Below the pieces are notes generated by a model. It made no database searches, had not been told where the DNA came from, and was given only the letters and a program-made list of their open reading frames with translations. A stretch of 64,000 bases of DNA from Phycisphaerae bacterium (GTDB taxonomy: Bacteria > Planctomycetota > Phycisphaerae > Sedimentisphaerales > SM23-30): contig JAEIOG010000003.1 in the NCBI GenBank assembly GCA_016342495.1, positions 26,800 to 90,799 on the forward strand. Direction: 5' to 3'. Shown piece after piece: positions 1 through 64,000 of this stretch. The position numbers and the translations under genes are program-made. How positions within the stretch are numbered: the first letter of the stretch is position 1; the number at the start of each line of letters is the position of its first letter.

Positions 1-2454
1 CCCGCTAATCCGCGTGGCTCTGGTGTTGGCACACTCGTTGGTTATGCCCTGAAAATAGCTTTTGTTGATCCACTGGAATATGGCCTCCTGTTTGAACGTT
101 TCATGGACCCTGAACGAAATGAAATGCCTGATATTGATATTGATATCTGTCAGGATGGTCGCCAGCGAGTCATTGATTACATGCGCGAAAAATATGGGCA
201 TGTCGCCCAGATCACTACCTTTGGAACATTAAAAGCTAAAGGTGTTATTCGTGACGTATGTCGAGTGTTAAATATTCCATTGGATGAAGCCGACAAAATG
301 GCCAAACTCATCCCCGATGGCCTTAAAATCACTCTCCAAGATGCATTAGACCAGGAGCCTAGATTAAAAGAATGGTATGACGCTGACGAACGGGTTCGGG
401 AAGTTTTCGAAATAGCTCAAAGACTCGAAGGCTTAACGCGGCATTGCTCGGTGCATGCCTGTGCTGTGGTTATTGCCGATGAACCTCTGACAAACTTTCT
501 GCCTTTGTATAAACAAACCGGTAGCGATGATTTAATTACTCAATTTGAAGGGCCGCTGGTCGAAAAAGTTGGTCTGCTGAAAATGGATTGTCTGGGTCTG
601 CGAACTTTGAGTATTATCCAGAAAACCCGTGATTTGGTCAAAGTGGGTAAAGGTCTGGATATCGACCAGAACAAAATCGATCTCAAAGATAAAGCGACCT
701 TGCAAACTTTCTGTGATGGCCGCACCAAAGGCGTATTCCAGTTTGAATCCGGTGGCATGCGCGATTTGTTGCAAAGCATGAAACCTGACCGAATACAGGA
801 TTTGATTGCCGCAAATGCATTATATCGTCCGGGACCTATGGCTCTTATCCCGGATTACAATGCACGTAAACACGGCACTCCTTATGAAAATCCTCATCCG
901 ATTATGGATCCTATCCTGGAAGAAACTTATGGTATCATGATCTATCAGGAACAGGTCATGCAGATTTTGAACCAGTTGGGTTCACTGCCACTGGCCCGTG
1001 CTTACAAGCTTATTAAAGCTATTGGTAAAAAGAAACTTGACATCATTAACGCCGAGTCCAGTGCTTTCATGGATGGCTGCGTTGAAAATGGTATTGACCG
1101 TAAGCAAGCCGAAGAACTCTTTGCTTTGATTATGAAATTTGCTGGTTATGGCTTTAATAAAAGTCATTCAACTCAGTACGCAATCCTGGCATTCCAAACC
1201 GCTTATTTTAAAACTCATTATCCAACTGAGTTCATGGCTGCTTTGCTAACCTATGAAATGGGCACTACCGAGAAGGTCGCCGAATACATCGATGATTGTC
1301 GTTCAATCGGCATCAATGTCTTACCCCCGGATATCAATGAAAGCTTCACCGATTTTACCGTTATTTATAATGAAAAAACTGATACAGAAAAGTCAGAAAA
1401 AACCGATGATGGCAAGCCTGACCTATCAGGTGAAAGCATCCGTTTTGGCTTAGCCGCCGTCAAAGGCGTTGGCACCAAGGCTGTAGAAAATCTTATCCTC
1501 GTCCGCCAGGAACAAGGCGCATTTACCAGTATTTATGACCTCTGTCAAAAAATTGACAGTCGCGCAGTAAATCGCGGTGCCCTGGAAGCTTTAATTAAAG
1601 CTGGCGCCATGGATTCATTCAGCGGCAGTCGCCCACAACTTATAGCAGCCTTGGATGACGCTACCAAAATTGCTTCCAAACTTCAAAAAGACAAAGCTAT
1701 GGGCCAAATGAATTTGTTTGGAGCTTTTGATGAACATGAAGAAGATGACAAAGTAATAAATAAATTGCCAGATGTTGCCCCATGGACCGAATCGGAAATG
1801 CTTAAGCAGGAAAAATCTGTTTTAGGTTTATACGTAACCAGCCACCCACTGGCACAATATGCGCCGGTTATCTATCGCCATAGCACGGCAAACACTGAAA
1901 CAATAAAAGATATGTCCGCCGACACCGAAGTTCTTATCGGCGGAATCCTGACTCGGGTGCGTCAGTGCGTCACCAAAAAAGGTAAAGGCGCCGGATCAAG
2001 GATGGCTATGATAACCCTGGAAGATCTCCATGGCACAATTGATGGCGTCGCGTTCCCTTCGGTCTTTGCTCTCAATGAAGACATGCTCCATGTCGATGCA
2101 ATGGTATTTATAAAAGGCACAATTGACCGGCGACGTGAAGAACCGTCAATTTGTGTAAATGATATTTATAATATGACTCGTGCTGATGAAGAATTAACTA
2201 ATGCCGTTAATATAAAATTAGAACCCCAGCACATCACGGACAACACTTTAAGTGAGCTTAATCGCATCTGTCAGGATCATCGCGGCAAAACCGTTGTCTA
2301 TGCCGCGGTCAATACCAGTAATGATGAAATGAAAGCTATAATCAAACTTAAATCTTCAGTCCGACCCGATGCTGATTTTTGCCGTAAAATCGAAAATATC
2401 TTAGGTAAGAATAATGTTATACTCAAAGGTTACAATGAAAAAACGCCCGCATAA
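1..2454 (+). CDS. dnaE: DNA polymerase III subunit alpha, 5'-partial (runs off window start)
   Basis: Frame 1 is open from base 1 (PANPRGSGVGTLVGYALKIAFVDPLEYGLLFERFMDPERNEMPDIDID...), with characteristic PolIIIalpha motifs (PDIDIDICQDGRQRVIDY, YRPGPM, YGIMIYQEQVMQI, GYGFNKSHSTQYA). Confidence 0.97.
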   Translation, partial: PANPRGSGVGTLVGYALKIAFVDPLEYGLLFERFMDPERNEMPDIDIDICQDGRQRVIDYMREKYGHVAQITTFGTLKAKGVIRDVCRVLNIPLDEADKMAKLIPDGLKITLQDALDQEPRLKEWYDADERVREVFEIAQRLEGLTRHCSVHACAVVIADEPLTNFLPLYKQTGSDDLITQFEGPLVEKVGLLKMDCLGLRTLSIIQKTRDLVKVGKGLDIDQNKIDLKDKATLQTFCDGRTKGVFQFESGGMRDLLQSMKPDRIQDLIAANALYRPGPMALIPDYNARKHGTPYENPHPIMDPILEETYGIMIYQEQVMQILNQLGSLPLARAYKLIKAIGKKKLDIINAESSAFMDGCVENGIDRKQAEELFALIMKFAGYGFNKSHSTQYAILAFQTAYFKTHYPTEFMAALLTYEMGTTEKVAEYIDDCRSIGINVLPPDINESFTDFTVIYNEKTDTEKSEKTDDGKPDLSGESIRFGLAAVKGVGTKAVENLILVRQEQGAFTSIYDLCQKIDSRAVNRGALEALIKAGAMDSFSGSRPQLIAALDDATKIASKLQKDKAMGQMNLFGAFDEHEEDDKVINKLPDVAPWTESEMLKQEKSVLGLYVTSHPLAQYAPVIYRHSTANTETIKDMSADTEVLIGGILTRVRQCVTKKGKGAGSRMAMITLEDLHGTIDGVAFPSVFALNEDMLHVDAMVFIKGTIDRRREEPSICVNDIYNMTRADEELTNAVNIKLEPQHITDNTLSELNRICQDHRGKTVVYAAVNTSNDEMKAIIKLKSSVRPDADFCRKIENILGKNNVILKGYNEKTPA

Positions 2455-2517
2455 TCAGCATAATCTAACCAGGTGATACATCTAGTCAAGTTAAAATAGA
2501 TTGATTATGAAAATTAT

Positions 2518-2558
2518 TACGGGCATAAAGCCATGATGCTTTTTTGCCCGTATTTTTT
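2518..2558 (+). terminator. Intrinsic terminator after dnaE
   Basis: ACGGGCA...TGCCCGT stem followed by a T-rich tract (TATTTTTT). Confidence 0.7.
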
Positions 2559-2675
2559 CATCCATTCTCCCGGTTAATCCTATTACCATAACTCTCCTTA
2601 AGTTAAAATATATTTACATGAAAATCGTGCGATAAATGTTATCGATAAATATTATCAAAACAAAGGAGAATAGAA

Positions 2676-3374
2676 ATGTTGAAAAAATTATTATTAACTG
2701 CGTTAATGCTAATGATAACCGTCAGCTTTGCATCTGCAGGAATTGGCCCGGTACGCGAATGGTCTTCTGATACCCCCGTTGTTCCCGGCTCATGGTCGCC
2801 GATTGGCGGGTCAGGTCAGGTAAATGGCAACTTCATGATTCAGGAAGAATATGGAATCCAAATCGGCATACGTGCCAGCAGGCGTTTCAGCCCTGATCCA
2901 TTGGTAATTCTCAATGATTATAAATACCAGATTGAAACCGGCGAATCAGCCCCAGGCCAACCGCTTTGGAATTATGAAATCAATGTTGACATGCGCGGCA
3001 GTGGCTACAGCTTCAAAGATTTTGATATTGCATTGATTACCAATGTACCAAACCATAGTTTTTATAATGGCCAGCAAGCGATTGAAACAAATTTCAATCT
3101 TCCAGCGGGATCTTTAGACAACCTTGAACTTGTCCAGATGTCTATGAACCCTGGCTTTTTTGATTCTGGTATCGACCCGTTTGCTCAGGGCCGCTATGAT
3201 TTTGAATTAATTCTGGAAATGAAAGATAATAATCTGCCCGCTCCATCAAAATCATCAAAGGTTGGCTTGCCCCCGTTTGCAACCGCGATGACTGTCGAAG
3301 TTGTGCCCGAACCAACCACCATGGCATTACTAAGCATTGGCGGATTAATGTTCGTTAAACGAAAAAGAAAATAA
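2676..3374 (+). CDS. Secreted PEP-CTERM domain protein
   Basis: Signal peptide MLKKLLLTALMLMITVSFASA; C-terminus VVPEPTTMALLSIGGLMFVKRKRK is a PEP-CTERM sorting signal; RBS aaggag upstream. Confidence 0.85.
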   Translation: MLKKLLLTALMLMITVSFASAGIGPVREWSSDTPVVPGSWSPIGGSGQVNGNFMIQEEYGIQIGIRASRRFSPDPLVILNDYKYQIETGESAPGQPLWNYEINVDMRGSGYSFKDFDIALITNVPNHSFYNGQQAIETNFNLPAGSLDNLELVQMSMNPGFFDSGIDPFAQGRYDFELILEMKDNNLPAPSKSSKVGLPPFATAMTVEVVPEPTTMALLSIGGLMFVKRKRK

Positions 3375-3406
3375 ATCAGCAAAATAAAATTTAATCCAAA
3401 AAAAGT

Positions 3407-3432
3407 CCAGGTCTAAAAGCCTGGTTTTTTTT
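3407..3432 (+). terminator. Intrinsic terminator after PEP-CTERM gene
   Basis: ccaggtctaaaagcctgg hairpin followed by tttttttt. Confidence 0.65.
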
Positions 3433-3448
3433 ATATCAATAATCAATT

Positions 3449-4483
3449 TCACTCCCGCATATTTTTCCGTTTTTCCCATTGCTGCAGAGCATATTTTCGC
3501 ATATCTTCAACAGTATCAAACTCATCAACAATCTCAACTCCTAACAAAGTTTCGACAGCATCTTCCAGCGTAATGATACCGGCGGTCCCACCATATTCGT
3601 CGACCACCAAAAAAAGCTGTTGACGCATTTTAATCAATTCACTCATAGTATCCGCTACATTTTTAGTTTCCGGAATAGCATGAATTTCCTTGGCCAATGT
3701 ACTGAGCTTATTAAATCCCTGATCTTTTGAATACGCTTGGAGAACTTGATATCGCAGTACAAAACCTTTTATATCATCAAGGTCTTTGCCGTAAACCGGG
3801 ATGCGACTAAAACGAATAGGCGAATTGTTCTCGACTATTTCATCAATTGTCATATCTTCCTGAAAAGCAACCAGCACCGACCGTGGCGTGAGAATATCCT
3901 TAACTCGGATAGACTGTAAACCCAACAGGTTTTTAATAACCTGGGTCTCGTGAACTTCAAGTGTGCCGGTATGGTGACCAATATCAGCGGTCGCCATCAT
4001 TTCTTCCCTTGATACAATGTGATGACTGTGGCCATTACTCAGCTTATTAGATATAAATTCCAAAGCCAGCACTACTGGATATAAAATCTTAATCAGCCCC
4101 ATAATTATATAAGCCGAGACCGGAGCAAGCTTCTTCCAATATACCGCACCTAATGTCTTCGGTATTATCTCAGAAAAAACCAGGATCAATACCGTCAGTA
4201 TTGCCGAAGCGACCGCTAAATATTTCTTATCCCAGATATCGGCAACACAAGCTCCAACGCCCGCCGCTCCGATAGTGTGAGCAACAGTATTAAGCGTCAA
4301 AATCGCCGACAAAGGCCTGTCAATATTTGACTTTAGACTTTTCAGTAACTTACCTGAAGCTGGTTTGGTTTGGGCAATAATATTGATATAGGCCGGGGAA
4401 ACACAAAGAATAACCGCTTCCAATAATGAACATAAAAAAGATGCGAAAAGAGCCAGAAAAAAATATAAAAACAATGCTAACAT
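3449..4483 (-). CDS. CNNM/HlyC-CorC family protein (DUF21 membrane domain plus CBS pair)
   Basis: N-terminal hydrophobic DUF21-like region, then MTIDEIV/IPVYGKDLDDIKGFV CBS-like segments and QLFLVVDEYGGTAGIITLEDAVETLLGVEIVDEFD. Confidence 0.88.
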   Translation of the reverse strand: MLALFLYFFLALFASFLCSLLEAVILCVSPAYINIIAQTKPASGKLLKSLKSNIDRPLSAILTLNTVAHTIGAAGVGACVADIWDKKYLAVASAILTVLILVFSEIIPKTLGAVYWKKLAPVSAYIIMGLIKILYPVVLALEFISNKLSNGHSHHIVSREEMMATADIGHHTGTLEVHETQVIKNLLGLQSIRVKDILTPRSVLVAFQEDMTIDEIVENNSPIRFSRIPVYGKDLDDIKGFVLRYQVLQAYSKDQGFNKLSTLAKEIHAIPETKNVADTMSELIKMRQQLFLVVDEYGGTAGIITLEDAVETLLGVEIVDEFDTVEDMRKYALQQWEKRKNMRE

Positions 4484-4556
4484 TAATTAAACTCGTTTAG
4501 GTTTGGGACTCAAATAAAATTGATTTACTCTATTAAAACACCATCAGCTTTGGCAT

Positions 4557-5531
4557 CTAATGAAGCGGTCTTTTAAGATATTTAATTGCACCAAAAGCGG
4601 CCGCGGCACGGATTATCGGTTCCTCACTATCCATCGCCTTATACAAAGTCTTCTTATCTGCCGCCGTTCCTATTTGGCCCAAGGCTATCAGGGCCAATGC
4701 CCGGACTCGCTCTGTTGCCCCCTGACCGTCAACACTGTTATGTTTAACTGCTTTGCGAACAATTGAAAGATATTTCGAATTATTATAAACCGCATAAGCA
4801 GAAATAGCGACAAGTTGCACTTCTATTTGCGGATCCGTGCATAAAGCATCAAGTTGACCTAAAGCCTGCGGTGTCCCAAGCAATTTCAAAGCCTGAATCA
4901 CTACCATCCGATCATCAGCAAAACCACTAACGGCATAGCTTGAAAGCTTCTCCATAATTGTCTTATCACCCAGCCGGGCCAAGGCCTCTGCTGCCTGGAG
5001 TTTTACCGCTGGACTCTGATTGAATTTCTTCAGTACCGCCCAAAGCTTATCTCTGCTGCCTGCACGATGATCTTCATTGCCGAGTTTGCCAATCAGCATA
5101 CATGCCGTGCAGGCCCATTCAGAATTATCACTTAGCAACGCCGAATCGAACCATTTCTCAAATCTACTATCGCCCATCCGCTCTAAAGCATAACCAACCG
5201 CCAGACGAACCTTAGGATTTTTATCAACTTTCATCTCGTCCAGTCTGGCCATCGTTGCGGTATCTTTACTATCACCAGCGGCAATAGCGGCGGCCATCCG
5301 CACCGCAGGAATCGGATCAGATAAACCTGCTAAGATATCTTTACGTGACTGAACATTGTCAATCAATGCATGAATTTCCATTGCATGGCAACGCAATTGT
5401 GGCTTGCCAAATTCAAATAAATCATGGGTGACTTTTTCAAGCCTGTTTTGGAGAAGTTGATTATCGACTGAGCCACAGCCCGCCAAAATTGTTAAAACAA
5501 ACAACAAAATTATTATAGATACGTTTTTCAT
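4557..5531 (-). CDS. HEAT-repeat lipoprotein
   Basis: Lipobox start MKNVSIIILLFVLTILAGCGS (internal Met of ORF 4557..5555); repeated helical HEAT-like units (IPAVRMAAAIAAGD, PKVRLAVGYALERMGD, AVKLQAAEALARLGD). Confidence 0.75.
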   Translation of the reverse strand: MKNVSIIILLFVLTILAGCGSVDNQLLQNRLEKVTHDLFEFGKPQLRCHAMEIHALIDNVQSRKDILAGLSDPIPAVRMAAAIAAGDSKDTATMARLDEMKVDKNPKVRLAVGYALERMGDSRFEKWFDSALLSDNSEWACTACMLIGKLGNEDHRAGSRDKLWAVLKKFNQSPAVKLQAAEALARLGDKTIMEKLSSYAVSGFADDRMVVIQALKLLGTPQALGQLDALCTDPQIEVQLVAISAYAVYNNSKYLSIVRKAVKHNSVDGQGATERVRALALIALGQIGTAADKKTLYKAMDSEEPIIRAAAAFGAIKYLKRPLH

Positions 5532-5642
5532 ACATAACACCCACAAGTAGCACAAGCATCCTGCCTGTGATTAATTACGTTTTTATATAAGGAAAACTTA
5601 TTACTTACTAATCATCATTACTTAATCCAAAACCGCATCACC

Positions 5643-6560
5643 TCACACTTTTTTCTTCTTATCTTCTTCTGGCTTAGGTAAATCTTTAATAGAATTTAAT
5701 CCAAATATTTCCAAAAACTTTCGCGTTGTCCCATACAGCAATGGCCTGCCAAGCTCTTCTGCCCGGCCCGTAATCTTAACCATACCTTTATCAACTAACT
5801 GCCTGATCATTTCACCAGCTGCCACGCCACGAATTCTTTCGATATCAACACGCATTATCGGTTGCTTATAGGCAATAATCGCCAGGGTTTCCATACCCGC
5901 CGGGGTCAGCTTCGTTTCACTGCGTACTTTTACCAGTTTGCTCAACCACGGATTATAAGCCGATAGCGTCAGCAGCTGATAGCCGCCAGCTATTTGCTCA
6001 ACGCGAAAAACCCGTCCCGATTTCTCATATTCTTCGTTGAGATTAGCTATGCACTGTTTAACTTTTCTGACATCACCAACACCTAAAATCTCCACCAGCT
6101 TTCTGGCCGGCACCGCTTCATCGGCGGCAAAAAGAACCGCCTCAACCACCGAACTGATAGTAATGCCCTCTTCAAGTTCATCGGGCAGTTCTTCGACCTC
6201 GACTTTTTCAGCATCTGATTTTGATTCCAAATCGGCCTGATTGTCCTGCTCCGGCTCAACTTCACCAGTTAATTCCGGGCTGTTTGCCGAACTGGCTGGC
6301 TCAACTTCGGTATCGACAACCTCATTTTCCGGCTGTTCGAGGGCATCTTGCCCTTTTTCTACCGTTTCCAACGCAACTTGCAACTCCTGGGCTTCCATTG
6401 GAGCTTCTAAATCGAGGTCCTTAGCCTGCTCCACTTCAATATCCTGAGATTCTTCCAGCTGCGCTGGCTGGGCTCCAGCTGGGGCTTCAATGGCATCATC
6501 TACTCTAAGTTCTTGATCACCAACAACTTGCGCATCTTTTTGTTCATTTTCGTTTGTCAT
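5643..6560 (-). CDS. scpB: Segregation and condensation protein B with a long acidic N-terminal extension
   Basis: C-terminal half: SSVVEAVLFAADEAVPARKLVEIL...RVEQIAGGYQLLT...LTPAGMETLAIIAYKQPIMRVDIERIRGV...ITGRAEELGRPLLYGTTRKFLEIFGL. Confidence 0.92.
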   Translation of the reverse strand: MTNENEQKDAQVVGDQELRVDDAIEAPAGAQPAQLEESQDIEVEQAKDLDLEAPMEAQELQVALETVEKGQDALEQPENEVVDTEVEPASSANSPELTGEVEPEQDNQADLESKSDAEKVEVEELPDELEEGITISSVVEAVLFAADEAVPARKLVEILGVGDVRKVKQCIANLNEEYEKSGRVFRVEQIAGGYQLLTLSAYNPWLSKLVKVRSETKLTPAGMETLAIIAYKQPIMRVDIERIRGVAAGEMIRQLVDKGMVKITGRAEELGRPLLYGTTRKFLEIFGLNSIKDLPKPEEDKKKKV

Positions 6561-6985
6561 AAATATTTATATGCTTAGACTGTAACTTTGGCACAAATAT
6601 GCCATAAAGACTTATTATAGAGGCATTTAAACGCTAAACCTCCAAAACAATCGGTATTATCTACTATTTACGCGACAATTTCAAAGAAAATATACCTCCT
6701 AATAAATAATGCCCTCAACAAAAGCTACGACAAACTAAATCGCATAAGAATTACCTGCTCAAGTTCACCTATAAACTACCTCTTCGGCCAGGTGCTAAGC
6801 CTGCGGCCCCCTCGCTCAAGTCCACTTAGAAACCACCGCTTCCGCTGGGCGATGCCCCCGGCTGCACCATATCATGCGGGGTTTAGATGTTTATGAATGA
6901 GTTATCATGCCGGAATGAATTTATTGACACTTGTTCCGCCCGTTCGACATCCAGCTCGCCCGCCGGACATCCAGCCCGAAGTGAA

Positions 6986-7216
6986 TTTACAATGGTCTAT
7001 TGTAAGTTTACAATGCTCTGATGTGAATTTACATTGGTCTAGATAAAGTTTACATTGGTCTATTGTAAATTTACATTGGTTTAGATAAAGTTTACATCAG
7101 AGCAGATAAAGTTTACAATGGAGCAAATCAAATTTACATCAGAGTAATGTAAGCTTACAATGGACCAATGTAAATTTACATCAGAGCAATGTAAATTCAC
7201 ATTTGGCCTCTGCAGA
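6986..7216. repeat. Array of 11 contiguous 21-bp inverted-repeat units, consensus TTTACA-N9-TGTAAA
   Basis: Units start every 21 bp at 6986, 7007, 7028, 7049, 7070, 7091, 7112, 7133, 7154, 7175 and 7196; each starts with (T/C)T(T/C)ACA; adjoining units create TGTAAATTTACA palindromes; a decayed twelfth unit may follow. Confidence 0.9.
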
Positions 7217-7405
7217 CTTGCAATAAACCAGCCGGTGGCCATTATCAGCATTGCCACTGCAATTAATATCGGACAAAGCCCCGTTTAAGTCCGATAGCTG
7301 CTGATGTGTCTCAATAAGGGGGACGTGTATCATTAAGGAAATTCCGCCAGAATTAAATATTTTTTGGTTAATTTTAGATTAATTTTATCCGAGAAAGAAT
7401 AGGTC

Positions 7406-7432
7406 ACGGATTTAAACGGATCAAAACGGATT
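7406..7432. repeat. Short tandem ACGGATT/ACGGATC repeat
   Basis: acggatttaaacggatcaaaacggatt: three ACGGAT words at 10-bp spacing. Confidence 0.55.
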
Positions 7433-7513
7433 GGTCGCAGATTCAGAAGATGACTATTAACGCAAGAGCCGCTAGAGACGCAAAAGGTCTTGCTATTACT
7501 TTTGCCTTTTGTC
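7433..7513. repeat. Direct repeat copy 1 (GTCGCAGATTCAGAAGATGA...AACGCAAGAGCCGCTAGAGACGCAAAA...TCTTGCTATTACTTTTGCCTT)
   Basis: About 80 bp, imperfectly repeated at 7619-7704. Confidence 0.75.
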
Positions 7514-7618
7514 TATTTAAAAAAATCCAGTTAATCCAGTTAATCCTGTCTAAAAAAATATTAGAAATCGCCCACAGACCGGCAATGCCGGTTTTACAAA
7601 AAACGAATTCAAAAGAAT

Positions 7619-7704
7619 TAGTCGCGGATTCAGATTCAGAAGATGAATTTTTAACGCTAAAGTCGCTAGAGACGCAAAGAGTCTTGCTATTACTTTTGCC
7701 TTAT
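7619..7704. repeat. Direct repeat copy 2
   Basis: Shares GTCGC(A/G)GATTCAG, AAGATGA, GTCGCTAGAGACGCAAA-like and GTCTTGCTATTACTTTTGCCTT blocks with 7433-7513. Confidence 0.75.
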
Positions 7705-7889
7705 GCTTGAATTGGTATGAAAGTACGAAAGTGCCAAGGTGTGAAAGACAGTTTTAATACTTTCATGCTTTCGCACCTTTTACCTCTTAACTTTTGTCAC
7801 GGGCGACCGGCCCACTTATTTGAATGAGTCATCACGCTGGAATAAATTCCATAATATCTAGCCCGCCTGACAATCAGCCAAGCAGGATA

Positions 7890-7952
7890 AGCATCTTGCT
7901 TGTCATTATATTCCAGTTTGGTGGCAATGAAACCAATGTCAAGCAAGATGCT
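7890..7952. repeat. Inverted repeat AGCATCTTGCTTG(t/a)CATT, 18-bp arms with one mismatch
   Basis: Arms 7890-7907 and 7935-7952 are reverse complements except one base. Confidence 0.8.
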
Positions 7953-8093
7953 CGACCTACTTAATAACATTTGCCTTCCGCTTATGACATCCAGCCCGAT
8001 GCAGGCGGCAACGACGCCGGAAAAATTCACCGACCAGTGATCCTTATGTTATTTGTGTGCAGGTTCAACCTGCCTTCTTTGAATGTTTCTTTT

Positions 8094-8158
8094 AACGCAA
8101 GAGCCGCTAAAGACGCTATGGCTTTATATCCCATTGCGACTATTGCGGCTCTTGCGTT
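8094..8158. repeat. MITE-like hairpin, 14-bp perfect terminal inverted repeats
   Basis: AACGCAAGAGCCGC (8094-8107) and GCGGCTCTTGCGTT (8145-8158), with further partial complementarity inside. Confidence 0.8.
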
Positions 8159-8178
8159 TGAATAATTCCTGTTTTATT

Positions 8179-11100
8179 TTACTCCTGCCAATGCAATATC
8201 GGATAGCCGCCAGCGGGGGGCATTTGCCAGATATCTTCGCTGCCATTGGCGGTTTCACCGAGGAAATCCCAGCCGGCGTTGAGGTAGGTTTCTATATTCT
8301 GCATCGCTGCGGTGTCTAAGCCGGTGCCGCCATCGCTGGTGGATTGACCGGAAGTTTCGGTGTCCCAGAAGCATGCTGTAATTGTTATACTGTCATTATT
8401 ATCGCCGCATAAGCCGCCCAGATAATCATTAGCATTAACTGCACCGCTGGCATAGCAATTGATTAGACTGCCATTGCTGAGATATCCGCATAAGCCGCCA
8501 ACAAAATAATCACCACTGACTGTGCCAATTGCATAACTATTTGACATGCTGCTAGTGGCAAAATTACCACATAAACCGCCAAGATAATAATAGCCATTTA
8601 CGTTACAGCTGGCATAACACGCGGTGATCCCTGCATCTGAAATGCCTCCGCATAAACCACCAAGATATTTATAACCACTGATCGCTCCGCTGGTATAACA
8701 ATTAGTTACACTGCCATTGCTGAGCTTTCCGCATAAGCCGCCAAGATACCGTGAGCCAGATCCGCCAGTGATATTGGCTATTATACCCAGATTTTCAATT
8801 TTGGCGGTTGGCCCTGATATGCTGCCAAACAAACCCAGATAATCATTGCCTGCTCCAGCGGTGTCAATTGTCAGATTGCTGATAATATGGCCATCGCCAT
8901 TGAAAACGCCGCTAAAGGATATGCCAGCAAATGTGTCTGTTGAATTATCTGTGTCTCTGGCGATGATTGCATTGTCAAAAGTATAGCCGGCCAGATCAAT
9001 ATCAGCTGTAAGGATGAAATGCTTATCCAGCAGCGTGACATCGGTGCCGATAGAGATCAGTTGCCCGGCGGTGCTAACTTGATAAGGATCAGCTGTGGTG
9101 CCCAGACCAGCAAATGGCTTTGTAACTTTTTTATTCATCCAGCATTCCAGTAATTGCTGGAGGTCAGCAATGTTAATCTGGCCATCAGTAATTAAATCTA
9201 TTTCTTTGCCTGGATGATTTGGGTCGCTACAATCTGTTAACCAGTATTCACTCAGTAAGGCAAATTCTTCCAGATTCACACTATTAATAACATTTAGAAT
9301 AATTGCTACTGTTTTGTCTTCCAGTATGCCATTAATTTCTTTGATTGCTAAAACAGTTGAATTGTATCCAAAATCTAGAAGGCTCACATCTATTATTGCT
9401 GTTACTGTTGTCTGGTCATTGGGATCACTGGAAACACCATTATCAGGTGATACCGAAATGATCCATGGGCAATCATAAACTATTTCCCAATCCAGAATAT
9501 TTCCACCTTCATTAAAAATTTTAAAACTAATGGTCTCTTGGACGCTGGCATCGGAAATATCTAAAACAAAATTTTGTTGTGACAGGCCGATGCCCGGTGT
9601 CTTACCTAAACTGATAATCATATCAACAGCATCGCCGCGTTTGGCATAAGTATTAGCTGATGGGCTTTGACTCATAATTGCCCCAGATGGAATTGTTGGG
9701 CTGTAGCCATAGGAAATCTCGCCTACAACTAGTTCGGCATCGGCGATAGCAGTTCTCGCCTGTACTTGTATCATTGATAAAATTTCAGGGACAATTGTTT
9801 CATAAATATAAAAACTGAAAGGAACTTCTACATCTGCTAAAATGCCATCGACATCGCTGATAATTAAAAAATCTTCATAACCGCCAGTTTCCAGCATGCT
9901 GATATCAAATGTTGCCGTGACAGTTGTCCGGTCCGCAGGATTAAGCGAGCTGCCTGATTCTGGTGTGATTATTACATCTAAGGAAGATGGACCTGATACC
10001 TGCCAGTTTAAGGCATTCTCCCCTGCATTAAATACTTCAAAACTGAGAATTAATGTTGCGGTGGTATCGGGCATATCAGGGTCATAGACCAGATTCCCAA
10101 AGCCAATTGCCGGTGACTGGCCTAAGCTCACAACTATATTTATTGCATCGCCAGTTTCAGCAAAACTACCAAATGGGTTTTGGCTTATAACCAGACCGCT
10201 GGCAATATCTTCACTGTAAGCATAAGAAATATCACCAACAATCAAACCAGAGTTGACAATGGTTGCTTCAGCCTGAGCCTGGGTCATGAAAATTACATTT
10301 GGAATCATTATAATATCAAGATTCTGCCAACGCAAAATTGGATAGTCGTCAATCGGCATGTACCAGATATCAGCAGTGCCGTTTATCGACAAACCTGCAA
10401 AGTCCCAGCCAGCATCAAGATAGGTGCTTATGTTTTGCATTTGAGCGGTTGTTAAACCAATGCCACCTGCACTGGTTGTTGTACCTGAAATTTCAGTATC
10501 CCAAAAGCAATTATTTATGATACCCGTTATATCAACAAAATGCTCAATGTACGGGCCTTGATACCACAGGTAGTCACGTTGTTCAAAAGTTCGAGTCAGA
10601 TTATCTCGACAAATTCCATTAGATACGATTCCAGAAGCATAGCAGTTTTCAATGATACCTATATCATTGATTTCACATATTCCGCAAGAAGCAATACAGT
10701 TCGTGTAGCAGTCATTTATAATTCCACCACTACCTACATCAATGCTGTAAGCATAAAAATACCCGATTTTCCGATACTCAGTAAGTTTTCTTTTATTGTA
10801 ACCACAAATGCCGCCGGAGCTATCGCCTGACATATTACCTGTTACAAAAGATTGATGAATTTCACCGCAATTATAACCACAAATGCCGCCGATATATTCT
10901 GAATTTTTTCCGGAAATAATATTAACATTTTCCAGACCGAGATTCTTTATAACAGCATCATAACCGGTTTTGCCAAATAAACCCAGATAGCTATTATTTG
11001 GATCTGCATTAGCTGTGCAAATAGTGAGATTTTGGATAATATAACCATTACCGTTGAAAGTTCCATCAAAATCATACCCCTGATGACCATCAGAGAAACT

Positions 11101-12894
11101 GTCAGTATCTGGAACAATGACAGCGGTGGCGAAAGTATAATCTGCTAAATCAATGTCGGTATTCAAAATAAAACATCTATTTAATACTCTTTGATTTGAG
11201 CCGATGGCTATCAACTGCTTAGCTGAAGAAATCTGATATGGATTAACTGAAGAACCATCACCTCCATCAAACTTATGAAGGTAAACCGTGACAATTTGGT
11301 CATCAGCGATTCCATCAATATCACTGATTACTAAATCTGTCACGAAATCCCCAAATTCTGCTTGAGAGGAATCAATTGTTACATTAACAATACATATGTC
11401 ATTAGGATCAACATCGCTAACTGTCTCAGGAGAAATAGCAACTATCCAGGGGCACTCATAGGAAATCTGCCAATCGAGCAAATTTCCGCCAGAATTATAA
11501 ACTTCAAAGCTAAATGTTTGAAGTTCGGCATCGTTTGTAGATAAAAATTCAATTTCTTCCTGAGAAATACCAATTGATGGGGCTTGCCCTAAGCTGATAA
11601 CCAGATCGATAGCTATTCCAGTCGAATCCACAGGCCCATAAATACTTTGTTGGATTACAAATCCCGAATTAATTGTAGAATTATATTTAAAAGTAATATC
11701 ACCAATAGTAAAACCAGCATTGATTAAAGTAGTTTGGGCATCGGTTTTTTCCATTGCTACAACAACTGGCGGGTAAAAAGCATCGAAGTCCTGCCATGCA
11801 AGTGCAGGGTATCCATCCATTATCCATATATCTTCTGATCCATTGGTAGTTTCATTAACAAAATCCCAATTTACATCCAGAAAAGTATTGATGTCTTGCA
11901 TTTGGACTGTACTACGCCCTAACCAGTCCCCCAAACTTCCATCTAATCGAGCTGTATCCATATCCCAAAAACCGTTAATAGATTGACTACTATATGATTC
12001 CCCAAAAACACCACCTATTTCAATTGAATCCCTACCTGCCTGAACATAACCGGCCGAATAATAATTAGCAATAGTACCACGATAGAAATAACCACAAAAA
12101 CCACCAATTTCACTAGAATCAATGCCCGCAATGACAGTTGCTTGCGAATAGCAATTATCTATAGTGCATAATCTAGAATCTCCACAAAATCCGCCAATTC
12201 CACTTGAACCATCATTGCCAATCACTGTTCCTTTTGAATAGCAACAATCTACATTAGTATACTGCTTATAACCAAACAGGCAGCCAATGTACTGATTACC
12301 AATGACATTACAGCTTGCATAGCACTTGCTTATATTGTTTTCTCTACTACTTCCACATAGCCCTCCTACACTCAGCCTTCCTTTTACATTACCAATTACA
12401 AAACAATTATATGCAGCAGTATATTTTATATATCCACATAAACCACCAACATAATAAGAATCATCTCCTCCCACAATATTTACACTTTTTAAGCCAAGAT
12501 TTTTGATTTCTGAACCCTCGCCTTCACAATGACCAAATAAACCCAGATAGTCATTATTTGTCTGCGAGGCATCAATAATTAAATTTGAAATAGAATGGCC
12601 ATTACCATTAAATATACCGCTAAAACTTGTTCCTTGGAAACCATAATCTGTCGAGGGATCCGGGGCAATAACCGCCTTATCAAAAATATAACCCAAAAAA
12701 TCAATATCAGCAGTCAGAATGAAATGCTTATCATAATCTGCTATAGTCTGGCCCAGATTTATCAGGTCGGCGGCGGTTGCTATCTGGTAGGGATCCGCTT
12801 CGCTGCCGTTACCGCCATCAAAAGCGGTGGCTGTAGCGGAAAAAACGACTAGCAATGTTGAAATAGCTAAACCCAGCGACAATATTCTTCTCAT
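8179..12894 (-). CDS. Giant secreted GLUG-repeat protein with PASTA-like, BACON/Ig-like and internal dockerin-like modules (paralog 1)
   Basis: Signal peptide MRRILSLGLAISTLLVVFSATATA (likely start 12894; ORF extends to 12933); many GLUG units (YLGGLCG...NCYASG); PASTA-like segments (MTQAQAEATIVNSGLIVGDISYAYSEDIASGLVISQNPFG); dockerin-like SVNLEEFALLSEYWLTDCSDPN...DGQINIADLQQLLECWM. Confidence 0.85.
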   Translation of the reverse strand: MRRILSLGLAISTLLVVFSATATAFDGGNGSEADPYQIATAADLINLGQTIADYDKHFILTADIDFLGYIFDKAVIAPDPSTDYGFQGTSFSGIFNGNGHSISNLIIDASQTNNDYLGLFGHCEGEGSEIKNLGLKSVNIVGGDDSYYVGGLCGYIKYTAAYNCFVIGNVKGRLSVGGLCGSSRENNISKCYASCNVIGNQYIGCLFGYKQYTNVDCCYSKGTVIGNDGSSGIGGFCGDSRLCTIDNCYSQATVIAGIDSSEIGGFCGYFYRGTIANYYSAGYVQAGRDSIEIGGVFGESYSSQSINGFWDMDTARLDGSLGDWLGRSTVQMQDINTFLDVNWDFVNETTNGSEDIWIMDGYPALAWQDFDAFYPPVVVAMEKTDAQTTLINAGFTIGDITFKYNSTINSGFVIQQSIYGPVDSTGIAIDLVISLGQAPSIGISQEEIEFLSTNDAELQTFSFEVYNSGGNLLDWQISYECPWIVAISPETVSDVDPNDICIVNVTIDSSQAEFGDFVTDLVISDIDGIADDQIVTVYLHKFDGGDGSSVNPYQISSAKQLIAIGSNQRVLNRCFILNTDIDLADYTFATAVIVPDTDSFSDGHQGYDFDGTFNGNGYIIQNLTICTANADPNNSYLGLFGKTGYDAVIKNLGLENVNIISGKNSEYIGGICGYNCGEIHQSFVTGNMSGDSSGGICGYNKRKLTEYRKIGYFYAYSIDVGSGGIINDCYTNCIASCGICEINDIGIIENCYASGIVSNGICRDNLTRTFEQRDYLWYQGPYIEHFVDITGIINNCFWDTEISGTTTSAGGIGLTTAQMQNISTYLDAGWDFAGLSINGTADIWYMPIDDYPILRWQNLDIIMIPNVIFMTQAQAEATIVNSGLIVGDISYAYSEDIASGLVISQNPFGSFAETGDAINIVVSLGQSPAIGFGNLVYDPDMPDTTATLILSFEVFNAGENALNWQVSGPSSLDVIITPESGSSLNPADRTTVTATFDISMLETGGYEDFLIISDVDGILADVEVPFSFYIYETIVPEILSMIQVQARTAIADAELVVGEISYGYSPTIPSGAIMSQSPSANTYAKRGDAVDMIISLGKTPGIGLSQQNFVLDISDASVQETISFKIFNEGGNILDWEIVYDCPWIISVSPDNGVSSDPNDQTTVTAIIDVSLLDFGYNSTVLAIKEINGILEDKTVAIILNVINSVNLEEFALLSEYWLTDCSDPNHPGKEIDLITDGQINIADLQQLLECWMNKKVTKPFAGLGTTADPYQVSTAGQLISIGTDVTLLDKHFILTADIDLAGYTFDNAIIARDTDNSTDTFAGISFSGVFNGDGHIISNLTIDTAGAGNDYLGLFGSISGPTAKIENLGIIANITGGSGSRYLGGLCGKLSNGSVTNCYTSGAISGYKYLGGLCGGISDAGITACYASCNVNGYYYLGGLCGNFATSSMSNSYAIGTVSGDYFVGGLCGYLSNGSLINCYASGAVNANDYLGGLCGDNNDSITITACFWDTETSGQSTSDGGTGLDTAAMQNIETYLNAGWDFLGETANGSEDIWQMPPAGGYPILHWQE

Positions 12895-13026
12895 AACAAT
12901 TCTCCTGTTAAATCTGGCCCCCAAACTTACCATATAAGTACTGTACCCTTTTAGCTACCGTTTTTCAAGGAAAAAGTAAGTTTATTAAGTCTTTTTTGCT
13001 CATAAGGATATTATTGCCAATTAAAG

Positions 13027-16000
13027 CTATTGTCCCTGCCAATACAATATCGGATAGCCACCGGCGGGGGGCATTTGCCAGATATCTTCGCTGCCATTGG
13101 CGGTTTCACCGAGGAAATCCCAGCCGGCGTTGAGGTAGGTTTCTATATTCTGCATCGCTGCGGTAGTTAAGCCAGTGCCGCCGGCACTGGTTGTCTGACC
13201 GGAAGTTTCGGTGTCCCAGAAGCAGGAATAAAACACACCTTCAAAATTATAGCCACAAAATCCACCAATATCAGTTGAGCCATTGCCCGATACAATCGCC
13301 CCGATGGAATAGCAATAATTAATATGATCCTGATAATTTTCGCCGCAGAAGCCACCAATTTTTGTTGAATTCAAACCTGAACTTACAGTTGCTAAAGAGT
13401 AACAATTATCCGTGGAAGATCTGGTTGAAATGCCACAGAAACCGCCGATAGATTCAGAATTATCATTGCCTGTAACAGTTCCCAAACAATAACAACTTTT
13501 AACACTCCCTGTGTGTTTTTCGCCTATAAAGCCTCCAACTGCATAATTGCCGGTCAAACTGCAATTAGCATAACTGTCAATAATATTGCCAGTATTGCTA
13601 TAGCCGCACAGACCGCCTACATAGCTATTGCCGCTGATATTGCCGGTAACATAACAATTATCGATGGTTCCCAGCAAAATTCCACCGCATAGCCCGCCAA
13701 CACAATTGGAATCTTGACCAACAGTAATATTAATATTAACCAGACCCAGATTCTTAATTTCAGTATTCTGTCCCATTGGACCGGTAAACAGCCCGATATA
13801 ATCTTCGTTATTTGATGAAGCATCTATCGTTAAATTAGAAATAATATGGCCATCACCATTGAAAGTTCCATAAAAAGCATAGCCTTCGAAAGTTATATTG
13901 GAACTATCGGTATCTTGGCCGATAACCGCGTGGTCAAAAGTATAGCCGGCCAGATCAATATCAGCTGTCATAATGAAATTCTTATCTAGCAGATTATCAT
14001 TTGTGCCGATGGAAATCAGTTGATAAGCAGTGCTAACTTGATAAGGATCGGCCGTAGTGCCCTGGCCAAGAAATGGCTTTGTGACTTTTTTATTCATCCA
14101 GCATTCCAGTAATTGCTGGAGGTCAGCAATGTTAATCTGGCCATCAGTAATTAAATCTATTTCTTTGCATGAATCATTTGGGTCGCTACAATCTGTTAAC
14201 CAGTATTCACTCAGTAAGGCAAATTCATCTAAATTCACAGGATTAAAAAAAGTGAGATTGATCGTTACTGGAACCGAGCCTATTATTCCATTGACATCAC
14301 TAACCATTAATGTTGTTGCATAGTTGCCAACATTCAACGTGCTGGTATCTATTATTACCGAAACTGTTGCCTGATCATTAGTATTATTGGGATCACTGGA
14401 AACACCGGTATCAGGCGATACCGATATGACCCATGGACAATCATGATTTATCTGCCAGTTTAAGGTATTGCCACCACTATTGAATACTTCAAAGCTAATG
14501 GTTTCCTGAGTTTTAGTATCAGGGATATTTAAGGTGAAGTATTGCTGTGATAAACCGATACCCGGTGCTTCGCCTAAACTGATAACCATATCAACAGCAT
14601 CACCGCGTTTGGCATAAGTATCAACCGATGGGCTTTGACTTATAACTGACCCGGATGGAATTGTTGGGCTGTAGCCATAGGAGATGTTGCCTGCGACCAG
14701 TTCGGCATCGGCGATAGCGGTTTGGGCCCGCACTTGAGTCATTGATATAATATTAGGGACAATTGCTTCATAAATATAAAAACTGAAAGTTACAGCTACA
14801 TCATCTAAAATACCATCGGTATCGCTGATAATTAATGACACCTCATGGCTGCCAGCTTCCAGCATACTGATATCAAATGTTGCGGTGACAGTTGTCCGGT
14901 CCGTAGGATAAAGCGAGTTGCCTGATTCAGGTGCGATTATTGCATTCAAATAATTTGGGTCAGATACCTGCCAGTTTAGAGTATTTTCACCGGCATTGAA
15001 TACTTCAAAACTGACAATTAATGTTGCGGTGGTATCGGGCATATCATTAGCATAAACCAGATTACCAAAGCCAATTGCCGGGGATTTCCCTAAACTAACA
15101 ACTAAATCTACAGCATCGCCAACAATAGCAGCTTGACCGGCTGCTGGATATTGACTAATTATCATACCAGCCTGTACCGTCTCGCTATAGACATAATTAA
15201 TATCACCAATAACCAGTCCCACTGCAGTTAATGCAGTTTGCCACTGAACTTCAGTCAGAGCCACAATATCAGGAACCGCGATAAAATTCATATCAGCATC
15301 TGGGTCCTGCCAACGCAAAATTGGATAGTCATTAATCGGCATATACCAGATATCAGCAGTGCCGTTTATCGACAAACCTGCAAAGTCCCAGCCAGCATCA
15401 AGATAGGTGCTTATGTTTTGCATTTGAGCAGTTGGCAAGCCAGTGCCACCTGCACTGGTTGTGGCCTCTGAGCTTTCGGTATCCCAAAAGCAACTAGATA
15501 TTTCACTGTCAATATTTACAGTCACATCACGTGGACGTAAAAAAAATCCTAAATCCTCATACCAGGTATGACGAAAAATGTATGCAGGATTTGCCTCACA
15601 TATCGCATAATCCTTAGCCCCGATAGTATAACAATTATTAATTATCCCTAAATCATTGAATTTGCATATACCATTTGATACATCACATTCAGAATAGCAA
15701 TTACTTATAATACCCTGCTCAAATATGCTGCTTGGAGGTGAATAGTTAGAATTAACTGCGATAAAAGCAAAGTAACCATAGTTTATCCCGCAAATACCAC
15801 CGGAGTTATCTCCTTCTATGTTACCTGTAACGAAGGAATTATGAATTTCACCACAATTATAGCCACAGATACCTCCGATATATTCAGAATTTTCTCCGGC
15901 GATGATATTGACATTTTCCAGGCCTAGATTCTTTATAATGGCATCATAACCAGTTTTGCCAAATAAGCCCAGGTAGTCATTGCTATCATTGTTTGGATCA

Positions 16001-17370
16001 GCGTCAGTTAAGGTGTTAATGTTGAGATTGCGGATTATGTGGTCATTGCCATTAAAACTGCCGTTAAAAGCTATATACTGATCATTGTCATTGGTATAGA
16101 AAATATTTGGTGCGATTATTGCCGTTGTGAAGGTATAAGCGGATAAATCGATATCAGCGACAAGGATAAAATGCTTATCAAAAACAGATTCATACGAGCC
16201 CATAGCTATTAATTGCTCAGCTGATGAAATTTGATAAGGATTGGCCTCTGAGCCATTTCCTGTTGGGCCAAGATTTAGAACAATATTAATCGGCAACCCC
16301 AGCTGATCAACAATTCCAGAGGGATCTTGCCTGATAACTGAACCAGTTGGCACGGTAAAGCTATAGCCTGGCACGGTATAGCTATAGCCATAGGTGATAT
16401 CACCAAGAATAAAGCCTGCATCAGTAATAGCTGTTTGGGCATCAGCTTGAGTCATATTTATTACATTAGGAGTAATGATAGCATCAGGATATTGCCATAA
16501 AAACTCAGGATATCCACTTTCTCCCATCACCCAGATATCATCGGTGCCATTGGCGATTTCACTGACAAAATCCCAGCCGGCATAAAGGAAAGTGCTATAA
16601 TCCTGCATTTGAGCAGTAGTTAAACCTGTGCCGCCATCGCTGGTATTGATTCCAGATGTTTCTATATCCCAGAAACAGTTAACAATACTTCCATAATAAT
16701 TGTATTTGCATATACCACCATAATAGTTTCCGATAACAGTCCCGAGTGCATAGCAATTAGTTATACTGCCATGGTTATTGCTTCCACATAGGCCACCGAG
16801 ATTATTATACCCGGCAACATCGACCTTTGCATAAGAATTAATCACACTACCATAATAATTGTATCCGCATATACCCCCCATAAAATTATCTCCGAAAATT
16901 GAACCGTAAACATAGCAATTAATGATACTGCCAGAATTATTTGTGCCACATATACCTCCAAGATAGTCTGAATCAGTTCCGCCAAGGATAACGACATTTG
17001 TCATACCAAGATTTTTAATTATGGTTGCTGTCCCTGAAATTTGACCGAATAAACCAAGATAATCATTGTCTGCATCTGCTGTGTCGATTGTCAGATTGTT
17101 GATGATGTGACCATTGCCATCGAAAACGCCATCAAAAGAACGAATAACTGCCTCATCAAAAGTATATCCCGCCAGATCAATATCAGCGGTGAGGATGAAA
17201 TGCTTATCATAATCTGCTGTGGTCTGGCCCAGATTTATCAGCTGCTCGGCGGTAGCTATCTGGTAGGGATCTGCTTCGCTGCCATTTCCGCCATCAAAAG
17301 CGGTGGCTGTAGCGGAAAAAACGACTAGCAATGTCAAAATAGCTAAACCCAGCGACAATATCCTTCTCAT
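13027..17370 (-). CDS. Giant secreted GLUG-repeat protein with PASTA-like, BACON/Ig-like and internal dockerin-like modules (paralog 2)
   Basis: Same architecture and near-identical ends to 8179..12894; signal peptide MRRILSLGLAILTLLVVFSATATA (ORF extends to 17409). Confidence 0.85.
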   Translation of the reverse strand: MRRILSLGLAILTLLVVFSATATAFDGGNGSEADPYQIATAEQLINLGQTTADYDKHFILTADIDLAGYTFDEAVIRSFDGVFDGNGHIINNLTIDTADADNDYLGLFGQISGTATIIKNLGMTNVVILGGTDSDYLGGICGTNNSGSIINCYVYGSIFGDNFMGGICGYNYYGSVINSYAKVDVAGYNNLGGLCGSNNHGSITNCYALGTVIGNYYGGICKYNYYGSIVNCFWDIETSGINTSDGGTGLTTAQMQDYSTFLYAGWDFVSEIANGTDDIWVMGESGYPEFLWQYPDAIITPNVINMTQADAQTAITDAGFILGDITYGYSYTVPGYSFTVPTGSVIRQDPSGIVDQLGLPINIVLNLGPTGNGSEANPYQISSAEQLIAMGSYESVFDKHFILVADIDLSAYTFTTAIIAPNIFYTNDNDQYIAFNGSFNGNDHIIRNLNINTLTDADPNNDSNDYLGLFGKTGYDAIIKNLGLENVNIIAGENSEYIGGICGYNCGEIHNSFVTGNIEGDNSGGICGINYGYFAFIAVNSNYSPPSSIFEQGIISNCYSECDVSNGICKFNDLGIINNCYTIGAKDYAICEANPAYIFRHTWYEDLGFFLRPRDVTVNIDSEISSCFWDTESSEATTSAGGTGLPTAQMQNISTYLDAGWDFAGLSINGTADIWYMPINDYPILRWQDPDADMNFIAVPDIVALTEVQWQTALTAVGLVIGDINYVYSETVQAGMIISQYPAAGQAAIVGDAVDLVVSLGKSPAIGFGNLVYANDMPDTTATLIVSFEVFNAGENTLNWQVSDPNYLNAIIAPESGNSLYPTDRTTVTATFDISMLEAGSHEVSLIISDTDGILDDVAVTFSFYIYEAIVPNIISMTQVRAQTAIADAELVAGNISYGYSPTIPSGSVISQSPSVDTYAKRGDAVDMVISLGEAPGIGLSQQYFTLNIPDTKTQETISFEVFNSGGNTLNWQINHDCPWVISVSPDTGVSSDPNNTNDQATVSVIIDTSTLNVGNYATTLMVSDVNGIIGSVPVTINLTFFNPVNLDEFALLSEYWLTDCSDPNDSCKEIDLITDGQINIADLQQLLECWMNKKVTKPFLGQGTTADPYQVSTAYQLISIGTNDNLLDKNFIMTADIDLAGYTFDHAVIGQDTDSSNITFEGYAFYGTFNGDGHIISNLTIDASSNNEDYIGLFTGPMGQNTEIKNLGLVNINITVGQDSNCVGGLCGGILLGTIDNCYVTGNISGNSYVGGLCGYSNTGNIIDSYANCSLTGNYAVGGFIGEKHTGSVKSCYCLGTVTGNDNSESIGGFCGISTRSSTDNCYSLATVSSGLNSTKIGGFCGENYQDHINYCYSIGAIVSGNGSTDIGGFCGYNFEGVFYSCFWDTETSGQTTSAGGTGLTTAAMQNIETYLNAGWDFLGETANGSEDIWQMPPAGGYPILYWQGQ

Positions 17371-17581
17371 AACAATTCTCCTGTTAAATCTGGCCCCCAA
17401 ACTTGCCATATAAGTACTGTACGCTTTTAGCCACCGTTTTTCAAGGGAAAAGTGCTAATTATCTTCCTTTTACTCTATATTGGCTGGGATCTGGAGAAAT
17501 GGTTTATATAGTGCAGGACGAAATAGTGCCAGATAATATTCTGGGTATAAATATTTAAAAAAAGTGACTAATTCTTATATA

Positions 17582-17616
17582 TTTGCGTCTCTTGCAGCTT
17601 TAGCGACTTTTGCGTT
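17582..17616 (-). repeat. Dispersed repeat copy, reverse complement of AACGCAAAAGTCGCTAAAG...GACGCAAA
   Basis: tttgcgtctcttgcagctttagcgacttttgcgtt; shares the AACGCAAAAGTCGCTA core with 51121-51191. Confidence 0.7.
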
Positions 17617-17793
17617 GAAATATTAGAATTCGCATATTAACAGGCTTAACTGGTTTTATGTTTAAGTTGACTAACTTTTACCTTTAATTTAACATTTTAC
17701 CGATAATCTGGATATAATTTGAACTATTGTCACTTTTGATTTATACTCTGGATTATATAACTATTGAAGAATCATCATATAACAGGTAAAAAA

Positions 17794-18903
17794 ATGAAAA
17801 AAACTATCGTTATTATCCTATTATTAAATATCTTCTGCTTCGCTGCTGATAATGCCACTGAGACCAATGTCGCTGAAGAAACCAAACCGGCAAATATAGT
17901 AACCCTTGGCATTACCTTAAATATCAATAATGATGCCATTCACTCTGGCCATGTCATTGACCCCTTACTACCCCAGCTAAAGCAAATCGCAATCAGCACC
18001 GACCAGCGTAGCTTCGAAACCCAGGCCAGCCAGATAATCTATCAGGAAACCATGAGACAAATTTCTGAAATACTGCTCTATCAGAAAGCCAAAAAACAAT
18101 TAGCCAAAAATGGCGAAGTTGATGACATAATCGCCAGAATCCGCCTGTCAAAAATGCAGACTCTAATCAAAAACTATGGCGGCAATGAAGCATTGGCCCG
18201 GGCTGAACTGTCCAAAAAAGCGATCGATATTGATGAAGTACTCGACTCTGCCGTCCGGGCCGTTCTGGTAAGTAATTACCGCGATACCTATTTCCAGACA
18301 ACCAAAAGCATCAGCCGGGCAGATATGATAAAATATTATCAGGAACACTTAGAGGAATTCACTCTCGAAAGAAAAATACAGTTTCAGCTGATCGATATTC
18401 GTTTTGACCAGGTCGGCGGCAAAGACCAGGCTAATGAGTTGGCTAATGAATTAATGGCCCAGTTGTCCAATAATGCTGATTTTTCCGCTATGGTTCAAAA
18501 ATATTCCAATGGCTTCCTGCAAAGTAAAAATGGAATATGGCCCGAAATGAAAATTGACAATAATGGTAATGCCGAAGGGCTTAAAGAACTTTATCAACCT
18601 GTTATTGCGGCATTATCCAAAACTAAACCAAACCAACATAGCGGAATCATTGAATGTGCGGACAGATTTTTTGTCGCTAAACTCTTGAAAAAACAAGATG
18701 CCGGCACAATATCTTTCACCAAGGCACAATTGACAATCAAAAACAAACTACACGATCTGGAATGGGCCAAAATAGGGCAAAAACTCCAAAAACAAATGGA
18801 AAATGAAGCTGTTTTTGGTTATTTACCCACATTTTGCAGCAATACAACCAGGTTGGCATATCAAAAAATCATGAAAGAAGAGTTGGCTAATGCTAAACAA
18901 TAA
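17794..18903 (+). CDS. Probable SurA/PpiC-type peptidylprolyl isomerase, exported
   Basis: Signal peptide MKKTIVIILLLNIFCFAA; parvulin-like layout (YYQEHLEEFTLERKIQFQLIDIRFDQ... LMAQLSNNADFSAMVQKYSNGFLQSKNGIWPEM). Confidence 0.65.
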   Translation: MKKTIVIILLLNIFCFAADNATETNVAEETKPANIVTLGITLNINNDAIHSGHVIDPLLPQLKQIAISTDQRSFETQASQIIYQETMRQISEILLYQKAKKQLAKNGEVDDIIARIRLSKMQTLIKNYGGNEALARAELSKKAIDIDEVLDSAVRAVLVSNYRDTYFQTTKSISRADMIKYYQEHLEEFTLERKIQFQLIDIRFDQVGGKDQANELANELMAQLSNNADFSAMVQKYSNGFLQSKNGIWPEMKIDNNGNAEGLKELYQPVIAALSKTKPNQHSGIIECADRFFVAKLLKKQDAGTISFTKAQLTIKNKLHDLEWAKIGQKLQKQMENEAVFGYLPTFCSNTTRLAYQKIMKEELANAKQ

Positions 18904-19432
18904 TAATTTATGGGCCCCCTGGCGCAGCCAATATCTTCAGGATCTGGGCAAAGATGAACAACAAGGCATAGCTGGCAATACCTGTTTCATTTGCGATTAT
19001 GTCAAAAACCCTGAAAAAGACCGGAAAAACCTGGTGCTGTGGCGAAGTAAAAACACAATTATGATGTTTAATCGCTACCCATACACCGCCGGGCATCTGC
19101 TGATAGCACCACAAAACCATATTGCCAATTTTGTTAATTTAGAAGAAACTGTCTTGCTGGAATTGATGACAATGTGCCGGGATGGACAAAAGATTTTGCA
19201 GCAAGTACTCCAGCCACAAGGATTTAACGTTGGTTTCAATGTTGGCAAATGCAGTGGTGCCGGCCTGCCGGGCCATATTCACATGCATGTAGTGCCGCGC
19301 TGGGAAGGTGATACCAATTTTATGACAACTTTAGCCGGGGCAAGACTGGCAAGCCAGGCATTAGATGACCTTTTTGACCATGTATTTCGGGCAGGAACGG
19401 GCATGAAATTACCAGAAAATGCACAAAAATGA
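18890..19432 (+). CDS. HIT family hydrolase (Ap4A phosphorylase-like)
   Basis: LWAPWRSQYLQ, CFICDYVKNPEKD, MMFNRYPYTAGHLLIAPQNH, GFNVGFNVGKCSGAGLPGHIHMHVVPRW (HxHxH). Confidence 0.93.
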   Translation: MLNNNNLWAPWRSQYLQDLGKDEQQGIAGNTCFICDYVKNPEKDRKNLVLWRSKNTIMMFNRYPYTAGHLLIAPQNHIANFVNLEETVLLELMTMCRDGQKILQQVLQPQGFNVGFNVGKCSGAGLPGHIHMHVVPRWEGDTNFMTTLAGARLASQALDDLFDHVFRAGTGMKLPENAQK

Positions 19433-19434
19433 CA

Positions 19435-20139
19435 TTAAATGTACTTTAAAGGGTCAATTTTCCCAGCATCTTTGAAACCTTTTAACCTCAAAAGGCATGA
19501 ATCGCAATGGCCACAGGACGTACCATCTGCCGCCGGATCATAGCAACTATGCGAAATTGAATAATCCAGATTCAATTCATAACCCTTCTGGACAATCTGA
19601 GCTTTAGTCATATCAAGTAATGGAGCATGGATCTTGAACTTATTTGGCCCCTCCACGCCAGCTTTGGTCGCAAGGTTAGCCAAATTTTCAAAAGCATTAA
19701 GAAATTCAGCTCTGCAATCAGGATAACCGCTAAAATCAACAGCATTAGCGCCGATAAAAATGTCAAAAGCACCAAGAACCTCAGCCCAACCCAAAGCCAT
19801 ACTTAACAGGATAGTATTTCGCGCAGGCACATAAGTAACTGGTATTTCAAGACTTGTATCAGCACCAATATCACTTTTAGGGACATCAATGTCAGCGGTC
19901 AAAGCTGATCCACCAAAACTGCGTAAATCTATAGAAATTATTTTATGATCTTTCACGGCGAGGCTAGCAGCAATTTGCTTTGCGGCAGTAAGTTCATAAG
20001 TATCGCGTTGGCCATAGTTTACCGAAAGAGCATAAATATCGAAACCCTGACTTTTGGCGATCGCCGCTGAGGTATATGAGTCTAAGCCACCACTTAAGAG
20101 GACGACTGCTTTAAGGTTTTTTTCGCTTACACTTGTCAT
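19435..20139 (-). CDS. queC: 7-cyano-7-deazaguanine synthase
   Basis: [34 protein letters not shown]-terminal zinc motif [27 protein letters not shown]. Confidence 0.96.
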
Positions 20140-20218
20140 GACACACCTTTATATGTAGAATAAGGAACTAATAATATACATAAAACATAATTTTACTGTC
20201 TAACAGGAGAATAAACAA

Positions 20219-20569
20219 GTGAGCAATGAAACAAATAAGCTCGAAATTTTCGATAATCCATATCCAGACCGCGACTATGAAATCCGCACCGACTGCCCGG
20301 AGTTTACCAGCTTGTGCCCGGTAACAGGTCAACCGGACTATGGAACAATAACCATAATTTATACGCCCGATAATTCTTGTATCGAGCTGAAAAGTTTAAA
20401 ATTCTATATTCAGCAATATCGCAATATGGGTATTTTTTATGAAGCATTGACCAATAAGATACTGGATGACCTGGTTCAGGCAAGTCAGCCACGGCAAATG
20501 AAAGTAATTGCGTCATTTACGCCACGCGGCGGGATTAATTCGATAGTCACCGTTGAATATAAAAAATAG
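20219..20569 (+). CDS. queF: preQ0 reductase (NADPH-dependent 7-cyano-7-deazaguanine reductase), GTG start
   Basis: [50 protein letters not shown]. Confidence 0.95.
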
Positions 20570-20607
20570 TGTAAATGGTTGTTTAATAAGAATTTGCGTA
20601 AAACAAG

Positions 20608-20637
20608 CCTTCTGTTTCAAAACGGAAGGTTTTTTTC
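20608..20637 (+). terminator. Intrinsic terminator after queF
   Basis: ccttctgtttcaaaacggaagg stem followed by tttttt. Confidence 0.75.
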
Positions 20638-20825
20638 TTTAAATGTTCATAAAACCTCATAATGGAATAAAGTTAATTGCAGAAATAGACGATTTTTGTA
20701 ATTATGGGCATGCCTGTGACGCATTAGCAAAAGATTATGCTGAAATAATGACGCCAACAGAAAAACATGGTTGCCAGTCAGAACAGAGTGATTTATAATC
20801 TGGGTTCTTAAAAACAGGAGTTACA

Positions 20826-21884
20826 ATGGCTAAACGCTTTTTTATATTAATTTCAATATTGCTGTTTACAGGCTTTGGCTGTCAGGAGAAATCCAAGATA
20901 GCCACCACTGGTGCAGATCCGACAAAAGAAAGTGCCGTTTCAGCTAAAAAGGTGCCCATTGAGCCTAGCTGGTATAAAACCGGGCAAAATTTCAAGGCCA
21001 AAGTGAGTCTTACCTCAGATTTAATTATGATGGCTCCGCTGCGGATGGATAAAACCGACCTTAAAAAGACAGTTATGGTTCTGAACTATAAAGTCATCGA
21101 GGCTGATCAACAGCAGGCAACTATTGAAATTACCGTTGAGTCGATCCATGCCACTATGGTAACTATCGGAAGAAAATTCGGCTATGACAGTGAAGATGTC
21201 AAAGTTGCCAAAAGCATTAGTAATCCAGAGAATAAAAAAGGGGCAAAGCAGCAACAGGATAAATTTGCTAATAGCTTCAGTGAAGTCAAAGGCCAAAAAT
21301 ATATAGCCAGGATTAATCGAGATGGCCAGGTGATAAGCCTCGATATTCAAGGCAATATTTTGAAAAAAGAAGCTTCCGGCCAACCACGCGGGGAAATGAT
21401 AGGCGGCGATCAGCTAACGATGCTGTTTAATGAATATGCTCTTAAGGCATATGCCTCCCCTTTACTATGGTCCGGGGCGAAAGATTTTGATGCTGACAAA
21501 AATCAGGAACTCGGATTAAAAACGACAGTGGTTTTGCCATTTATGAAACCTTTCCAACTCAATCGAAAAGTATCGACTGTCAGTGAAGATTCGCAAACAA
21601 AGATTGACTATACGCTGGCTTTAACTGAAAGTGAATATTCAACAGTCAAAGAAGGTAAGGTATATTATACCCCCAAAGAAATTTCTCCTGATGCCAAAGG
21701 AAACGCGATTTACTCGAAAACACATTTAAGAGTGAACTATTTAAATGATAGTTTCAAGCTGAAAATTAATTCGTTAAATCTTCCCGCGCAAAGTAAGGGC
21801 AAAAATAATGTGGTTATGCTCTATACATATGATCGGACAATAGAACCGATAGAAACTATAATCAAGGATAAACTGAATAATTAA
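20826..21884 (+). CDS. Hypothetical lipoprotein
   Basis: Lipobox MAKRFFILISILLFTGFGCQ; RBS cAGGAG upstream; long open frame. Confidence 0.75.
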   Translation: MAKRFFILISILLFTGFGCQEKSKIATTGADPTKESAVSAKKVPIEPSWYKTGQNFKAKVSLTSDLIMMAPLRMDKTDLKKTVMVLNYKVIEADQQQATIEITVESIHATMVTIGRKFGYDSEDVKVAKSISNPENKKGAKQQQDKFANSFSEVKGQKYIARINRDGQVISLDIQGNILKKEASGQPRGEMIGGDQLTMLFNEYALKAYASPLLWSGAKDFDADKNQELGLKTTVVLPFMKPFQLNRKVSTVSEDSQTKIDYTLALTESEYSTVKEGKVYYTPKEISPDAKGNAIYSKTHLRVNYLNDSFKLKINSLNLPAQSKGKNNVVMLYTYDRTIEPIETIIKDKLNN

Positions 21885-21903
21885 CTGTAGAAGGAGTTCA
21901 AGA

Positions 21904-22986
21904 ATGAAAAAACTAGCATTTGCAATGATAGCTGTTATGGTCGCGTTGATCACTGGCTGTGCAACTGGTCCTAAACCAACCTTAAGATGTAATTATGAGG
22001 TAGGCCAGGAAGATGTATTAACATATAAATCCAGCACAAGTTATAAAACCTGGATTGAAATGCCCAAGAAAGATCCATCGACACCTGATACCCGCACAAC
22101 CACCAGAGAGCTGGTCTTAAATCGCAAAGTTACAGAAGTAGCTGAAGACGGCACCGCTACCATGCTGGTTTCATATCAGAAAGCAGACCTGGGCCTGGAA
22201 ATAGATGTAAGAGATGCATCCAATGCCAATAAAAAAGATGCCCGTAAGAAATCCAGTAAGACATATGCCAATGAAGGTGATAAATTCAAAACTGATTTCC
22301 CCGGCGAACCTAAGCTGGTCGGCAAGACATTTACCGTTAAAATATCTCCATCTACAAAAGTCCTGGAAGTTCAGGGGCTGGATGCTTTGCTAAAAGAATT
22401 AAAGCTGACCGAAGACAGCGAAGGTATTGTACCAGAATTTGTCAGCGAAAAATTTATCAAAGAAATGCTTGAGTGCAATTTTGTCACCTATGCCTCTGAC
22501 GAAACAGCGGCAAATATCGCAGACTACCTGAGCAAAGGCGAAGATGTCAAAACTTATGACAAAATCATTCAGACACCCAACAGCATGATCAAAGGCCAGG
22601 CTTTAATGAATAAATATTCTGTTGATTCAATTGAAGCGGTCAACAATGACCAGCTGATTAATATCGGCACAGCAGTTGAAGTGCTTTATCAGCCTCAGGA
22701 TGGTATCGAAGAACAAGTCCCTGATAATTTCATGCAAAAGGTAATCAAAGACAATAGCGAAATGAATGAATTAACTGTTATCGGTGATTGCCAATTTATG
22801 GGTCTAAGCGGAAGACCGGTTAAATGGAGTTATGACATTGACTGCATGTTGATTCTGGATGGCGCAAAAGTCAAAATGGGTGGCGGCGACAATGCTAAGA
22901 AGAAAAAAGCTGAACCCGGCTCAGAAGGTTATATGTACACCAAGACCACCATCACGAATTCCTGTGAATATAAAATTGTGAAATAA
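21904..22986 (+). CDS. Hypothetical lipoprotein
   Basis: Lipobox MKKLAFAMIAVMVALITGCATG; RBS aggagtt upstream. Confidence 0.78.
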   Translation: MKKLAFAMIAVMVALITGCATGPKPTLRCNYEVGQEDVLTYKSSTSYKTWIEMPKKDPSTPDTRTTTRELVLNRKVTEVAEDGTATMLVSYQKADLGLEIDVRDASNANKKDARKKSSKTYANEGDKFKTDFPGEPKLVGKTFTVKISPSTKVLEVQGLDALLKELKLTEDSEGIVPEFVSEKFIKEMLECNFVTYASDETAANIADYLSKGEDVKTYDKIIQTPNSMIKGQALMNKYSVDSIEAVNNDQLINIGTAVEVLYQPQDGIEEQVPDNFMQKVIKDNSEMNELTVIGDCQFMGLSGRPVKWSYDIDCMLILDGAKVKMGGGDNAKKKKAEPGSEGYMYTKTTITNSCEYKIVK

Positions 22987-23011
22987 CAGTTTTAGATATT
23001 GAATATTATAA

Positions 23012-23043
23012 AGCTCGCCATAAATAGTTGGCGGGCTTTTTTT
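23012..23043 (+). terminator. Intrinsic terminator
   Basis: gctcgcc-ataaatagtt-ggcgggc followed by ttttttt. Confidence 0.75.
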
Positions 23044-23297
23044 ATGCGCTAAAATCTATACCTAAGCGCATTGGGTGGCCAGACAAAATACAACCTGCTT
23101 ATATGGTTTGGTCCTATAAAACAGTAAATGATTATGATTATACGATTTTTGTCTTTTTTTTATGCGGTTTGGGCCGGTTATAACGGTTTTGCTAAAGTAA
23201 AAGTTATCTTGGGTATTAATTATACCGAAATATAGATTAGTGGATCATGGTATTTTGATACCATTATTAAAACTAATAGCTAGATGAGGACAGTAAA

Positions 23298-24371
23298 ATG
23301 CTTCGTAGCGAACGAATCGAAAATGTAGCAGCTGACTGCGTATATTTCAAAGGTGACCAGCCATGTCAGCCCCATGCCCATGGCGGCCATACCTGCCGAT
23401 GCGCTTTGTACCGACCATTAAGTAAAAGGGTTCTTTTTGTTCAGCTTAGCTCACCAGCGGAAGTCATTGCCAGCAGTGCGATTTTATTCCGCATGAAAGA
23501 TGATGATCCAAATATAAAGATAACATATTTGACCGCCTGGCCCGAGCTTTTGCCAACGATTGTCGATGAACCATTGAAATTCAATGCGGCAAATTTGAAA
23601 CGGGTTGAATTCAATGCATTTGATAATGCTTATAATCTGGATATGTCGCTGGAAGCTTGTGCGATATTTAACGGGATAAACGCAGAAAATAAAAATGGAT
23701 TCTTTTTCCAGAACAATCGCAGTGCTCCTTTAGATGATGCAGCTCAAGGTATTTATCTTAACAAATTGTTTCCTAAGCTATCGAATAAAAATGTCTCCCT
23801 TGTCCGTAATATATTCCAGCTTTGCAATGTCGAATATAATATGGAAATGCCATTTTTGAAAAAGACCATAGCAGGTGATGCCAAAGATATAGCAATCACC
23901 ACGGCTACTGACCCTGACAATCCAACGATGAAAAGCTGGACACCAGCATTGTTTGCCAGACTTACCGACATTTTATATAATAATGGCTATAACCCAACAA
24001 TCTTAGGAACCGCTGAAACATATATAAAAGATTCATATATCGCCAGCAATAGCCAGGGCAGCTATCCAGGGCCTTTGACGATAAGAGAAATGATGGATCA
24101 AATCAAAAGTGCATCAACAGTGATAAGTTTTGCTCAATGGACCACGCAGCTTAGCTGGGCAATGGGTAAAGAAGTAATACATGTCCAGGGACAAATTCAA
24201 AAAGGCCAAACAGAAAAAATCCGCCGCTTAACTATTGTTACGCCTTTGATAGACATCAGCAAAAGCGATGCAATCGATACGATTTTGCCGGAGAATGTCG
24301 CTGATATTATCCTTGCTGGTGAAAGAAATAAAATTGAAAATAAAAATCCCAATGAGGTGTCTATACACTAA
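23298..24371 (+). CDS. Glycosyltransferase family 9 (heptosyltransferase-like) with Cys/His-rich N-terminus
   Basis: VLFVQLSSPAEVIASSAILFRMKDDDPNIKITYLTAWP and C-terminal MMDQIKSASTVISFAQWTTQLSWAMGKEVIHVQGQ resemble the GT9 fold; N-terminus CVYFKGDQPCQPHAHGGHTCRC. Confidence 0.6.
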   Translation: MLRSERIENVAADCVYFKGDQPCQPHAHGGHTCRCALYRPLSKRVLFVQLSSPAEVIASSAILFRMKDDDPNIKITYLTAWPELLPTIVDEPLKFNAANLKRVEFNAFDNAYNLDMSLEACAIFNGINAENKNGFFFQNNRSAPLDDAAQGIYLNKLFPKLSNKNVSLVRNIFQLCNVEYNMEMPFLKKTIAGDAKDIAITTATDPDNPTMKSWTPALFARLTDILYNNGYNPTILGTAETYIKDSYIASNSQGSYPGPLTIREMMDQIKSASTVISFAQWTTQLSWAMGKEVIHVQGQIQKGQTEKIRRLTIVTPLIDISKSDAIDTILPENVADIILAGERNKIENKNPNEVSIH

Positions 24372-24402
24372 GAATTGTTTCGCCCAGTCCAAATGGAGGA
24401 AG

Positions 24403-24431
24403 CCCTTGATTTGATATCGAGGGTTTTTTTT
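24403..24431 (+). terminator. Intrinsic terminator
   Basis: cccttgat-ttgat-atcgaggg stem (one G-T wobble) followed by tttttttt. Confidence 0.65.
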
Positions 24432-24436
24432 ATGAT

Positions 24437-25243
24437 TTATTTTAGATTAAAATATTTTAGGGTGGCTTTTTCGATTAGTTTAGCTGGAAGAATGGCTTTA
24501 ATTATTGGCATGATTTTGCTTTCACGCCCTATGCGGTACCGGAGTTTTGGGGTTTTCTTTTGGGCTACTTTGGCGATGAGCTTAGCGACGTTGGCTGGGT
24601 TGCCGCCATCGCGGACGCCTTTGGTGAAATAATTGTGGACCTTATTTCGATGTTTATCATAATCGGCAATAGGGGTGGTAGCTAATATTGAGGCATTATC
24701 GATATTAGTTTTGAAGAAACCCGGCTCAATTAATGAAACATAAATATTGAAATGCAGCAGTTCAGTGCGGAGCGATTCGCTATAGCCTTCGACGGCAAAC
24801 TTGGAAGCGGCATAAAATCCGCGGTAGGGAACACCCATCAGCCCAGCGATAGAACTAATATTGATAATTTTGCCACAGCGTTGGGATCGCATGGTTGGCA
24901 AAATTGCATTGGTAAGCCGGACCAGGCCTACAAAATTGGTTTGAAAAATTGACTCGACCTGATCGATATCGGTTTCTTCAGCAAAACCATTGACGACGAA
25001 ACCGGCATTATTAACAAGTACATCGCAGCGGCCAGCTTTATTCAATAATGTGGCGACGCAATCTTTAACTGATTGCTCATCGCCGACATCAAGGGTGAGC
25101 ATTTCCATGCCATCGACAGGTGAGGGGATAGCCTTACGTGAAGTGCCAAAGACGCGATAGCCTTCGTTAATAAAAGCTTTAGCGGTTTCCAGGCCAAAGC
25201 CAGAGGAGGCGCCGGAAATTAAGATTGTTGGTTGGTTTGACAT
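24437..25243 (-). CDS. Short-chain dehydrogenase/reductase
   Basis: ILISGASSGFGLETAKAF, DVLVNNAGF, KIINISSIAG, YAASKFAVEGYSESLRTEL. Confidence 0.95.
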   Translation of the reverse strand: MSNQPTILISGASSGFGLETAKAFINEGYRVFGTSRKAIPSPVDGMEMLTLDVGDEQSVKDCVATLLNKAGRCDVLVNNAGFVVNGFAEETDIDQVESIFQTNFVGLVRLTNAILPTMRSQRCGKIINISSIAGLMGVPYRGFYAASKFAVEGYSESLRTELLHFNIYVSLIEPGFFKTNIDNASILATTPIADYDKHRNKVHNYFTKGVRDGGNPANVAKLIAKVAQKKTPKLRYRIGRESKIMPIIKAILPAKLIEKATLKYFNLK

Positions 25244-25313
25244 TAATAATTTTCACTTAAATAAATATTCATCAGGTTGATATATTATTTTACACTTCTT
25301 GTACTCTCCCATT

Positions 25314-25484
25314 TTAATTCCCACATAATCTTCGCATATCCCTCACATCAACACAGCAGGTTTCGACTATACGCTGAGTGAATTGGCGAGCGGAGCCGAA
25401 CAGGCAGCTGTAGGCTATGAGAAAAAGCCCGATTGTAACAGTCAGGATTTTAAGAGTTAGTTTTAACATGATTTTGCCTTTCAT
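25314..25484 (-). CDS. Candidate 56-aa small membrane protein (not in supplied ORF track)
   Basis: Reverse-strand reading MKGKIMLKLTLKILTVTIGLFLIAYSCLFGSARQFTQRIVETCCVDVRDMRRLCGN*; hydrophobic segment followed by a Cys/Arg-rich tail. Confidence 0.35.
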   Translation of the reverse strand: MKGKIMLKLTLKILTVTIGLFLIAYSCLFGSARQFTQRIVETCCVDVRDMRRLCGN

Positions 25485-25497
25485 AATTTTAGTGACA

Positions 25498-25983
25498 TTA
25501 CTCGGCTTGTTCCAGGGTGACAGGTTTGGTTTTGAGAAGCTGGTTAACAGTTTTAAGTTGTTTTTCGTTTAAGTTGAATATTGCGACAACTTTATCAGTT
25601 ACGTCGATAGCGGTTTTTCCATCATAAGTATTATCAGGGACGACAATATCGACGCCAGCTTCTTTGGCAATTATAGCCAAATTATCTTTGATATCTGCAA
25701 CAACATTATCAATTTTATCATTACTAAATACCTGGCGATGAATTTGTTTTTGTTTGGCTTGCATGGCGCCGCTTATTTTGTTGTAAGTTTCGGTATCGCC
25801 ATCTTTTTTTGCGGTCTGGGCTTTATTATACATTTCTTTGAGCTGGTTTTGATTTGCCTCGGTCCAAAAATGCCCATAGGCCACTATCCGACTGTTGAAG
25901 GTAGCTACCTTTTCAACAGTTGCACAGCCAAACATATAGCAACTGGTAAAAGCTAACAAAAAAATTGCACATGTATTTTTCAT
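25498..25983 (-). CDS. OmpH/Skp-like lipoprotein
   Basis: Lipobox MKNTCAIFLLAFTSCYMFGCAT; helical Lys/Gln-rich body ending NLAIIAKEAGVDIVVPDNTYDGKTAIDVTDKVVAIFN, typical of an OmpH-like C-terminus. Confidence 0.55.
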   Translation of the reverse strand: MKNTCAIFLLAFTSCYMFGCATVEKVATFNSRIVAYGHFWTEANQNQLKEMYNKAQTAKKDGDTETYNKISGAMQAKQKQIHRQVFSNDKIDNVVADIKDNLAIIAKEAGVDIVVPDNTYDGKTAIDVTDKVVAIFNLNEKQLKTVNQLLKTKPVTLEQAE

Positions 25984-26024
25984 TTTTACATCTCCGTTTT
26001 TAGAATAAATAACTCAACGAGGAA

Positions 26025-26047
26025 AACCTCGTGTCGATCACGAGGTT
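26025..26047. promoter_or_regulatory. Perfect 9-bp hairpin AACCTCGTG-TCGAT-CACGAGGTT
   Basis: Perfect inverted repeat between the MarR-family gene and the OmpH-like gene; only a weak T tract on the minus strand, so terminator versus operator is unresolved. Confidence 0.45.
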
Positions 26048-26159
26048 ATCTAACAACTGCTCACAGCTGTTTATATAGAGTGAATACCTGCTTCTCCCAG
26101 GTTCCTATGAACCTCTATATCACGACTTATTTTTATTTTTCCAGGTGGAAATTTCATTT

Positions 26160-26654
26160 TTAATTCTCTGCCAGTTTCGATGCATTGGCTCTTACCGTTT
26201 CCATCATTTGTATCAGGTTTTTTTGTTGATCTTCGTTGAGATCAGCCATCACCAATTGGATTCGCTGGGCATATAGCACTTCGACTTCATCTAAAAGTTT
26301 TTCACCCTTTTCTGTCATAATTACGATATTGCTACGGCGGTCGCCAGGGGCAGCGGTGCGGGTTACCAGATCACCCTTTTCCATGCGGTCAACCAACATG
26401 GTGATGTTGGCACGGTTGACCAGCATCATTTTGCTGATGGTGGCCTGAGTCATGCCTTTGTTGTCAGAAGTCTGATATTTCAAAAGCATCAGCAAATTAA
26501 ACTGGACATCGGTCAGGCCAAAAGCCTTGAAAAATTCATCGCCCGCCTTTTTCAGACAAGAAACCGTATGATAAATGTTCAGGATAGCTTCGTGAGCCAA
26601 CATCTCTATATCGCGATTAAAACCAAGTTCATCTTTTAGAGCCATCTTATTCAA
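26160..26654 (-). CDS. MarR family transcriptional regulator
   Basis: GLTDVQFNLLMLLKYQ...MTQATISKMMLVNRANITMLVDRMEKGDLVTRTAAPGDRRSNIVIMTEKGEKLLDEV. Confidence 0.95.
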   Translation of the reverse strand: MNKMALKDELGFNRDIEMLAHEAILNIYHTVSCLKKAGDEFFKAFGLTDVQFNLLMLLKYQTSDNKGMTQATISKMMLVNRANITMLVDRMEKGDLVTRTAAPGDRRSNIVIMTEKGEKLLDEVEVLYAQRIQLVMADLNEDQQKNLIQMMETVRANASKLAEN

Positions 26655-26832
26655 TCCTTATGTTTGTCAATTCTCTTATTGTTTACATATTAACTATACA
26701 CCAAGAAACCAGATTGTCAAATGGAAATGGGATAATTATTTGATAATTATTTAGTGATTTCATATAAACACCTGTAAATAAGCACCTTACAACTTGTTAA
26801 TTTGTTAACATTTATTTTTACCCATAAAAAAA

Positions 26833-26866
26833 CCTTTGCCATTTGGCACTACCAAACAGGCAAAGG
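26833..26866 (-). terminator. Intrinsic terminator for the minus-strand small membrane gene
   Basis: CCTTTGCC...GGCAAAGG stem; minus strand reads ...GGCAAAGGTTTTTTT. Confidence 0.75.
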
Positions 26867-26896
26867 GAAAATTTTAGGTTAAAACTAATACTAAAA

Positions 26897-27133
26897 TCAA
26901 GCAGCCACAGGCATCATTGCGGTACCAATACCCCAAACGATTACACCAGCCATTTTTAATACAATTGGCCGCCAAGTTTCACGGATATTCATAAAGAAGT
27001 AAATCAGAGCCACAATAGGAAGTAATATACATCCAATTCCCCAGCCAACTGAATCATCAAAAACTGTAATAAGAAACCATATACCGCCAGAGGCCATCAT
27101 AATAATTCCAATTATTGCTATTGCTAAACCCAT
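26897..27133 (-). CDS. Small hydrophobic membrane protein
   Basis: 78 aa with about three hydrophobic segments; RBS and downstream terminator. Confidence 0.65.
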   Translation of the reverse strand: MGLAIAIIGIIMMASGGIWFLITVFDDSVGWGIGCILLPIVALIYFFMNIRETWRPIVLKMAGVIVWGIGTAMMPVAA

Positions 27134-27292
27134 ACCATAATCTCCTTAAATAATTATTAAAATCTTATTTTACCCTTGTCACCTTCAGAATACACCTATA
27201 AGATACAGTAATACTATTATGGTGTCAAATAAAAAAGGCAAACAATTAGATATTGAGTCTGCCCTTGGTGATTTCAAGATTTTGTAATTATC

Positions 27293-28753
27293 TTATTTCA
27301 ATTTATCATCCAGAAGTTTATTAACAACCTGAGGGTTAGCCTGGCCTTTGGATTTTTGCATTACCTGGCCCATGAGGAAGCCGCGGGATTTTCCGGCTTT
27401 TTTGGAACCAGACAAAGCTTCTTCGACGGCGGCAGGGTTATCGGCTAAGACCTGGTCAACTATACTTTCGATTGCGGAGGTATCAGATACCTGAATAAGA
27501 TTATTTTCTTTGGCAATGGTTTCAGGGTCACGGTCATCTTCTAATAAGATTTTGAAGATTTTGGCACCGGCTGAGGCATTGATTTTATTGCCATCAATCA
27601 TGGCAGCCAACTGGCCCAGCTGATTGGCGCTTATGCCAATTTGATCGACGGTGGTATTGGATTCATTAGCGATGCTAAGTCCAAGCTGAGTAACTAAATT
27701 GGCAACACGTTTAGCTGATCCACCAGCTTTTACTGCCGCATCGAAAAATTTAGCGGTAGCGGCATCAGCAGTTAATACTGATGCATCATAATCATTTAGA
27801 CCTAATTTTTCTATGAAACGTTTTTTCATTGCACCAGGCATTTCTGGCATGGACGCACGCAGTTCGGCCAACCATTCTTGGTCAACTTCAACTGGGACCA
27901 AATCAGGATCCGGAAAGTAGCGATAGTCGTGGCTTTCTTCTTTTTCACGTTGGAAAACGGTCTGCTGTTTTTCATCGTCCCAGCCACGATTTTGTTTGCC
28001 ACGGTGTTCGATGGTGAAAGTTTTATCCTTTTTCCATTCTTCCAACTGACGCCATTGTTCATAAGCGACGGCACCTTCGACGGCACGGAAACTGTTTAGA
28101 TTTTTAATTTCACAAATTGGGGTTTTGTAAACCTTGCCATCGTCATCGGTGATCTTTAGATTAATATTAGGTTCAAAACGCATTTGGCCCAGCTGCATGT
28201 TGGCATCGGATACACCCAGAAACTGAATTATCTTTTGCAGTTGTTGGCAAAGTATTCGGCATTGCTCAGCTGATTCGATATCGGGTTCGGTAACAATCTC
28301 CAAAAGTGCGGTACCGGTTCGATTGAGGTCAACGCGCGAGTAGCTAAGGCCTTCATGTTGATTTTTGCCGGCATCTTCTTCCAAGTGAGCACGGATTAAA
28401 CCGATGCGTTTGGTGTTGCCATCTTCAAGGGGAATGTCAATATAGCCATCATAGCTCATGGGCAGGTCATATTGGCTGATCTGATAATTTTTCGGCAGAT
28501 CCGGGTAATAATAACACTTGCGATCCCATTTGGTAAAATTGGCAATTTTCAAATTCAATGCCAAAGCCGCCTTAACCGAAAGCTCATAAGCTTTGCGATT
28601 CATCACCGGCAGTGCACCGGGCAATCCCAGACATACCGGGCAGACATTACTGTTGGCATCATCGCCATAACCTATTTTACAGCCACAAAATAATTTTGAT
28701 TTGGTGGCCAACTGTATATGTATTTCTAAACCTACAATTAATTCTGATTTCAT
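27293..28753 (-). CDS. gatB: Asp-tRNA(Asn)/Glu-tRNA(Gln) amidotransferase subunit B
   Basis: VGLEIHIQLATKSKLFCGC, NVCPVCLGLPGALPVMN, LNRTGTALLEIVTEPDI, ESHDYRYFPDPDLVPV, GFLMGQVMQKSKGQANPQVVNKLL. Confidence 0.98.
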   Translation of the reverse strand: MKSELIVGLEIHIQLATKSKLFCGCKIGYGDDANSNVCPVCLGLPGALPVMNRKAYELSVKAALALNLKIANFTKWDRKCYYYPDLPKNYQISQYDLPMSYDGYIDIPLEDGNTKRIGLIRAHLEEDAGKNQHEGLSYSRVDLNRTGTALLEIVTEPDIESAEQCRILCQQLQKIIQFLGVSDANMQLGQMRFEPNINLKITDDDGKVYKTPICEIKNLNSFRAVEGAVAYEQWRQLEEWKKDKTFTIEHRGKQNRGWDDEKQQTVFQREKEESHDYRYFPDPDLVPVEVDQEWLAELRASMPEMPGAMKKRFIEKLGLNDYDASVLTADAATAKFFDAAVKAGGSAKRVANLVTQLGLSIANESNTTVDQIGISANQLGQLAAMIDGNKINASAGAKIFKILLEDDRDPETIAKENNLIQVSDTSAIESIVDQVLADNPAAVEEALSGSKKAGKSRGFLMGQVMQKSKGQANPQVVNKLLDDKLK

Positions 28754-28787
28754 TTTTTATCATCCATTGAATTTATATTCTGTTTTA

Positions 28788-29552
28788 TTATGGCTTGCTT
28801 GGTGTTGGAAACCATTCTAATATTTTTTCTGCGATTAAGTCATGGCCCCTGCGATTAGGGTGATTATAACCATTTGACAGGAGTTGTTTTGTTTTAATAC
28901 CTTTTACCAAAACCGTATCGAAAGTAGCCAGACTATCAACCATGCCAACATTATACTTTTTTGCTAACTGGCGAATTTGTTGGGCGTGTTGATTTAGAGG
29001 TTCATCCGATTTGTCCACAACATGAGCGACATCAATACTTGGCGTAAGCAATATTACTTTTATATTCTTTTCTAATGCCTGCTCGATCATACTTTCCCAA
29101 GCAGATTTAGCATCAGCAAGGCCAGCTGCCCTGTCATTTAAGGCGTAATCTATCAACAGAACGTCTGGCTTGTGACAAAGTACATCCCGAGCAAATCGTT
29201 TTGAACCCTTTATGGAATTTTCACCACCAATAGCAGTTACAATAACGTTAACAACCGAATAAGGGTATCGCTGTTTTAAGCCAACATGAAACAAATGTGG
29301 ATAGGCATTAAACGTATCAACCACAGGCGTTGCAAAATAACCCGAAGGCACACTATGGCCATGGAAAACAATATTGATGCTTCGGTTTTTGGGCCATTTG
29401 ACACTAAGTTCCTGACAAATATTTCCCAGGTAAGTTTGCTTCTCAGCTATAGATAAAGGGTTATTCACCTCTTCAGCATCAACTTTTTTAAGTACAACGT
29501 CCGGAGAAAGCAGGCCAATGCCAGTAATTGCCATAAAAACTCTTCTATTCAT
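28788..29552 (-). CDS. Exported SGNH/GDSL hydrolase
   Basis: INIVFHGHSVPSGYFATP, LIDYALNDRAAGLADAKSAWESMIEQ, C-terminal GYNHPNRRGHDLIAEKI (DxxH-like). Confidence 0.75.
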   Translation of the reverse strand: MNRRVFMAITGIGLLSPDVVLKKVDAEEVNNPLSIAEKQTYLGNICQELSVKWPKNRSINIVFHGHSVPSGYFATPVVDTFNAYPHLFHVGLKQRYPYSVVNVIVTAIGGENSIKGSKRFARDVLCHKPDVLLIDYALNDRAAGLADAKSAWESMIEQALEKNIKVILLTPSIDVAHVVDKSDEPLNQHAQQIRQLAKKYNVGMVDSLATFDTVLVKGIKTKQLLSNGYNHPNRRGHDLIAEKILEWFPTPSKP

Positions 29553-29690
29553 AATTATCTCCTACACCAACAAACAATACGAAACAATATCTCTGGCTAA
29601 GGGTTTAAATTTTATTTCATGCCAATAATAATTTTAACGCTTATATTTATTTTACCGTTATTTAGCGGGTCGCTTCCGCTCGCCGCTGTT

Positions 29691-31157
29691 TTACAAACTC
29701 GGCAACTGCTTATGAAATTCGGTCATATTCTGATACATCTGGGCGATTCTAAAAAGTCTATCTTCGGTAAAGGCCCCGGTCATAATCTGCAAGCCAACCG
29801 GCATACCTTCATCATTAAAACCGCAAGGAATGCTGATACCGGGAATACCTGCCAGGTTGGTGGCTATGGTATAAATATCTGACAAATACATTTTCAGTGG
29901 GTCATCGGTTTTAGCACCCTGCTTGAATGCAACCTCTGGCGATGTCGGACACATGATACAATCAACAGTTTCAAACGCTTTGACAAAATCGCCGCGGATA
30001 AGATTACGCACTTTCAAGGCCTTCAAATAATAAGCATCATAATAACCGGCACTTAAGGCATAAGTGCCAAGCATGATACGACGCTTAACTTCATCGCCAA
30101 AACCTTCTTCACGCGAGGCATTATAAACATCAATATAATCTTTGGGATTTGCCGTGCGATGGCCATAATGCACACCATCATAACGGGCCAGGTTACCGGA
30201 AGCTTCGGCAGTTGCGACAAGATAATATGTTGCAATCGCATATTTCACATTCGGCAATGATACTTCTACCAGTTCGGCGCCGTTTGCTTTGTAAACTTCC
30301 AAGGCCGCCTGAACTTTTTCCTGAACCTGCTTATCCAAACCATCAACATTGAAAAATTCTTTCGGAACACCAATCTTCAAACCTTCGATGGGTTTATCAA
30401 GATTGGCAAGATAATCGGGAACCGGAGCAATAGCTTCATCAACGCTGGTGCTGTCACGTTTGTCATGACCGGCAATAACATTCAGCAGCATAGCATTATC
30501 AGCCACATCAAAACCAAACGGGCCGATCTGATCGAGACTGCTGCCATAGGCGACCAGGCCATAGCGACTGACGCGGCCATAAGTTGGCTTCAAACCCGTA
30601 ATACCGCAAAAACTTGCCGGCTGGCGAATTGAACCACCGGTATCACTGCCAAGGGATCCATAACAAAGTTGCCCTGCTACCGCAGCTGCTGAACCGCCAC
30701 TGGAGCCGCCCGGGACTCTATCAGTGGCCCAGGGATTAACAGTTTTTTTCAATGCGGAATTTTCACAACTGGAACCCATGGCAAATTCATCCATATTGGT
30801 TTTGCCAATGATGATTGCGTCGGCTTCAATTAATTTTTCAATCACATGAGCATTAAAAGGGCTTTGGTAATTCCCCAACATCTTGGAGCCACAACTGGTA
30901 TGACCCCATTCTGTGCACATATTATCTTTAACGGCAACTGGCACACCCGCTAATGAACCGACTTTTTCGCCGGCCGCTATTTTCTTATCAATCTCAGATG
31001 CCTGAGCCATCGCCCTGTTGGCAAAAACTTCCAGGTAAGAACCTATTGTGCCGTCATGTTTTTCAATCTGCCCCAAAACTTCTTTTGTCACATCGACAGC
31101 TTTTATTTCACCAGCTGCGATTTTATCTCGCAATTGTCTCGCTGTTATATTTTGCAT
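29691..31157 (-). CDS. gatA: Asp-tRNA(Asn)/Glu-tRNA(Gln) amidotransferase subunit A
   Basis: GVPVAVKDNMCTEWGHTSCGSKML, VPGGSSGGSAAAVAGQLCYGSLGSDTGGSIRQPASFCGITGLKPTYGRVSRYG. Confidence 0.98.
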   Translation of the reverse strand: MQNITARQLRDKIAAGEIKAVDVTKEVLGQIEKHDGTIGSYLEVFANRAMAQASEIDKKIAAGEKVGSLAGVPVAVKDNMCTEWGHTSCGSKMLGNYQSPFNAHVIEKLIEADAIIIGKTNMDEFAMGSSCENSALKKTVNPWATDRVPGGSSGGSAAAVAGQLCYGSLGSDTGGSIRQPASFCGITGLKPTYGRVSRYGLVAYGSSLDQIGPFGFDVADNAMLLNVIAGHDKRDSTSVDEAIAPVPDYLANLDKPIEGLKIGVPKEFFNVDGLDKQVQEKVQAALEVYKANGAELVEVSLPNVKYAIATYYLVATAEASGNLARYDGVHYGHRTANPKDYIDVYNASREEGFGDEVKRRIMLGTYALSAGYYDAYYLKALKVRNLIRGDFVKAFETVDCIMCPTSPEVAFKQGAKTDDPLKMYLSDIYTIATNLAGIPGISIPCGFNDEGMPVGLQIMTGAFTEDRLFRIAQMYQNMTEFHKQLPSL

Positions 31158-31207
31158 TATTTATTCCATTAGGTTCGATGGGCTATGCCCATGCTGAATT
31201 AGTTTTT

Positions 31208-31924
31208 TTAATCACGTTTGAATTTCAGGAACCATTCATATAATTCCGGGTTGTCATAAGTAACTGTCCAGCTGTCATGATTTAACTCAGGATAAATTGT
31301 CATTTTAACATCGCTGTTATGCTTTTTGGCAACGGCGACCAGTTCAATAGTTTTTTTTACCGGGACGACGCTATCCTTTTGACCATGAAAAGCCCAGATA
31401 GGTACAGTTATATTTTTGGCAATTTCAGCAGATGTGCTACCGCCGCAAATCGGAGCAATCGCAGCAAAGCGTTCGGGATTTTGCGCTGCCCAGGCCCAGG
31501 TGCCGAAGCCACCCATACTCAAACCGGTAAGGTAAATCCGGTCGGTATCAATATCATAATTGTCGATCACCTCGTCGACAATAGCATTTAGATCATCAAT
31601 AAAGTTTACTGTCCAGGTTCTTTCTGGTGTCTGTGGGGAAACAACCACAAAAGGAAAATCTTTTTTATCTTTAACAATTTTGGGCAAGCCATGGACTTTT
31701 AATTTTTCTAGATTATCGCCGCGTTCACCAGCACCATGCAAAAACACAATTAATGGCATGGGTTTGTCGGCATGATAATTTTCAGGAATATAAAGCAAAT
31801 AACCGGAAAGCTGCTTTGCATTGATGGCTTTTTGTTGCCTCTGGCCATAAGGAATTACCTGAGACTGACAACCCATGACTGTCAATATCAGAGAAACTAA
31901 CAATATCAAATATGTCTTTTCCAT
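31208..31924 (-). CDS. Alpha/beta hydrolase (esterase / PHB depolymerase-like) lipoprotein
   Basis: Lipobox MEKTYLILLVSLILTVMGCQ; PLIVFLHGAGERGDN, IYLTGLSMGGFGTWAWAAQNPERFAAIAPICGG, WAFHGQKDSVVPV. Confidence 0.88.
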   Translation of the reverse strand: MEKTYLILLVSLILTVMGCQSQVIPYGQRQQKAINAKQLSGYLLYIPENYHADKPMPLIVFLHGAGERGDNLEKLKVHGLPKIVKDKKDFPFVVVSPQTPERTWTVNFIDDLNAIVDEVIDNYDIDTDRIYLTGLSMGGFGTWAWAAQNPERFAAIAPICGGSTSAEIAKNITVPIWAFHGQKDSVVPVKKTIELVAVAKKHNSDVKMTIYPELNHDSWTVTYDNPELYEWFLKFKRD

Positions 31925-31966
31925 AATTTTACCTCTTTTATGAATTTCCAACTAAAACAACATCAT

Positions 31967-32269
31967 TTAGGAGCTTTCGCCCAAAACTTTAGGTACACCA
32001 AAATATTCGCCATCACGATGTGGAGCATTTTGCAGAGCTTTGTCATTTGGAAGCGATTCAGTTACTACATCGTCACGCAACACATTACTTACCGCCAGAC
32101 AATGGGCCAGTGGCTCAATACCATCGGTATTAACTTCGCTGAGCTGGTCGACATATTGCAATATCGCGCCAAGCTGAACGGTAAACATATCTATTTCTTC
32201 ATCGGAACATTTCAGTCGCGCCAACTTGGCAACCTGAATTACATCCTGTTTAGTAAGCTTATCAGTCAT
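31967..32269 (-). CDS. gatC: Asp-tRNA(Asn)/Glu-tRNA(Gln) amidotransferase subunit C
   Basis: DVIQVAKLARLKCSDEEIDMFTVQLGAILQYVDQLSEVNTDGIEPLAH...LRDDVVTESLPNDKALQNAPHRDGEYFGVPKVLGES. Confidence 0.95.
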   Translation of the reverse strand: MTDKLTKQDVIQVAKLARLKCSDEEIDMFTVQLGAILQYVDQLSEVNTDGIEPLAHCLAVSNVLRDDVVTESLPNDKALQNAPHRDGEYFGVPKVLGESS

Positions 32270-34562
32270 CTATCATTCCTTTTTTTATTATATCCTGTAA
32301 TTGCTCATAGGTAATATCGGTTGGTGCCAATAGCAAATTATCGTTTATATTGGTTTTAAACGAAAACTTTTCGCCTTGCAATGTCTGATATCTTTGGCCA
32401 TCACGAAAGACATCTACCTTTTTCTCTGGCCATGGATTAACCATTGTACATTCACGTCCAGCTTCGCTATATAGCTTAACATACTGAATCTTTTGGTCAA
32501 CAAGTAAACTGGAAACCAGAAAAGCTCCCCAACAGCGAATATTTTCAAATTGCGCGTTAATATTACGAGGCCACACAGGAAACAGCCTTATGACACTTTC
32601 TGACCGTGACAAGTTTTGAGACTTTGGCTGACCCTGCAAAAAAGCACCGCCAACAGGCACATGACTCATACACAACATCATGTTAATCGTGTTAGGAACG
32701 GTACTGCAATTCTCGATTCCATGGGGGTTGCCCTTTTGAAATCCATTCAGATAAGTATTTTGTGCATAATCACGTAGTTTTTCAAGAATAATTTCAGGAT
32801 TATATCCTACTCGCACTGCCGCAGGGAAAAAACTGTTAGTGCCATTATAATCTTTCCATCGTTGCATAGCCTCAATAGTATTTTGGGAAATTTTCAGTAA
32901 TTCCGGGTCACTATCTAAACCTATATTATTACCAGGGTAAATATGTTGTATGCCCAAAGTATTATTAATCCACCAGGCGGTACCCTTTTCAGTATAGCGG
33001 AAAACTGCTTTGTTATTCTTGATTTGCGTGGAAAAACCGCTGAGATTATCGAGGATATACTGCCATTTTTTACGCTTTTCATTGTCAAAACCCAATTCTC
33101 TGCTGATATCAATTGCCAGATCAAGAGAATTTCTCAACAAACCCAGGCTAAGTATAGGATTAGAATCCTGACCAGAACCTTCATGAATTGCATCGCCATA
33201 AATGACATAACGGCCATCTTCAAATTTCAGATAATCGACCCAGAAATCTGCTACATCTTTGACTAGAGGGTAAACTTTTTTGCCATAATCATGATTATAG
33301 GTGCAGCGCCAGCACTGAGCAATATTGACCAGACAATAGGCGGCGTTAGATCGCTGTTGGAAAAATAAGCCATCCTTTTCATAATTTGGTGAATTTTCAT
33401 ATTGAACATGAAATCTTGTGGTTTCAATGCCCAACGGGCCAATTCCAACTGGGTAAAGCACGCCGCTGGTTCCTGTTAAATTCTTTGCATACCATTGTCC
33501 CCGGTCACGAAATGCCAATAAAGGACCATCCTGGGGCAATGCCTGTTCAATTCGATTTGCTGAATATAAAGCATAAAATGGGGCCATATGGTTATAATTC
33601 AGGTGATAATCTCCTGACCAGCGAGGATTATCTGTAGTAATCCATATGCCAAAAATCCCCGGTGGGAAATCTGGGTCTCTACTGCTGGCAGCCATTGTAT
33701 ATAAGGATTGATAATAGGATTTTTCTAAAATGGAATCGCCGATTTTAACCCAGGATTTTTCCCAATAGTTGGCCCACCACTGTTTGTGTGATGTTCGAAT
33801 TTGCTGGATTTCCTTAAAATCGATGCCATCAATCTGTTTTTTAACATATTCGAGGGGGTTTTCGTGCTTAGGATAGCTGGCGATGGCAGTAATTAATGTT
33901 ACCGACTTTGCTGGACTGAGGGTAAAGTGATTGGCATTAGCCCCGATTAGCTTCATAGCCGCTGCTGCTTCGGTAACTTTCTCAACATCTTTTTTAAATT
34001 CACGTTGAGCCCATGAGATACTGTCATCAATACCCTCGAGACTTTCGGATTTATCTGATTTTGCCGACTTTAACAAGATCTGAACATCGGCAGATACGCC
34101 TTTATTCATAAACTGAATAACCAGTAAATTATCAGTAGCGGCAACCCAGGCTTTTATCTGGATTTCCAATTTATCTTTTTTGAATGTGGCTATAACAGTT
34201 CCATCAACTATTTGCTGGCTTAGATGATAATCCGCGTCTTTAAGGTTTTCAATCTCGACATCGATAGTGCCAAAAATTCTTGGGCCAGACTGTTTTGCCT
34301 TGGATTGTAAACGCCAGAAATCATTTTTCGACAGATAAAAACATAAATGTTCAGGGGAGCCACCAAAAGTTACGCCAATATCACCATTACCCATTAATGG
34401 CGAATCAACCGAATGGTCTGCTGGAACCCTCGATGGTGGTTGATCCCAAATGGCACAATACTTATCTATAAGACCTGTAGCCTGAATTGGCTGCTGGGAT
34501 ATTGCTATACCAGGGATTACTAAAGTAATAAATACCAAATATCTATATAATGATCTAAACAT
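32262..34562 (-). CDS. Exported glycoside hydrolase-like protein (six-hairpin type, GH95-like)
   Basis: Signal peptide MFRSLYRYLVFITLVIPGIAIS; PLMGNGDIGVTFGGSPEHLCFYLSKNDFWR, GIWITTDNPRWSGDYHLNYNHMAPFYALYSANR, HVPVGGAFLQGQ; fold/family by resemblance only. Confidence 0.6.
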   Translation of the reverse strand: MFRSLYRYLVFITLVIPGIAISQQPIQATGLIDKYCAIWDQPPSRVPADHSVDSPLMGNGDIGVTFGGSPEHLCFYLSKNDFWRLQSKAKQSGPRIFGTIDVEIENLKDADYHLSQQIVDGTVIATFKKDKLEIQIKAWVAATDNLLVIQFMNKGVSADVQILLKSAKSDKSESLEGIDDSISWAQREFKKDVEKVTEAAAAMKLIGANANHFTLSPAKSVTLITAIASYPKHENPLEYVKKQIDGIDFKEIQQIRTSHKQWWANYWEKSWVKIGDSILEKSYYQSLYTMAASSRDPDFPPGIFGIWITTDNPRWSGDYHLNYNHMAPFYALYSANRIEQALPQDGPLLAFRDRGQWYAKNLTGTSGVLYPVGIGPLGIETTRFHVQYENSPNYEKDGLFFQQRSNAAYCLVNIAQCWRCTYNHDYGKKVYPLVKDVADFWVDYLKFEDGRYVIYGDAIHEGSGQDSNPILSLGLLRNSLDLAIDISRELGFDNEKRKKWQYILDNLSGFSTQIKNNKAVFRYTEKGTAWWINNTLGIQHIYPGNNIGLDSDPELLKISQNTIEAMQRWKDYNGTNSFFPAAVRVGYNPEIILEKLRDYAQNTYLNGFQKGNPHGIENCSTVPNTINMMLCMSHVPVGGAFLQGQPKSQNLSRSESVIRLFPVWPRNINAQFENIRCWGAFLVSSLLVDQKIQYVKLYSEAGRECTMVNPWPEKKVDVFRDGQRYQTLQGEKFSFKTNINDNLLLAPTDITYEQLQDIIKKGMIDD

Positions 34563-34663
34563 CACGAAATTCCTTTCAAAGCAATATTCCCTATGACAAG
34601 TATTCTGGCAAAACAATCGGGTGAGTATAGCTAAATTTATTCCATAAAAATATGAATATAAAA

Positions 34664-34690
34664 AAAACGAGGGCTTTTAGGACCTCGTTT
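34664..34690 (-). terminator. Intrinsic terminator near rpmB 3' end
   Basis: aacgagggcttttaggacctcgtt with flanking A tract (T tract on the minus strand). Confidence 0.55.
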
Positions 34691-34778
34691 GGGGAATTTT
34701 ATAAGCAAAATGCGCGCTTTTTTGCTGTTTTTTGGCAAAATATATCAGAAACCTAATGAATTATCAGCAAAAAATTGC

Positions 34779-35042
34779 TTATGCTTCAGCAGTTTCAGGT
34801 GTCCAGTCACGTTTAAGTGGTTTAACCACCATGCCCTGACGAATAGCTTTAGCTGTAACGCTGATACGGACAACTTTGCCATCAACCAGTGCACGAACAC
34901 GCTGGGTGTTAGGTTTGAATTGGCGTTTGGTAATACCAGTGGTCTTTTTACCAACACCACCAAGATATTTAGCTTTACCACGGCGTGCGATAGAACTACC
35001 AAAACGGGTTTTTTTACCAGTGAAAAAACATTCGCGCGACAT
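34779..35042 (-). CDS. rpmB: 50S ribosomal protein L28
   Basis: MSRECFFTGKKTRFGSSIARRGKAKYLGGVGKKTTGITKRQFKPNTQRVRALVDGKVVRISVTAKAIRQG. Confidence 0.9.
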   Translation of the reverse strand: MSRECFFTGKKTRFGSSIARRGKAKYLGGVGKKTTGITKRQFKPNTQRVRALVDGKVVRISVTAKAIRQGMVVKPLKRDWTPETAEA

Positions 35043-35504
35043 ATCTAACTCCTAAGTCAATAATATAACTTTATTTATTGCTACAAAAGTGGAAAACCAC
35101 ATGTACCTTGCAATAAATAATTAAGTACAGTTTAAATTTTTAATCCATCAATATCTAAGAGCCTTATAAATAGCTCCAAGATAGTCAAAGACTAAGTAGT
35201 ATAATGATTTCTAGGAAGAATTCAAGAGTTTTTTTAAAAAAAATCACAGGGCACAATATCACATAAAACATTATATAAAAAGGACTTATCGTCGAAGACG
35301 GGATTTGATGTGGTAACTTTAAAAAGTATTTTAGTGCATTGAGCAGTTATAAATAATAGAAAAATCAACGTGATAGCCACTTTTGACCGACCTATAATGA
35401 ATACATACTAAATTTGATTTATATGAACATTATGTGATAATTTTATTGCTTTTACAGCAATATGGAGTGACGCCAATGCGTTATTAATAACAGACAGGCA
35501 AAAA

Positions 35505-36089
35505 ATGGAAAAAGACATCTTAGCAGACATGATATCAAAATGCCAGAAAGGTGATAAAGACGCTTTTAACTGGTTACTAAATGAGTATGGACCAAGGCTT
35601 TATCGCTATTTTCTACGAACCAGTGGAAACGATGAACGTGCTGGTGACATGCTGCAGGAAATGTTCGTAAAGCTCTTACAAAAAATAAAGAAGTATCAGC
35701 ATCAGGGCCAGTTTGAGCACTGGCTTTTCAGGGTCGCAGCAAACTTGGCTCGTGACAATGCCCGAAAGCAAAAAAATGTTTATTCGCTGCAAAATGATGA
35801 CCCTGATAAGCCTGGCCCGGGTGATTTACTGGTTGGCCGTGGTCCTGGGCCTTTTGAGAATGTTGAACACTCTGAACAGGTAGAAATATTGCAGCAGGCA
35901 ATTGATATGCTTACCGCCGACCAAAAAGAGATAATACTCCTTAGACATTATAGCCAAATGAGCTTTCAGGAAATAGCACAGGAACTTAAAATACCGGTTG
36001 GCACTGCACTGGCAAGAGCACACCGGGGCCTGAAAAGACTTAAAGAGATACTCGACCCTAAAATTAATGCGATTACAAAAAATCGATAA
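35505..36089 (+). CDS. ECF-type RNA polymerase sigma factor
   Basis: DAFNWLLNEYGPRLYRYFLRTSGNDERAGDMLQEMFVKLLQKIKKY (region 2) and DMLTADQKEIILLRHYSQMSFQEIAQELKIPVGTALARAHRGLKRL (region 4). Confidence 0.95.
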   Translation: MEKDILADMISKCQKGDKDAFNWLLNEYGPRLYRYFLRTSGNDERAGDMLQEMFVKLLQKIKKYQHQGQFEHWLFRVAANLARDNARKQKNVYSLQNDDPDKPGPGDLLVGRGPGPFENVEHSEQVEILQQAIDMLTADQKEIILLRHYSQMSFQEIAQELKIPVGTALARAHRGLKRLKEILDPKINAITKNR

Positions 36090-36104
36090 GAAACGAGAAA
36101 TGTC

Positions 36105-36578
36105 ATGAAAACAAATAATGAAAACCTTAATGATCAACAAATAGAGGAGCTAAAAAAACTGGAAAAGTTACTCTCCAGCTTTCCTGAGCCCCATGTTCCC
36201 AATCATATTATGCAAACAGTGCAAGACAGCATCAAAAATGAGCTGGAAGGCCTACAGGGCAGAATAAGGTTGCGACTGGTCTCAATCCTTGCTGCCGCAG
36301 CTGTATTTGCCATTGTATTTGGTGCTATGTTCATAAATAATAATGATACAAAAACTGAGATTAAAGATAATCCTCAGCAGGTAAGCATATTGGGAAATGA
36401 CCAGGTTTTATATAAGGTGGGAATTTGGCAGGAATCAGCCGGTGAGAAGATAGATAATATAGCAATGAACGATATATTGACACTGTGGACTGGTAATAAA
36501 ATTAATAGCAACAACGGAAACATTGAAGAGCCATTAGAGCCAGTCTCGCAAAAGAGCCAGGCATCCATGCAGTGCTAA
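36105..36578 (+). CDS. Putative membrane anti-sigma factor
   Basis: Immediately downstream of the sigma gene; cytoplasmic acidic N-terminus, a single TM (LVSILAAAAVFAIVFGAMFI), short extracytoplasmic tail. Confidence 0.6.
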   Translation: MKTNNENLNDQQIEELKKLEKLLSSFPEPHVPNHIMQTVQDSIKNELEGLQGRIRLRLVSILAAAAVFAIVFGAMFINNNDTKTEIKDNPQQVSILGNDQVLYKVGIWQESAGEKIDNIAMNDILTLWTGNKINSNNGNIEEPLEPVSQKSQASMQC

Positions 36579-36629
36579 CAACGCCATTTAAAATTTCTAA
36601 GCAAAAAGTTCTGAGAAAGGAGCTAAATT

Positions 36630-37988
36630 ATGAAAACTATGTTAAAAACAGCTTTGATGACCATGATAGTAACAGCCATCAGTCAAACAGGTGTATTTGC
36701 CCAGCAAGGACCTGATCCTATGGGAAATGGGCCTGCTTTTGAACGAGGCCAGGGCATGGGACGTGGTCCTATGATGCAACGCGGGCAACAAGGACCAGGA
36801 CAACGTCAGGGTATGCGAGGCCAAGGTCGTAATCAGGGCCAAAAACAAGGAATGCAACGTGGCATGGGCATGGGACGCGGTCCTATGATGACCCAACGCG
36901 GACAGCAAGGACCAGGACAACGTCAGGGTATGCTAGGTCAAGGTCGCAATCAAGGCCAAAAACAAGAAATGCAACGTGGTATGGGCATGGGACGCGGTCC
37001 TATGATGACCCAACGCGGGCAACAAGGACCAGGACAACGTCAGGGTATGCGAGGCCAAGGTCGTAATCAGGGCCAGAAACAAGGAATGCAACGTGGTATG
37101 GGCATGGGACGTGGTCCTATGATGATGCAACGCGGGCAACAAGGACCAGGACAAGGCCAGGGTATGCGAGGTCAAGGCCGCAACCAGGGTCAGAAACAAG
37201 GAATGCAACGTGGCATGGGCATGGGACGTGGTCCTATGATGATGCAACGCGGGCAGCAAGGGCCCGGACAAGGTCAGGGTATGCGAGGTCAAGGTCGCAA
37301 TCAAGGCCAGAAACAAGGAATGCAACGTGGCATGGGTATGGGACGTGGTCCTATGATGATGCAACGCGGACAGCAAGGACCAGGACAAGGTCAGGGTATG
37401 CGAGGTCAAGGCCGCAACCAGGGTCAGAAACAAGGAATGCAACGTGGCATGGGCATGGCACGCGGTCCTATGATGATGCAGCGTGGACAGCAAGGACTCG
37501 GACAAGGCCAGAGTATGCGTGGTCAAGGTCGTAATCAGGGCCAGAAACAAGGAATGCAACGTGGCATGGGTATGGGACGTGGTCCTATGATGATGCAACG
37601 CGGACAGCAAGGACCAGGACAAGGTCAGGGTATGCGAGGTCAAGGCCGCAACCAGGGTCAGAAACAAGGAATGCAACGTGGCATGGGCATGGCACGCGGT
37701 CCTATGATGATGCAGCGTGGACAGCAAGGACTCGGACAAGGCCAGAGTATGCGTGGTCAAGGTCGTAATCAGGGCCAGAAACAAGGAATGCAACGTGGCA
37801 TGGGCATGGGACGCGGTCCTATGATGATGCAACGCGGACAGCAAGGACTCGGACAAGGTCAGGGTATGCGTGGCCAAGGTCGCAATCAAGGCCAGAAACA
37901 AGGAATGCAACGTGGTATGGGTATGGGACGTGGTCCTATGATGATGCAACGCGGACAGCAAGGACCAGGATTCGGAAGAAATCGTTAA
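36630..37988 (+). CDS. Secreted Gly/Gln/Met/Arg-rich tandem-repeat protein
   Basis: Signal peptide MKTMLKTALMTMIVTAISQTGVFAQ; repeats of GMGRGPMMMQRGQQGPGQGQGMRGQGRNQGQKQGMQRGM; RBS aaaggag. Confidence 0.85.
   Translation: MKTMLKTALMTMIVTAISQTGVFAQQGPDPMGNGPAFERGQGMGRGPMMQRGQQGPGQRQGMRGQGRNQGQKQGMQRGMGMGRGPMMTQRGQQGPGQRQGMLGQGRNQGQKQEMQRGMGMGRGPMMTQRGQQGPGQRQGMRGQGRNQGQKQGMQRGMGMGRGPMMMQRGQQGPGQGQGMRGQGRNQGQKQGMQRGMGMGRGPMMMQRGQQGPGQGQGMRGQGRNQGQKQGMQRGMGMGRGPMMMQRGQQGPGQGQGMRGQGRNQGQKQGMQRGMGMARGPMMMQRGQQGLGQGQSMRGQGRNQGQKQGMQRGMGMGRGPMMMQRGQQGPGQGQGMRGQGRNQGQKQGMQRGMGMARGPMMMQRGQQGLGQGQSMRGQGRNQGQKQGMQRGMGMGRGPMMMQRGQQGLGQGQGMRGQGRNQGQKQGMQRGMGMGRGPMMMQRGQQGPGFGRNR
36750..37973 (+). repeat. 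117-bp (39-aa) in-frame tandem repeat, about 11 copies
   Basis: GGTCCTATGATG landmark at 36765, 36879, 36996, 37113, 37230 ... 37932; spacing 114 bp once, otherwise 117 bp. Confidence 0.95.
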
Positions 37989-38037
37989 TTAAAATGTATG
38001 TTACATAAGTTTCACAAACACTTACAGGAGTAAAAAA

Positions 38038-38880
38038 ATGAAAAAAACACTATTAATCATGGCTATCCTAGCGTTCTGCTTCGCAGGAATTGACGTCGCA
38101 GATGCACAATATCAAAATGACCGGGGTGATTCATACCAGAATCAGCCACAATTTGGCGGTCAAGGCCAGGGCCAAGGTGGCCAAGGACGCGGCGGCTATG
38201 GTCGTGGCGGACAACAAGGCCAAGGTCAGCAAGGTGGTCAAGGCGGCATGATGGGTGGCCGTGGTGGACAGATGCAAGGCGGGCAAATGCAAGGTGGCAT
38301 GGGCATGGGTCGTGGCGGTTTTGGAAGAGTAAGCGACGAAGACCTACTAACATTCCTGCAGAAATACGAACCAGAAATGGCAAAAAATTTAGTTATGCTA
38401 AATCAAGAAAATCCAGATGCTTTCAAACAAAAAATGCAATCTCTACAAAGAGTCTATGGCAGAGTTATCATGCAAATGGAACGGGACCCAGAAGCTGGTA
38501 AGCTGGCATTGAAAAAAATCAGATTGACCCTCGAAATTAATGCCATAACCGAAGCCACAGATACTGTTAGCTCCGCAGATAAGGCAAAAATCGAGAAAAA
38601 TGTTGGCCAGATATTTGATATTGTTATTCAAGAAGAACAACAGCGGATTAAGAGCTGGCGTGAGATGGCATCCAACTTCGGTAATCGCGGCGGACAAGAC
38701 CGTGGCGGTAGGGGCCAAGGGCAAGCCCGTGGCGGCGACGCTGATGAGCGTACTAAGAGAATGGAAGAAAGTTTCAAAGACAGAGCTCAACAAATTGAAA
38801 AATGGAGAAAGAATAAAGAAATTATTGTCAAACAACGTGTAGAACAACTTGTCAATAAAGTCGAAGCTTTCCCATGGTAA
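38038..38880 (+). CDS. Secreted protein with Gly/Gln/Arg/Met-rich N-terminus and charged helical C-terminal domain
   Basis: Signal peptide MKKTLLIMAILAFCFAGIDVADA; GGQGQGQGGQGRGGYGRGGQQGQGQQGGQGGMMGGRGGQMQGGQMQGGMGMGRGG followed by a helical Lys/Glu-rich region. Confidence 0.85.
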   Translation: MKKTLLIMAILAFCFAGIDVADAQYQNDRGDSYQNQPQFGGQGQGQGGQGRGGYGRGGQQGQGQQGGQGGMMGGRGGQMQGGQMQGGMGMGRGGFGRVSDEDLLTFLQKYEPEMAKNLVMLNQENPDAFKQKMQSLQRVYGRVIMQMERDPEAGKLALKKIRLTLEINAITEATDTVSSADKAKIEKNVGQIFDIVIQEEQQRIKSWREMASNFGNRGGQDRGGRGQGQARGGDADERTKRMEESFKDRAQQIEKWRKNKEIIVKQRVEQLVNKVEAFPW

Positions 38881-39062
38881 ACACCAACTAAGCTTGAATA
38901 TCTGTAATAACTTAAAAAAAAGGCTCGGCAAACTGTCGGGTCTTTTTTATGCGCAAAAAAATGGCATAAAAACTATAGTTTTTTGTGCATTAAAAAGCTT
39001 TAAAAAGAATATTGGCAATTTAGTGGGTTTTATGGGTATAATAAGGTGAATTTATTAATTTT

Positions 39063-39551
39063 ATGGAAGATCTACAAATGCAATATTCTATTGGGACTAT
39101 GCAAGCAGGTGATATTACTGAAGTTTCAGAGCTAATTTGTGAATCTTATCGATTCCTGGCAGTTAATGACGGTGAAGGCTATACTGAAAAACAACTGAAT
39201 GATTTAATTGAATTGAGAGGTTCAGTTCAAGCGATAAAAGTCCAGTTCTATGAATACCATTGGCTATTAGCAAAATCCAGACAGAAAATTGTTGGCACAG
39301 TGGCATGGAAAGATAATGAAATAGAAAAATTGTATGTTTTACCCAGCGAACATCGAAAAGGAATTGGCAAAAAATTATTTGAAGCGGCAAAAGAGAAAAT
39401 ATCTGATCAGGGATATGAGGAGATGAATCTGAGTTGTTCCGGTTACGGATTACCTTTTTATCATAAGATGGGTATGGAAGTCTATGACTATAAGGTAGTC
39501 AGCGGGCCATTGGCGGGCCATAAGTCTGCCCAACTTAAAATACAATTATAA
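39063..39551 (+). CDS. GNAT family N-acetyltransferase
   Basis: VGTVAWKDNEIEKLYVLPSEHRKGIGKKLFEAAKEKISDQGYEEMNLSCSGYGLPFYHKMGME. Confidence 0.93.
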   Translation: MEDLQMQYSIGTMQAGDITEVSELICESYRFLAVNDGEGYTEKQLNDLIELRGSVQAIKVQFYEYHWLLAKSRQKIVGTVAWKDNEIEKLYVLPSEHRKGIGKKLFEAAKEKISDQGYEEMNLSCSGYGLPFYHKMGMEVYDYKVVSGPLAGHKSAQLKIQL

Positions 39552-39749
39552 TTTAATTTGTCCAAAATATATTTATCGACAAGACTATCTTGAATACAAT
39601 TAGCTCACTTGAAGGGATAAGACACTAGTGGGGTGTCGCTGGCATTCCATGCTGCTGTTGGTGAGTTATCTAAAAAATAAGCGTAATTAATCACAAGCCG
39701 AATATTTGTGCTACTTATCGCTAATGTTCAATTACGAAAAGAGAAAAGT

Positions 39750-40424
39750 ATGGAACCTAAAAAATTTAAACCTACAACACAACAAATGGAAGATGGCCCT
39801 GAGCGGCTGAATAAAATTATGGTTGAGTTGGAAAAGTTATACCCGGACGCAAAATGTGCATTGGTTTATAAAAATCCTTTAGAATTAATGATAGCGACAA
39901 TTCTTTCAGCTCAATGCACTGATGTCCGGGTCAATATTGTAACTAAGGATTTATTTAAGAAATATCACAAAGCCAAAGATTTCGCAGAGGTTGAAATTGG
40001 CGAATTGGAAGAAATGGTAAAGCCAACTGGGTTCTATCGCAACAAAGCCAAGAATATCAAAGCAGCCTGCATTGTGATTCAAGAAAAATATAAAGGTAAG
40101 GTTCCTGGGACACTGGAAGAATTAGTCGAGCTGCCCGGGGTAGGTAGGAAAACCGCTAATGTGGTGCTGGGCAATGCATTTGATGTGCCGGGGATAACAA
40201 CTGATACGCATGTGATACGCTTGTCCAGATTGATGGGTTTGTCATCGAATACCGACCCGGTCCGTCTGGAATATGATTTAATGGATATTGTGCCGCAAAA
40301 GCAATGGACAAAATTCAGTCATATGATGATTTATCATGGCAGAAATATTTGTAATGCTCGCAAGCCAGATTGCGATAATTGTTCATTAAGGAAACATTGC
40401 AGTTTTGGTTTAGAAACCGAATAA
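39750..40424 (+). CDS. nth: Endonuclease III
   Basis: LMIATILSAQCTDVRVN, ELPGVGRKTANVVLGNAF, TDTHVIRLSRLMGL, and Fe-S cysteines CNARKPDCDNCSLRKHC (ORF starts at 39708; Met at 39750 fits better). Confidence 0.97.
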   Translation: MEPKKFKPTTQQMEDGPERLNKIMVELEKLYPDAKCALVYKNPLELMIATILSAQCTDVRVNIVTKDLFKKYHKAKDFAEVEIGELEEMVKPTGFYRNKAKNIKAACIVIQEKYKGKVPGTLEELVELPGVGRKTANVVLGNAFDVPGITTDTHVIRLSRLMGLSSNTDPVRLEYDLMDIVPQKQWTKFSHMMIYHGRNICNARKPDCDNCSLRKHCSFGLETE

Positions 40425-40458
40425 TTAGAAAAATCATACAGGAGTAATAGGAGTAATA

Positions 40459-41448
40459 ATGGTTTATCAGGCAGATAAAAATAGATATGAAACAATGCAA
40501 TATAATAGATGTGGCCGTAGCGGATTAAAGTTGCCGGCGGTATCGCTGGGGCTTTGGCATAACTTCGGTGGGGTTGACACCTTGGAAAATTCACGGGCAA
40601 TGCTGTATCGCGCATTTGACCTGGGAATAACACATTTTGATTTAGCCAACAATTATGGCCCGCCACCGGGTTCTGCTGAAGAAACTTTTGGTCAGATACT
40701 TAAAGATGATTTTTTAAGTTATCGTGATGAAATAGTTATTTCAACTAAAGCTGGATACCTGATGTGGGATGGACCTTATGGCGAATGGGGTAGCAGAAAA
40801 TATTTGATGGCCTCACTGGAACAGTCATTAAAACGTATGGGAATGGACTATGTCGATATTTTTTATTCGCACAGACTTGATCCTGATACCCCTTTGGAAG
40901 AAACAATGGGAGCATTAGCTTCGGCGGTTAAACAAGGCAAAGCTTTATATGCGGGTATTTCCAATTATCCGGCTAAAGAAACCGCACAAGCCGCCGATAT
41001 TCTTAAGAGCATGGGTGTACCCTGCCTGATTCATCAGGCCAAGTATTCCATGCTGAATCGCTGGATTGAAGATGACCTTTTAGATACCCTTGAAGATAAG
41101 CAGATGGGCTGTATTGTATTTTCGCCTTTAGCACAGGGGCTATTGACCAATAAATATTTAGATCATATCCCAGAAAATTCACGGGCAGCTAAACCGCATG
41201 GTTTTTTACAAACAAATGTCATAACTGATCAACTACGCCAACAATTAAACAGCTTACAGGAGATAGCCACCCAACGGGGCCAAAGCCTGGCACAGATGGC
41301 GCTGGCCTGGTCGATGCGTGACAAGCGAGTTACATCAGTTTTAATCGGCGCCAGCAGTGTCGGGCAAATTGAAGATAATGTCGCTATTTTAGATAATATG
41401 GAATTCGAAAAAGAAGAGCTGAACCGGATCGAAAAGATTTTGAAATAG
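40459..41448 (+). CDS. Aldo/keto reductase (YghZ-like)
   Basis: RCGRSGLKLPAVSLGLWHNFG, GITHFDLANNYGPPPGSAEETFG, STKAGYLMWDGPYGEWGSRKYL, DIFYSHRLDPDTPLEETMGAL. Confidence 0.95.
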   Translation: MVYQADKNRYETMQYNRCGRSGLKLPAVSLGLWHNFGGVDTLENSRAMLYRAFDLGITHFDLANNYGPPPGSAEETFGQILKDDFLSYRDEIVISTKAGYLMWDGPYGEWGSRKYLMASLEQSLKRMGMDYVDIFYSHRLDPDTPLEETMGALASAVKQGKALYAGISNYPAKETAQAADILKSMGVPCLIHQAKYSMLNRWIEDDLLDTLEDKQMGCIVFSPLAQGLLTNKYLDHIPENSRAAKPHGFLQTNVITDQLRQQLNSLQEIATQRGQSLAQMALAWSMRDKRVTSVLIGASSVGQIEDNVAILDNMEFEKEELNRIEKILK

Positions 41449-41589
41449 CCTACACTGGTGCATATAAGACTTTTATACTCATAACTATTGAGTTTGTCCA
41501 TTTTACCTGCCTATAAGTTTATATTCGGCAATACTTTAGCATTGGCTCTGCCAGATAAAATCATACCCTTTGGGTATAAGTAAAATACT

Positions 41590-44500
41590 ATGTCCGAAAT
41601 CTTGAAATTATTAGAGAAATCTCTTTTGGGCTATGGCTCGGTTTTCCAATCGGTGATTGACGAATTCAAGCCTGTTGACAAACGCAAAGAGATTGAAGTC
41701 AGCGATTCATGGGGGTCGCTGGACCGGGTATTAGCTGCGCTGATAAGCAAGCAAACCCGCCGTGACATCTTATTTATTACAGGACATATACCCGAAGCCG
41801 ACCGCAGCGAAGATGATCTGGAAACTTTGATGCGCAGGCCGATAGATATTCTGCCTGCCTCGGAATCTGCTGACGGGGTTATTGACCCGGCCAGTGAAAT
41901 AGCATGTCAGCGATTAAAGCTGTGCCGAGAATTATTGTTTGGTCATAAAAAAGATCAGCCGCGTATGATGGTCGCATCAATTTCAGCTTTGATGCAGCCA
42001 GTGCCTGATAAAAAATCCCAGGAAAAAAATTCTTTCAATCTGGCCCAGGGCAGTTCAAAAATTCCATTGGATCAATTAATCGAGATACTGGCCGATCATA
42101 GCTATAACCGCGTTGACCCGGTTGATATGGTCGGAGATTTTGCCGTCCGTGGCGGGATTATCGACATTTTTGCCCCAACCCATGATTATCCGATTCGTGT
42201 GGAATACTTTGGGGATGAAATTGATTCTGTTCGTTATTTTGATCTTGATACCCAAAGGTCAATTACTAAACTTCAACAGATTACTATAACAGGGCTTGTT
42301 TCTACCGGCATTGAGCAGAGCTGTTATTTTACGGATTATCTGGCTAAAGACTGCCTTATCATTATAGAAGATTTTATTGAACTTAGCGAAGTCGGTAAAA
42401 TTACTCGCGATCGAATGATTCGCCCCGAAGCGGTATACCCGGTTGAAGAAATTCTAAAGCAGATTAATAATTTCGATACCCTTTTTATCAATCGTTTTAA
42501 TAGCGGAATTATTGATAAACATTATTCGCTAAACAGCAAAACTATAGGACGTTATGAAAATCGTTCTACTGAGGCATTGGGAGAATTTAGCGATTTAGCC
42601 GAACATGAAGATGCAACTATAATGTTCTTTTGCGAAACGGATGCTCAGCGTCAACGAATGATTGAACTGGTTGAATCTGATATTCGCTCAATGGATAAAC
42701 CCGTCGGAGCAATGCGAAAAGTCAAGCCCGACAAAATCCGCCAGATACCTGATAATTTATTGCTGGAAATTGGCGTTTTACATCGTGGCTTTGACCTGCC
42801 TGATTTCAATCTGCTGATGGTGGGTCATCATGAAATTTTTGGTCAACATCAAATCAGTCGCCGCATTCGTAAAACAAAAAATGTTCAAGCTATCGAAAGC
42901 TTTACCGACCTGGAAAATAATGATCTGGTTGTCCATGTCACCCATGGCATTGGCAAATTCCTGGGCATGAAATTATTGGAAAAGCATGGCCGCAAAGAAG
43001 AATATCTTCATATTGAATATGCCGACAGCGCTTCTATATATGTTCCAGCCAATAAAATCGACCTTGTCCATAAATATGTCGGAGCAGGTGCCAGAGGTGA
43101 TGCAAAACTTTCCAAACTCGGAAGCAAAAGCTGGTACAAACAAAAAGAAAAAGTCAATCAGGCCATTGAAGACCTTGCCAGCGAACTGGTGGATTTGCAG
43201 GCATATCGGGCCAGTATGCCCGGGATTGAATTTCCGCCTGATACCAAATGGCAGATCGATTTCGAGCAGGCTTTTCCGTATCAACCAACCGAAGACCAAA
43301 ACAGCGTCAATATCGAAATCAAAAAGGATATGCAAAGGCGTATACCGATGGATCGACTGCTTTGTGGTGATGTTGGCTTTGGCAAGACAGAACTAGCCAT
43401 GCGAGCGGCATTTAAATCTGCTGAGTTTGGCAAGCAGGTTGCGATACTGGCACCGACGACGATTTTAGCTGAGCAGCATCATCGTTCGTTTATGGAAAGG
43501 ATGGCCGACTTCCCGCTTTGTATCGAAGTTATAAATCGGTTCACTACCGGTAAAAAAGCCAGGGGCATTGTCGAAGCGACCAAAGCCGGACAAGTCGATA
43601 TTCTTATTGGTACCCATCGAATTTTGAGCGATGACATTGAATTTAAGGATTTGGGACTGGTCATCATCGATGAAGAACAGCGTTTTGGCGTTGGGCATAA
43701 GGAAAAACTCAAACAGGTTCGCAAGACTGTTGATGTTCTGACATTAAGCGCTACCCCACTGCCTCGTTCTATGCATATGGCTTTACTGGGCATTCGCGAC
43801 ATTTCATCCCTGACTACCCCACCGATGGATCGCCGCAGCATTGTAACTGAGGTTTGTAAATTTGATGAACGTCGAATAAAACAAATTATCCTCAATGAGC
43901 TTAATCGCGATGGCCAGGTTTATTTTCTGCATAATCGTGTCCATGATATCGAAACTTTTTCTGACCGTATCCGTAAATTAGTGCCCGATGCCCGTATCGT
44001 TGTAGCTCACGGACAGATGCCCAAAAGTAAACTCGAAAAACAGATGCTGGATTTCATTCGTCATAAAGCAGATGTTTTGATCAGCACCACAATTATCGAA
44101 TCGGGTATTGACATCCCTAATGCCAATACCTTAATTGTTCATGATGCCGATCGTTTTGGTTTATCGCAACTGCATCAGTTGCGCGGACGGGTTGGCCGTT
44201 ATAAAAATCGGGCTTATGCCTATATGCTCCTGCCGGAAAAACGCAAAATTAATCCTGAAGCCTTAAAACGATTGAAAACCATTGAAGAATATTCACAACT
44301 GGGCTGCGGTTTCCGTATCGCCCTGCGTGACCTGGAAATCCGCGGGGCAGGAAATATTCTGGGCACCGAGCAAAGCGGCCATATTGATGCTATTGGATAT
44401 GAAATGTATTGCAGACTGCTGGCCTCTGCGGTCAGACGCATCAAAGATGAGCCGGAACCATTTGTTGCACTGACTCATCTGGAATTAAATATCTCCAATA

Positions 44501-44901
44501 ACATTCCACGCAGTTATATCGCCTCCCAGCGGCAGCGGATGGATGCTTATCGGCGTATGGTTACCTGCCAAAATGCTGCCGACCTGGATTTGCTGGAAAA
44601 AGACCTCCTTGACCTCTTTGGCAAGCCACCAAAACCGGTAACTGATCTTTTGCAGATGGCCGAAATCCGTATCCTGGCAACCCCTTTGAAAATTCGCAGC
44701 ATTGTCCAGAAAGAACCTGACCTGATATTTGAACTGGAAAAAGGTGCCCGCTTTGAAGATATATTTGCTAACAGCCCCGGCAGCGTAAGGGTGCCCGATA
44801 AGCATACTGTCCATGTCCGGCTGGGTAAACGTTATTTTGAAACCACATCAACGCTGATGGCAACATTAAGAAATATGCTTAAAAAGTTACAGGAAAACTA
44901 A
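41590..44901 (+). CDS. mfd: Transcription-repair coupling factor
   Basis: DLVVHVTHGIGKFLGM, MDRLLCGDVGFGKTELAMRAAFKSA, DEEQRFGVGHKEKLK, TLSATPLPRSMHMALLGIRDISSLTTPP, IESGIDIPNANTLIVHDADRFGLSQLHQLRGRVGR. Confidence 0.98.
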   Translation: MSEILKLLEKSLLGYGSVFQSVIDEFKPVDKRKEIEVSDSWGSLDRVLAALISKQTRRDILFITGHIPEADRSEDDLETLMRRPIDILPASESADGVIDPASEIACQRLKLCRELLFGHKKDQPRMMVASISALMQPVPDKKSQEKNSFNLAQGSSKIPLDQLIEILADHSYNRVDPVDMVGDFAVRGGIIDIFAPTHDYPIRVEYFGDEIDSVRYFDLDTQRSITKLQQITITGLVSTGIEQSCYFTDYLAKDCLIIIEDFIELSEVGKITRDRMIRPEAVYPVEEILKQINNFDTLFINRFNSGIIDKHYSLNSKTIGRYENRSTEALGEFSDLAEHEDATIMFFCETDAQRQRMIELVESDIRSMDKPVGAMRKVKPDKIRQIPDNLLLEIGVLHRGFDLPDFNLLMVGHHEIFGQHQISRRIRKTKNVQAIESFTDLENNDLVVHVTHGIGKFLGMKLLEKHGRKEEYLHIEYADSASIYVPANKIDLVHKYVGAGARGDAKLSKLGSKSWYKQKEKVNQAIEDLASELVDLQAYRASMPGIEFPPDTKWQIDFEQAFPYQPTEDQNSVNIEIKKDMQRRIPMDRLLCGDVGFGKTELAMRAAFKSAEFGKQVAILAPTTILAEQHHRSFMERMADFPLCIEVINRFTTGKKARGIVEATKAGQVDILIGTHRILSDDIEFKDLGLVIIDEEQRFGVGHKEKLKQVRKTVDVLTLSATPLPRSMHMALLGIRDISSLTTPPMDRRSIVTEVCKFDERRIKQIILNELNRDGQVYFLHNRVHDIETFSDRIRKLVPDARIVVAHGQMPKSKLEKQMLDFIRHKADVLISTTIIESGIDIPNANTLIVHDADRFGLSQLHQLRGRVGRYKNRAYAYMLLPEKRKINPEALKRLKTIEEYSQLGCGFRIALRDLEIRGAGNILGTEQSGHIDAIGYEMYCRLLASAVRRIKDEPEPFVALTHLELNISNNIPRSYIASQRQRMDAYRRMVTCQNAADLDLLEKDLLDLFGKPPKPVTDLLQMAEIRILATPLKIRSIVQKEPDLIFELEKGARFEDIFANSPGSVRVPDKHTVHVRLGKRYFETTSTLMATLRNMLKKLQEN

Positions 44902-44925
44902 AGCTTGCATTTAGCGATTGTAAGT

Positions 44926-45954
44926 TTATTTGGGGCGGGTGAGATTATCTATTGGTCGGGAAAGCATGCCGGCTATCAGCATTGCCGCAGGGGCTGGCAG
45001 CGGAATGGTAGTATAAAATTGCAGAATGATAGTAAGGGCTGCTGCAATGCAAGCGAAAAGGTATTGGCCACGATTAGTGATGGGACGGGAGGCCATGTCG
45101 GCATGAAGGATGAAGGCGGTAAAAATAATCGAACCGGCAAAAATCTCATAAGCCAGGAATGTCACCCACTGGCCAAGTGAAGGATTCATCATAAAGATAG
45201 ACATTTTGCCAATATCTCTACCTGCAGGATCAATAATATTTAATGGGCAAAACACCGATAAAATTGATATGGTCAGGATATATATCACAACAGACCGCCA
45301 ATTTATATAGCCCCGATAAATAAAATATATCCCCATGATAATAAAGAACAAAGATGCCGACTGACAAATGCAGCCAGAGGCATTACCTAAAAGGAAATCA
45401 GACAGATCACCGAATTTTCTTATATTTTCCGCCAGATCAAGATTCTGCATAGATGAAGCAGTGAGATTACGCAAAGTTCCCGAAACAATGAGGATATTAT
45501 CACGAAATAAAATATAGGTAATTGCAGTGCCAAGTAAAGCTGGATGTAAAAAGTAATTTCCCAGTCCGCCAAAAATATATTTACCCAACAGCACAGCGGC
45601 TATTGCAGCAAAAATAGCGATATGCAAATCAACATCGACAGGCAGCATCAAAGCAGCGAGTATACCAAGTAAAGCGGAATGGGCATTAGAACCGAATGAT
45701 TTTTTCCCTGAAATGCGAAGTAATGTAACTTGTGCTAATGCACCGACAAGGCCACAACTAAAAATAATAAAAGCTGATCTAATGCCAAATCTAAAATAGG
45801 CAACAGGCAAGATTAAAACGACAACGATGAGCTGGACGGCCATAATAGTGCTGGCAGTTTCTGGACAACAACGGAAAGGCGGCAGATGACCCTGACAATA
45901 TTTTCTGGATTTGATCATTGGCAACACCTGCTTGACTGGATATTTTTTTTGCAT
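44926..45954 (-). CDS. RnfD/NqrB-like membrane subunit of an ion-translocating oxidoreductase
   Basis: Overlaps an RnfC-like gene; NAHSALLGILAALMLPVDVDLHIAIFAAIAAVLLGKYIFGGLGNYFLHPALLGTAITYILF. Confidence 0.8.
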   Translation of the reverse strand: MQKKYPVKQVLPMIKSRKYCQGHLPPFRCCPETASTIMAVQLIVVVLILPVAYFRFGIRSAFIIFSCGLVGALAQVTLLRISGKKSFGSNAHSALLGILAALMLPVDVDLHIAIFAAIAAVLLGKYIFGGLGNYFLHPALLGTAITYILFRDNILIVSGTLRNLTASSMQNLDLAENIRKFGDLSDFLLGNASGCICQSASLFFIIMGIYFIYRGYINWRSVVIYILTISILSVFCPLNIIDPAGRDIGKMSIFMMNPSLGQWVTFLAYEIFAGSIIFTAFILHADMASRPITNRGQYLFACIAAALTIILQFYTTIPLPAPAAMLIAGMLSRPIDNLTRPK

Positions 45955-47228
45955 TTAACTAGTCTTATGCGCTCATCCAATGGTAAAGATGCCGGGCAAA
46001 CATAGCTGCATGTGCCACACTCGATACATTTAGCTACCCCGATTTTGACAGCCTGATCATATTTTTCATTTTCGGCAAGAGAATGAATCCTCATCGGGTC
46101 GATACCAACCGGGCAGTTTTCAATACAGCGACCACAACGGATACAAGTCCCGACTTGACGAACAGGTTTATCCGCTAATACGATAATCGCCTGGCTCCGG
46201 GTTGTTATCACCGCGGTTTCAGGGTCGATAGCATAGCCTGCCAGAGTTGACTGGGCCGCCACGCATGATATATTTTTTTCTACCTGGGCATAATTAATTA
46301 AATCTTTGACCCCAGTACCAACGGGCACTTGATAATGGCCAGGTTTTTTCACCCCATCGCCACAAACAGTAACGATTCGGTCATAGGGGAGTTGACCAGC
46401 TAAGATCAGCCTTTCTAGCTGCCTTAACATTTGGATATCAAATACCGCACCAATACCAATTTTATTATTAATGTTGCCACTGTTATGTAAAGTTTTAAGT
46501 ATCAAGGCATCGCGACCCTGCGGATATTTTTCGCTGACCGGTACGCATTTAACGTTCCAGGTTTCAGCGGCATTACGATCAATCTCAAAATGATAAGGAT
46601 AGGCCATAATAGCCTCGGAAGCATTGAGCCATTGACGTAAAATCGCCTGAGCGGTGAAAACCTGTTCGGGGAATTTATCCAGAACAACAAGCGAAGCAAC
46701 CAGATCAGGTTCGAGCCCGGTAGCATTAGCAATGACATGGGTAACATTTTGGTTTTTTAATTTACGCAAAAGGCGACTTAGAGGCTGGCCATCAGTTGGA
46801 TTGACAATGCCGCTGCGATCAACGACATTAAGCATCATTTCATTTTGCTTTTGAGAAAACCTTTCAAGTGAGAATTCCGGGCAGGTGCAGCCCTGAATTT
46901 CTTCTGATATGCATTGCAATTGCAAAACAGGTTGGCCGGGACGATATTCAACAAAAGCTTCGCTCTGGCTTTTGACCTGAGCATCGCAAGGGCTGTAAAT
47001 ATAATAGCCATCGCCAGACTGGGCTAATAGCTGGCCGGCTTTGACAATTTCGTCCTGGGCTACAACCGGGCGCATAATTGAGCCATCGCCAATACGCAAA
47101 GGCAAAGCAAGCAAACTGGAAAGTATGCCGGGATTAATGATTTTCAATGGTACAGGCTGGTCTAATAAAGGTAGATACAAGCCACCGGGAAAATCTTTTT
47201 CAATTTTTCTGTAGGTTAATAATCCCAT
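45915..47228 (-). CDS. RnfC-like electron transport complex subunit
   Basis: Two 4Fe-4S motifs CIRCGRCIENCPVGIDPMRIH and CIECGTCSYVCPASLPLDERIRLVK; SLBB-like domain VPVGTGVKDLINYAQ. Confidence 0.88.
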   Translation of the reverse strand: MGLLTYRKIEKDFPGGLYLPLLDQPVPLKIINPGILSSLLALPLRIGDGSIMRPVVAQDEIVKAGQLLAQSGDGYYIYSPCDAQVKSQSEAFVEYRPGQPVLQLQCISEEIQGCTCPEFSLERFSQKQNEMMLNVVDRSGIVNPTDGQPLSRLLRKLKNQNVTHVIANATGLEPDLVASLVVLDKFPEQVFTAQAILRQWLNASEAIMAYPYHFEIDRNAAETWNVKCVPVSEKYPQGRDALILKTLHNSGNINNKIGIGAVFDIQMLRQLERLILAGQLPYDRIVTVCGDGVKKPGHYQVPVGTGVKDLINYAQVEKNISCVAAQSTLAGYAIDPETAVITTRSQAIIVLADKPVRQVGTCIRCGRCIENCPVGIDPMRIHSLAENEKYDQAVKIGVAKCIECGTCSYVCPASLPLDERIRLVKCKKNIQSSRCCQ

Positions 47229-47243
47229 AAGTCAAATCGAGTA

Positions 47244-48176
47244 TCAGTTTTTATTAGTTTTTAATCTTGGATCGATTATTGTTATTTGCGCTGTATTTCT
47301 TAATTCTTTCTGAAGATCAAGCATTCGTTTCCTGATAGTTCTCTGGCGTATTATCTGATCGAGTTGATTTGTTACATTTTCAAATTTTTCAGATGATTTG
47401 GGAATCGCATTCTGCAATTCGAGGATATACCACCATTCGGTTCCATCTTTATCATAAACCTGAAATGAGCGTGACCGCTGGCCAACACTTTTTAACGACA
47501 TAGCATTTTCAACAATATTTTTGTCCAGCTGGGTATCGACCTGGCTGATAGGACCAACGATACCGCCATTAGCCAGTGATTTTTGATCTTGTGAATATTG
47601 TTCGACAAGCAGACCAAAATCCTGGCCATCATTTAATTGTCGCAGAACCAGTCCCATAGTTCTGGGGCTTGCCACCACTATCTGGCGAACGGTGACTTTG
47701 CGACCATACTGACGCTGGAATTCTTCTTCAAGCATAGCATCGGTAACAATAACAGTCTGGTCCACCGAAGCCCGCAGCAAAGCCTGTTTTTTGAGAATAA
47801 GATCATACTGGCTCCGCGATATTGCTCGAGACTTAAGCATATAATTAAATAGAGCCATCTGGTCGAGGCGACTTTTATTGGGAGCAATATCATTTAACAC
47901 CCAGTCAAATTCAAGGCTATACATTTTTTCGTCAGGTATAATATTATTCAATGCAGCATATTGCCTGATTAGTTCCAGATCGATCATATCATCAACAATA
48001 GCTTTGGCATAACTCTTGATAAGAATATCGTCAAGGGTATCACGGTCAAGTGCAGTGCCATTGACTCTTGCAATGGGTAATTTATCCTTTACGTTGACCT
48101 TGCCAGTTTTGTTGGCCTTAAATGGACAGCCAACAAGCATTATTACAGCAATTAAAGATAAAAATATTTTTTTCAT
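47244..48176 (-). CDS. Peptidylprolyl isomerase (SurA/PrsA-like) lipoprotein
   Basis: Lipobox MKKIFLSLIAVIMLVGCP; VTVRQIVVASPRTMGLVLRQLNDGQDFGLLVEQYSQDQKSLANGGIVGPISQVDTQLDKNIVENAMSLKSVGQRSRSFQV. Confidence 0.85.
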   Translation of the reverse strand: MKKIFLSLIAVIMLVGCPFKANKTGKVNVKDKLPIARVNGTALDRDTLDDILIKSYAKAIVDDMIDLELIRQYAALNNIIPDEKMYSLEFDWVLNDIAPNKSRLDQMALFNYMLKSRAISRSQYDLILKKQALLRASVDQTVIVTDAMLEEEFQRQYGRKVTVRQIVVASPRTMGLVLRQLNDGQDFGLLVEQYSQDQKSLANGGIVGPISQVDTQLDKNIVENAMSLKSVGQRSRSFQVYDKDGTEWWYILELQNAIPKSSEKFENVTNQLDQIIRQRTIRKRMLDLQKELRNTAQITIIDPRLKTNKN

Positions 48177-48177
48177 A

Positions 48178-49290
48178 TTAGCACCAGATAAAAGGATCCT
48201 TGTCTTTACTGCAAAGATTAACGGTCAGCTTATTATCAAATTTACGCAATTGGGCAGCTAATTTTGCCAGTATCAATCTTTCGGAATTACTGTGGCTGAC
48301 ACAAATAGTTGTTATCCCGGCGGCTTGCAGTTCTAATGCGTGATGATGTTTAAGCTCACCGGTAAGATAGAAGTCACAGTTTTGTTTAATAACGTTACGC
48401 AGCAGTGTGCCGCACGATCCGGCACAGGCAGCACCTTTTTGGACTTTGCCTTTGGCCGGGCCGATTATGCCAACTGATTTAATTTTCAGACTTTTTTTAA
48501 TATGTTCAATGAGTGTTGGTATAGCGATGGGTTTTTCAAGTAAACCGATACGACCAAGACCAGAATCATTACCCTTCAAGAGCGGGATAATATCATAAGC
48601 TGGTTCCTGATAGCTATGGGCTTTACTCATGGCATTAACTACTTTTTTGAGTAAATTAGTTGGGACAATTGTCTCAAATTTATATTCGGCAGTTTCGGTA
48701 AAAGAATCTGCCTTACCTATTGTCGGACTGCTATCGGGACCACAATAAAAGCTACCTGTCCCGGCTGCCTTAAAACTGCATTGGCTGTAATGGCTATCAG
48801 GGTCTGCACTGCCTGCACCAGCGGCAAAGACTGCCTGGCTCACAGGTGCAATATCATCTTCAGGGACAAAGCAGACTATCTTGCAATATTTGCCTGTTTC
48901 ATATTCACCCGGGGCAAGCGGTGTAGTATTTTTTAAGCCAAGCATATCAGCTAAAGCATCATTAACGCCACCGGGTGCAACATCCAAAGCGGTATGAAAA
49001 CTATAAATAGCTATATTGCTACGAATTGCCTCAAAAAGTAAAGGTGAGGGCCCCTGACCAGCGACTACTTTTTTAACCGGTTCAAAAATAGGCGGATGAT
49101 AGGCGATAATCAGATCGACTTTTTTAGCCCGGGCAACATCCAGAACTTCACGAGTCAAATCAATGGTCAGCATTATGTTTTTGATATCGCTGGCAGTATC
49201 ACCAGCAAGCAAGCCAACATTGTCCCATTCTTCGGCAAGTTCCAGCGGCGCAATTTCATTTAGCTTTACAAGTAATTTTTCCAGTTTCAT
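48178..49290 (-). CDS. Nif3-like dinuclear metal centre protein
   Basis: LVKLNEIAPLELAEEWDNVGLLAGD, IIAYHPPIFEPVKKV, IYSFHTALDVAPGGVNDALADMLGL, CAGSCGTLL, FYLTGELKHHHALELQAAGITTICVSHSNSER. Confidence 0.95.
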   Translation of the reverse strand: MKLEKLLVKLNEIAPLELAEEWDNVGLLAGDTASDIKNIMLTIDLTREVLDVARAKKVDLIIAYHPPIFEPVKKVVAGQGPSPLLFEAIRSNIAIYSFHTALDVAPGGVNDALADMLGLKNTTPLAPGEYETGKYCKIVCFVPEDDIAPVSQAVFAAGAGSADPDSHYSQCSFKAAGTGSFYCGPDSSPTIGKADSFTETAEYKFETIVPTNLLKKVVNAMSKAHSYQEPAYDIIPLLKGNDSGLGRIGLLEKPIAIPTLIEHIKKSLKIKSVGIIGPAKGKVQKGAACAGSCGTLLRNVIKQNCDFYLTGELKHHHALELQAAGITTICVSHSNSERLILAKLAAQLRKFDNKLTVNLCSKDKDPFIWC

Positions 49291-49319
49291 ATTTGTACTT
49301 TAAACCTTTTACACATAAC

Positions 49320-50186
49320 TCATTCAGTTTTATCACGGTAGCACGCATGCAGCAGTTTATAAACTTCGCCGGGCTCATCGGAAAACTTATGAGCTTCGAA
49401 TTGCCGCACAGGCATAAGTTCCATAATAGTATTAGCCAGAAACATTTCAGAAGCTGAAGTTATATCCTGAATACCAAGCTCCCGTTCAATACATTCTATT
49501 CCCTTTTCTCTGCAAATTTCCAGAATAACTTTCCTTGCCACACCATCAAATACCGGGGTATCCAAAGGTGGAGTAGTGACCGTATCGCCATGAACTAAAA
49601 AGACATTGCTCATACAGGCGTCAGCCAAACGATTCGTCGGGGTAAACCAGATAGCTTCGCCAGCTTTTTTAATCTGAGCTTCCTGCAGGGCAATAAGGCG
49701 AGGGAAATTATTGAGTGTTTGCAGGCCGGCAGTTGGATCGGTTGGGTTTTGTCTCTGGTTGGCTATGACTACCAGCATACCGGCATCGTAAAGCTCGTCC
49801 GGATAAGCCGTCATTGCCGTAGCGGTAATAATCAATGTGCTTTGCAGCTTAGAATCTTTAGTAATATTACGAAAACTCCCCGGTGTTATAGTAAGTCGAA
49901 TCCGGGCATTGTCAAGTTCGTTGGCTTTTAAAATCTGGCTGATGGCATCTTTGATATTTTCCGGGCTATGACTAAGCTGCATCCCCAGTTTTTTAGCTGA
50001 GGCAAAGAGATTGTTTATATGGTCATCAATACGAAAAACCTTGCCATTGTAAGATCGCAGGGTTTCAAAAAGTCCGGCTCCATGGGTTAAACCGCTATCG
50101 AATATACTGATTGCGGCATTATCGGCATCAACTAATTTATCATTTATAAATACTTGTTCGGCCATTTCTCTAATTTCACTTTTCAT
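49320..50186 (-). CDS. Class IV aminotransferase (PabC/IlvE-like)
   Basis: ISIFDSGLTHGAGLFETLRSYNGKVFRIDDHINNLFASAKKLGM; EAIWFTPTNRLADACMSNVFLV; EMFLANTIMELMPV. Confidence 0.92.
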   Translation of the reverse strand: MKSEIREMAEQVFINDKLVDADNAAISIFDSGLTHGAGLFETLRSYNGKVFRIDDHINNLFASAKKLGMQLSHSPENIKDAISQILKANELDNARIRLTITPGSFRNITKDSKLQSTLIITATAMTAYPDELYDAGMLVVIANQRQNPTDPTAGLQTLNNFPRLIALQEAQIKKAGEAIWFTPTNRLADACMSNVFLVHGDTVTTPPLDTPVFDGVARKVILEICREKGIECIERELGIQDITSASEMFLANTIMELMPVRQFEAHKFSDEPGEVYKLLHACYRDKTE

Positions 50187-50869
50187 TTATTAATATCTTT
50201 ATCCCAGAATTCCACATGAAGTCTGGGGCAAAATGTAAAACCTTTTTCAATACACCAGTTAGCCACCATCGGAGCTAAGGTTCGATAGGCCATCCGGTCA
50301 GTAGCCTGAGGCATTAACATCACTTTATCGCATTGTAGCGGGCCAAGCTGGTCAATTATCCGCTGAGTTTCAGCAATATCAGTTTCGTTTGCCACAACAA
50401 ATTTCAACTGATAATCATAATTGTCGATGAAATTGGCCAGCGCGTCAAGGTTCAAACGAGATTTTTCATGATTTTGACCTTGCGGGCCATCCGGAGTGGA
50501 ATTAGATAATTTAGGACTGATACTCATTAAATCGACACTTAAAGGCATATAACCGGTGGCTGCGGTTTCCAAAGTAATATGAAAACCCTCATTTCGCAAC
50601 GCCGCCAACAGGATTTCCAGATTATCATGAATTAATGGCTCGCCACCGGTAACTACTATATGAGTACAACCAAAAGATTTTACTTTTTCAATAATCTTAT
50701 CAATAGCCATCTCATCACCGGCATCGGTTGGCCAGCTATAAGCCGTATCACACCATCGACAGCGCAAATTGCATCCTGCCAGACGAATAAAAACCGAAAC
50801 CACCCCAGCTAAACGACCTTCACCCTGAATAGATTTGAAAATTTGGGTTATGTTGAATTTTGTTGTCAA
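50183..50869 (-). CDS. queE: 7-carboxy-7-deazaguanine synthase (radical SAM)
   Basis: FKSIQGEGRLAGVVSVFIRLAGCNLRCRWCDTAYSW; HIVVTGGEPLIH. Confidence 0.95.
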   Translation of the reverse strand: MTTKFNITQIFKSIQGEGRLAGVVSVFIRLAGCNLRCRWCDTAYSWPTDAGDEMAIDKIIEKVKSFGCTHIVVTGGEPLIHDNLEILLAALRNEGFHITLETAATGYMPLSVDLMSISPKLSNSTPDGPQGQNHEKSRLNLDALANFIDNYDYQLKFVVANETDIAETQRIIDQLGPLQCDKVMLMPQATDRMAYRTLAPMVANWCIEKGFTFCPRLHVEFWDKDINK

Positions 50870-51120
50870 ATTTATTTCCTTTTAGTTAATACCTGAAATC
50901 AATTTATCTATCGCCAGATGCCCATGCCCTTAATCAAAATCTCAATACTCAAACACCGACAGCATTGGTCTTACCTGCAAGGTGCAATGGCCCAACTAGG
51001 GTCAAATATTAAATCCGTACCAGTATAACAGAAAGCCCTGACAGCACAAGACCCTTCAATTGATTGTAGCTAAGCAGCGATGGTTTCACAGCTGACCGGT
51101 ATAAAAAAACCAGAAATCTC

Positions 51121-51191
51121 AACGCAAAAGTCGCTAGAGCCACAAAAGATGCTATATAACTCTGCCTTCTTAATCTTGCGACTTTTGCGTT
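51121..51191. repeat. MITE-like 71-bp element with 14-bp perfect terminal inverted repeats
   Basis: AACGCAAAAGTCGC (51121-51134) and GCGACTTTTGCGTT (51178-51191). Confidence 0.85.
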
Positions 51192-51250
51192 AAATAATCA
51201 TTTTGGATTGGAATTGGGTTAATTCCCGGCTTAAGTGGACTTGCTTATAC

Positions 51251-51288
51251 AGCCCGTAGAGACAAGGCATGCCTTGTCTCTACGGGCT
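51251..51288. repeat. 38-bp perfect palindrome
   Basis: AGCCCGTAGAGACAAGGCATGCCTTGTCTCTACGGGCT equals its own reverse complement. Confidence 0.95.
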
Positions 51289-51422
51289 CCGCTTAAAGCT
51301 GAACAAAACTTATATAAGGAAATAACTGTTGATAGCATCGCTTCCGTTGAACGTCACATCTGGCTGGATAGCAGACGCCAGAGCAGGGCTTTTGGACACA
51401 ATGTAAATTTGCTTTTAATTAC

Positions 51423-52889
51423 TTAACCTATTTGCGCTCTTTTATTTTCTGCTGCTTTCTTATAGGCGGGGTTTGTAATTGGAATTTTACCTTTTGTTTT
51501 CTGGATCCAACCGGTAAGTTTTTCATCCAGCATTTTAACGATATCCGGTTTGCTGCTTGCCATATTAGTTGTCTCTGACATGTCATTCTTCAGGTCAAAT
51601 AATTCATATTTGGCGGGCCCGGCATAGCGTTTGATCAATTTCCATTGCTCATCACGTATAACGCTATAAGGCAATTCCGCATTATCGCGATAATGTGGAT
51701 AATGCCAGAACAATGTCCTTTCCGGGATCTTACCGCTCTGTTTCAACAAAGGCACTAAACTCACACCATCAATAGTCTTGTTTCGAGGTAATGGCTGGGC
51801 GGTCATTTCACAAATCGTTGGCAATGCATCTGGAGAAATAATTGGAGTATCACAAGTGCTGCCAGGAGCTATCTTTCCGGGCCAGCGAACAATCCATGGT
51901 TCACGAATGCCGCCTTCATAAGGGTAGCCTTTGCCGGATCGCAGAGGTTTATTTGTAGTAACAGAAACATGGCCGCCATTGTCGGAAGTAAAAATCACAA
52001 CAGTATTGTCGGCCACACCCAATGCATCCAATTTATCCATAATCGCCCCGACAGCATTATCAACGCTTTCGATCATAGCGGCATAAGCAGAATTGAGATT
52101 TTCATAGCCGGTTGGCTTGGGTTTATTATCATATTTCTGCTTAATTTCAGCTATCGCCTGAATAGGCATATGTACCGCATAATGGGCCATATACAAAAAG
52201 AATGGTTTTTCCTGACCGACAGCGGTTTCGATAAAACCGAGGGCTTCATCAGATTCTCTAACAGTCAAATATTCACCCGTTTGACGCGGTGGCAATGTAG
52301 GAATCCCATAAGGATCAAAATAACCCTGGAAAGGATGACCCCATGAACAGCCACCATAATTATAATCAAAACCCTGGGCACCGGGATAAAATGAACTGCC
52401 GCCTAAATGCCATTTGCCAACATGACAAGTTGTATAGCCCGCTGGCTTTAACATTTCAGCGATTGTTATTTCCGAAGAATCCATGAAAACATAATTTTTG
52501 GGACACAGCACTTCCTTGCTGGCCGAACCTTCATAACCCTGGGGGTTAGTAGTTGATTCTGATGGGCGAATCCAATCGGTTACGCCAAGTCGGGCTGGAT
52601 ACCTACCGGTCAAAGTCGCCGCCCGCGTAGGAGAGCACACCGCACAAGCTGCATAACCTTGCGTAAATTTCATCCCCTGAGATGCCAGACGGTCTATATT
52701 AGGCGTTTCATACCAGGTATTGCCATATTGGGCGCAATAACAGCCAACATCAGCCCAGCCAAGGTCATCGACCAGAATTAAAACTACATTTGGCTTAACA
52801 GGGGTGGTTTGCCCTGCTGCAAATTTTGGCAAAGCAATAGCTGACAACATGCCAGCACCAGCAGCTTTTAAGAAATTTCTACGATTCAT
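51423..52889 (-). CDS. Exported sulfatase (arylsulfatase family)
   Basis: Tat-like leader MNRRNFLKAAGAGML; PNVVLILVDDLGWADVGCY; CSPTRAATLTGRYPAR (formylglycine C-x-P-x-R motif); GKWHLG; TSDNGG. Confidence 0.96.
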   Translation of the reverse strand: MNRRNFLKAAGAGMLSAIALPKFAAGQTTPVKPNVVLILVDDLGWADVGCYCAQYGNTWYETPNIDRLASQGMKFTQGYAACAVCSPTRAATLTGRYPARLGVTDWIRPSESTTNPQGYEGSASKEVLCPKNYVFMDSSEITIAEMLKPAGYTTCHVGKWHLGGSSFYPGAQGFDYNYGGCSWGHPFQGYFDPYGIPTLPPRQTGEYLTVRESDEALGFIETAVGQEKPFFLYMAHYAVHMPIQAIAEIKQKYDNKPKPTGYENLNSAYAAMIESVDNAVGAIMDKLDALGVADNTVVIFTSDNGGHVSVTTNKPLRSGKGYPYEGGIREPWIVRWPGKIAPGSTCDTPIISPDALPTICEMTAQPLPRNKTIDGVSLVPLLKQSGKIPERTLFWHYPHYRDNAELPYSVIRDEQWKLIKRYAGPAKYELFDLKNDMSETTNMASSKPDIVKMLDEKLTGWIQKTKGKIPITNPAYKKAAENKRAQIG

Positions 52890-52900
52890 ATCAACTCCAT

Positions 52901-55774
52901 TTATTCACTATCTAGCCAACTATGGGCAATAATTGCAAAATCATTTACTGTAACAATACAATCACTATCCATATCGGTCAAGTTAAAATTATTATAACAC
53001 TGCCCAGTGCCTGTCAGCACTATATCATCAAATAAAATATTCCCAGCTCCACCAGTTTGACTATGACAACCAATTTCAATTTTAGCAAGCTGGCCAATTC
53101 CATCGGCAAGGCCAATTGAATCAGTCCGCCACAATAAAACATCAGCAAGGTCAATATCCCACCGCTGCCACTGGCCCAGTGGCAAAGCCTCTATTCCTCC
53201 GGGATATTCAACCGTTACAGGCAAACCCCCATCAGCTCCATATAAACTGCAATATAGCGAACCACTATCACCTGACAAACGCTTGGCCAATATGGAGGCA
53301 CTAACATAACCAGCGAAATCATCACTGATAATCGAAGGAGTATATTCAAATCCTATCCGATGGCAATCGCCCAGGTCATAATCCCAGCTAAGTGCATTAT
53401 TACCTTGTTCATTCAACAATACCAAACTGCCGGTAGCCCAGTTATCAGCAACAATCTCGAATTCATCTTCAACATAACTATCGAAATCCGCTAAAACAAC
53501 ATTTGCTATCGAGACATAATTATCTGCCATCCAGTCATTAGCGATCAGGCCAACATCATACAAATTAACACTACGGTCTCTATTTGCATCCCCTGTCATA
53601 GGCAATTTACCAGCTTCAAGTTCAATATCCATTTGGCTAATCGCGTCATCCCAGATAATAAACTCATCGATACTTCCGACAAAACTATATCGTTTCGCAT
53701 AAGTTCGTGCAAGCAATGCATCATCTGCAGGAGAAGTAAAATCAATTGGTAATAAACATTGGGCCGCCAACTGCCCATCAACATAAAGCGACAAATCCTG
53801 CCCGGCTTTACATACAACTGCAAGACTATACCACCGATTAATCTCAGGTTTGATATTGCTGTCTAAAATTTCACTGCCCTGATATAAAAATGCAAAACTG
53901 CCGTCGACGCTGAGCATTAATTCCCGTTGATCTTCATCGCCAAAACCAGCAATCCGAGTCAACATATGCCTGTCACTACCAACTTTTACAAAAACAGTCA
54001 TCGTCCAGGAATCATTAACCTCCAGAGGCAGACCATTGGCACTATTAATATTCACACTGGCATCGCCGTCAAGTTTAATTGCATTGCCAACTACACCAAT
54101 ACCAAAATCAACCTGGTTTGGTTCCTGTGCAACAATCAGACCATCGTTTTCCCAGCCACTCCCATCAACAATATAATAATTATTTTCTTGCCAAAGCGTC
54201 TGTTCCATAGCCCAGTGAATCACCTTATAAGGATTTTTATAACTTTTAAAACTCCAGATATGACCCGGGTAAACAGTTGCCGGATCGGTAGAGCCATCTA
54301 TCATATCAACACGCCAAAAATATTGCGTATCAAGCTGTAAAGGCTCGGTTGGCTGATATTGCCCATCGACAAGACCTTCGGCCTTCAAAGACAGATTTTC
54401 AGCATCCACACCATAATATAAATTAAATACCGGTTCAAAATCCACATATCTTCCCTGCCAGCTAAAACCAGTTTCTATCGGTATCTGCGCATCATTATTC
54501 GCTGGCGAAGGACTGGTTACCGTAGGGGTTACCGGAATAATTTGTATGCCATTAATGGCGGCACGATTAGAACTGGCATAAGCTGTCAGAGTAAAATTAT
54601 CACTATCAAGCCCGCGATAAACCACATAATTGCCTTGGGAGTTATCGGCTTCGATAAAGTCACCCGCAAAATCAGCACCCGTTTCTATCCCCACAATAGT
54701 CTCACCAGCAATAGTCATCCACATCGTCCGGTTGTTTTCATCAGAATTATAATAAACATAAACATTATAACCAACACTGGTTAAACTCAGCGGAATATTA
54801 CTAACGGTAATATAATCACCTGCATCAACATCTAAGCCATAATAGCCTTTCATCATTTTGTCATTGCCACCGCTGCCGGTATCGGAATTTTCCCAGGCCG
54901 AACCCCCTTGCCAGCGAATCATTGCCCCGCTTGCGATACCTTTATTGTCAATAAGTGCGACATCACTGCTATGATTAAGACCATCGGCTTCATTAAAATT
55001 ATTCCAATTTGTCAATGGCTCAACACCAGCAATAGCGTCGCTTGCCAGTTCGGTATCACTGTATTTATTAAAATTAATTGAGATAGCACCAGGTAATACT
55101 TTTTCATCAGTTTCGACAATCTGAATACCATTAATTGTTGCCCTGTAAGTCGAATCGCAGCGGCCATTAAGAACCATATCTGTTCCGGTTAATCCGCGAA
55201 ACACTACATAATTTCCTACTGTAGCATTGGCAAAAGAATCTCCAGCCGACTCGATAAATTCCCCGGCATACCTGTAAATTTCCATACCAAATAAATTATA
55301 AGTTCCAATGTTGAAATTCATATTACGAGGATCGGAACTGCTAGCATTTGAATCAAAATAGACATAAACATCATAGCCATTAGCTGCCATCGCAGGGGGG
55401 ATATTGTTGACGATAATAAAACCATCATCGTCATCTCTCAGGCCAAACCATCCTTCCATCATTTTATAATTTTTATCTGCCTGACTACCCCAGCCATTAC
55501 TGTTATAAAAAGAATAACCGACTTTATAAGTCAAACTGGTTCCATCATCAATGCCATCGCTATCGACAAGCCCGATAGGTTCGCTACTTTGAAGCCCGGT
55601 CCCGCCATTATTATAAATATTGTTCCAGTTGGTAGCTTCAGCCACACCGCAAATATCAGAGTTGTCAAGCAGCGTAGCCGTGCCATTATTGAAATTGATG
55701 CTGATTATCTTTGCCAAACCATCAGTGTTAAAATATAACAAGCCCAATAGTATCAATAGAAATAATTTTTTCAT
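52901..55774 (-). CDS. Large secreted protein: two N-terminal SINFN-type modules, LamG-like domain, dockerin-like segments
   Basis: Signal peptide MKKLFLLILLGLLYFNTDGLA; repeated module (KIISINFNNGTATLL... and GAISINFNKYSDTEL...); LamG (WAMEQTLWQENNYYIVDGSGWENDGLIV); GDANRDRSVNLYDVGLIANDWM and DMDSDCIVTVNDFAIIAHSWLDSE. Confidence 0.82.
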   Translation of the reverse strand: MKKLFLLILLGLLYFNTDGLAKIISINFNNGTATLLDNSDICGVAEATNWNNIYNNGGTGLQSSEPIGLVDSDGIDDGTSLTYKVGYSFYNSNGWGSQADKNYKMMEGWFGLRDDDDGFIIVNNIPPAMAANGYDVYVYFDSNASSSDPRNMNFNIGTYNLFGMEIYRYAGEFIESAGDSFANATVGNYVVFRGLTGTDMVLNGRCDSTYRATINGIQIVETDEKVLPGAISINFNKYSDTELASDAIAGVEPLTNWNNFNEADGLNHSSDVALIDNKGIASGAMIRWQGGSAWENSDTGSGGNDKMMKGYYGLDVDAGDYITVSNIPLSLTSVGYNVYVYYNSDENNRTMWMTIAGETIVGIETGADFAGDFIEADNSQGNYVVYRGLDSDNFTLTAYASSNRAAINGIQIIPVTPTVTSPSPANNDAQIPIETGFSWQGRYVDFEPVFNLYYGVDAENLSLKAEGLVDGQYQPTEPLQLDTQYFWRVDMIDGSTDPATVYPGHIWSFKSYKNPYKVIHWAMEQTLWQENNYYIVDGSGWENDGLIVAQEPNQVDFGIGVVGNAIKLDGDASVNINSANGLPLEVNDSWTMTVFVKVGSDRHMLTRIAGFGDEDQRELMLSVDGSFAFLYQGSEILDSNIKPEINRWYSLAVVCKAGQDLSLYVDGQLAAQCLLPIDFTSPADDALLARTYAKRYSFVGSIDEFIIWDDAISQMDIELEAGKLPMTGDANRDRSVNLYDVGLIANDWMADNYVSIANVVLADFDSYVEDEFEIVADNWATGSLVLLNEQGNNALSWDYDLGDCHRIGFEYTPSIISDDFAGYVSASILAKRLSGDSGSLYCSLYGADGGLPVTVEYPGGIEALPLGQWQRWDIDLADVLLWRTDSIGLADGIGQLAKIEIGCHSQTGGAGNILFDDIVLTGTGQCYNNFNLTDMDSDCIVTVNDFAIIAHSWLDSE

Positions 55775-55842
55775 ATTCTCATCCTTGCAAAAAGCGGGAC
55801 GGCTTCAGAAAACCGTCCCGCCTTTATCTTAAACTCAAACTA

Positions 55843-58053
55843 TTATTCAAATCCATAGAAACGATTACTGTCAAGCCAAACTGCCGCCATTGCAGCCAGA
55901 TCGCTTAGCCCTACTTCACAATCGCCATCCATATCACCTGCTATCGCTTCATAGCAAATTGGATCTTCAGGCCTGAATGAAGTATAAACCTCTGCGACTT
56001 CCTTGGCTGTCAATGCATAATTATACACTCTTGCATCATCAAGCATGCCCTGGCCAAAGATATAATCAATCTCAGGCTCAACAGTCTCATTCTTATAATA
56101 ATAACCTATACGAATCGGACTGGTATCATTAACTGGGTTTTTACCAGTAACACCTGTAACCGTTGCCTGCAGGCGACCATCAAGATAAACAGACTTTTCA
56201 CCTGTAGTAATATCAAAAGTTGCCGCGACATGATGCCAGGTGCCATCAAAAGGCTTGACACCGGTAAAGGTGTGATAAACATTACCAGCAAACCACTGCA
56301 AATCACCACTTAGAGCAGATTCTCGCAGCATCCAGACGCGGTCATCTACCGGTGCGGCCTGACCGTGCTTACCAATCATCAGGCGATAGCCATTGACTGT
56401 TGTAGTCTCAGGAGCATTAACCCAAATTGAAACCGACATACGATTAGCTAAATTAAACGCATCAGCCCGTGCTGCAGGAACTTCAATATAAGGCACGCCA
56501 TGTTCATCAAGGTTCAATGCCTGACCATCTTCGCCAGTAGCCCATGAAGCAGTTCCAATAACAGCGCCATCTGCACCAGTTGTCGAACTGTCATTTGCAT
56601 TTCCATCCAGCTTCCAATGCCCTACCAAACGATTAACTGTTAAAGTAGCTGACTTGGAAACAACAGTAGCGGTTGTATTTGTTACTTTACAGAAATACAA
56701 ACCTTCATCAGCGATAACCAATGAAGCACCAATTACCAATGTTTCAGTCAAAGCACCACTAATCCTGCCATCATCTTCTAGTTCAACCTCATCGCCCAAA
56801 ACATTAGTATTTGGATCATAACACCATTGATACTCAAGCTCACCAACGACAGGATTGGTTGCTGAAACCATAAACATCGCACCTGCCTGTGGCATAGCAT
56901 TGGTATCAGCTGGCAAATCAGAATCAAGCACAGGTAATGTTTTAACCGTTTCAAAACTGAATATATCACTTTGAATATCGCCAGAACTTGCCAGTTGTTT
57001 GACATACCAGAAATATTTACTATCTGATTGAACCGTGACAGCTAAAGAAGTTGCACTTGCTGACAGAGGTGTCGCATTCTGTTTTGTCATAGTAGTGATA
57101 CTATCGCCCAGATAAACATCGAAACCGGTAATCTTAGGATTAGGAACTCCTGGGGTATTAGGATCATCACCAGGGGTCCAGTTCAATGTCAAACCCGCAG
57201 GCTCAACATCGACAGAAGTATTCTCTGGAGAAACTAGCTGCGGTGCATAATAAACATCTTTATATGTTGTAGTCAGATTATATTTTTTAGCAAGATAACT
57301 TCCAACCAGATTGATTTCATAATCTGTTAAGTTACGATTAAATACCAGCATTTCCGCAATAAGACCATCAAATCTTGTGGTTGCACTATATAAGTGCGCT
57401 ACACGGCCAATAGCTACTGAACTACCGCCAAATTCATGAGTTCCCAAAGCACCATAAGCGACGGTCTGAGCAGCACCATCAACCCACATACCGTAAGCCA
57501 TACCGCCGCCGCCAGCATAACCATTGGATATCAGGTAAAACTCATCCTGACTTAAAGCAGTTGTCCAGTGTGGAGCTCCGCCAACTAAGCGATTCCAGGT
57601 ATCAGTTGGCCCTTCAAAACAGAAATGGGTAATCTCTCTATTACCGGCACCTATTTTGTCACCTAAACCAAACAAAGGACGGGTGTGGCTACCAGTACCA
57701 AAAGAACCAACACTGCAAACAGCAAAAACCACAAAAGGATTATCACCTTGCAGTAAAGTTCCAGCGGTATTAGCAGCTGTAAGAAAATCATCAATACCAT
57801 CAAAATCTAATGCGGGCATCCCGCCAATTGCATCGACAACATATAGCGGACTTCCTGCGGCATTTGGCGCCACAGCATCAATGCCTACCGGAGACCAGTC
57901 AGTTGTAGAACTAACGGGTTGGCCATCGGCCACACCCGTAATTGTACTTGCGTCCATATGATGAATCAAGCCATCAGTAACAGGCGAACCCGCCCAGACA
58001 AAGCTAACCGTAGTCAGCAAAAGAATCATTATAGTTTTTATTGTTGTTTTCAT
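55843..58053 (-). CDS. Secreted LamG-domain protein with C-terminal dockerin-like motif
   Basis: MKTTIKTIMILLLTTVSFVWAG leader; LamG segment GHWKLDGNANDSSTTGADGAVIG; C-terminus AGDMDGDCEVGLSDLAAMAAVWLDSNRFYGFE. Confidence 0.85.
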   Translation of the reverse strand: MKTTIKTIMILLLTTVSFVWAGSPVTDGLIHHMDASTITGVADGQPVSSTTDWSPVGIDAVAPNAAGSPLYVVDAIGGMPALDFDGIDDFLTAANTAGTLLQGDNPFVVFAVCSVGSFGTGSHTRPLFGLGDKIGAGNREITHFCFEGPTDTWNRLVGGAPHWTTALSQDEFYLISNGYAGGGGMAYGMWVDGAAQTVAYGALGTHEFGGSSVAIGRVAHLYSATTRFDGLIAEMLVFNRNLTDYEINLVGSYLAKKYNLTTTYKDVYYAPQLVSPENTSVDVEPAGLTLNWTPGDDPNTPGVPNPKITGFDVYLGDSITTMTKQNATPLSASATSLAVTVQSDSKYFWYVKQLASSGDIQSDIFSFETVKTLPVLDSDLPADTNAMPQAGAMFMVSATNPVVGELEYQWCYDPNTNVLGDEVELEDDGRISGALTETLVIGASLVIADEGLYFCKVTNTTATVVSKSATLTVNRLVGHWKLDGNANDSSTTGADGAVIGTASWATGEDGQALNLDEHGVPYIEVPAARADAFNLANRMSVSIWVNAPETTTVNGYRLMIGKHGQAAPVDDRVWMLRESALSGDLQWFAGNVYHTFTGVKPFDGTWHHVAATFDITTGEKSVYLDGRLQATVTGVTGKNPVNDTSPIRIGYYYKNETVEPEIDYIFGQGMLDDARVYNYALTAKEVAEVYTSFRPEDPICYEAIAGDMDGDCEVGLSDLAAMAAVWLDSNRFYGFE

Positions 58054-58099
58054 TTTTTATTTCCTTTCATCAATAGATGATTATTTTCATTTTCCTTGC

Positions 58100-60136
58100 T
58101 TATTGATTAGTACATGCCGACGCTGGTACAATATTACATCCCATCCAGTTACCCGATAATATCGCGAAATCTTCCAGGTTGACTATACAGTCTCCATTTA
58201 GGTCACCTTCAGGAATACCATCGACACAAATCCAGCCACCTTTAATATCTGTATACATATCCGCAACTTCATAAGCACTCAACGGATAATTATACATCCG
58301 CACATCATCTATCATACCAACAAATGGAGATTTGACGCCATCTTCGCTGGCTGCACAAAGAATCACAGGAACATCATTGGTAGTCAAACCCAGGCCTGTC
58401 GGTATCGCCTGATCCGATTCAACATCCAGTTTACCATCCACATATACTCTCATTGTTGAAGTAAAAGCATCATATTGACCAACCACAAAATGCCACTGGC
58501 CATCATTTACAGGGGTTGGGGCATTTAAGTCGTTTTGAATAGTTTCACGCAATGCAATAACACCACCGCCATTGGTATTAAATATCCAGCCATTATTCGG
58601 GACAGCTAAAGTATCCTGCTTCGAAGCAATCGCTGCATATGTAGGAGCTGTTGTATTTACCCATGCGGTAAAGCTGAAACCATTAATATAAAAATCTAAA
58701 GCATCATTGGTATCAGGGATAACAACAATATTATTTCCCGGCACAGTTAAAACATCTGCTTCATAGGCCTTGCCGATAATACCATCAACAAATTCACCAG
58801 GAATAGCAGATGTACCATCAAAGCCATTACCACTTGCATCATTAAATGTATCATCTAATGCCCAGTGTGCTATCATTTCGCCTAAGATCAATTCGGCGTT
58901 GACCGTTTTAACCGCGGTTGCAGGGGTTGTTGCATCATTTTCCAGTAAACAATAATAGAACCCACCTTCAGTTACATTTGCAACTTCCAACATTGGTGAA
59001 TCATCGCCAACTTCAACATCAGGATTATTTGGATCAAACTTAAACCAGGTATAATTCAATGGCGACAAGCTTTCAGCGACAACTTCAAACATCGCTGTTC
59101 CGCCAGCCGGTGCATAAGTACCAATTGGCTCGGTGATAATTACAGGTAGCGACTTAATAGCTTTGAAATCCCAAATTGTACCAGTAACAATACTGCCATC
59201 GCTCAGTTTTTCATCAATACGCCAGAAATATTCACCATCAAAATCCAATGTTGGAGTATAAGAGGTGTTTGCTAAGGCTTGATTACCCTTAAATATTCCG
59301 GTGGTTGCCGTCGTCGCTGTTTGTACTGCGGTAAAATCTTCACCAAAATAAACATCAAAACTTTCTACTTTGTCCCATGCAGTTCCAGGATTATTTGGAT
59401 CTTCTGATGGACTCCAGCTCAGTATCTGATTTAGTGGAACATCACTTGCACCGCTATCTGGGATAGGATTATTCGCTCCGAATTTACTGACAATCTGAAT
59501 GCCCTGACAAGCTGCCCTGCCACTTAATGCGTCAGCTTCAATTATCAGATCAGCCCCGGTAACATTTTCAAAAAGAAGATAATTACCGCCGGTAGCATTG
59601 GCGTATTCAGTACCGCTGGCCTGAGTAAATGTGCCATTAAATAGCGGGGTAACTTCCAGACCAAAATCTACCTGACCATTCACTGTGTATTTGACAGTTC
59701 GATTGTCATTGCCAGATTCAAAATAAATATAAACATCATAGCCTGAGGTAAATTTACCTGGGAGATTGGAAATAGTATAATGGCCGGCATCAGCGGCGAA
59801 CATCCCAAACCAGCCTTCCATCATCTTATAATTTTTGTCCACTTGGGCTCCCCAAGGAAGACTGTTATAACCGGTATAACCAACTTTATAGGTCAGGTCA
59901 GCTCCAGTAGCATTGCCTTCAGCATCGTTAAGGGCAATGCCAGTGGTATTTTCCATCCCGGTACCACCATTATTCCAGATATTATTCCAGTTATCAACCG
60001 CAACCACGCCAGCAACCTCGTCGGTTGCCAATAATGTGGCCGCACCATTGTGAAAAGCAATACTTATGGTATCAGCCTGCGACGAGCAAGTCAGACATAC
60101 CAGTAATGCCATCAATAAAATACTGATTTTTTTCAT
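58100..60136 (-). CDS. Secreted LamG-domain protein with SINFN-type N-terminal module and dockerin-like C-terminus
   Basis: Start 60136 after aaggagatcgaaaa RBS; MKKISILLMALLVCLTCSSQA leader; TISIAFHNGAATLLATDEVAGVVAVDNWNNIWNNGGTG; EGDLNGDCIVNLEDFAILSGNWMG. Confidence 0.85.
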   Translation of the reverse strand: MKKISILLMALLVCLTCSSQADTISIAFHNGAATLLATDEVAGVVAVDNWNNIWNNGGTGMENTTGIALNDAEGNATGADLTYKVGYTGYNSLPWGAQVDKNYKMMEGWFGMFAADAGHYTISNLPGKFTSGYDVYIYFESGNDNRTVKYTVNGQVDFGLEVTPLFNGTFTQASGTEYANATGGNYLLFENVTGADLIIEADALSGRAACQGIQIVSKFGANNPIPDSGASDVPLNQILSWSPSEDPNNPGTAWDKVESFDVYFGEDFTAVQTATTATTGIFKGNQALANTSYTPTLDFDGEYFWRIDEKLSDGSIVTGTIWDFKAIKSLPVIITEPIGTYAPAGGTAMFEVVAESLSPLNYTWFKFDPNNPDVEVGDDSPMLEVANVTEGGFYYCLLENDATTPATAVKTVNAELILGEMIAHWALDDTFNDASGNGFDGTSAIPGEFVDGIIGKAYEADVLTVPGNNIVVIPDTNDALDFYINGFSFTAWVNTTAPTYAAIASKQDTLAVPNNGWIFNTNGGGVIALRETIQNDLNAPTPVNDGQWHFVVGQYDAFTSTMRVYVDGKLDVESDQAIPTGLGLTTNDVPVILCAASEDGVKSPFVGMIDDVRMYNYPLSAYEVADMYTDIKGGWICVDGIPEGDLNGDCIVNLEDFAILSGNWMGCNIVPASACTNQ

Positions 60137-60177
60137 TTTTCGATCTCCTTGTAAAGTTTTAAAATATACAAAAAACA

Positions 60178-61860
60178 CTATTTACTTAATAAACAATTTC
60201 TATAAATATCTTGTATCTCTTCTAAGCTAAGAGCTCTTTTCCAAATACCCATATCATAAATCATCCCCTTAAAGTTCCTTTTTTCTCCCCTAACATTGAC
60301 ATAAGCATTCATAGATAAAGCACATTCATTCTCGATTACTGTCCCATCTCTATATGTTCCATAGGCAACGGTTCTATCATGCTCAGGAGAAATCCCATCG
60401 TTACTGTGAACTTCCCAACCTTCATCACTGCCATCAAAATAGCCACGCAAAACATTATCTTCACGGTCAATAACCATTACTACCTGATGCCAACCTGCTG
60501 TCATGCAATGAAGATTCTTAATCCAGACATGGGATCTCGCATCATCGCCATCGCCTGTCCTGATAAACAAACTGTCACGATTAACAAATATCGTCCAACC
60601 CGGATAACCACCACCCTTAAACGAACGTTTGGTCGCAAGAACCTGATCAAATTTGGAATCCAGCTTATCAACATTAAACCATAATGCCACACTATAGCTG
60701 TCCCGGCCCGGGTCAAGCACATCACCAAAATCAATCCGATCTCCTTCGGAAGTAAATCTAATCACAGGTTCCATCTGGCCGCAAAGGACAACTTTTGATT
60801 TAGCCTTTAGCTGGCCTGGATACACTTTATCGCCTATTTTGTTAACAACACCCCTTGCTCTGGCTTGATCAAAACTCCAATATGCCTGAGGATAAGTTTT
60901 CCTTAGCGCAATTTCATAAGTATCTGGCAACTTACGAGCAAAAGTAAATTTGTTTATACTGCTGTTGCTGACCTTACCTGACGCTTTTTCAACTCCTTTG
61001 GATTCGCCGACCCGGACTCTTATGCTTTTGCTTTTTGTATTAGCCTGATCTCCAGGGTAAAGCAAAACCTCACCATCAAAAACATACATCTCACTGCTGC
61101 CATCATCGCCAACTTTTATCCCAAACTCGGTCCCAATATCGACATAGTCCGCAGATGGTGTCGCAACCTTGAAACCTTCGGAGCCCCGCGGCACATTTGC
61201 GGTAAGCTTGCCGCTAAAGAGAAATAGGCGGCTATCAGATTCAAGTTCAAACTTCGCCGGTGCTTCGATAATTACATTTGCCCCGTCAAAAAGCTCAATA
61301 TGTACAAGGCCTGCACTTAATTCATACATACCAACAATCATTTCTTGATTATTTTGATTGGAATCCAAACCCATCGTCCAAATGGCACCATTACTTTCTA
61401 TCAACCTGGCAACAAAATACTTACTCGGCCTCAAGGTGGGCTCAGAAATAAGTTTCGGTAGGTTATTAAGCATAAAAGCAAAAATAATCATCGCTGCAAT
61501 GGCGCCTGCCACCCTAAATAAAGGACGCCCGGCTAACTGTTTACGATGACAACTAATCACAGGCAAATCGGAATTTGGCACCGGGATATCAACCACACAC
61601 CGGGCGGCCCATTGCTCTTCGAGCAATTCCAGCAATACATTATCATCATCATTGCCGCAAGAGATATGCCCTTGAACATTCCATTGCCCCGGAGAATGCA
61701 GCAAACTTACTACCGACATAATATCACTGTAATATTCCCGTGCATCTGAATCATTACGCAAAAAATCGCCCAAAGCTTGTGCCTGCTCATCGCTTAATTG
61801 ACCATCAAGACTGCCAAGCATTAGGTCACACATTTCATATTTTTTATGTGATTCATCCAT
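60178..61860 (-). CDS. FecR-domain membrane protein fused to a LamG domain
   Basis: Zinc-finger-like/cytoplasmic N-terminus MDESHKKYEMCDLMLGSLDGQLSDEQAQAL, TM FRVAGAIAAMIIFAFML, FecR core GANVIIEAPAKFELESDSRLFLFSGKLTANVPRGSEGFKVATPSADYVDIGTEFGI, C-terminal LamG VALWFNVDKLDSKFDQVLATKRSF. Confidence 0.88.
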   Translation of the reverse strand: MDESHKKYEMCDLMLGSLDGQLSDEQAQALGDFLRNDSDAREYYSDIMSVVSLLHSPGQWNVQGHISCGNDDDNVLLELLEEQWAARCVVDIPVPNSDLPVISCHRKQLAGRPLFRVAGAIAAMIIFAFMLNNLPKLISEPTLRPSKYFVARLIESNGAIWTMGLDSNQNNQEMIVGMYELSAGLVHIELFDGANVIIEAPAKFELESDSRLFLFSGKLTANVPRGSEGFKVATPSADYVDIGTEFGIKVGDDGSSEMYVFDGEVLLYPGDQANTKSKSIRVRVGESKGVEKASGKVSNSSINKFTFARKLPDTYEIALRKTYPQAYWSFDQARARGVVNKIGDKVYPGQLKAKSKVVLCGQMEPVIRFTSEGDRIDFGDVLDPGRDSYSVALWFNVDKLDSKFDQVLATKRSFKGGGYPGWTIFVNRDSLFIRTGDGDDARSHVWIKNLHCMTAGWHQVVMVIDREDNVLRGYFDGSDEGWEVHSNDGISPEHDRTVAYGTYRDGTVIENECALSMNAYVNVRGEKRNFKGMIYDMGIWKRALSLEEIQDIYRNCLLSK

Positions 61861-62157
61861 ATTTTAAGCAATTTCTCTATTCAAATCCCGTTTTTTAAGC
61901 TTTATGCCCCAAACTATTGACCATTAATGAGCTTTACATGAAATAAAGTTTGATTTTAACGCCTCTATTATCAAAACTCCCGCTAGGAAAATAAATGGAG
62001 TTAAATTTTTAAAAATCAATGCCATCTTGAAATTTTTAAACAAAAAAATGCTATAAACCCTTGTTTTGCAAAAGTTTATAGCATTCAACAAATATCAGAT
62101 ACAGTTAATCTGAAAAACCAAAGCTAAAACAGTACCACCTTGATTTTTCCTTACTGA

Positions 62158-63711
62158 TTATCTACGTTTCTGGGGCGGGCCCTGTGGGGCTTCCTGGACA
62201 GACAGATAGCCATCGTTATTTTGGTCCAGTTCGTTAAAATGCTGGGCAGGACCATCGAATTCACTTTTGGATATTTTCCCATCGCCATTGCGGTCAAGAC
62301 GTTTTACAAAATCTTCACCGGAAGGCCCTTGCCCCATTGGCCGACGACCAGAATCTAATGGTTGGAAGTTCTGAAATTGACGATTTGATTTTACCATCTC
62401 AACTTTTGGGCCAATACTTTGGAGTTCGGCAATTCCGCCTCGCACACATAAAACAAAATTATTGATTCGCAGCACATCACCTTGAGGGCCACGGCCATGC
62501 GGATATTTTGATGGATCGCCTGATTTTGGGTCGCTACGCTGTGAGCCGGCACCATGAACGTCCATAAGTTCGTACCGGCCAGTGCGCCTATCTTGCATCC
62601 AGCCAAAAGATCTTCCAAAAGCAACATAGGATGCGGCACCAGCATAACTTATACTTGCATGAGTTGTCCCAGTCCAATAGTTAGGATAGTCATCTTTACC
62701 GCTTTCGGCTTTGAATGCAGTAGGCTGGAAAACAGAATCAATTGCTGCCGAATTAGTGGTATCTGGCGAACGGGTATAATCGACGAGACTTTGAAGTTCC
62801 TTCACATTTGGTAGACGCCAATCACAATAGCCAGCATATTCTAAATTTTCTGACCATTCAAGAGCTTCTCCCCAATTCATTTTACCATCTTTGTCTTTGC
62901 CGGCTTTAAGCTTACCGCTATCGACTTTCATCCAGATCAGGCCTGTAGCTTTGTCTGTTATAGTGCCATCACCATTATCTTTGAAATCATTTTTGCCATA
63001 GTTCTTATTGCCACGCACATAAAGGACATAGAATGTCTTGCCGCCACCGGTACGAGGGCTTTGCAAACCATAACCTTTGATGCGGCCATCGGCAAAGTTA
63101 ACGCCAAACACTGTTTCATCACCACGCATGGTAGTGCTGACATATTTTGTACTGGTAGCAAACTGCGAATCAATAATGCGCTCACCATTAGCAAGATCAC
63201 CATATTTAAAATTAAAGTATTTATTGTCAATAAAGGGTTTCTGCTTCGAGTCGTTACCACTCATAGGGTCAGGGTCGGTGCCATTGAAAAGAATCAGTGA
63301 ATACAACTCTTTGATCGTAGGCAGTCTCCAATCATCGTATCCACCAACTTTACATTTGCTGGCGCCGTCTAATGCCTGCTGGAAAGTTTTCTTTGGACCC
63401 GGATCTTGCTGCCACATCAAAGCTGTATTTAGATCAGTGATTGTTCCATCTCCATTATCTTTATAGGATGGCTGATTGCCATTATAATGAGCATCCTGAC
63501 CAAAAAAGGCAGCGCCAGCTTTTGGGTATTGTATTTCTATGGTATTGTCATAACACCTTATCTGACCGGTATCTACGATGGTATAGGTATATGTTGGTTG
63601 ATTGCTAGAACCAGTTTTACTGCTTGATTCTTGGTTAATCTCCGCATTAACACACACTACAAAACCTAAAACCACAGCACATGCAGAATTAAAAAGTCTT
63701 TGCTTTTTCAT
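62158..63711 (-). CDS. Secreted protein with two DUF1566 (Lcl) domains and C-terminal EF-hands
   Basis: YKDNGDGTITDLNTALMWQQDPG...YDDWRLPTIKELYSLI and FKDNGDGTITDKATGLIWMKVD...YCDWRLPNVKELQSLVDY; EF-hands DRNGDGKISKSEF and DQNNDGYLSVQEA. Confidence 0.88.
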   Translation of the reverse strand: MKKQRLFNSACAVVLGFVVCVNAEINQESSSKTGSSNQPTYTYTIVDTGQIRCYDNTIEIQYPKAGAAFFGQDAHYNGNQPSYKDNGDGTITDLNTALMWQQDPGPKKTFQQALDGASKCKVGGYDDWRLPTIKELYSLILFNGTDPDPMSGNDSKQKPFIDNKYFNFKYGDLANGERIIDSQFATSTKYVSTTMRGDETVFGVNFADGRIKGYGLQSPRTGGGKTFYVLYVRGNKNYGKNDFKDNGDGTITDKATGLIWMKVDSGKLKAGKDKDGKMNWGEALEWSENLEYAGYCDWRLPNVKELQSLVDYTRSPDTTNSAAIDSVFQPTAFKAESGKDDYPNYWTGTTHASISYAGAASYVAFGRSFGWMQDRRTGRYELMDVHGAGSQRSDPKSGDPSKYPHGRGPQGDVLRINNFVLCVRGGIAELQSIGPKVEMVKSNRQFQNFQPLDSGRRPMGQGPSGEDFVKRLDRNGDGKISKSEFDGPAQHFNELDQNNDGYLSVQEAPQGPPQKRR

Positions 63712-63794
63712 TTGTTTTACTTCCTTTTTTATAAACCGCGGACTCAACCCGCCGGCAAAGCACAGCTGAATCCGCGATAAGGTTTATTGCGGTC

Positions 63795-64000
63795 TTACGC
63801 CCCTTCAAGCCACCCATTAACAAAATAGATCAAATCATCAAGATCTATATTGCCGTCATCAGTGATATCTTTCCCATTACATTCTTCACAATCTGACTCC
63901 AGCCATTCCCCAGCCAACAAAGCAAAATCGTAACACTTTAGCCATGTGAAGCAGATATGTCTGCTAGTTTTGGTAGTTTTCCGGTTTTGGTGTAGATTTT
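63795..64000 (-). CDS. Partial CDS (runs off window end), dockerin-like C-terminus
   Basis: Reverse-strand frame open to the window edge: ...LKCYDFALLAGEWLESDCEECNGKDITDDGNIDLDDLIYFVNGWLEGA*. Confidence 0.7.
   Translation of the reverse strand, partial: NLHQNRKTTKTSRHICFTWLKCYDFALLAGEWLESDCEECNGKDITDDGNIDLDDLIYFVNGWLEGA

Follow-up and report, generated by a model that had tools for sequence, protein, structure and literature searches.

A strict 21-bp array of dyad-symmetric units in a Phycisphaerae genome and a candidate class of helically phased non-coding arrays upstream of fibronectin type III genes

The parS/omega-repressor system of plasmid pSM19035 consists of plasmid arrays of a conserved heptad with a period of 7, which are accompanied by parA/parB and have a dimeric reader. 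The repeat units of type III toxin-antitoxin systems are longer than the 21-bp unit of the array analysed here, which lies in a stretch of 64,000 nucleotides (the window) on contig JAEIOG010000003.1 of a Phycisphaerae bacterium. This array and its relatives are similar to the pSM19035 heptads in being adjoining, phased short repeats upstream of genes (PMC9499535). An operator and an architectural role are possible for both. The arrays differ in their period (20-21 bp instead of 7), in arms that change between loci, and in a partner gene that has no match in the plasmid collection. A plasmid centromere or iteron array is not what we found, given that the partner protein is absent from phage and plasmid collections and that the arrays sit on large chromosomal contigs. 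The exact repeat pattern was not found in viral contigs either, and on these grounds we rejected a virus or plasmid origin of the arrays. The type III toxin-antitoxin systems ToxIN, CptIN and TenpIN (PMC5086642) likewise have a non-coding tandem array directly 5' of a small protein gene. Their toxin is an endoribonuclease, whereas the partner of the arrays models as helices plus a fibronectin type III (FN3) domain and the signal is at the DNA level; no endoribonuclease of the ToxN, CptN or TenpN type was found downstream, where Pfam recognises fn3 only.

REP/BIME elements are dispersed intergenic palindromic repeats with a GTAG/CGTC tag (PMC3733652). The arrays are palindromic as well, but REP/BIME elements do not form strict 21-bp arrays and their partner gene is other than FN3; in our search for a REP/BIME element with its RAYT, neither the GTAG/CGTC tag nor a Y1 transposase was found, the arms being YTTRCA/TGYAAR and the only recurrent partner the FN3 protein. 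Short palindromic arms around variable cores of 9-11 bp also give the arrays the look of a miniature CRISPR repeat-spacer array. However, their period is much shorter, their cores are mutually related variants and not acquired spacers, and the partner is not a Cas protein, with no credible PADLOC match. Iteron and multi-site operator arrays, as well as curved promoter-upstream DNA, likewise have sites about two helical turns apart; unlike these, the present arrays are chromosomal and can number tens of loci in a single genome, and from one paralogue to another their sequence is exchanged although the architecture is kept. We found no description of such arrays in the open-licence literature, and the class is apparently undescribed, although an earlier description elsewhere is possible.

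The window array occupies positions 6986-7216 (no strand assigned) and is the sole match of a phased-array scanner in the 64-kb window; in shuffled loci totalling 741 kb the scanner found none. The preliminary description of this DNA had claimed an unbroken run of eleven units, each exactly 21 bp long, with the form TTTACA-N9-TGTAAA, and both claims stood. The eleven units adjoin one another without any indel, and the pattern is matched at 110 of the 132 arm positions; among 2000 base shuffles, the highest count in any phase was 57. Tandem Repeats Finder reported the region with periods of 21, 42 and 63. The unit is dyad-symmetric (p<0.005), and its arms belong to the type YTTRCAWY-N5-RWTGYAAR. 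The core inversion in the middle of the array, also part of that description, is real: units 1-5 (6986-7090, no strand assigned) carry cores of the TTGGTCTAT / TTGCTCTGA type in one orientation and units 6-10 (7091-7195, no strand assigned) carry the reverse complement (ATGGACCAA / TCAGAGCAA type), with no exception. This core switch is partly present in a paralogous array on contig C139, and it is not general among related arrays. The palindrome said to form where units adjoin was borne out in part, the perfect form TGTAAATTTACA being present at junctions 4/5 and 9/10 and at no other. Right arms are eroded in units 3, 5 and 6 (ATAAAG) and 7 (ATCAAA), and unit 11 (7196-7216) is degenerate. We define the array class by at least 8 adjoining units of 20-21 bp with a dyad-symmetric and non-coding unit, and the window array has all of these properties.

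The nearest gene start is that of an scpB-like gene (Pfam SMC_ScpB; 5643-6560, minus strand), with the array about 425 bp upstream. On the other side lies a giant gene (8179-12933, minus strand) in which GLUG, PASTA and BACON_2 domains were recognised; its 3' end faces the array, which is about 1 kb beyond it. The right part of the array (7067-7216, no strand assigned) is identical at 140 of 150 bases to the C139 array, which has 14 units (12382-12675); the right parts are thus 93% identical and the left parts are different. A paralogue of the giant gene adjoins the C139 array in the same relative place as in the window, and the window array may have been copied along with the downstream region of the giant gene. 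A downstream FN3-family gene is frequent in the class and not obligatory, and neither such a gene nor a remnant of one was found near the window array. The array is hence an orphan of the TTRCA arm type, gene-linked members of which are on C13 and C80, and it could be a remnant or could act on scpB. Around the array, at 6890-6980 and 7808-8160, there are other dispersed repeats between genes (CGCCCGACATCCAGCCCGATGCAGGCGGCAACGACGCCGG; AACGCAAGAGCCGCTAAAGACGC), which also occur at many further loci of the genome. Elsewhere in the window, at 36752-37970, there is a G/Q-rich 117-bp tandem repeat (10.4 copies, 90% matches), which is probably coding.

TTTACA-N9-TGTAAA arrays were also searched for in this genome and in related ones, which for the most part are metagenome-assembled. 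With up to 3 mismatches, a two-unit pattern was matched in the window's genome at 32 places per strand, versus 7 and 14 for a reversed control. Besides the C139 paralogue, arrays with the arms of the window array and unrelated cores are on C108, C143, C205, C13, C58 and C80, and a related but more divergent one is on C11; the genome count of arrays of any sequence is a lower bound. Among 161 genomes of the order, 23 had the two-unit pattern with up to 1 mismatch, and none of the genomes listed had the reversed control. Across 85,462 species, the exact pattern was found in 20 stretches, most of them with several phased units, from Planctomycetota, Acidobacteria, Methylococcaceae, Bacteroidetes, Pseudodesulfovibrio, Geomonas, Hormoscilla, Sumerlaeota and Spirochaetia. 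The array is therefore neither unique nor absent from all relatives, being one member of a large class that crosses phylum boundaries. The units have the consensus YTTRCAWY-N5-RWTGYAAR, with less variation between units in the arms than in the cores. In the window's genome, arm types are common to gene-linked and gene-less arrays (C180 with C213, C133 with C55, and the TTRCA set). Since the gene just downstream of the arrays on C55 and C213 encodes a leucine-rich-repeat protein, arrays are not confined to FN3 genes. These 21-bp arrays (L302 on C55 and L303 on C213) lie directly 5' of genes that are lipoprotein-like, and such genes constitute a second gene family with arrays of this kind.

Comparison of flanks showed that a shared open reading frame of about 200 amino acids adjoins arrays in different phyla. 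It has a helical N-terminus and a C-terminal FN3 domain (Pfam fn3) as its sole recognisable domain, and we obtained no clear assignment in NCBIfam, PHROGs or PADLOC. An AlphaFold2 model (pLDDT 87.5, pTM 0.49) has a helix at 8-24, a long helix at 36-88 and the FN3 domain, and fold searches with it returned only FN3 domains, including the PDB matches. Of 159 genomes of the order, 90 contain the family. The window's genome has 12 matches, and a 3-Mb Phycisphaeraceae genome (G167, metagenome-assembled) has 28, many of which have their own distinct array.

The array lies on the 5' side of the FN3-family gene, which points away from it; L102 is an exception, being a tandem gene pair with an array also behind one of the two genes. 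We assessed this association on 56 gene copies picked without regard to arrays, with strong 20/21-bp periodicity within 900 bp counted as positive. Upstream 34 of 56 copies were positive, versus 3 of 55 downstream (p=2e-10), and the positives came from several phyla; the best lag in the range from 12 to 40 was 21 in 30 of 33 positives. On the window contig, 1453 windows were taken at random, and none reached the periodicity threshold. About 40% of the gene copies had no detectable array at the thresholds used. The link also holds in Bacteroidetes, Methylococcaceae, a cyanobacterium (Hormoscilla) and a spirochaete (Spirochaetia), and no other recurrent neighbour gene was found. Arrays lie at very different distances from the start codon, from about 50 to 870 bp.

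While their position is shared, the arrays of different gene copies are built from unrelated units (CATAATGAAG, CAATTTCAAG, ACTTTTGTCTCTAGTCGACTG and others). The period nevertheless stays at 21, or at 20 and about 20.67 (three units in 62 bp) among some of the Methylococcaceae, and these periods fit two turns of B-DNA and not codons. No 10/11-bp half-period repeat was seen inside the unit, where the signal was below background. Dyad symmetry of the unit reached p<0.05 for 35 of the 47 gene-linked arrays and for 13 of the 15 without the gene. The gene-less set and part of the gene-linked set were found by a palindromic motif, so the fairest evidence comes from the gene-selected loci L174-L192 and L255-L291. 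Some arrays have no dyad symmetry. Homologous arrays evolve roughly as fast as their surroundings and differ mainly by whole units (21, 42 or about 61-62 bp), with the exception of L190/L191, which have smaller gaps. In two paralogous Bacteroidetes loci (L065/L290), sequences on both sides are 88-90% identical and the arrays between them are unrelated in sequence and of the same design. In the window's genome, the 5' flank shared by L176 and L177 stops 6 bp short of two different arrays. Arm type does not track the protein tree, an idea that we rejected because the close paralogues L176, L177, L178, L180 and L050 each have a different array.

Changes of array length by whole units and differences in unit sequence between loci are also what would be expected of a selfish or neutral minisatellite, in which functionless 21-bp palindromic units are amplified by slippage or recombination and gather in AT-rich 5' intergenic regions. 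Some motif matches (L069, L070 and L055) may indeed be ordinary minisatellites, since they are near-identical repeats and their genomes have no or only weak matches to the gene family. Against this reading, the period is nearly always 21 across unrelated sequences and phyla, the units are strongly diverged yet in phase, the arms are more conserved than the cores, most arrays are dyad-symmetric, and the association with one gene family is strong and one-sided. We consider such an origin unlikely for the class as a whole. A sequence-independent effect on DNA shape is less likely still. There, a two-turn repeat would sum bends into a curved or supercoil-absorbing segment whose sequence drifts freely, which agrees with a period that is kept while sequence is not and with the phased A-tracts of some AT-rich arrays (L284, L286 and L289). 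However, such a segment does not require the dyad symmetry observed, A-tracts are absent from GC-rich arrays, and neither arm conservation within an array nor the arms common to arrays of one genome would be explained.

The preliminary description also offered a decayed peptide-coding segment as a possible role, with a reading frame for the heptapeptide VNLHWSx. A unit of 21 bp is divisible by three and one or two frames are open in some arrays, but this frame is interrupted in the window array, and all six of its frames contain stops (3-12 per frame), so that no open reading frame runs through it. In addition, no frame of 24 gene-linked arrays had fewer stops than column shuffles, the Methylococcaceae periods of 20 and about 20.67 bp do not suit codons, and the DNA is dyad-symmetric. 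We ruled out a coding heptapeptide on the basis of the stops and the 20-bp periods, and a decayed coding repeat has almost no probability left in our judgement.

A structured RNA or DNA element was another role suggested at that stage. As RNA, the window array would fold into a long hairpin of -96 kcal/mol (z=-10.3, and also z=-8.3), and the C139 array folds with z=-8.4; a strong fold is expected because the units are palindromic. C139 also has core pairs TGTATCA/TGATACA in opposite halves, a hint of long-range pairing that a permutation test did not generalise. These folds, together with the order of array and then gene, would suit a transcribed array as the active molecule, either a long hairpin leader or a repeat RNA that precedes a protein gene, in the manner of type III toxin-antitoxin systems. 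Several results speak against it. There was no covariation on the symmetry axis over 62 arrays (z=-0.98 for gene-linked and +0.83 for orphan or gene-less arrays), which led us to reject local hairpins kept by compensatory change. The real unit order folded hardly better than permuted orders (mean z -0.20 and -0.35, with the window and C139 arrays at the favourable end), and a general long hairpin through mirrored unit order was rejected on this test. Neither strand folded consistently better, and the modelled protein, helix plus FN3, is not a ToxN-like RNase. Rfam matches (MIR2630 and others) were to plant and animal miRNA models far under the gathering score (56.6 vs 144 bits), and we rejected them as artefacts of AT-rich hairpins. 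The window copy taken alone would fold as described, but a structured RNA is not supported as a general property of the arrays, and an active RNA seems quite improbable to us. The lack of compensatory change, the small effect of unit order, the lack of strand preference and the undepleted stops together point to double-stranded DNA as the active form.

Of the three roles originally proposed, a phased operator or nucleoid-protein array fits best, given the period of two helical turns, the dyad-symmetric units, the non-coding and strand-symmetric character, the position upstream of genes, and the gain and loss of whole units. We give about an even chance to the reading that the window array is a member, without the usual partner gene, of a class of helically phased non-coding arrays whose units are putative sites for dimeric proteins. 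A typical member has about 8-16 adjoining dyad-symmetric units, 20-21 bp apart, in the 5' region of a gene, and this gene most often encodes a protein of about 200 amino acids with two N-terminal helices and an FN3 domain. Each unit would be a pair of half-sites for a two-fold symmetric DNA-binding protein. Such dimers may line up next to one another along a single helix face, with neighbours touching, and may then regulate or organise the promoter region close by. Where arrays of one genome have their arms in common (for TTRCA, those of the window, C139, C143, C205, C58, C108, C13 and C80), they would answer to one factor. The FN3 protein itself is an unlikely reader of the arms, because copies about 90% identical sit behind unrelated arrays and because its N-terminal half is slightly acidic, the whole protein being about neutral. 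It may instead be the regulated product, or a partner that does not read sequence. The widely varying distance from array to start codon is odd for a simple operator, and the gene copies without a detectable array (about 40%) and the arrays without dyad symmetry also count against the operator reading.

More tentatively, and with somewhat less than an even chance, the arrays and the FN3-family genes may form a cross-phylum two-part locus, in which a hypervariable array of fixed architecture accompanies a helical-plus-FN3 gene. The array would be exchanged wholesale while flanks and gene stay, which would make it a DNA platform that is labelled by type and has the arms as an address subject to renewal. 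A genome may hold up to 28 FN3-family genes, and gene-less arrays of the same arm type are found elsewhere in the genome; if this proposal is true, the arrays would resemble a large set of private operators or of sites similar to centromeres. Here the geometry of a DNA element (two helical turns and two-fold symmetry) is kept while its sequence is free, and the element is linked across several phyla to a single family of small proteins. This makes it possible to test directly for selection that acts on the spacing and symmetry of DNA instead of on sequence. It also suggests a likely role in promoter architecture for many proteins so far described only as hypothetical or FN3-containing.

Some minor observations concern the FN3-family genes. 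Their 3' end (the last ~34 codons and the stop) recurs as fragments of about 105 bp (L099, L105, L153-L172 and L181), some of them with in-frame stops; on the left they end sharply near profile position 165-170. In several cases, a sigma70-like promoter comes right before the fragment and an unrelated gene, with its Shine-Dalgarno sequence and start codon, comes after it, an arrangement that looks like reuse of the gene end as a leader. In L056 (1062-2535), a PIN-domain (VapC-like) gene and a small antitoxin-like ORF lie between an intact FN3-family gene and its duplicated 3' end, which looks like a cassette insertion with the gene end restored. In L061 (Pseudodesulfovibrio) and L175 (the window's genome), the gene after the FN3-family gene encodes a putative methyl-accepting chemotaxis protein; L061 also has a cheW-like ORF, and the 5' flanks of the two loci are 68.6% alike over 156 bp.

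Follow-up and report, generated by a model that had tools for sequence, protein, structure and literature searches.

A candidate envelope-response ECF sigma factor operon of Planctomycetota encoding a conserved secreted domain and a lineage-specific repeat protein

Why would a gene for an exported, almost wholly repetitive protein lie in the operon of an ECF sigma factor, and which parts of such an arrangement recur in other genomes? These questions are raised by a locus in a Phycisphaerae bacterium of the order Sedimentisphaerales, which we analyzed within a stretch of 64,000 nucleotides of contig JAEIOG010000003.1 (hereafter the window). A first-pass annotation had described four co-oriented genes here, and our check of open reading frames across 35505-38880 recovered every one of them at the coordinates given. 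All on the + strand, they encode an ECF sigma factor of 194 aa (gene 1, 35505-36089), a putative membrane anti-sigma factor of 157 aa (gene 2, 36105-36578), a secreted Gly/Gln/Met/Arg repeat protein of 452 aa (gene 3, 36630-37988), and a secreted, helical-looking protein (gene 4, 38038-38880), with intergenic gaps of 15, 51, and 49 bp. A predicted 27-bp ECF promoter, GCAATA-N16-CGTTA, which conforms to a motif found throughout the order (discussed below), is located at 35457-35483 (+; G000:C90:62256-62282 in the coordinates of its own genome), 21 bp upstream of the sigma factor start codon. An intrinsic terminator (38916-38948, +), which was not picked up by a simple scan and was found by RNA folding (-17.3 kcal/mol, z -6.15), begins 35 bp downstream of gene 4 and marks the end of the operon. 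As the promoter motif precedes gene 1 and a strong terminator follows gene 4, co-transcription is likely, and with their short gaps the four genes are one unit.

The first gene belongs to the ECF sigma family. Its product contains the Pfam domains Sigma70_r2 (residues 24-90, 3e-14) and Sigma70_r4_2 (residues 127-179, 3.9e-14) with no sigma3 region between them, the arrangement that defines ECF factors, and it scores 105.7 bits against the NCBIfam model TIGR02937 (sigma70-ECF), for which the cut-off is 42.9. Gene 2 has the layout of a membrane anti-sigma factor (class I / ZAS), following the sigma gene directly and encoding a short cytoplasmic domain and one transmembrane segment, visible in the sequence as a single hydrophobic stretch at approximately residues 59-80. 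The window's gene 2 has no Pfam match, and hence no zf-HC2 or ZAS signature, and its match to the anti-sigma model NF052375 is weak (0.0044) and below the cut-off. The anti-sigma reading gains support because zf-HC2 anti-sigma proteins fill the same slot in several loci of other Planctomycetota classes. We infer from family and position that gene 2 encodes a putative anti-sigma factor that would inhibit the sigma factor. One anti-sigma-like protein in another locus (L149, 2985-3716) has a duplicated N-terminal domain.

To which of these genes does conservation extend? With gene 4 as the query, 65 of 148 relatives gave matches, every one of them in Sedimentisphaerales, and in a scan of genome contigs (four loci) its nearest named relatives were Sedimentisphaerales/Phycisphaerae MAGs. 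The order around these homologues is fixed, with the sigma factor followed by the single-transmembrane protein and then the helical secreted protein. According to profile models, 34 of the order's 37 loci carry the sigma gene upstream on the same strand; the three exceptions are two contig ends and one orphan copy of gene 4 (L064). A profile of the gene 4 domain (A4, built from 37 domains) detected relatives in 61 of 392 Planctomycetota genomes, and among 20 further loci sampled across the phylum from outside Sedimentisphaerales, the sigma gene was upstream in 19, with a contig end as the sole exception. Judged by gene order, genes 1, 2, and 4 are a conserved operon across Planctomycetota, and the conserved core includes gene 4 and not the repeat protein. 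The first-pass annotation had named synteny between the sigma factor and Met/Gly/Arg repeats in related genomes as a check on its proposal; this synteny held strongly for the sigma factor, anti-sigma factor, and helical protein, while the repeat protein proved to be lineage-specific. Also supported is that annotation's description of the locus as an ECF sigma factor with a putative anti-sigma factor, from which two unusual proteins are exported. A literature search, itself incomplete, found no description of this operon, although an earlier mention as an ECF group is possible. In three families (f2, f6, and f7), rhomboid protease genes (PF01694 with DUF6576) adjoin the sigma operon in convergent orientation (L046, 5539-6399; L049, 2772-3632; L059, 5352-6191; L068, 3401-4318; L048, 3184-4050). 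This is suggestive only; the arrangement could conceivably be tied to cleavage of the anti-sigma factor, or could reflect no more than local synteny.

The promoter motif recurs across the order. GCAATA-N15/16-CGTY is found upstream of 32 of the 36 sigma genes of the order, where shuffled sequences gave an expectation of 0.055, and the start codon mostly lies ~20-28 bp downstream of it; two of the four sigma genes that lack it carry it inside an over-long predicted ORF. Outside the order, the same motif is upstream of 6 of the 13 sigma genes examined. At L063 (G009:C58, 1-997), in another genome of the window's family, the sigma gene is absent, and the motif is immediately followed by the anti-sigma gene and a gene for a Met/Gly/Arg repeat protein. 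The pattern TGCAATAA-N(6-24)-CGTCTWA gave 68 matches in 146 genomes, with 40 at a spacing of 15 and 55 at spacings of 14-16, compared with ~0.8 at each other spacing. By our tally, ~21 of these 55 are sigma operons, and the remainder point to other genes. Signal-peptide-like N-termini were predicted, with a crude, home-made predictor, for 10 of 17 strong non-sigma targets versus 21 of 221 background proteins (p 3.5e-6). Among the genes behind the motif are those for HEAT, transglutaminase, sulfatase, PSD1, outer-membrane efflux, LTXXQ-like, and Gly/Arg-rich proteins, and Gly/Arg-rich segments taken alone showed no significant enrichment in the regulon (p 0.06-0.13). Also linked to the motif are an arylsulfotransferase and FMN-binding/TPR proteins with MMGG/RGG- or RG-rich stretches (L132, 912-2735, - strand; L130, 348-1514). 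Together, the peak at N15 and the enrichment of signal peptides support the envelope-directed side of the first-pass proposal and point to a predicted envelope regulon across the order, enriched for secreted proteins. A stricter pattern has no match in the window, because the promoter there reads CGTTATT. With GCAATA..CGTTA/W, the window's own genome has 11 matches versus 4 in a reversed control, clear only at this operon, and a scan of the family gave a high background with no evident spacing peak; the motif is too short for a regulon to be discerned in this genome and family.

The near-invariant partner of the sigma and anti-sigma genes, gene 4, encodes a signal peptide, a Gly/Gln/Arg-rich N-terminus (approximately residues 24-95), and a charged domain (approximately residues 96-280) that we judge from its sequence to be all-helical, and it ends in AFPW. 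The domain has no significant relative in Pfam, NCBIfam, or the PDB, with a PDB profile search returning chance matches only. Across the 37 aligned domains, L18 and W191 are the only invariant residues, the Trp being that of the C-terminal motif, and no His, Cys, or Met is conserved. A Trp occurs within the last three residues of 37 of 39 proteins of Sedimentisphaerales, as FPW in the window's family and xWD elsewhere in the order, and of 8 of 20 outside it; in these, gene 4 has the features by which MucE-like PDZ-ligand proteins are recognized, namely export and an aromatic C-terminal tail. We also compared gene 4 with other known partners of such systems. There was no Pfam or NCBIfam match to relate it to RseB/MucB, with which it was compared by sequence only, no PF07813 match to place it with Spy/CpxP (LTXXQ), and neither a Metal_resist match nor conserved His/Cys/Met ligands as in a CnrX-type metal sensor. 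The Trp tails SSWFPW and RFEWDW also end low-complexity exported proteins that are unrelated to the helical domain (L044, 5416-6297; L096, 293-1000).

Gene 4 might instead be purely an effector, for instance a structural protein of the envelope or a periplasmic chaperone resembling Spy/CpxP, leaving the anti-sigma factor alone to sense the signal, and we give this explanation a chance not far short of even. A secreted, charged, helical-looking product would fit it, and the tandem copies of gene 4 in one genome (G002; L041 and L148), together with the orphan copy, would equally suit an effector role. The promoter motif also precedes weakly Spy-like proteins of the LTXXQ/Metal_resist type (L139 and L140). 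However, the conserved domain of gene 4 itself matches neither LTXXQ nor Metal_resist, and its near-obligate linkage to the anti-sigma gene throughout the phylum is more than an effector needs. This linkage suggests that gene 4 is part of the circuit.

By analogy, the operon appears to work like the RpoE/RseA or AlgU/MucA systems, and is a known kind of ECF system in variant form. It shares with RpoE-RseA-RseB and AlgU-MucA-MucB an ECF sigma factor, a single-pass anti-sigma factor, an additional extracytoplasmic protein in the operon, and autoregulation, to which only the motif speaks here. Unlike RseB/MucB, the third protein is helical-looking, has a C-terminal Trp motif, and lacks a Pfam match, and the operon differs from the RpoE and AlgU systems in its promoter (GCAATA/CGTY) and in the addition of secreted Gly/Arg-rich repeat proteins. 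The small exported helical proteins Spy, CpxP, and ZraP (LTXXQ) similarly belong to an envelope-stress regulon, but the conserved domain matches neither LTXXQ nor Metal_resist, whereas some predicted regulon members do so weakly. The C-terminal tail of MucE, which ends in WVF, has been reported to activate AlgW, and in OMP/DegS tail signaling DegS binds YxF (PMC8545111). Gene 4 resembles these in being an exported protein with an aromatic C-terminal tail, but its tail is hydrophobic-x-Trp, often with one or two further residues, and no PDZ protease is linked to it here.

We next consider the repeat protein itself. Gene 3 has a visible ribosome-binding site and signal peptide, and contains 10.4 copies of a 117-bp unit (39 aa) with a 90% match; a 342-aa antisense ORF over the array (36933-37961, -) is a by-product of the repeat composition. 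Counted from residue 26, the mature product is 427 residues long and includes 72 Met (17%), 67 Lys or Arg, and 3 acidic residues, with no His or Cys; for the repeats themselves, the earlier description of a sequence without Cys, His, or acidic residues apart from one Glu is correct. One explanation is that the protein represents a recent, functionless expansion of the array that lies in the operon by chance, as tandem arrays expand readily and no sequence homologue of gene 3 was found in 12 other genomes of the family. We consider this highly unlikely. Nine repeat units differ mainly at synonymous sites (pS 0.338, pN 0.029, pN/pS 0.09), so selection acts on the protein sequence, which is no mere accident of the DNA repeat, and the signal peptide is intact. 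Moreover, six other loci (L040, L044, L050, L059, L062, and L063) encode proteins of similar make-up with unrelated repeats, either in this slot or next to the operon, and those that occupy the slot, in L040, L044, L062, and L063, were built independently. From these comparisons, gene 3 is under purifying selection but lineage-specific, its slot in relatives being occupied by Gly/Arg-rich repeat proteins that are unrelated to it. A Met/Gly/Arg repeat protein is also encoded away from the sigma operon in another genome (G044; L151, 1420-2244). Two further repetitive features occur in the window: an array of 21/42-bp units with TTTACATTGGTCTA- and TTTACATCAGAGCA-like boxes (6984-7203), within a stretch between 6560 and 8179 that has no ORF of at least 100 aa, and a gene for a large exported protein with GLUG-like GGLCG repeats (8179-12933, -).

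The first-pass annotation had raised Cu(I)/Ag(I) binding by the Met-rich repeats as a possibility, and the 17% Met of the mature protein would be in keeping with a metal-responsive system in which the helical protein senses metal. CnrYXH of Cupriavidus metallidurans likewise joins an ECF sigma factor, a single-transmembrane anti-sigma factor, and a helical periplasmic protein of the CnrX type. But Gly and Arg are the residues that are high in all of these low-complexity proteins, while Met ranges from ~2.5 to 17% (17% in the window versus 2.5-4% in L050, L059, and L062), the same-slot proteins have no conserved Met motifs, and the one in L044 contains Cys and His. In contrast to CnrYXH, the trio described here has no conserved metal ligands and no Metal_resist match in its helical domain, is spread across Planctomycetota, and has no metal exporter or chaperone gene in the operon. 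The lack of conserved Met content and of conserved His/Cys weakens the metal idea, and we regard such a system as very improbable. What these proteins have in common is that each is exported as a flexible, cationic chain, a property better suited to binding anionic polymers of the envelope or matrix than to binding metal. A cationic, disordered envelope or matrix effector is therefore the better fit for gene 3 by composition, and putative polyanion binding is plausible.

We believe that the locus is probably an autoregulated ECF sigma/anti-sigma operon that responds to the cell envelope. In the resting state, the single-transmembrane anti-sigma factor would hold the sigma factor, as its family and position imply, and an envelope signal would free it. 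The freed sigma factor would then transcribe its own operon from GCAATA-N15/16-CGTY, as well as the gene set that in relatives is enriched for exported proteins. The gene 4 product would be both a product of the operon and most likely an extracytoplasmic partner that modulates the anti-sigma factor or its protease, while the repeat protein, fast-evolving, strongly cationic, and probably disordered, would act as an effector, coating or cross-linking anionic polymers of the envelope or matrix. It is tempting to extend this, by analogy with MucE, to a phylum-wide envelope-stress circuit in which the helical protein signals through its C-terminal Trp tail and the output includes rapidly evolving, cationic low-complexity proteins that build or repair the surface, but we consider this broader scheme speculative and rather unlikely.

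Envelope stress control has been little charted in Planctomycetota, whose cell surface is unusual, and this analysis provides an operon design and a promoter motif, together with candidate regulon genes that are testable in cultured members. It also points to a conserved family of secreted domains for which there is no Pfam or NCBIfam model, and to a fixed genomic slot in which Gly/Arg-rich low-complexity proteins keep arising, where composition is seemingly kept and sequence is not.
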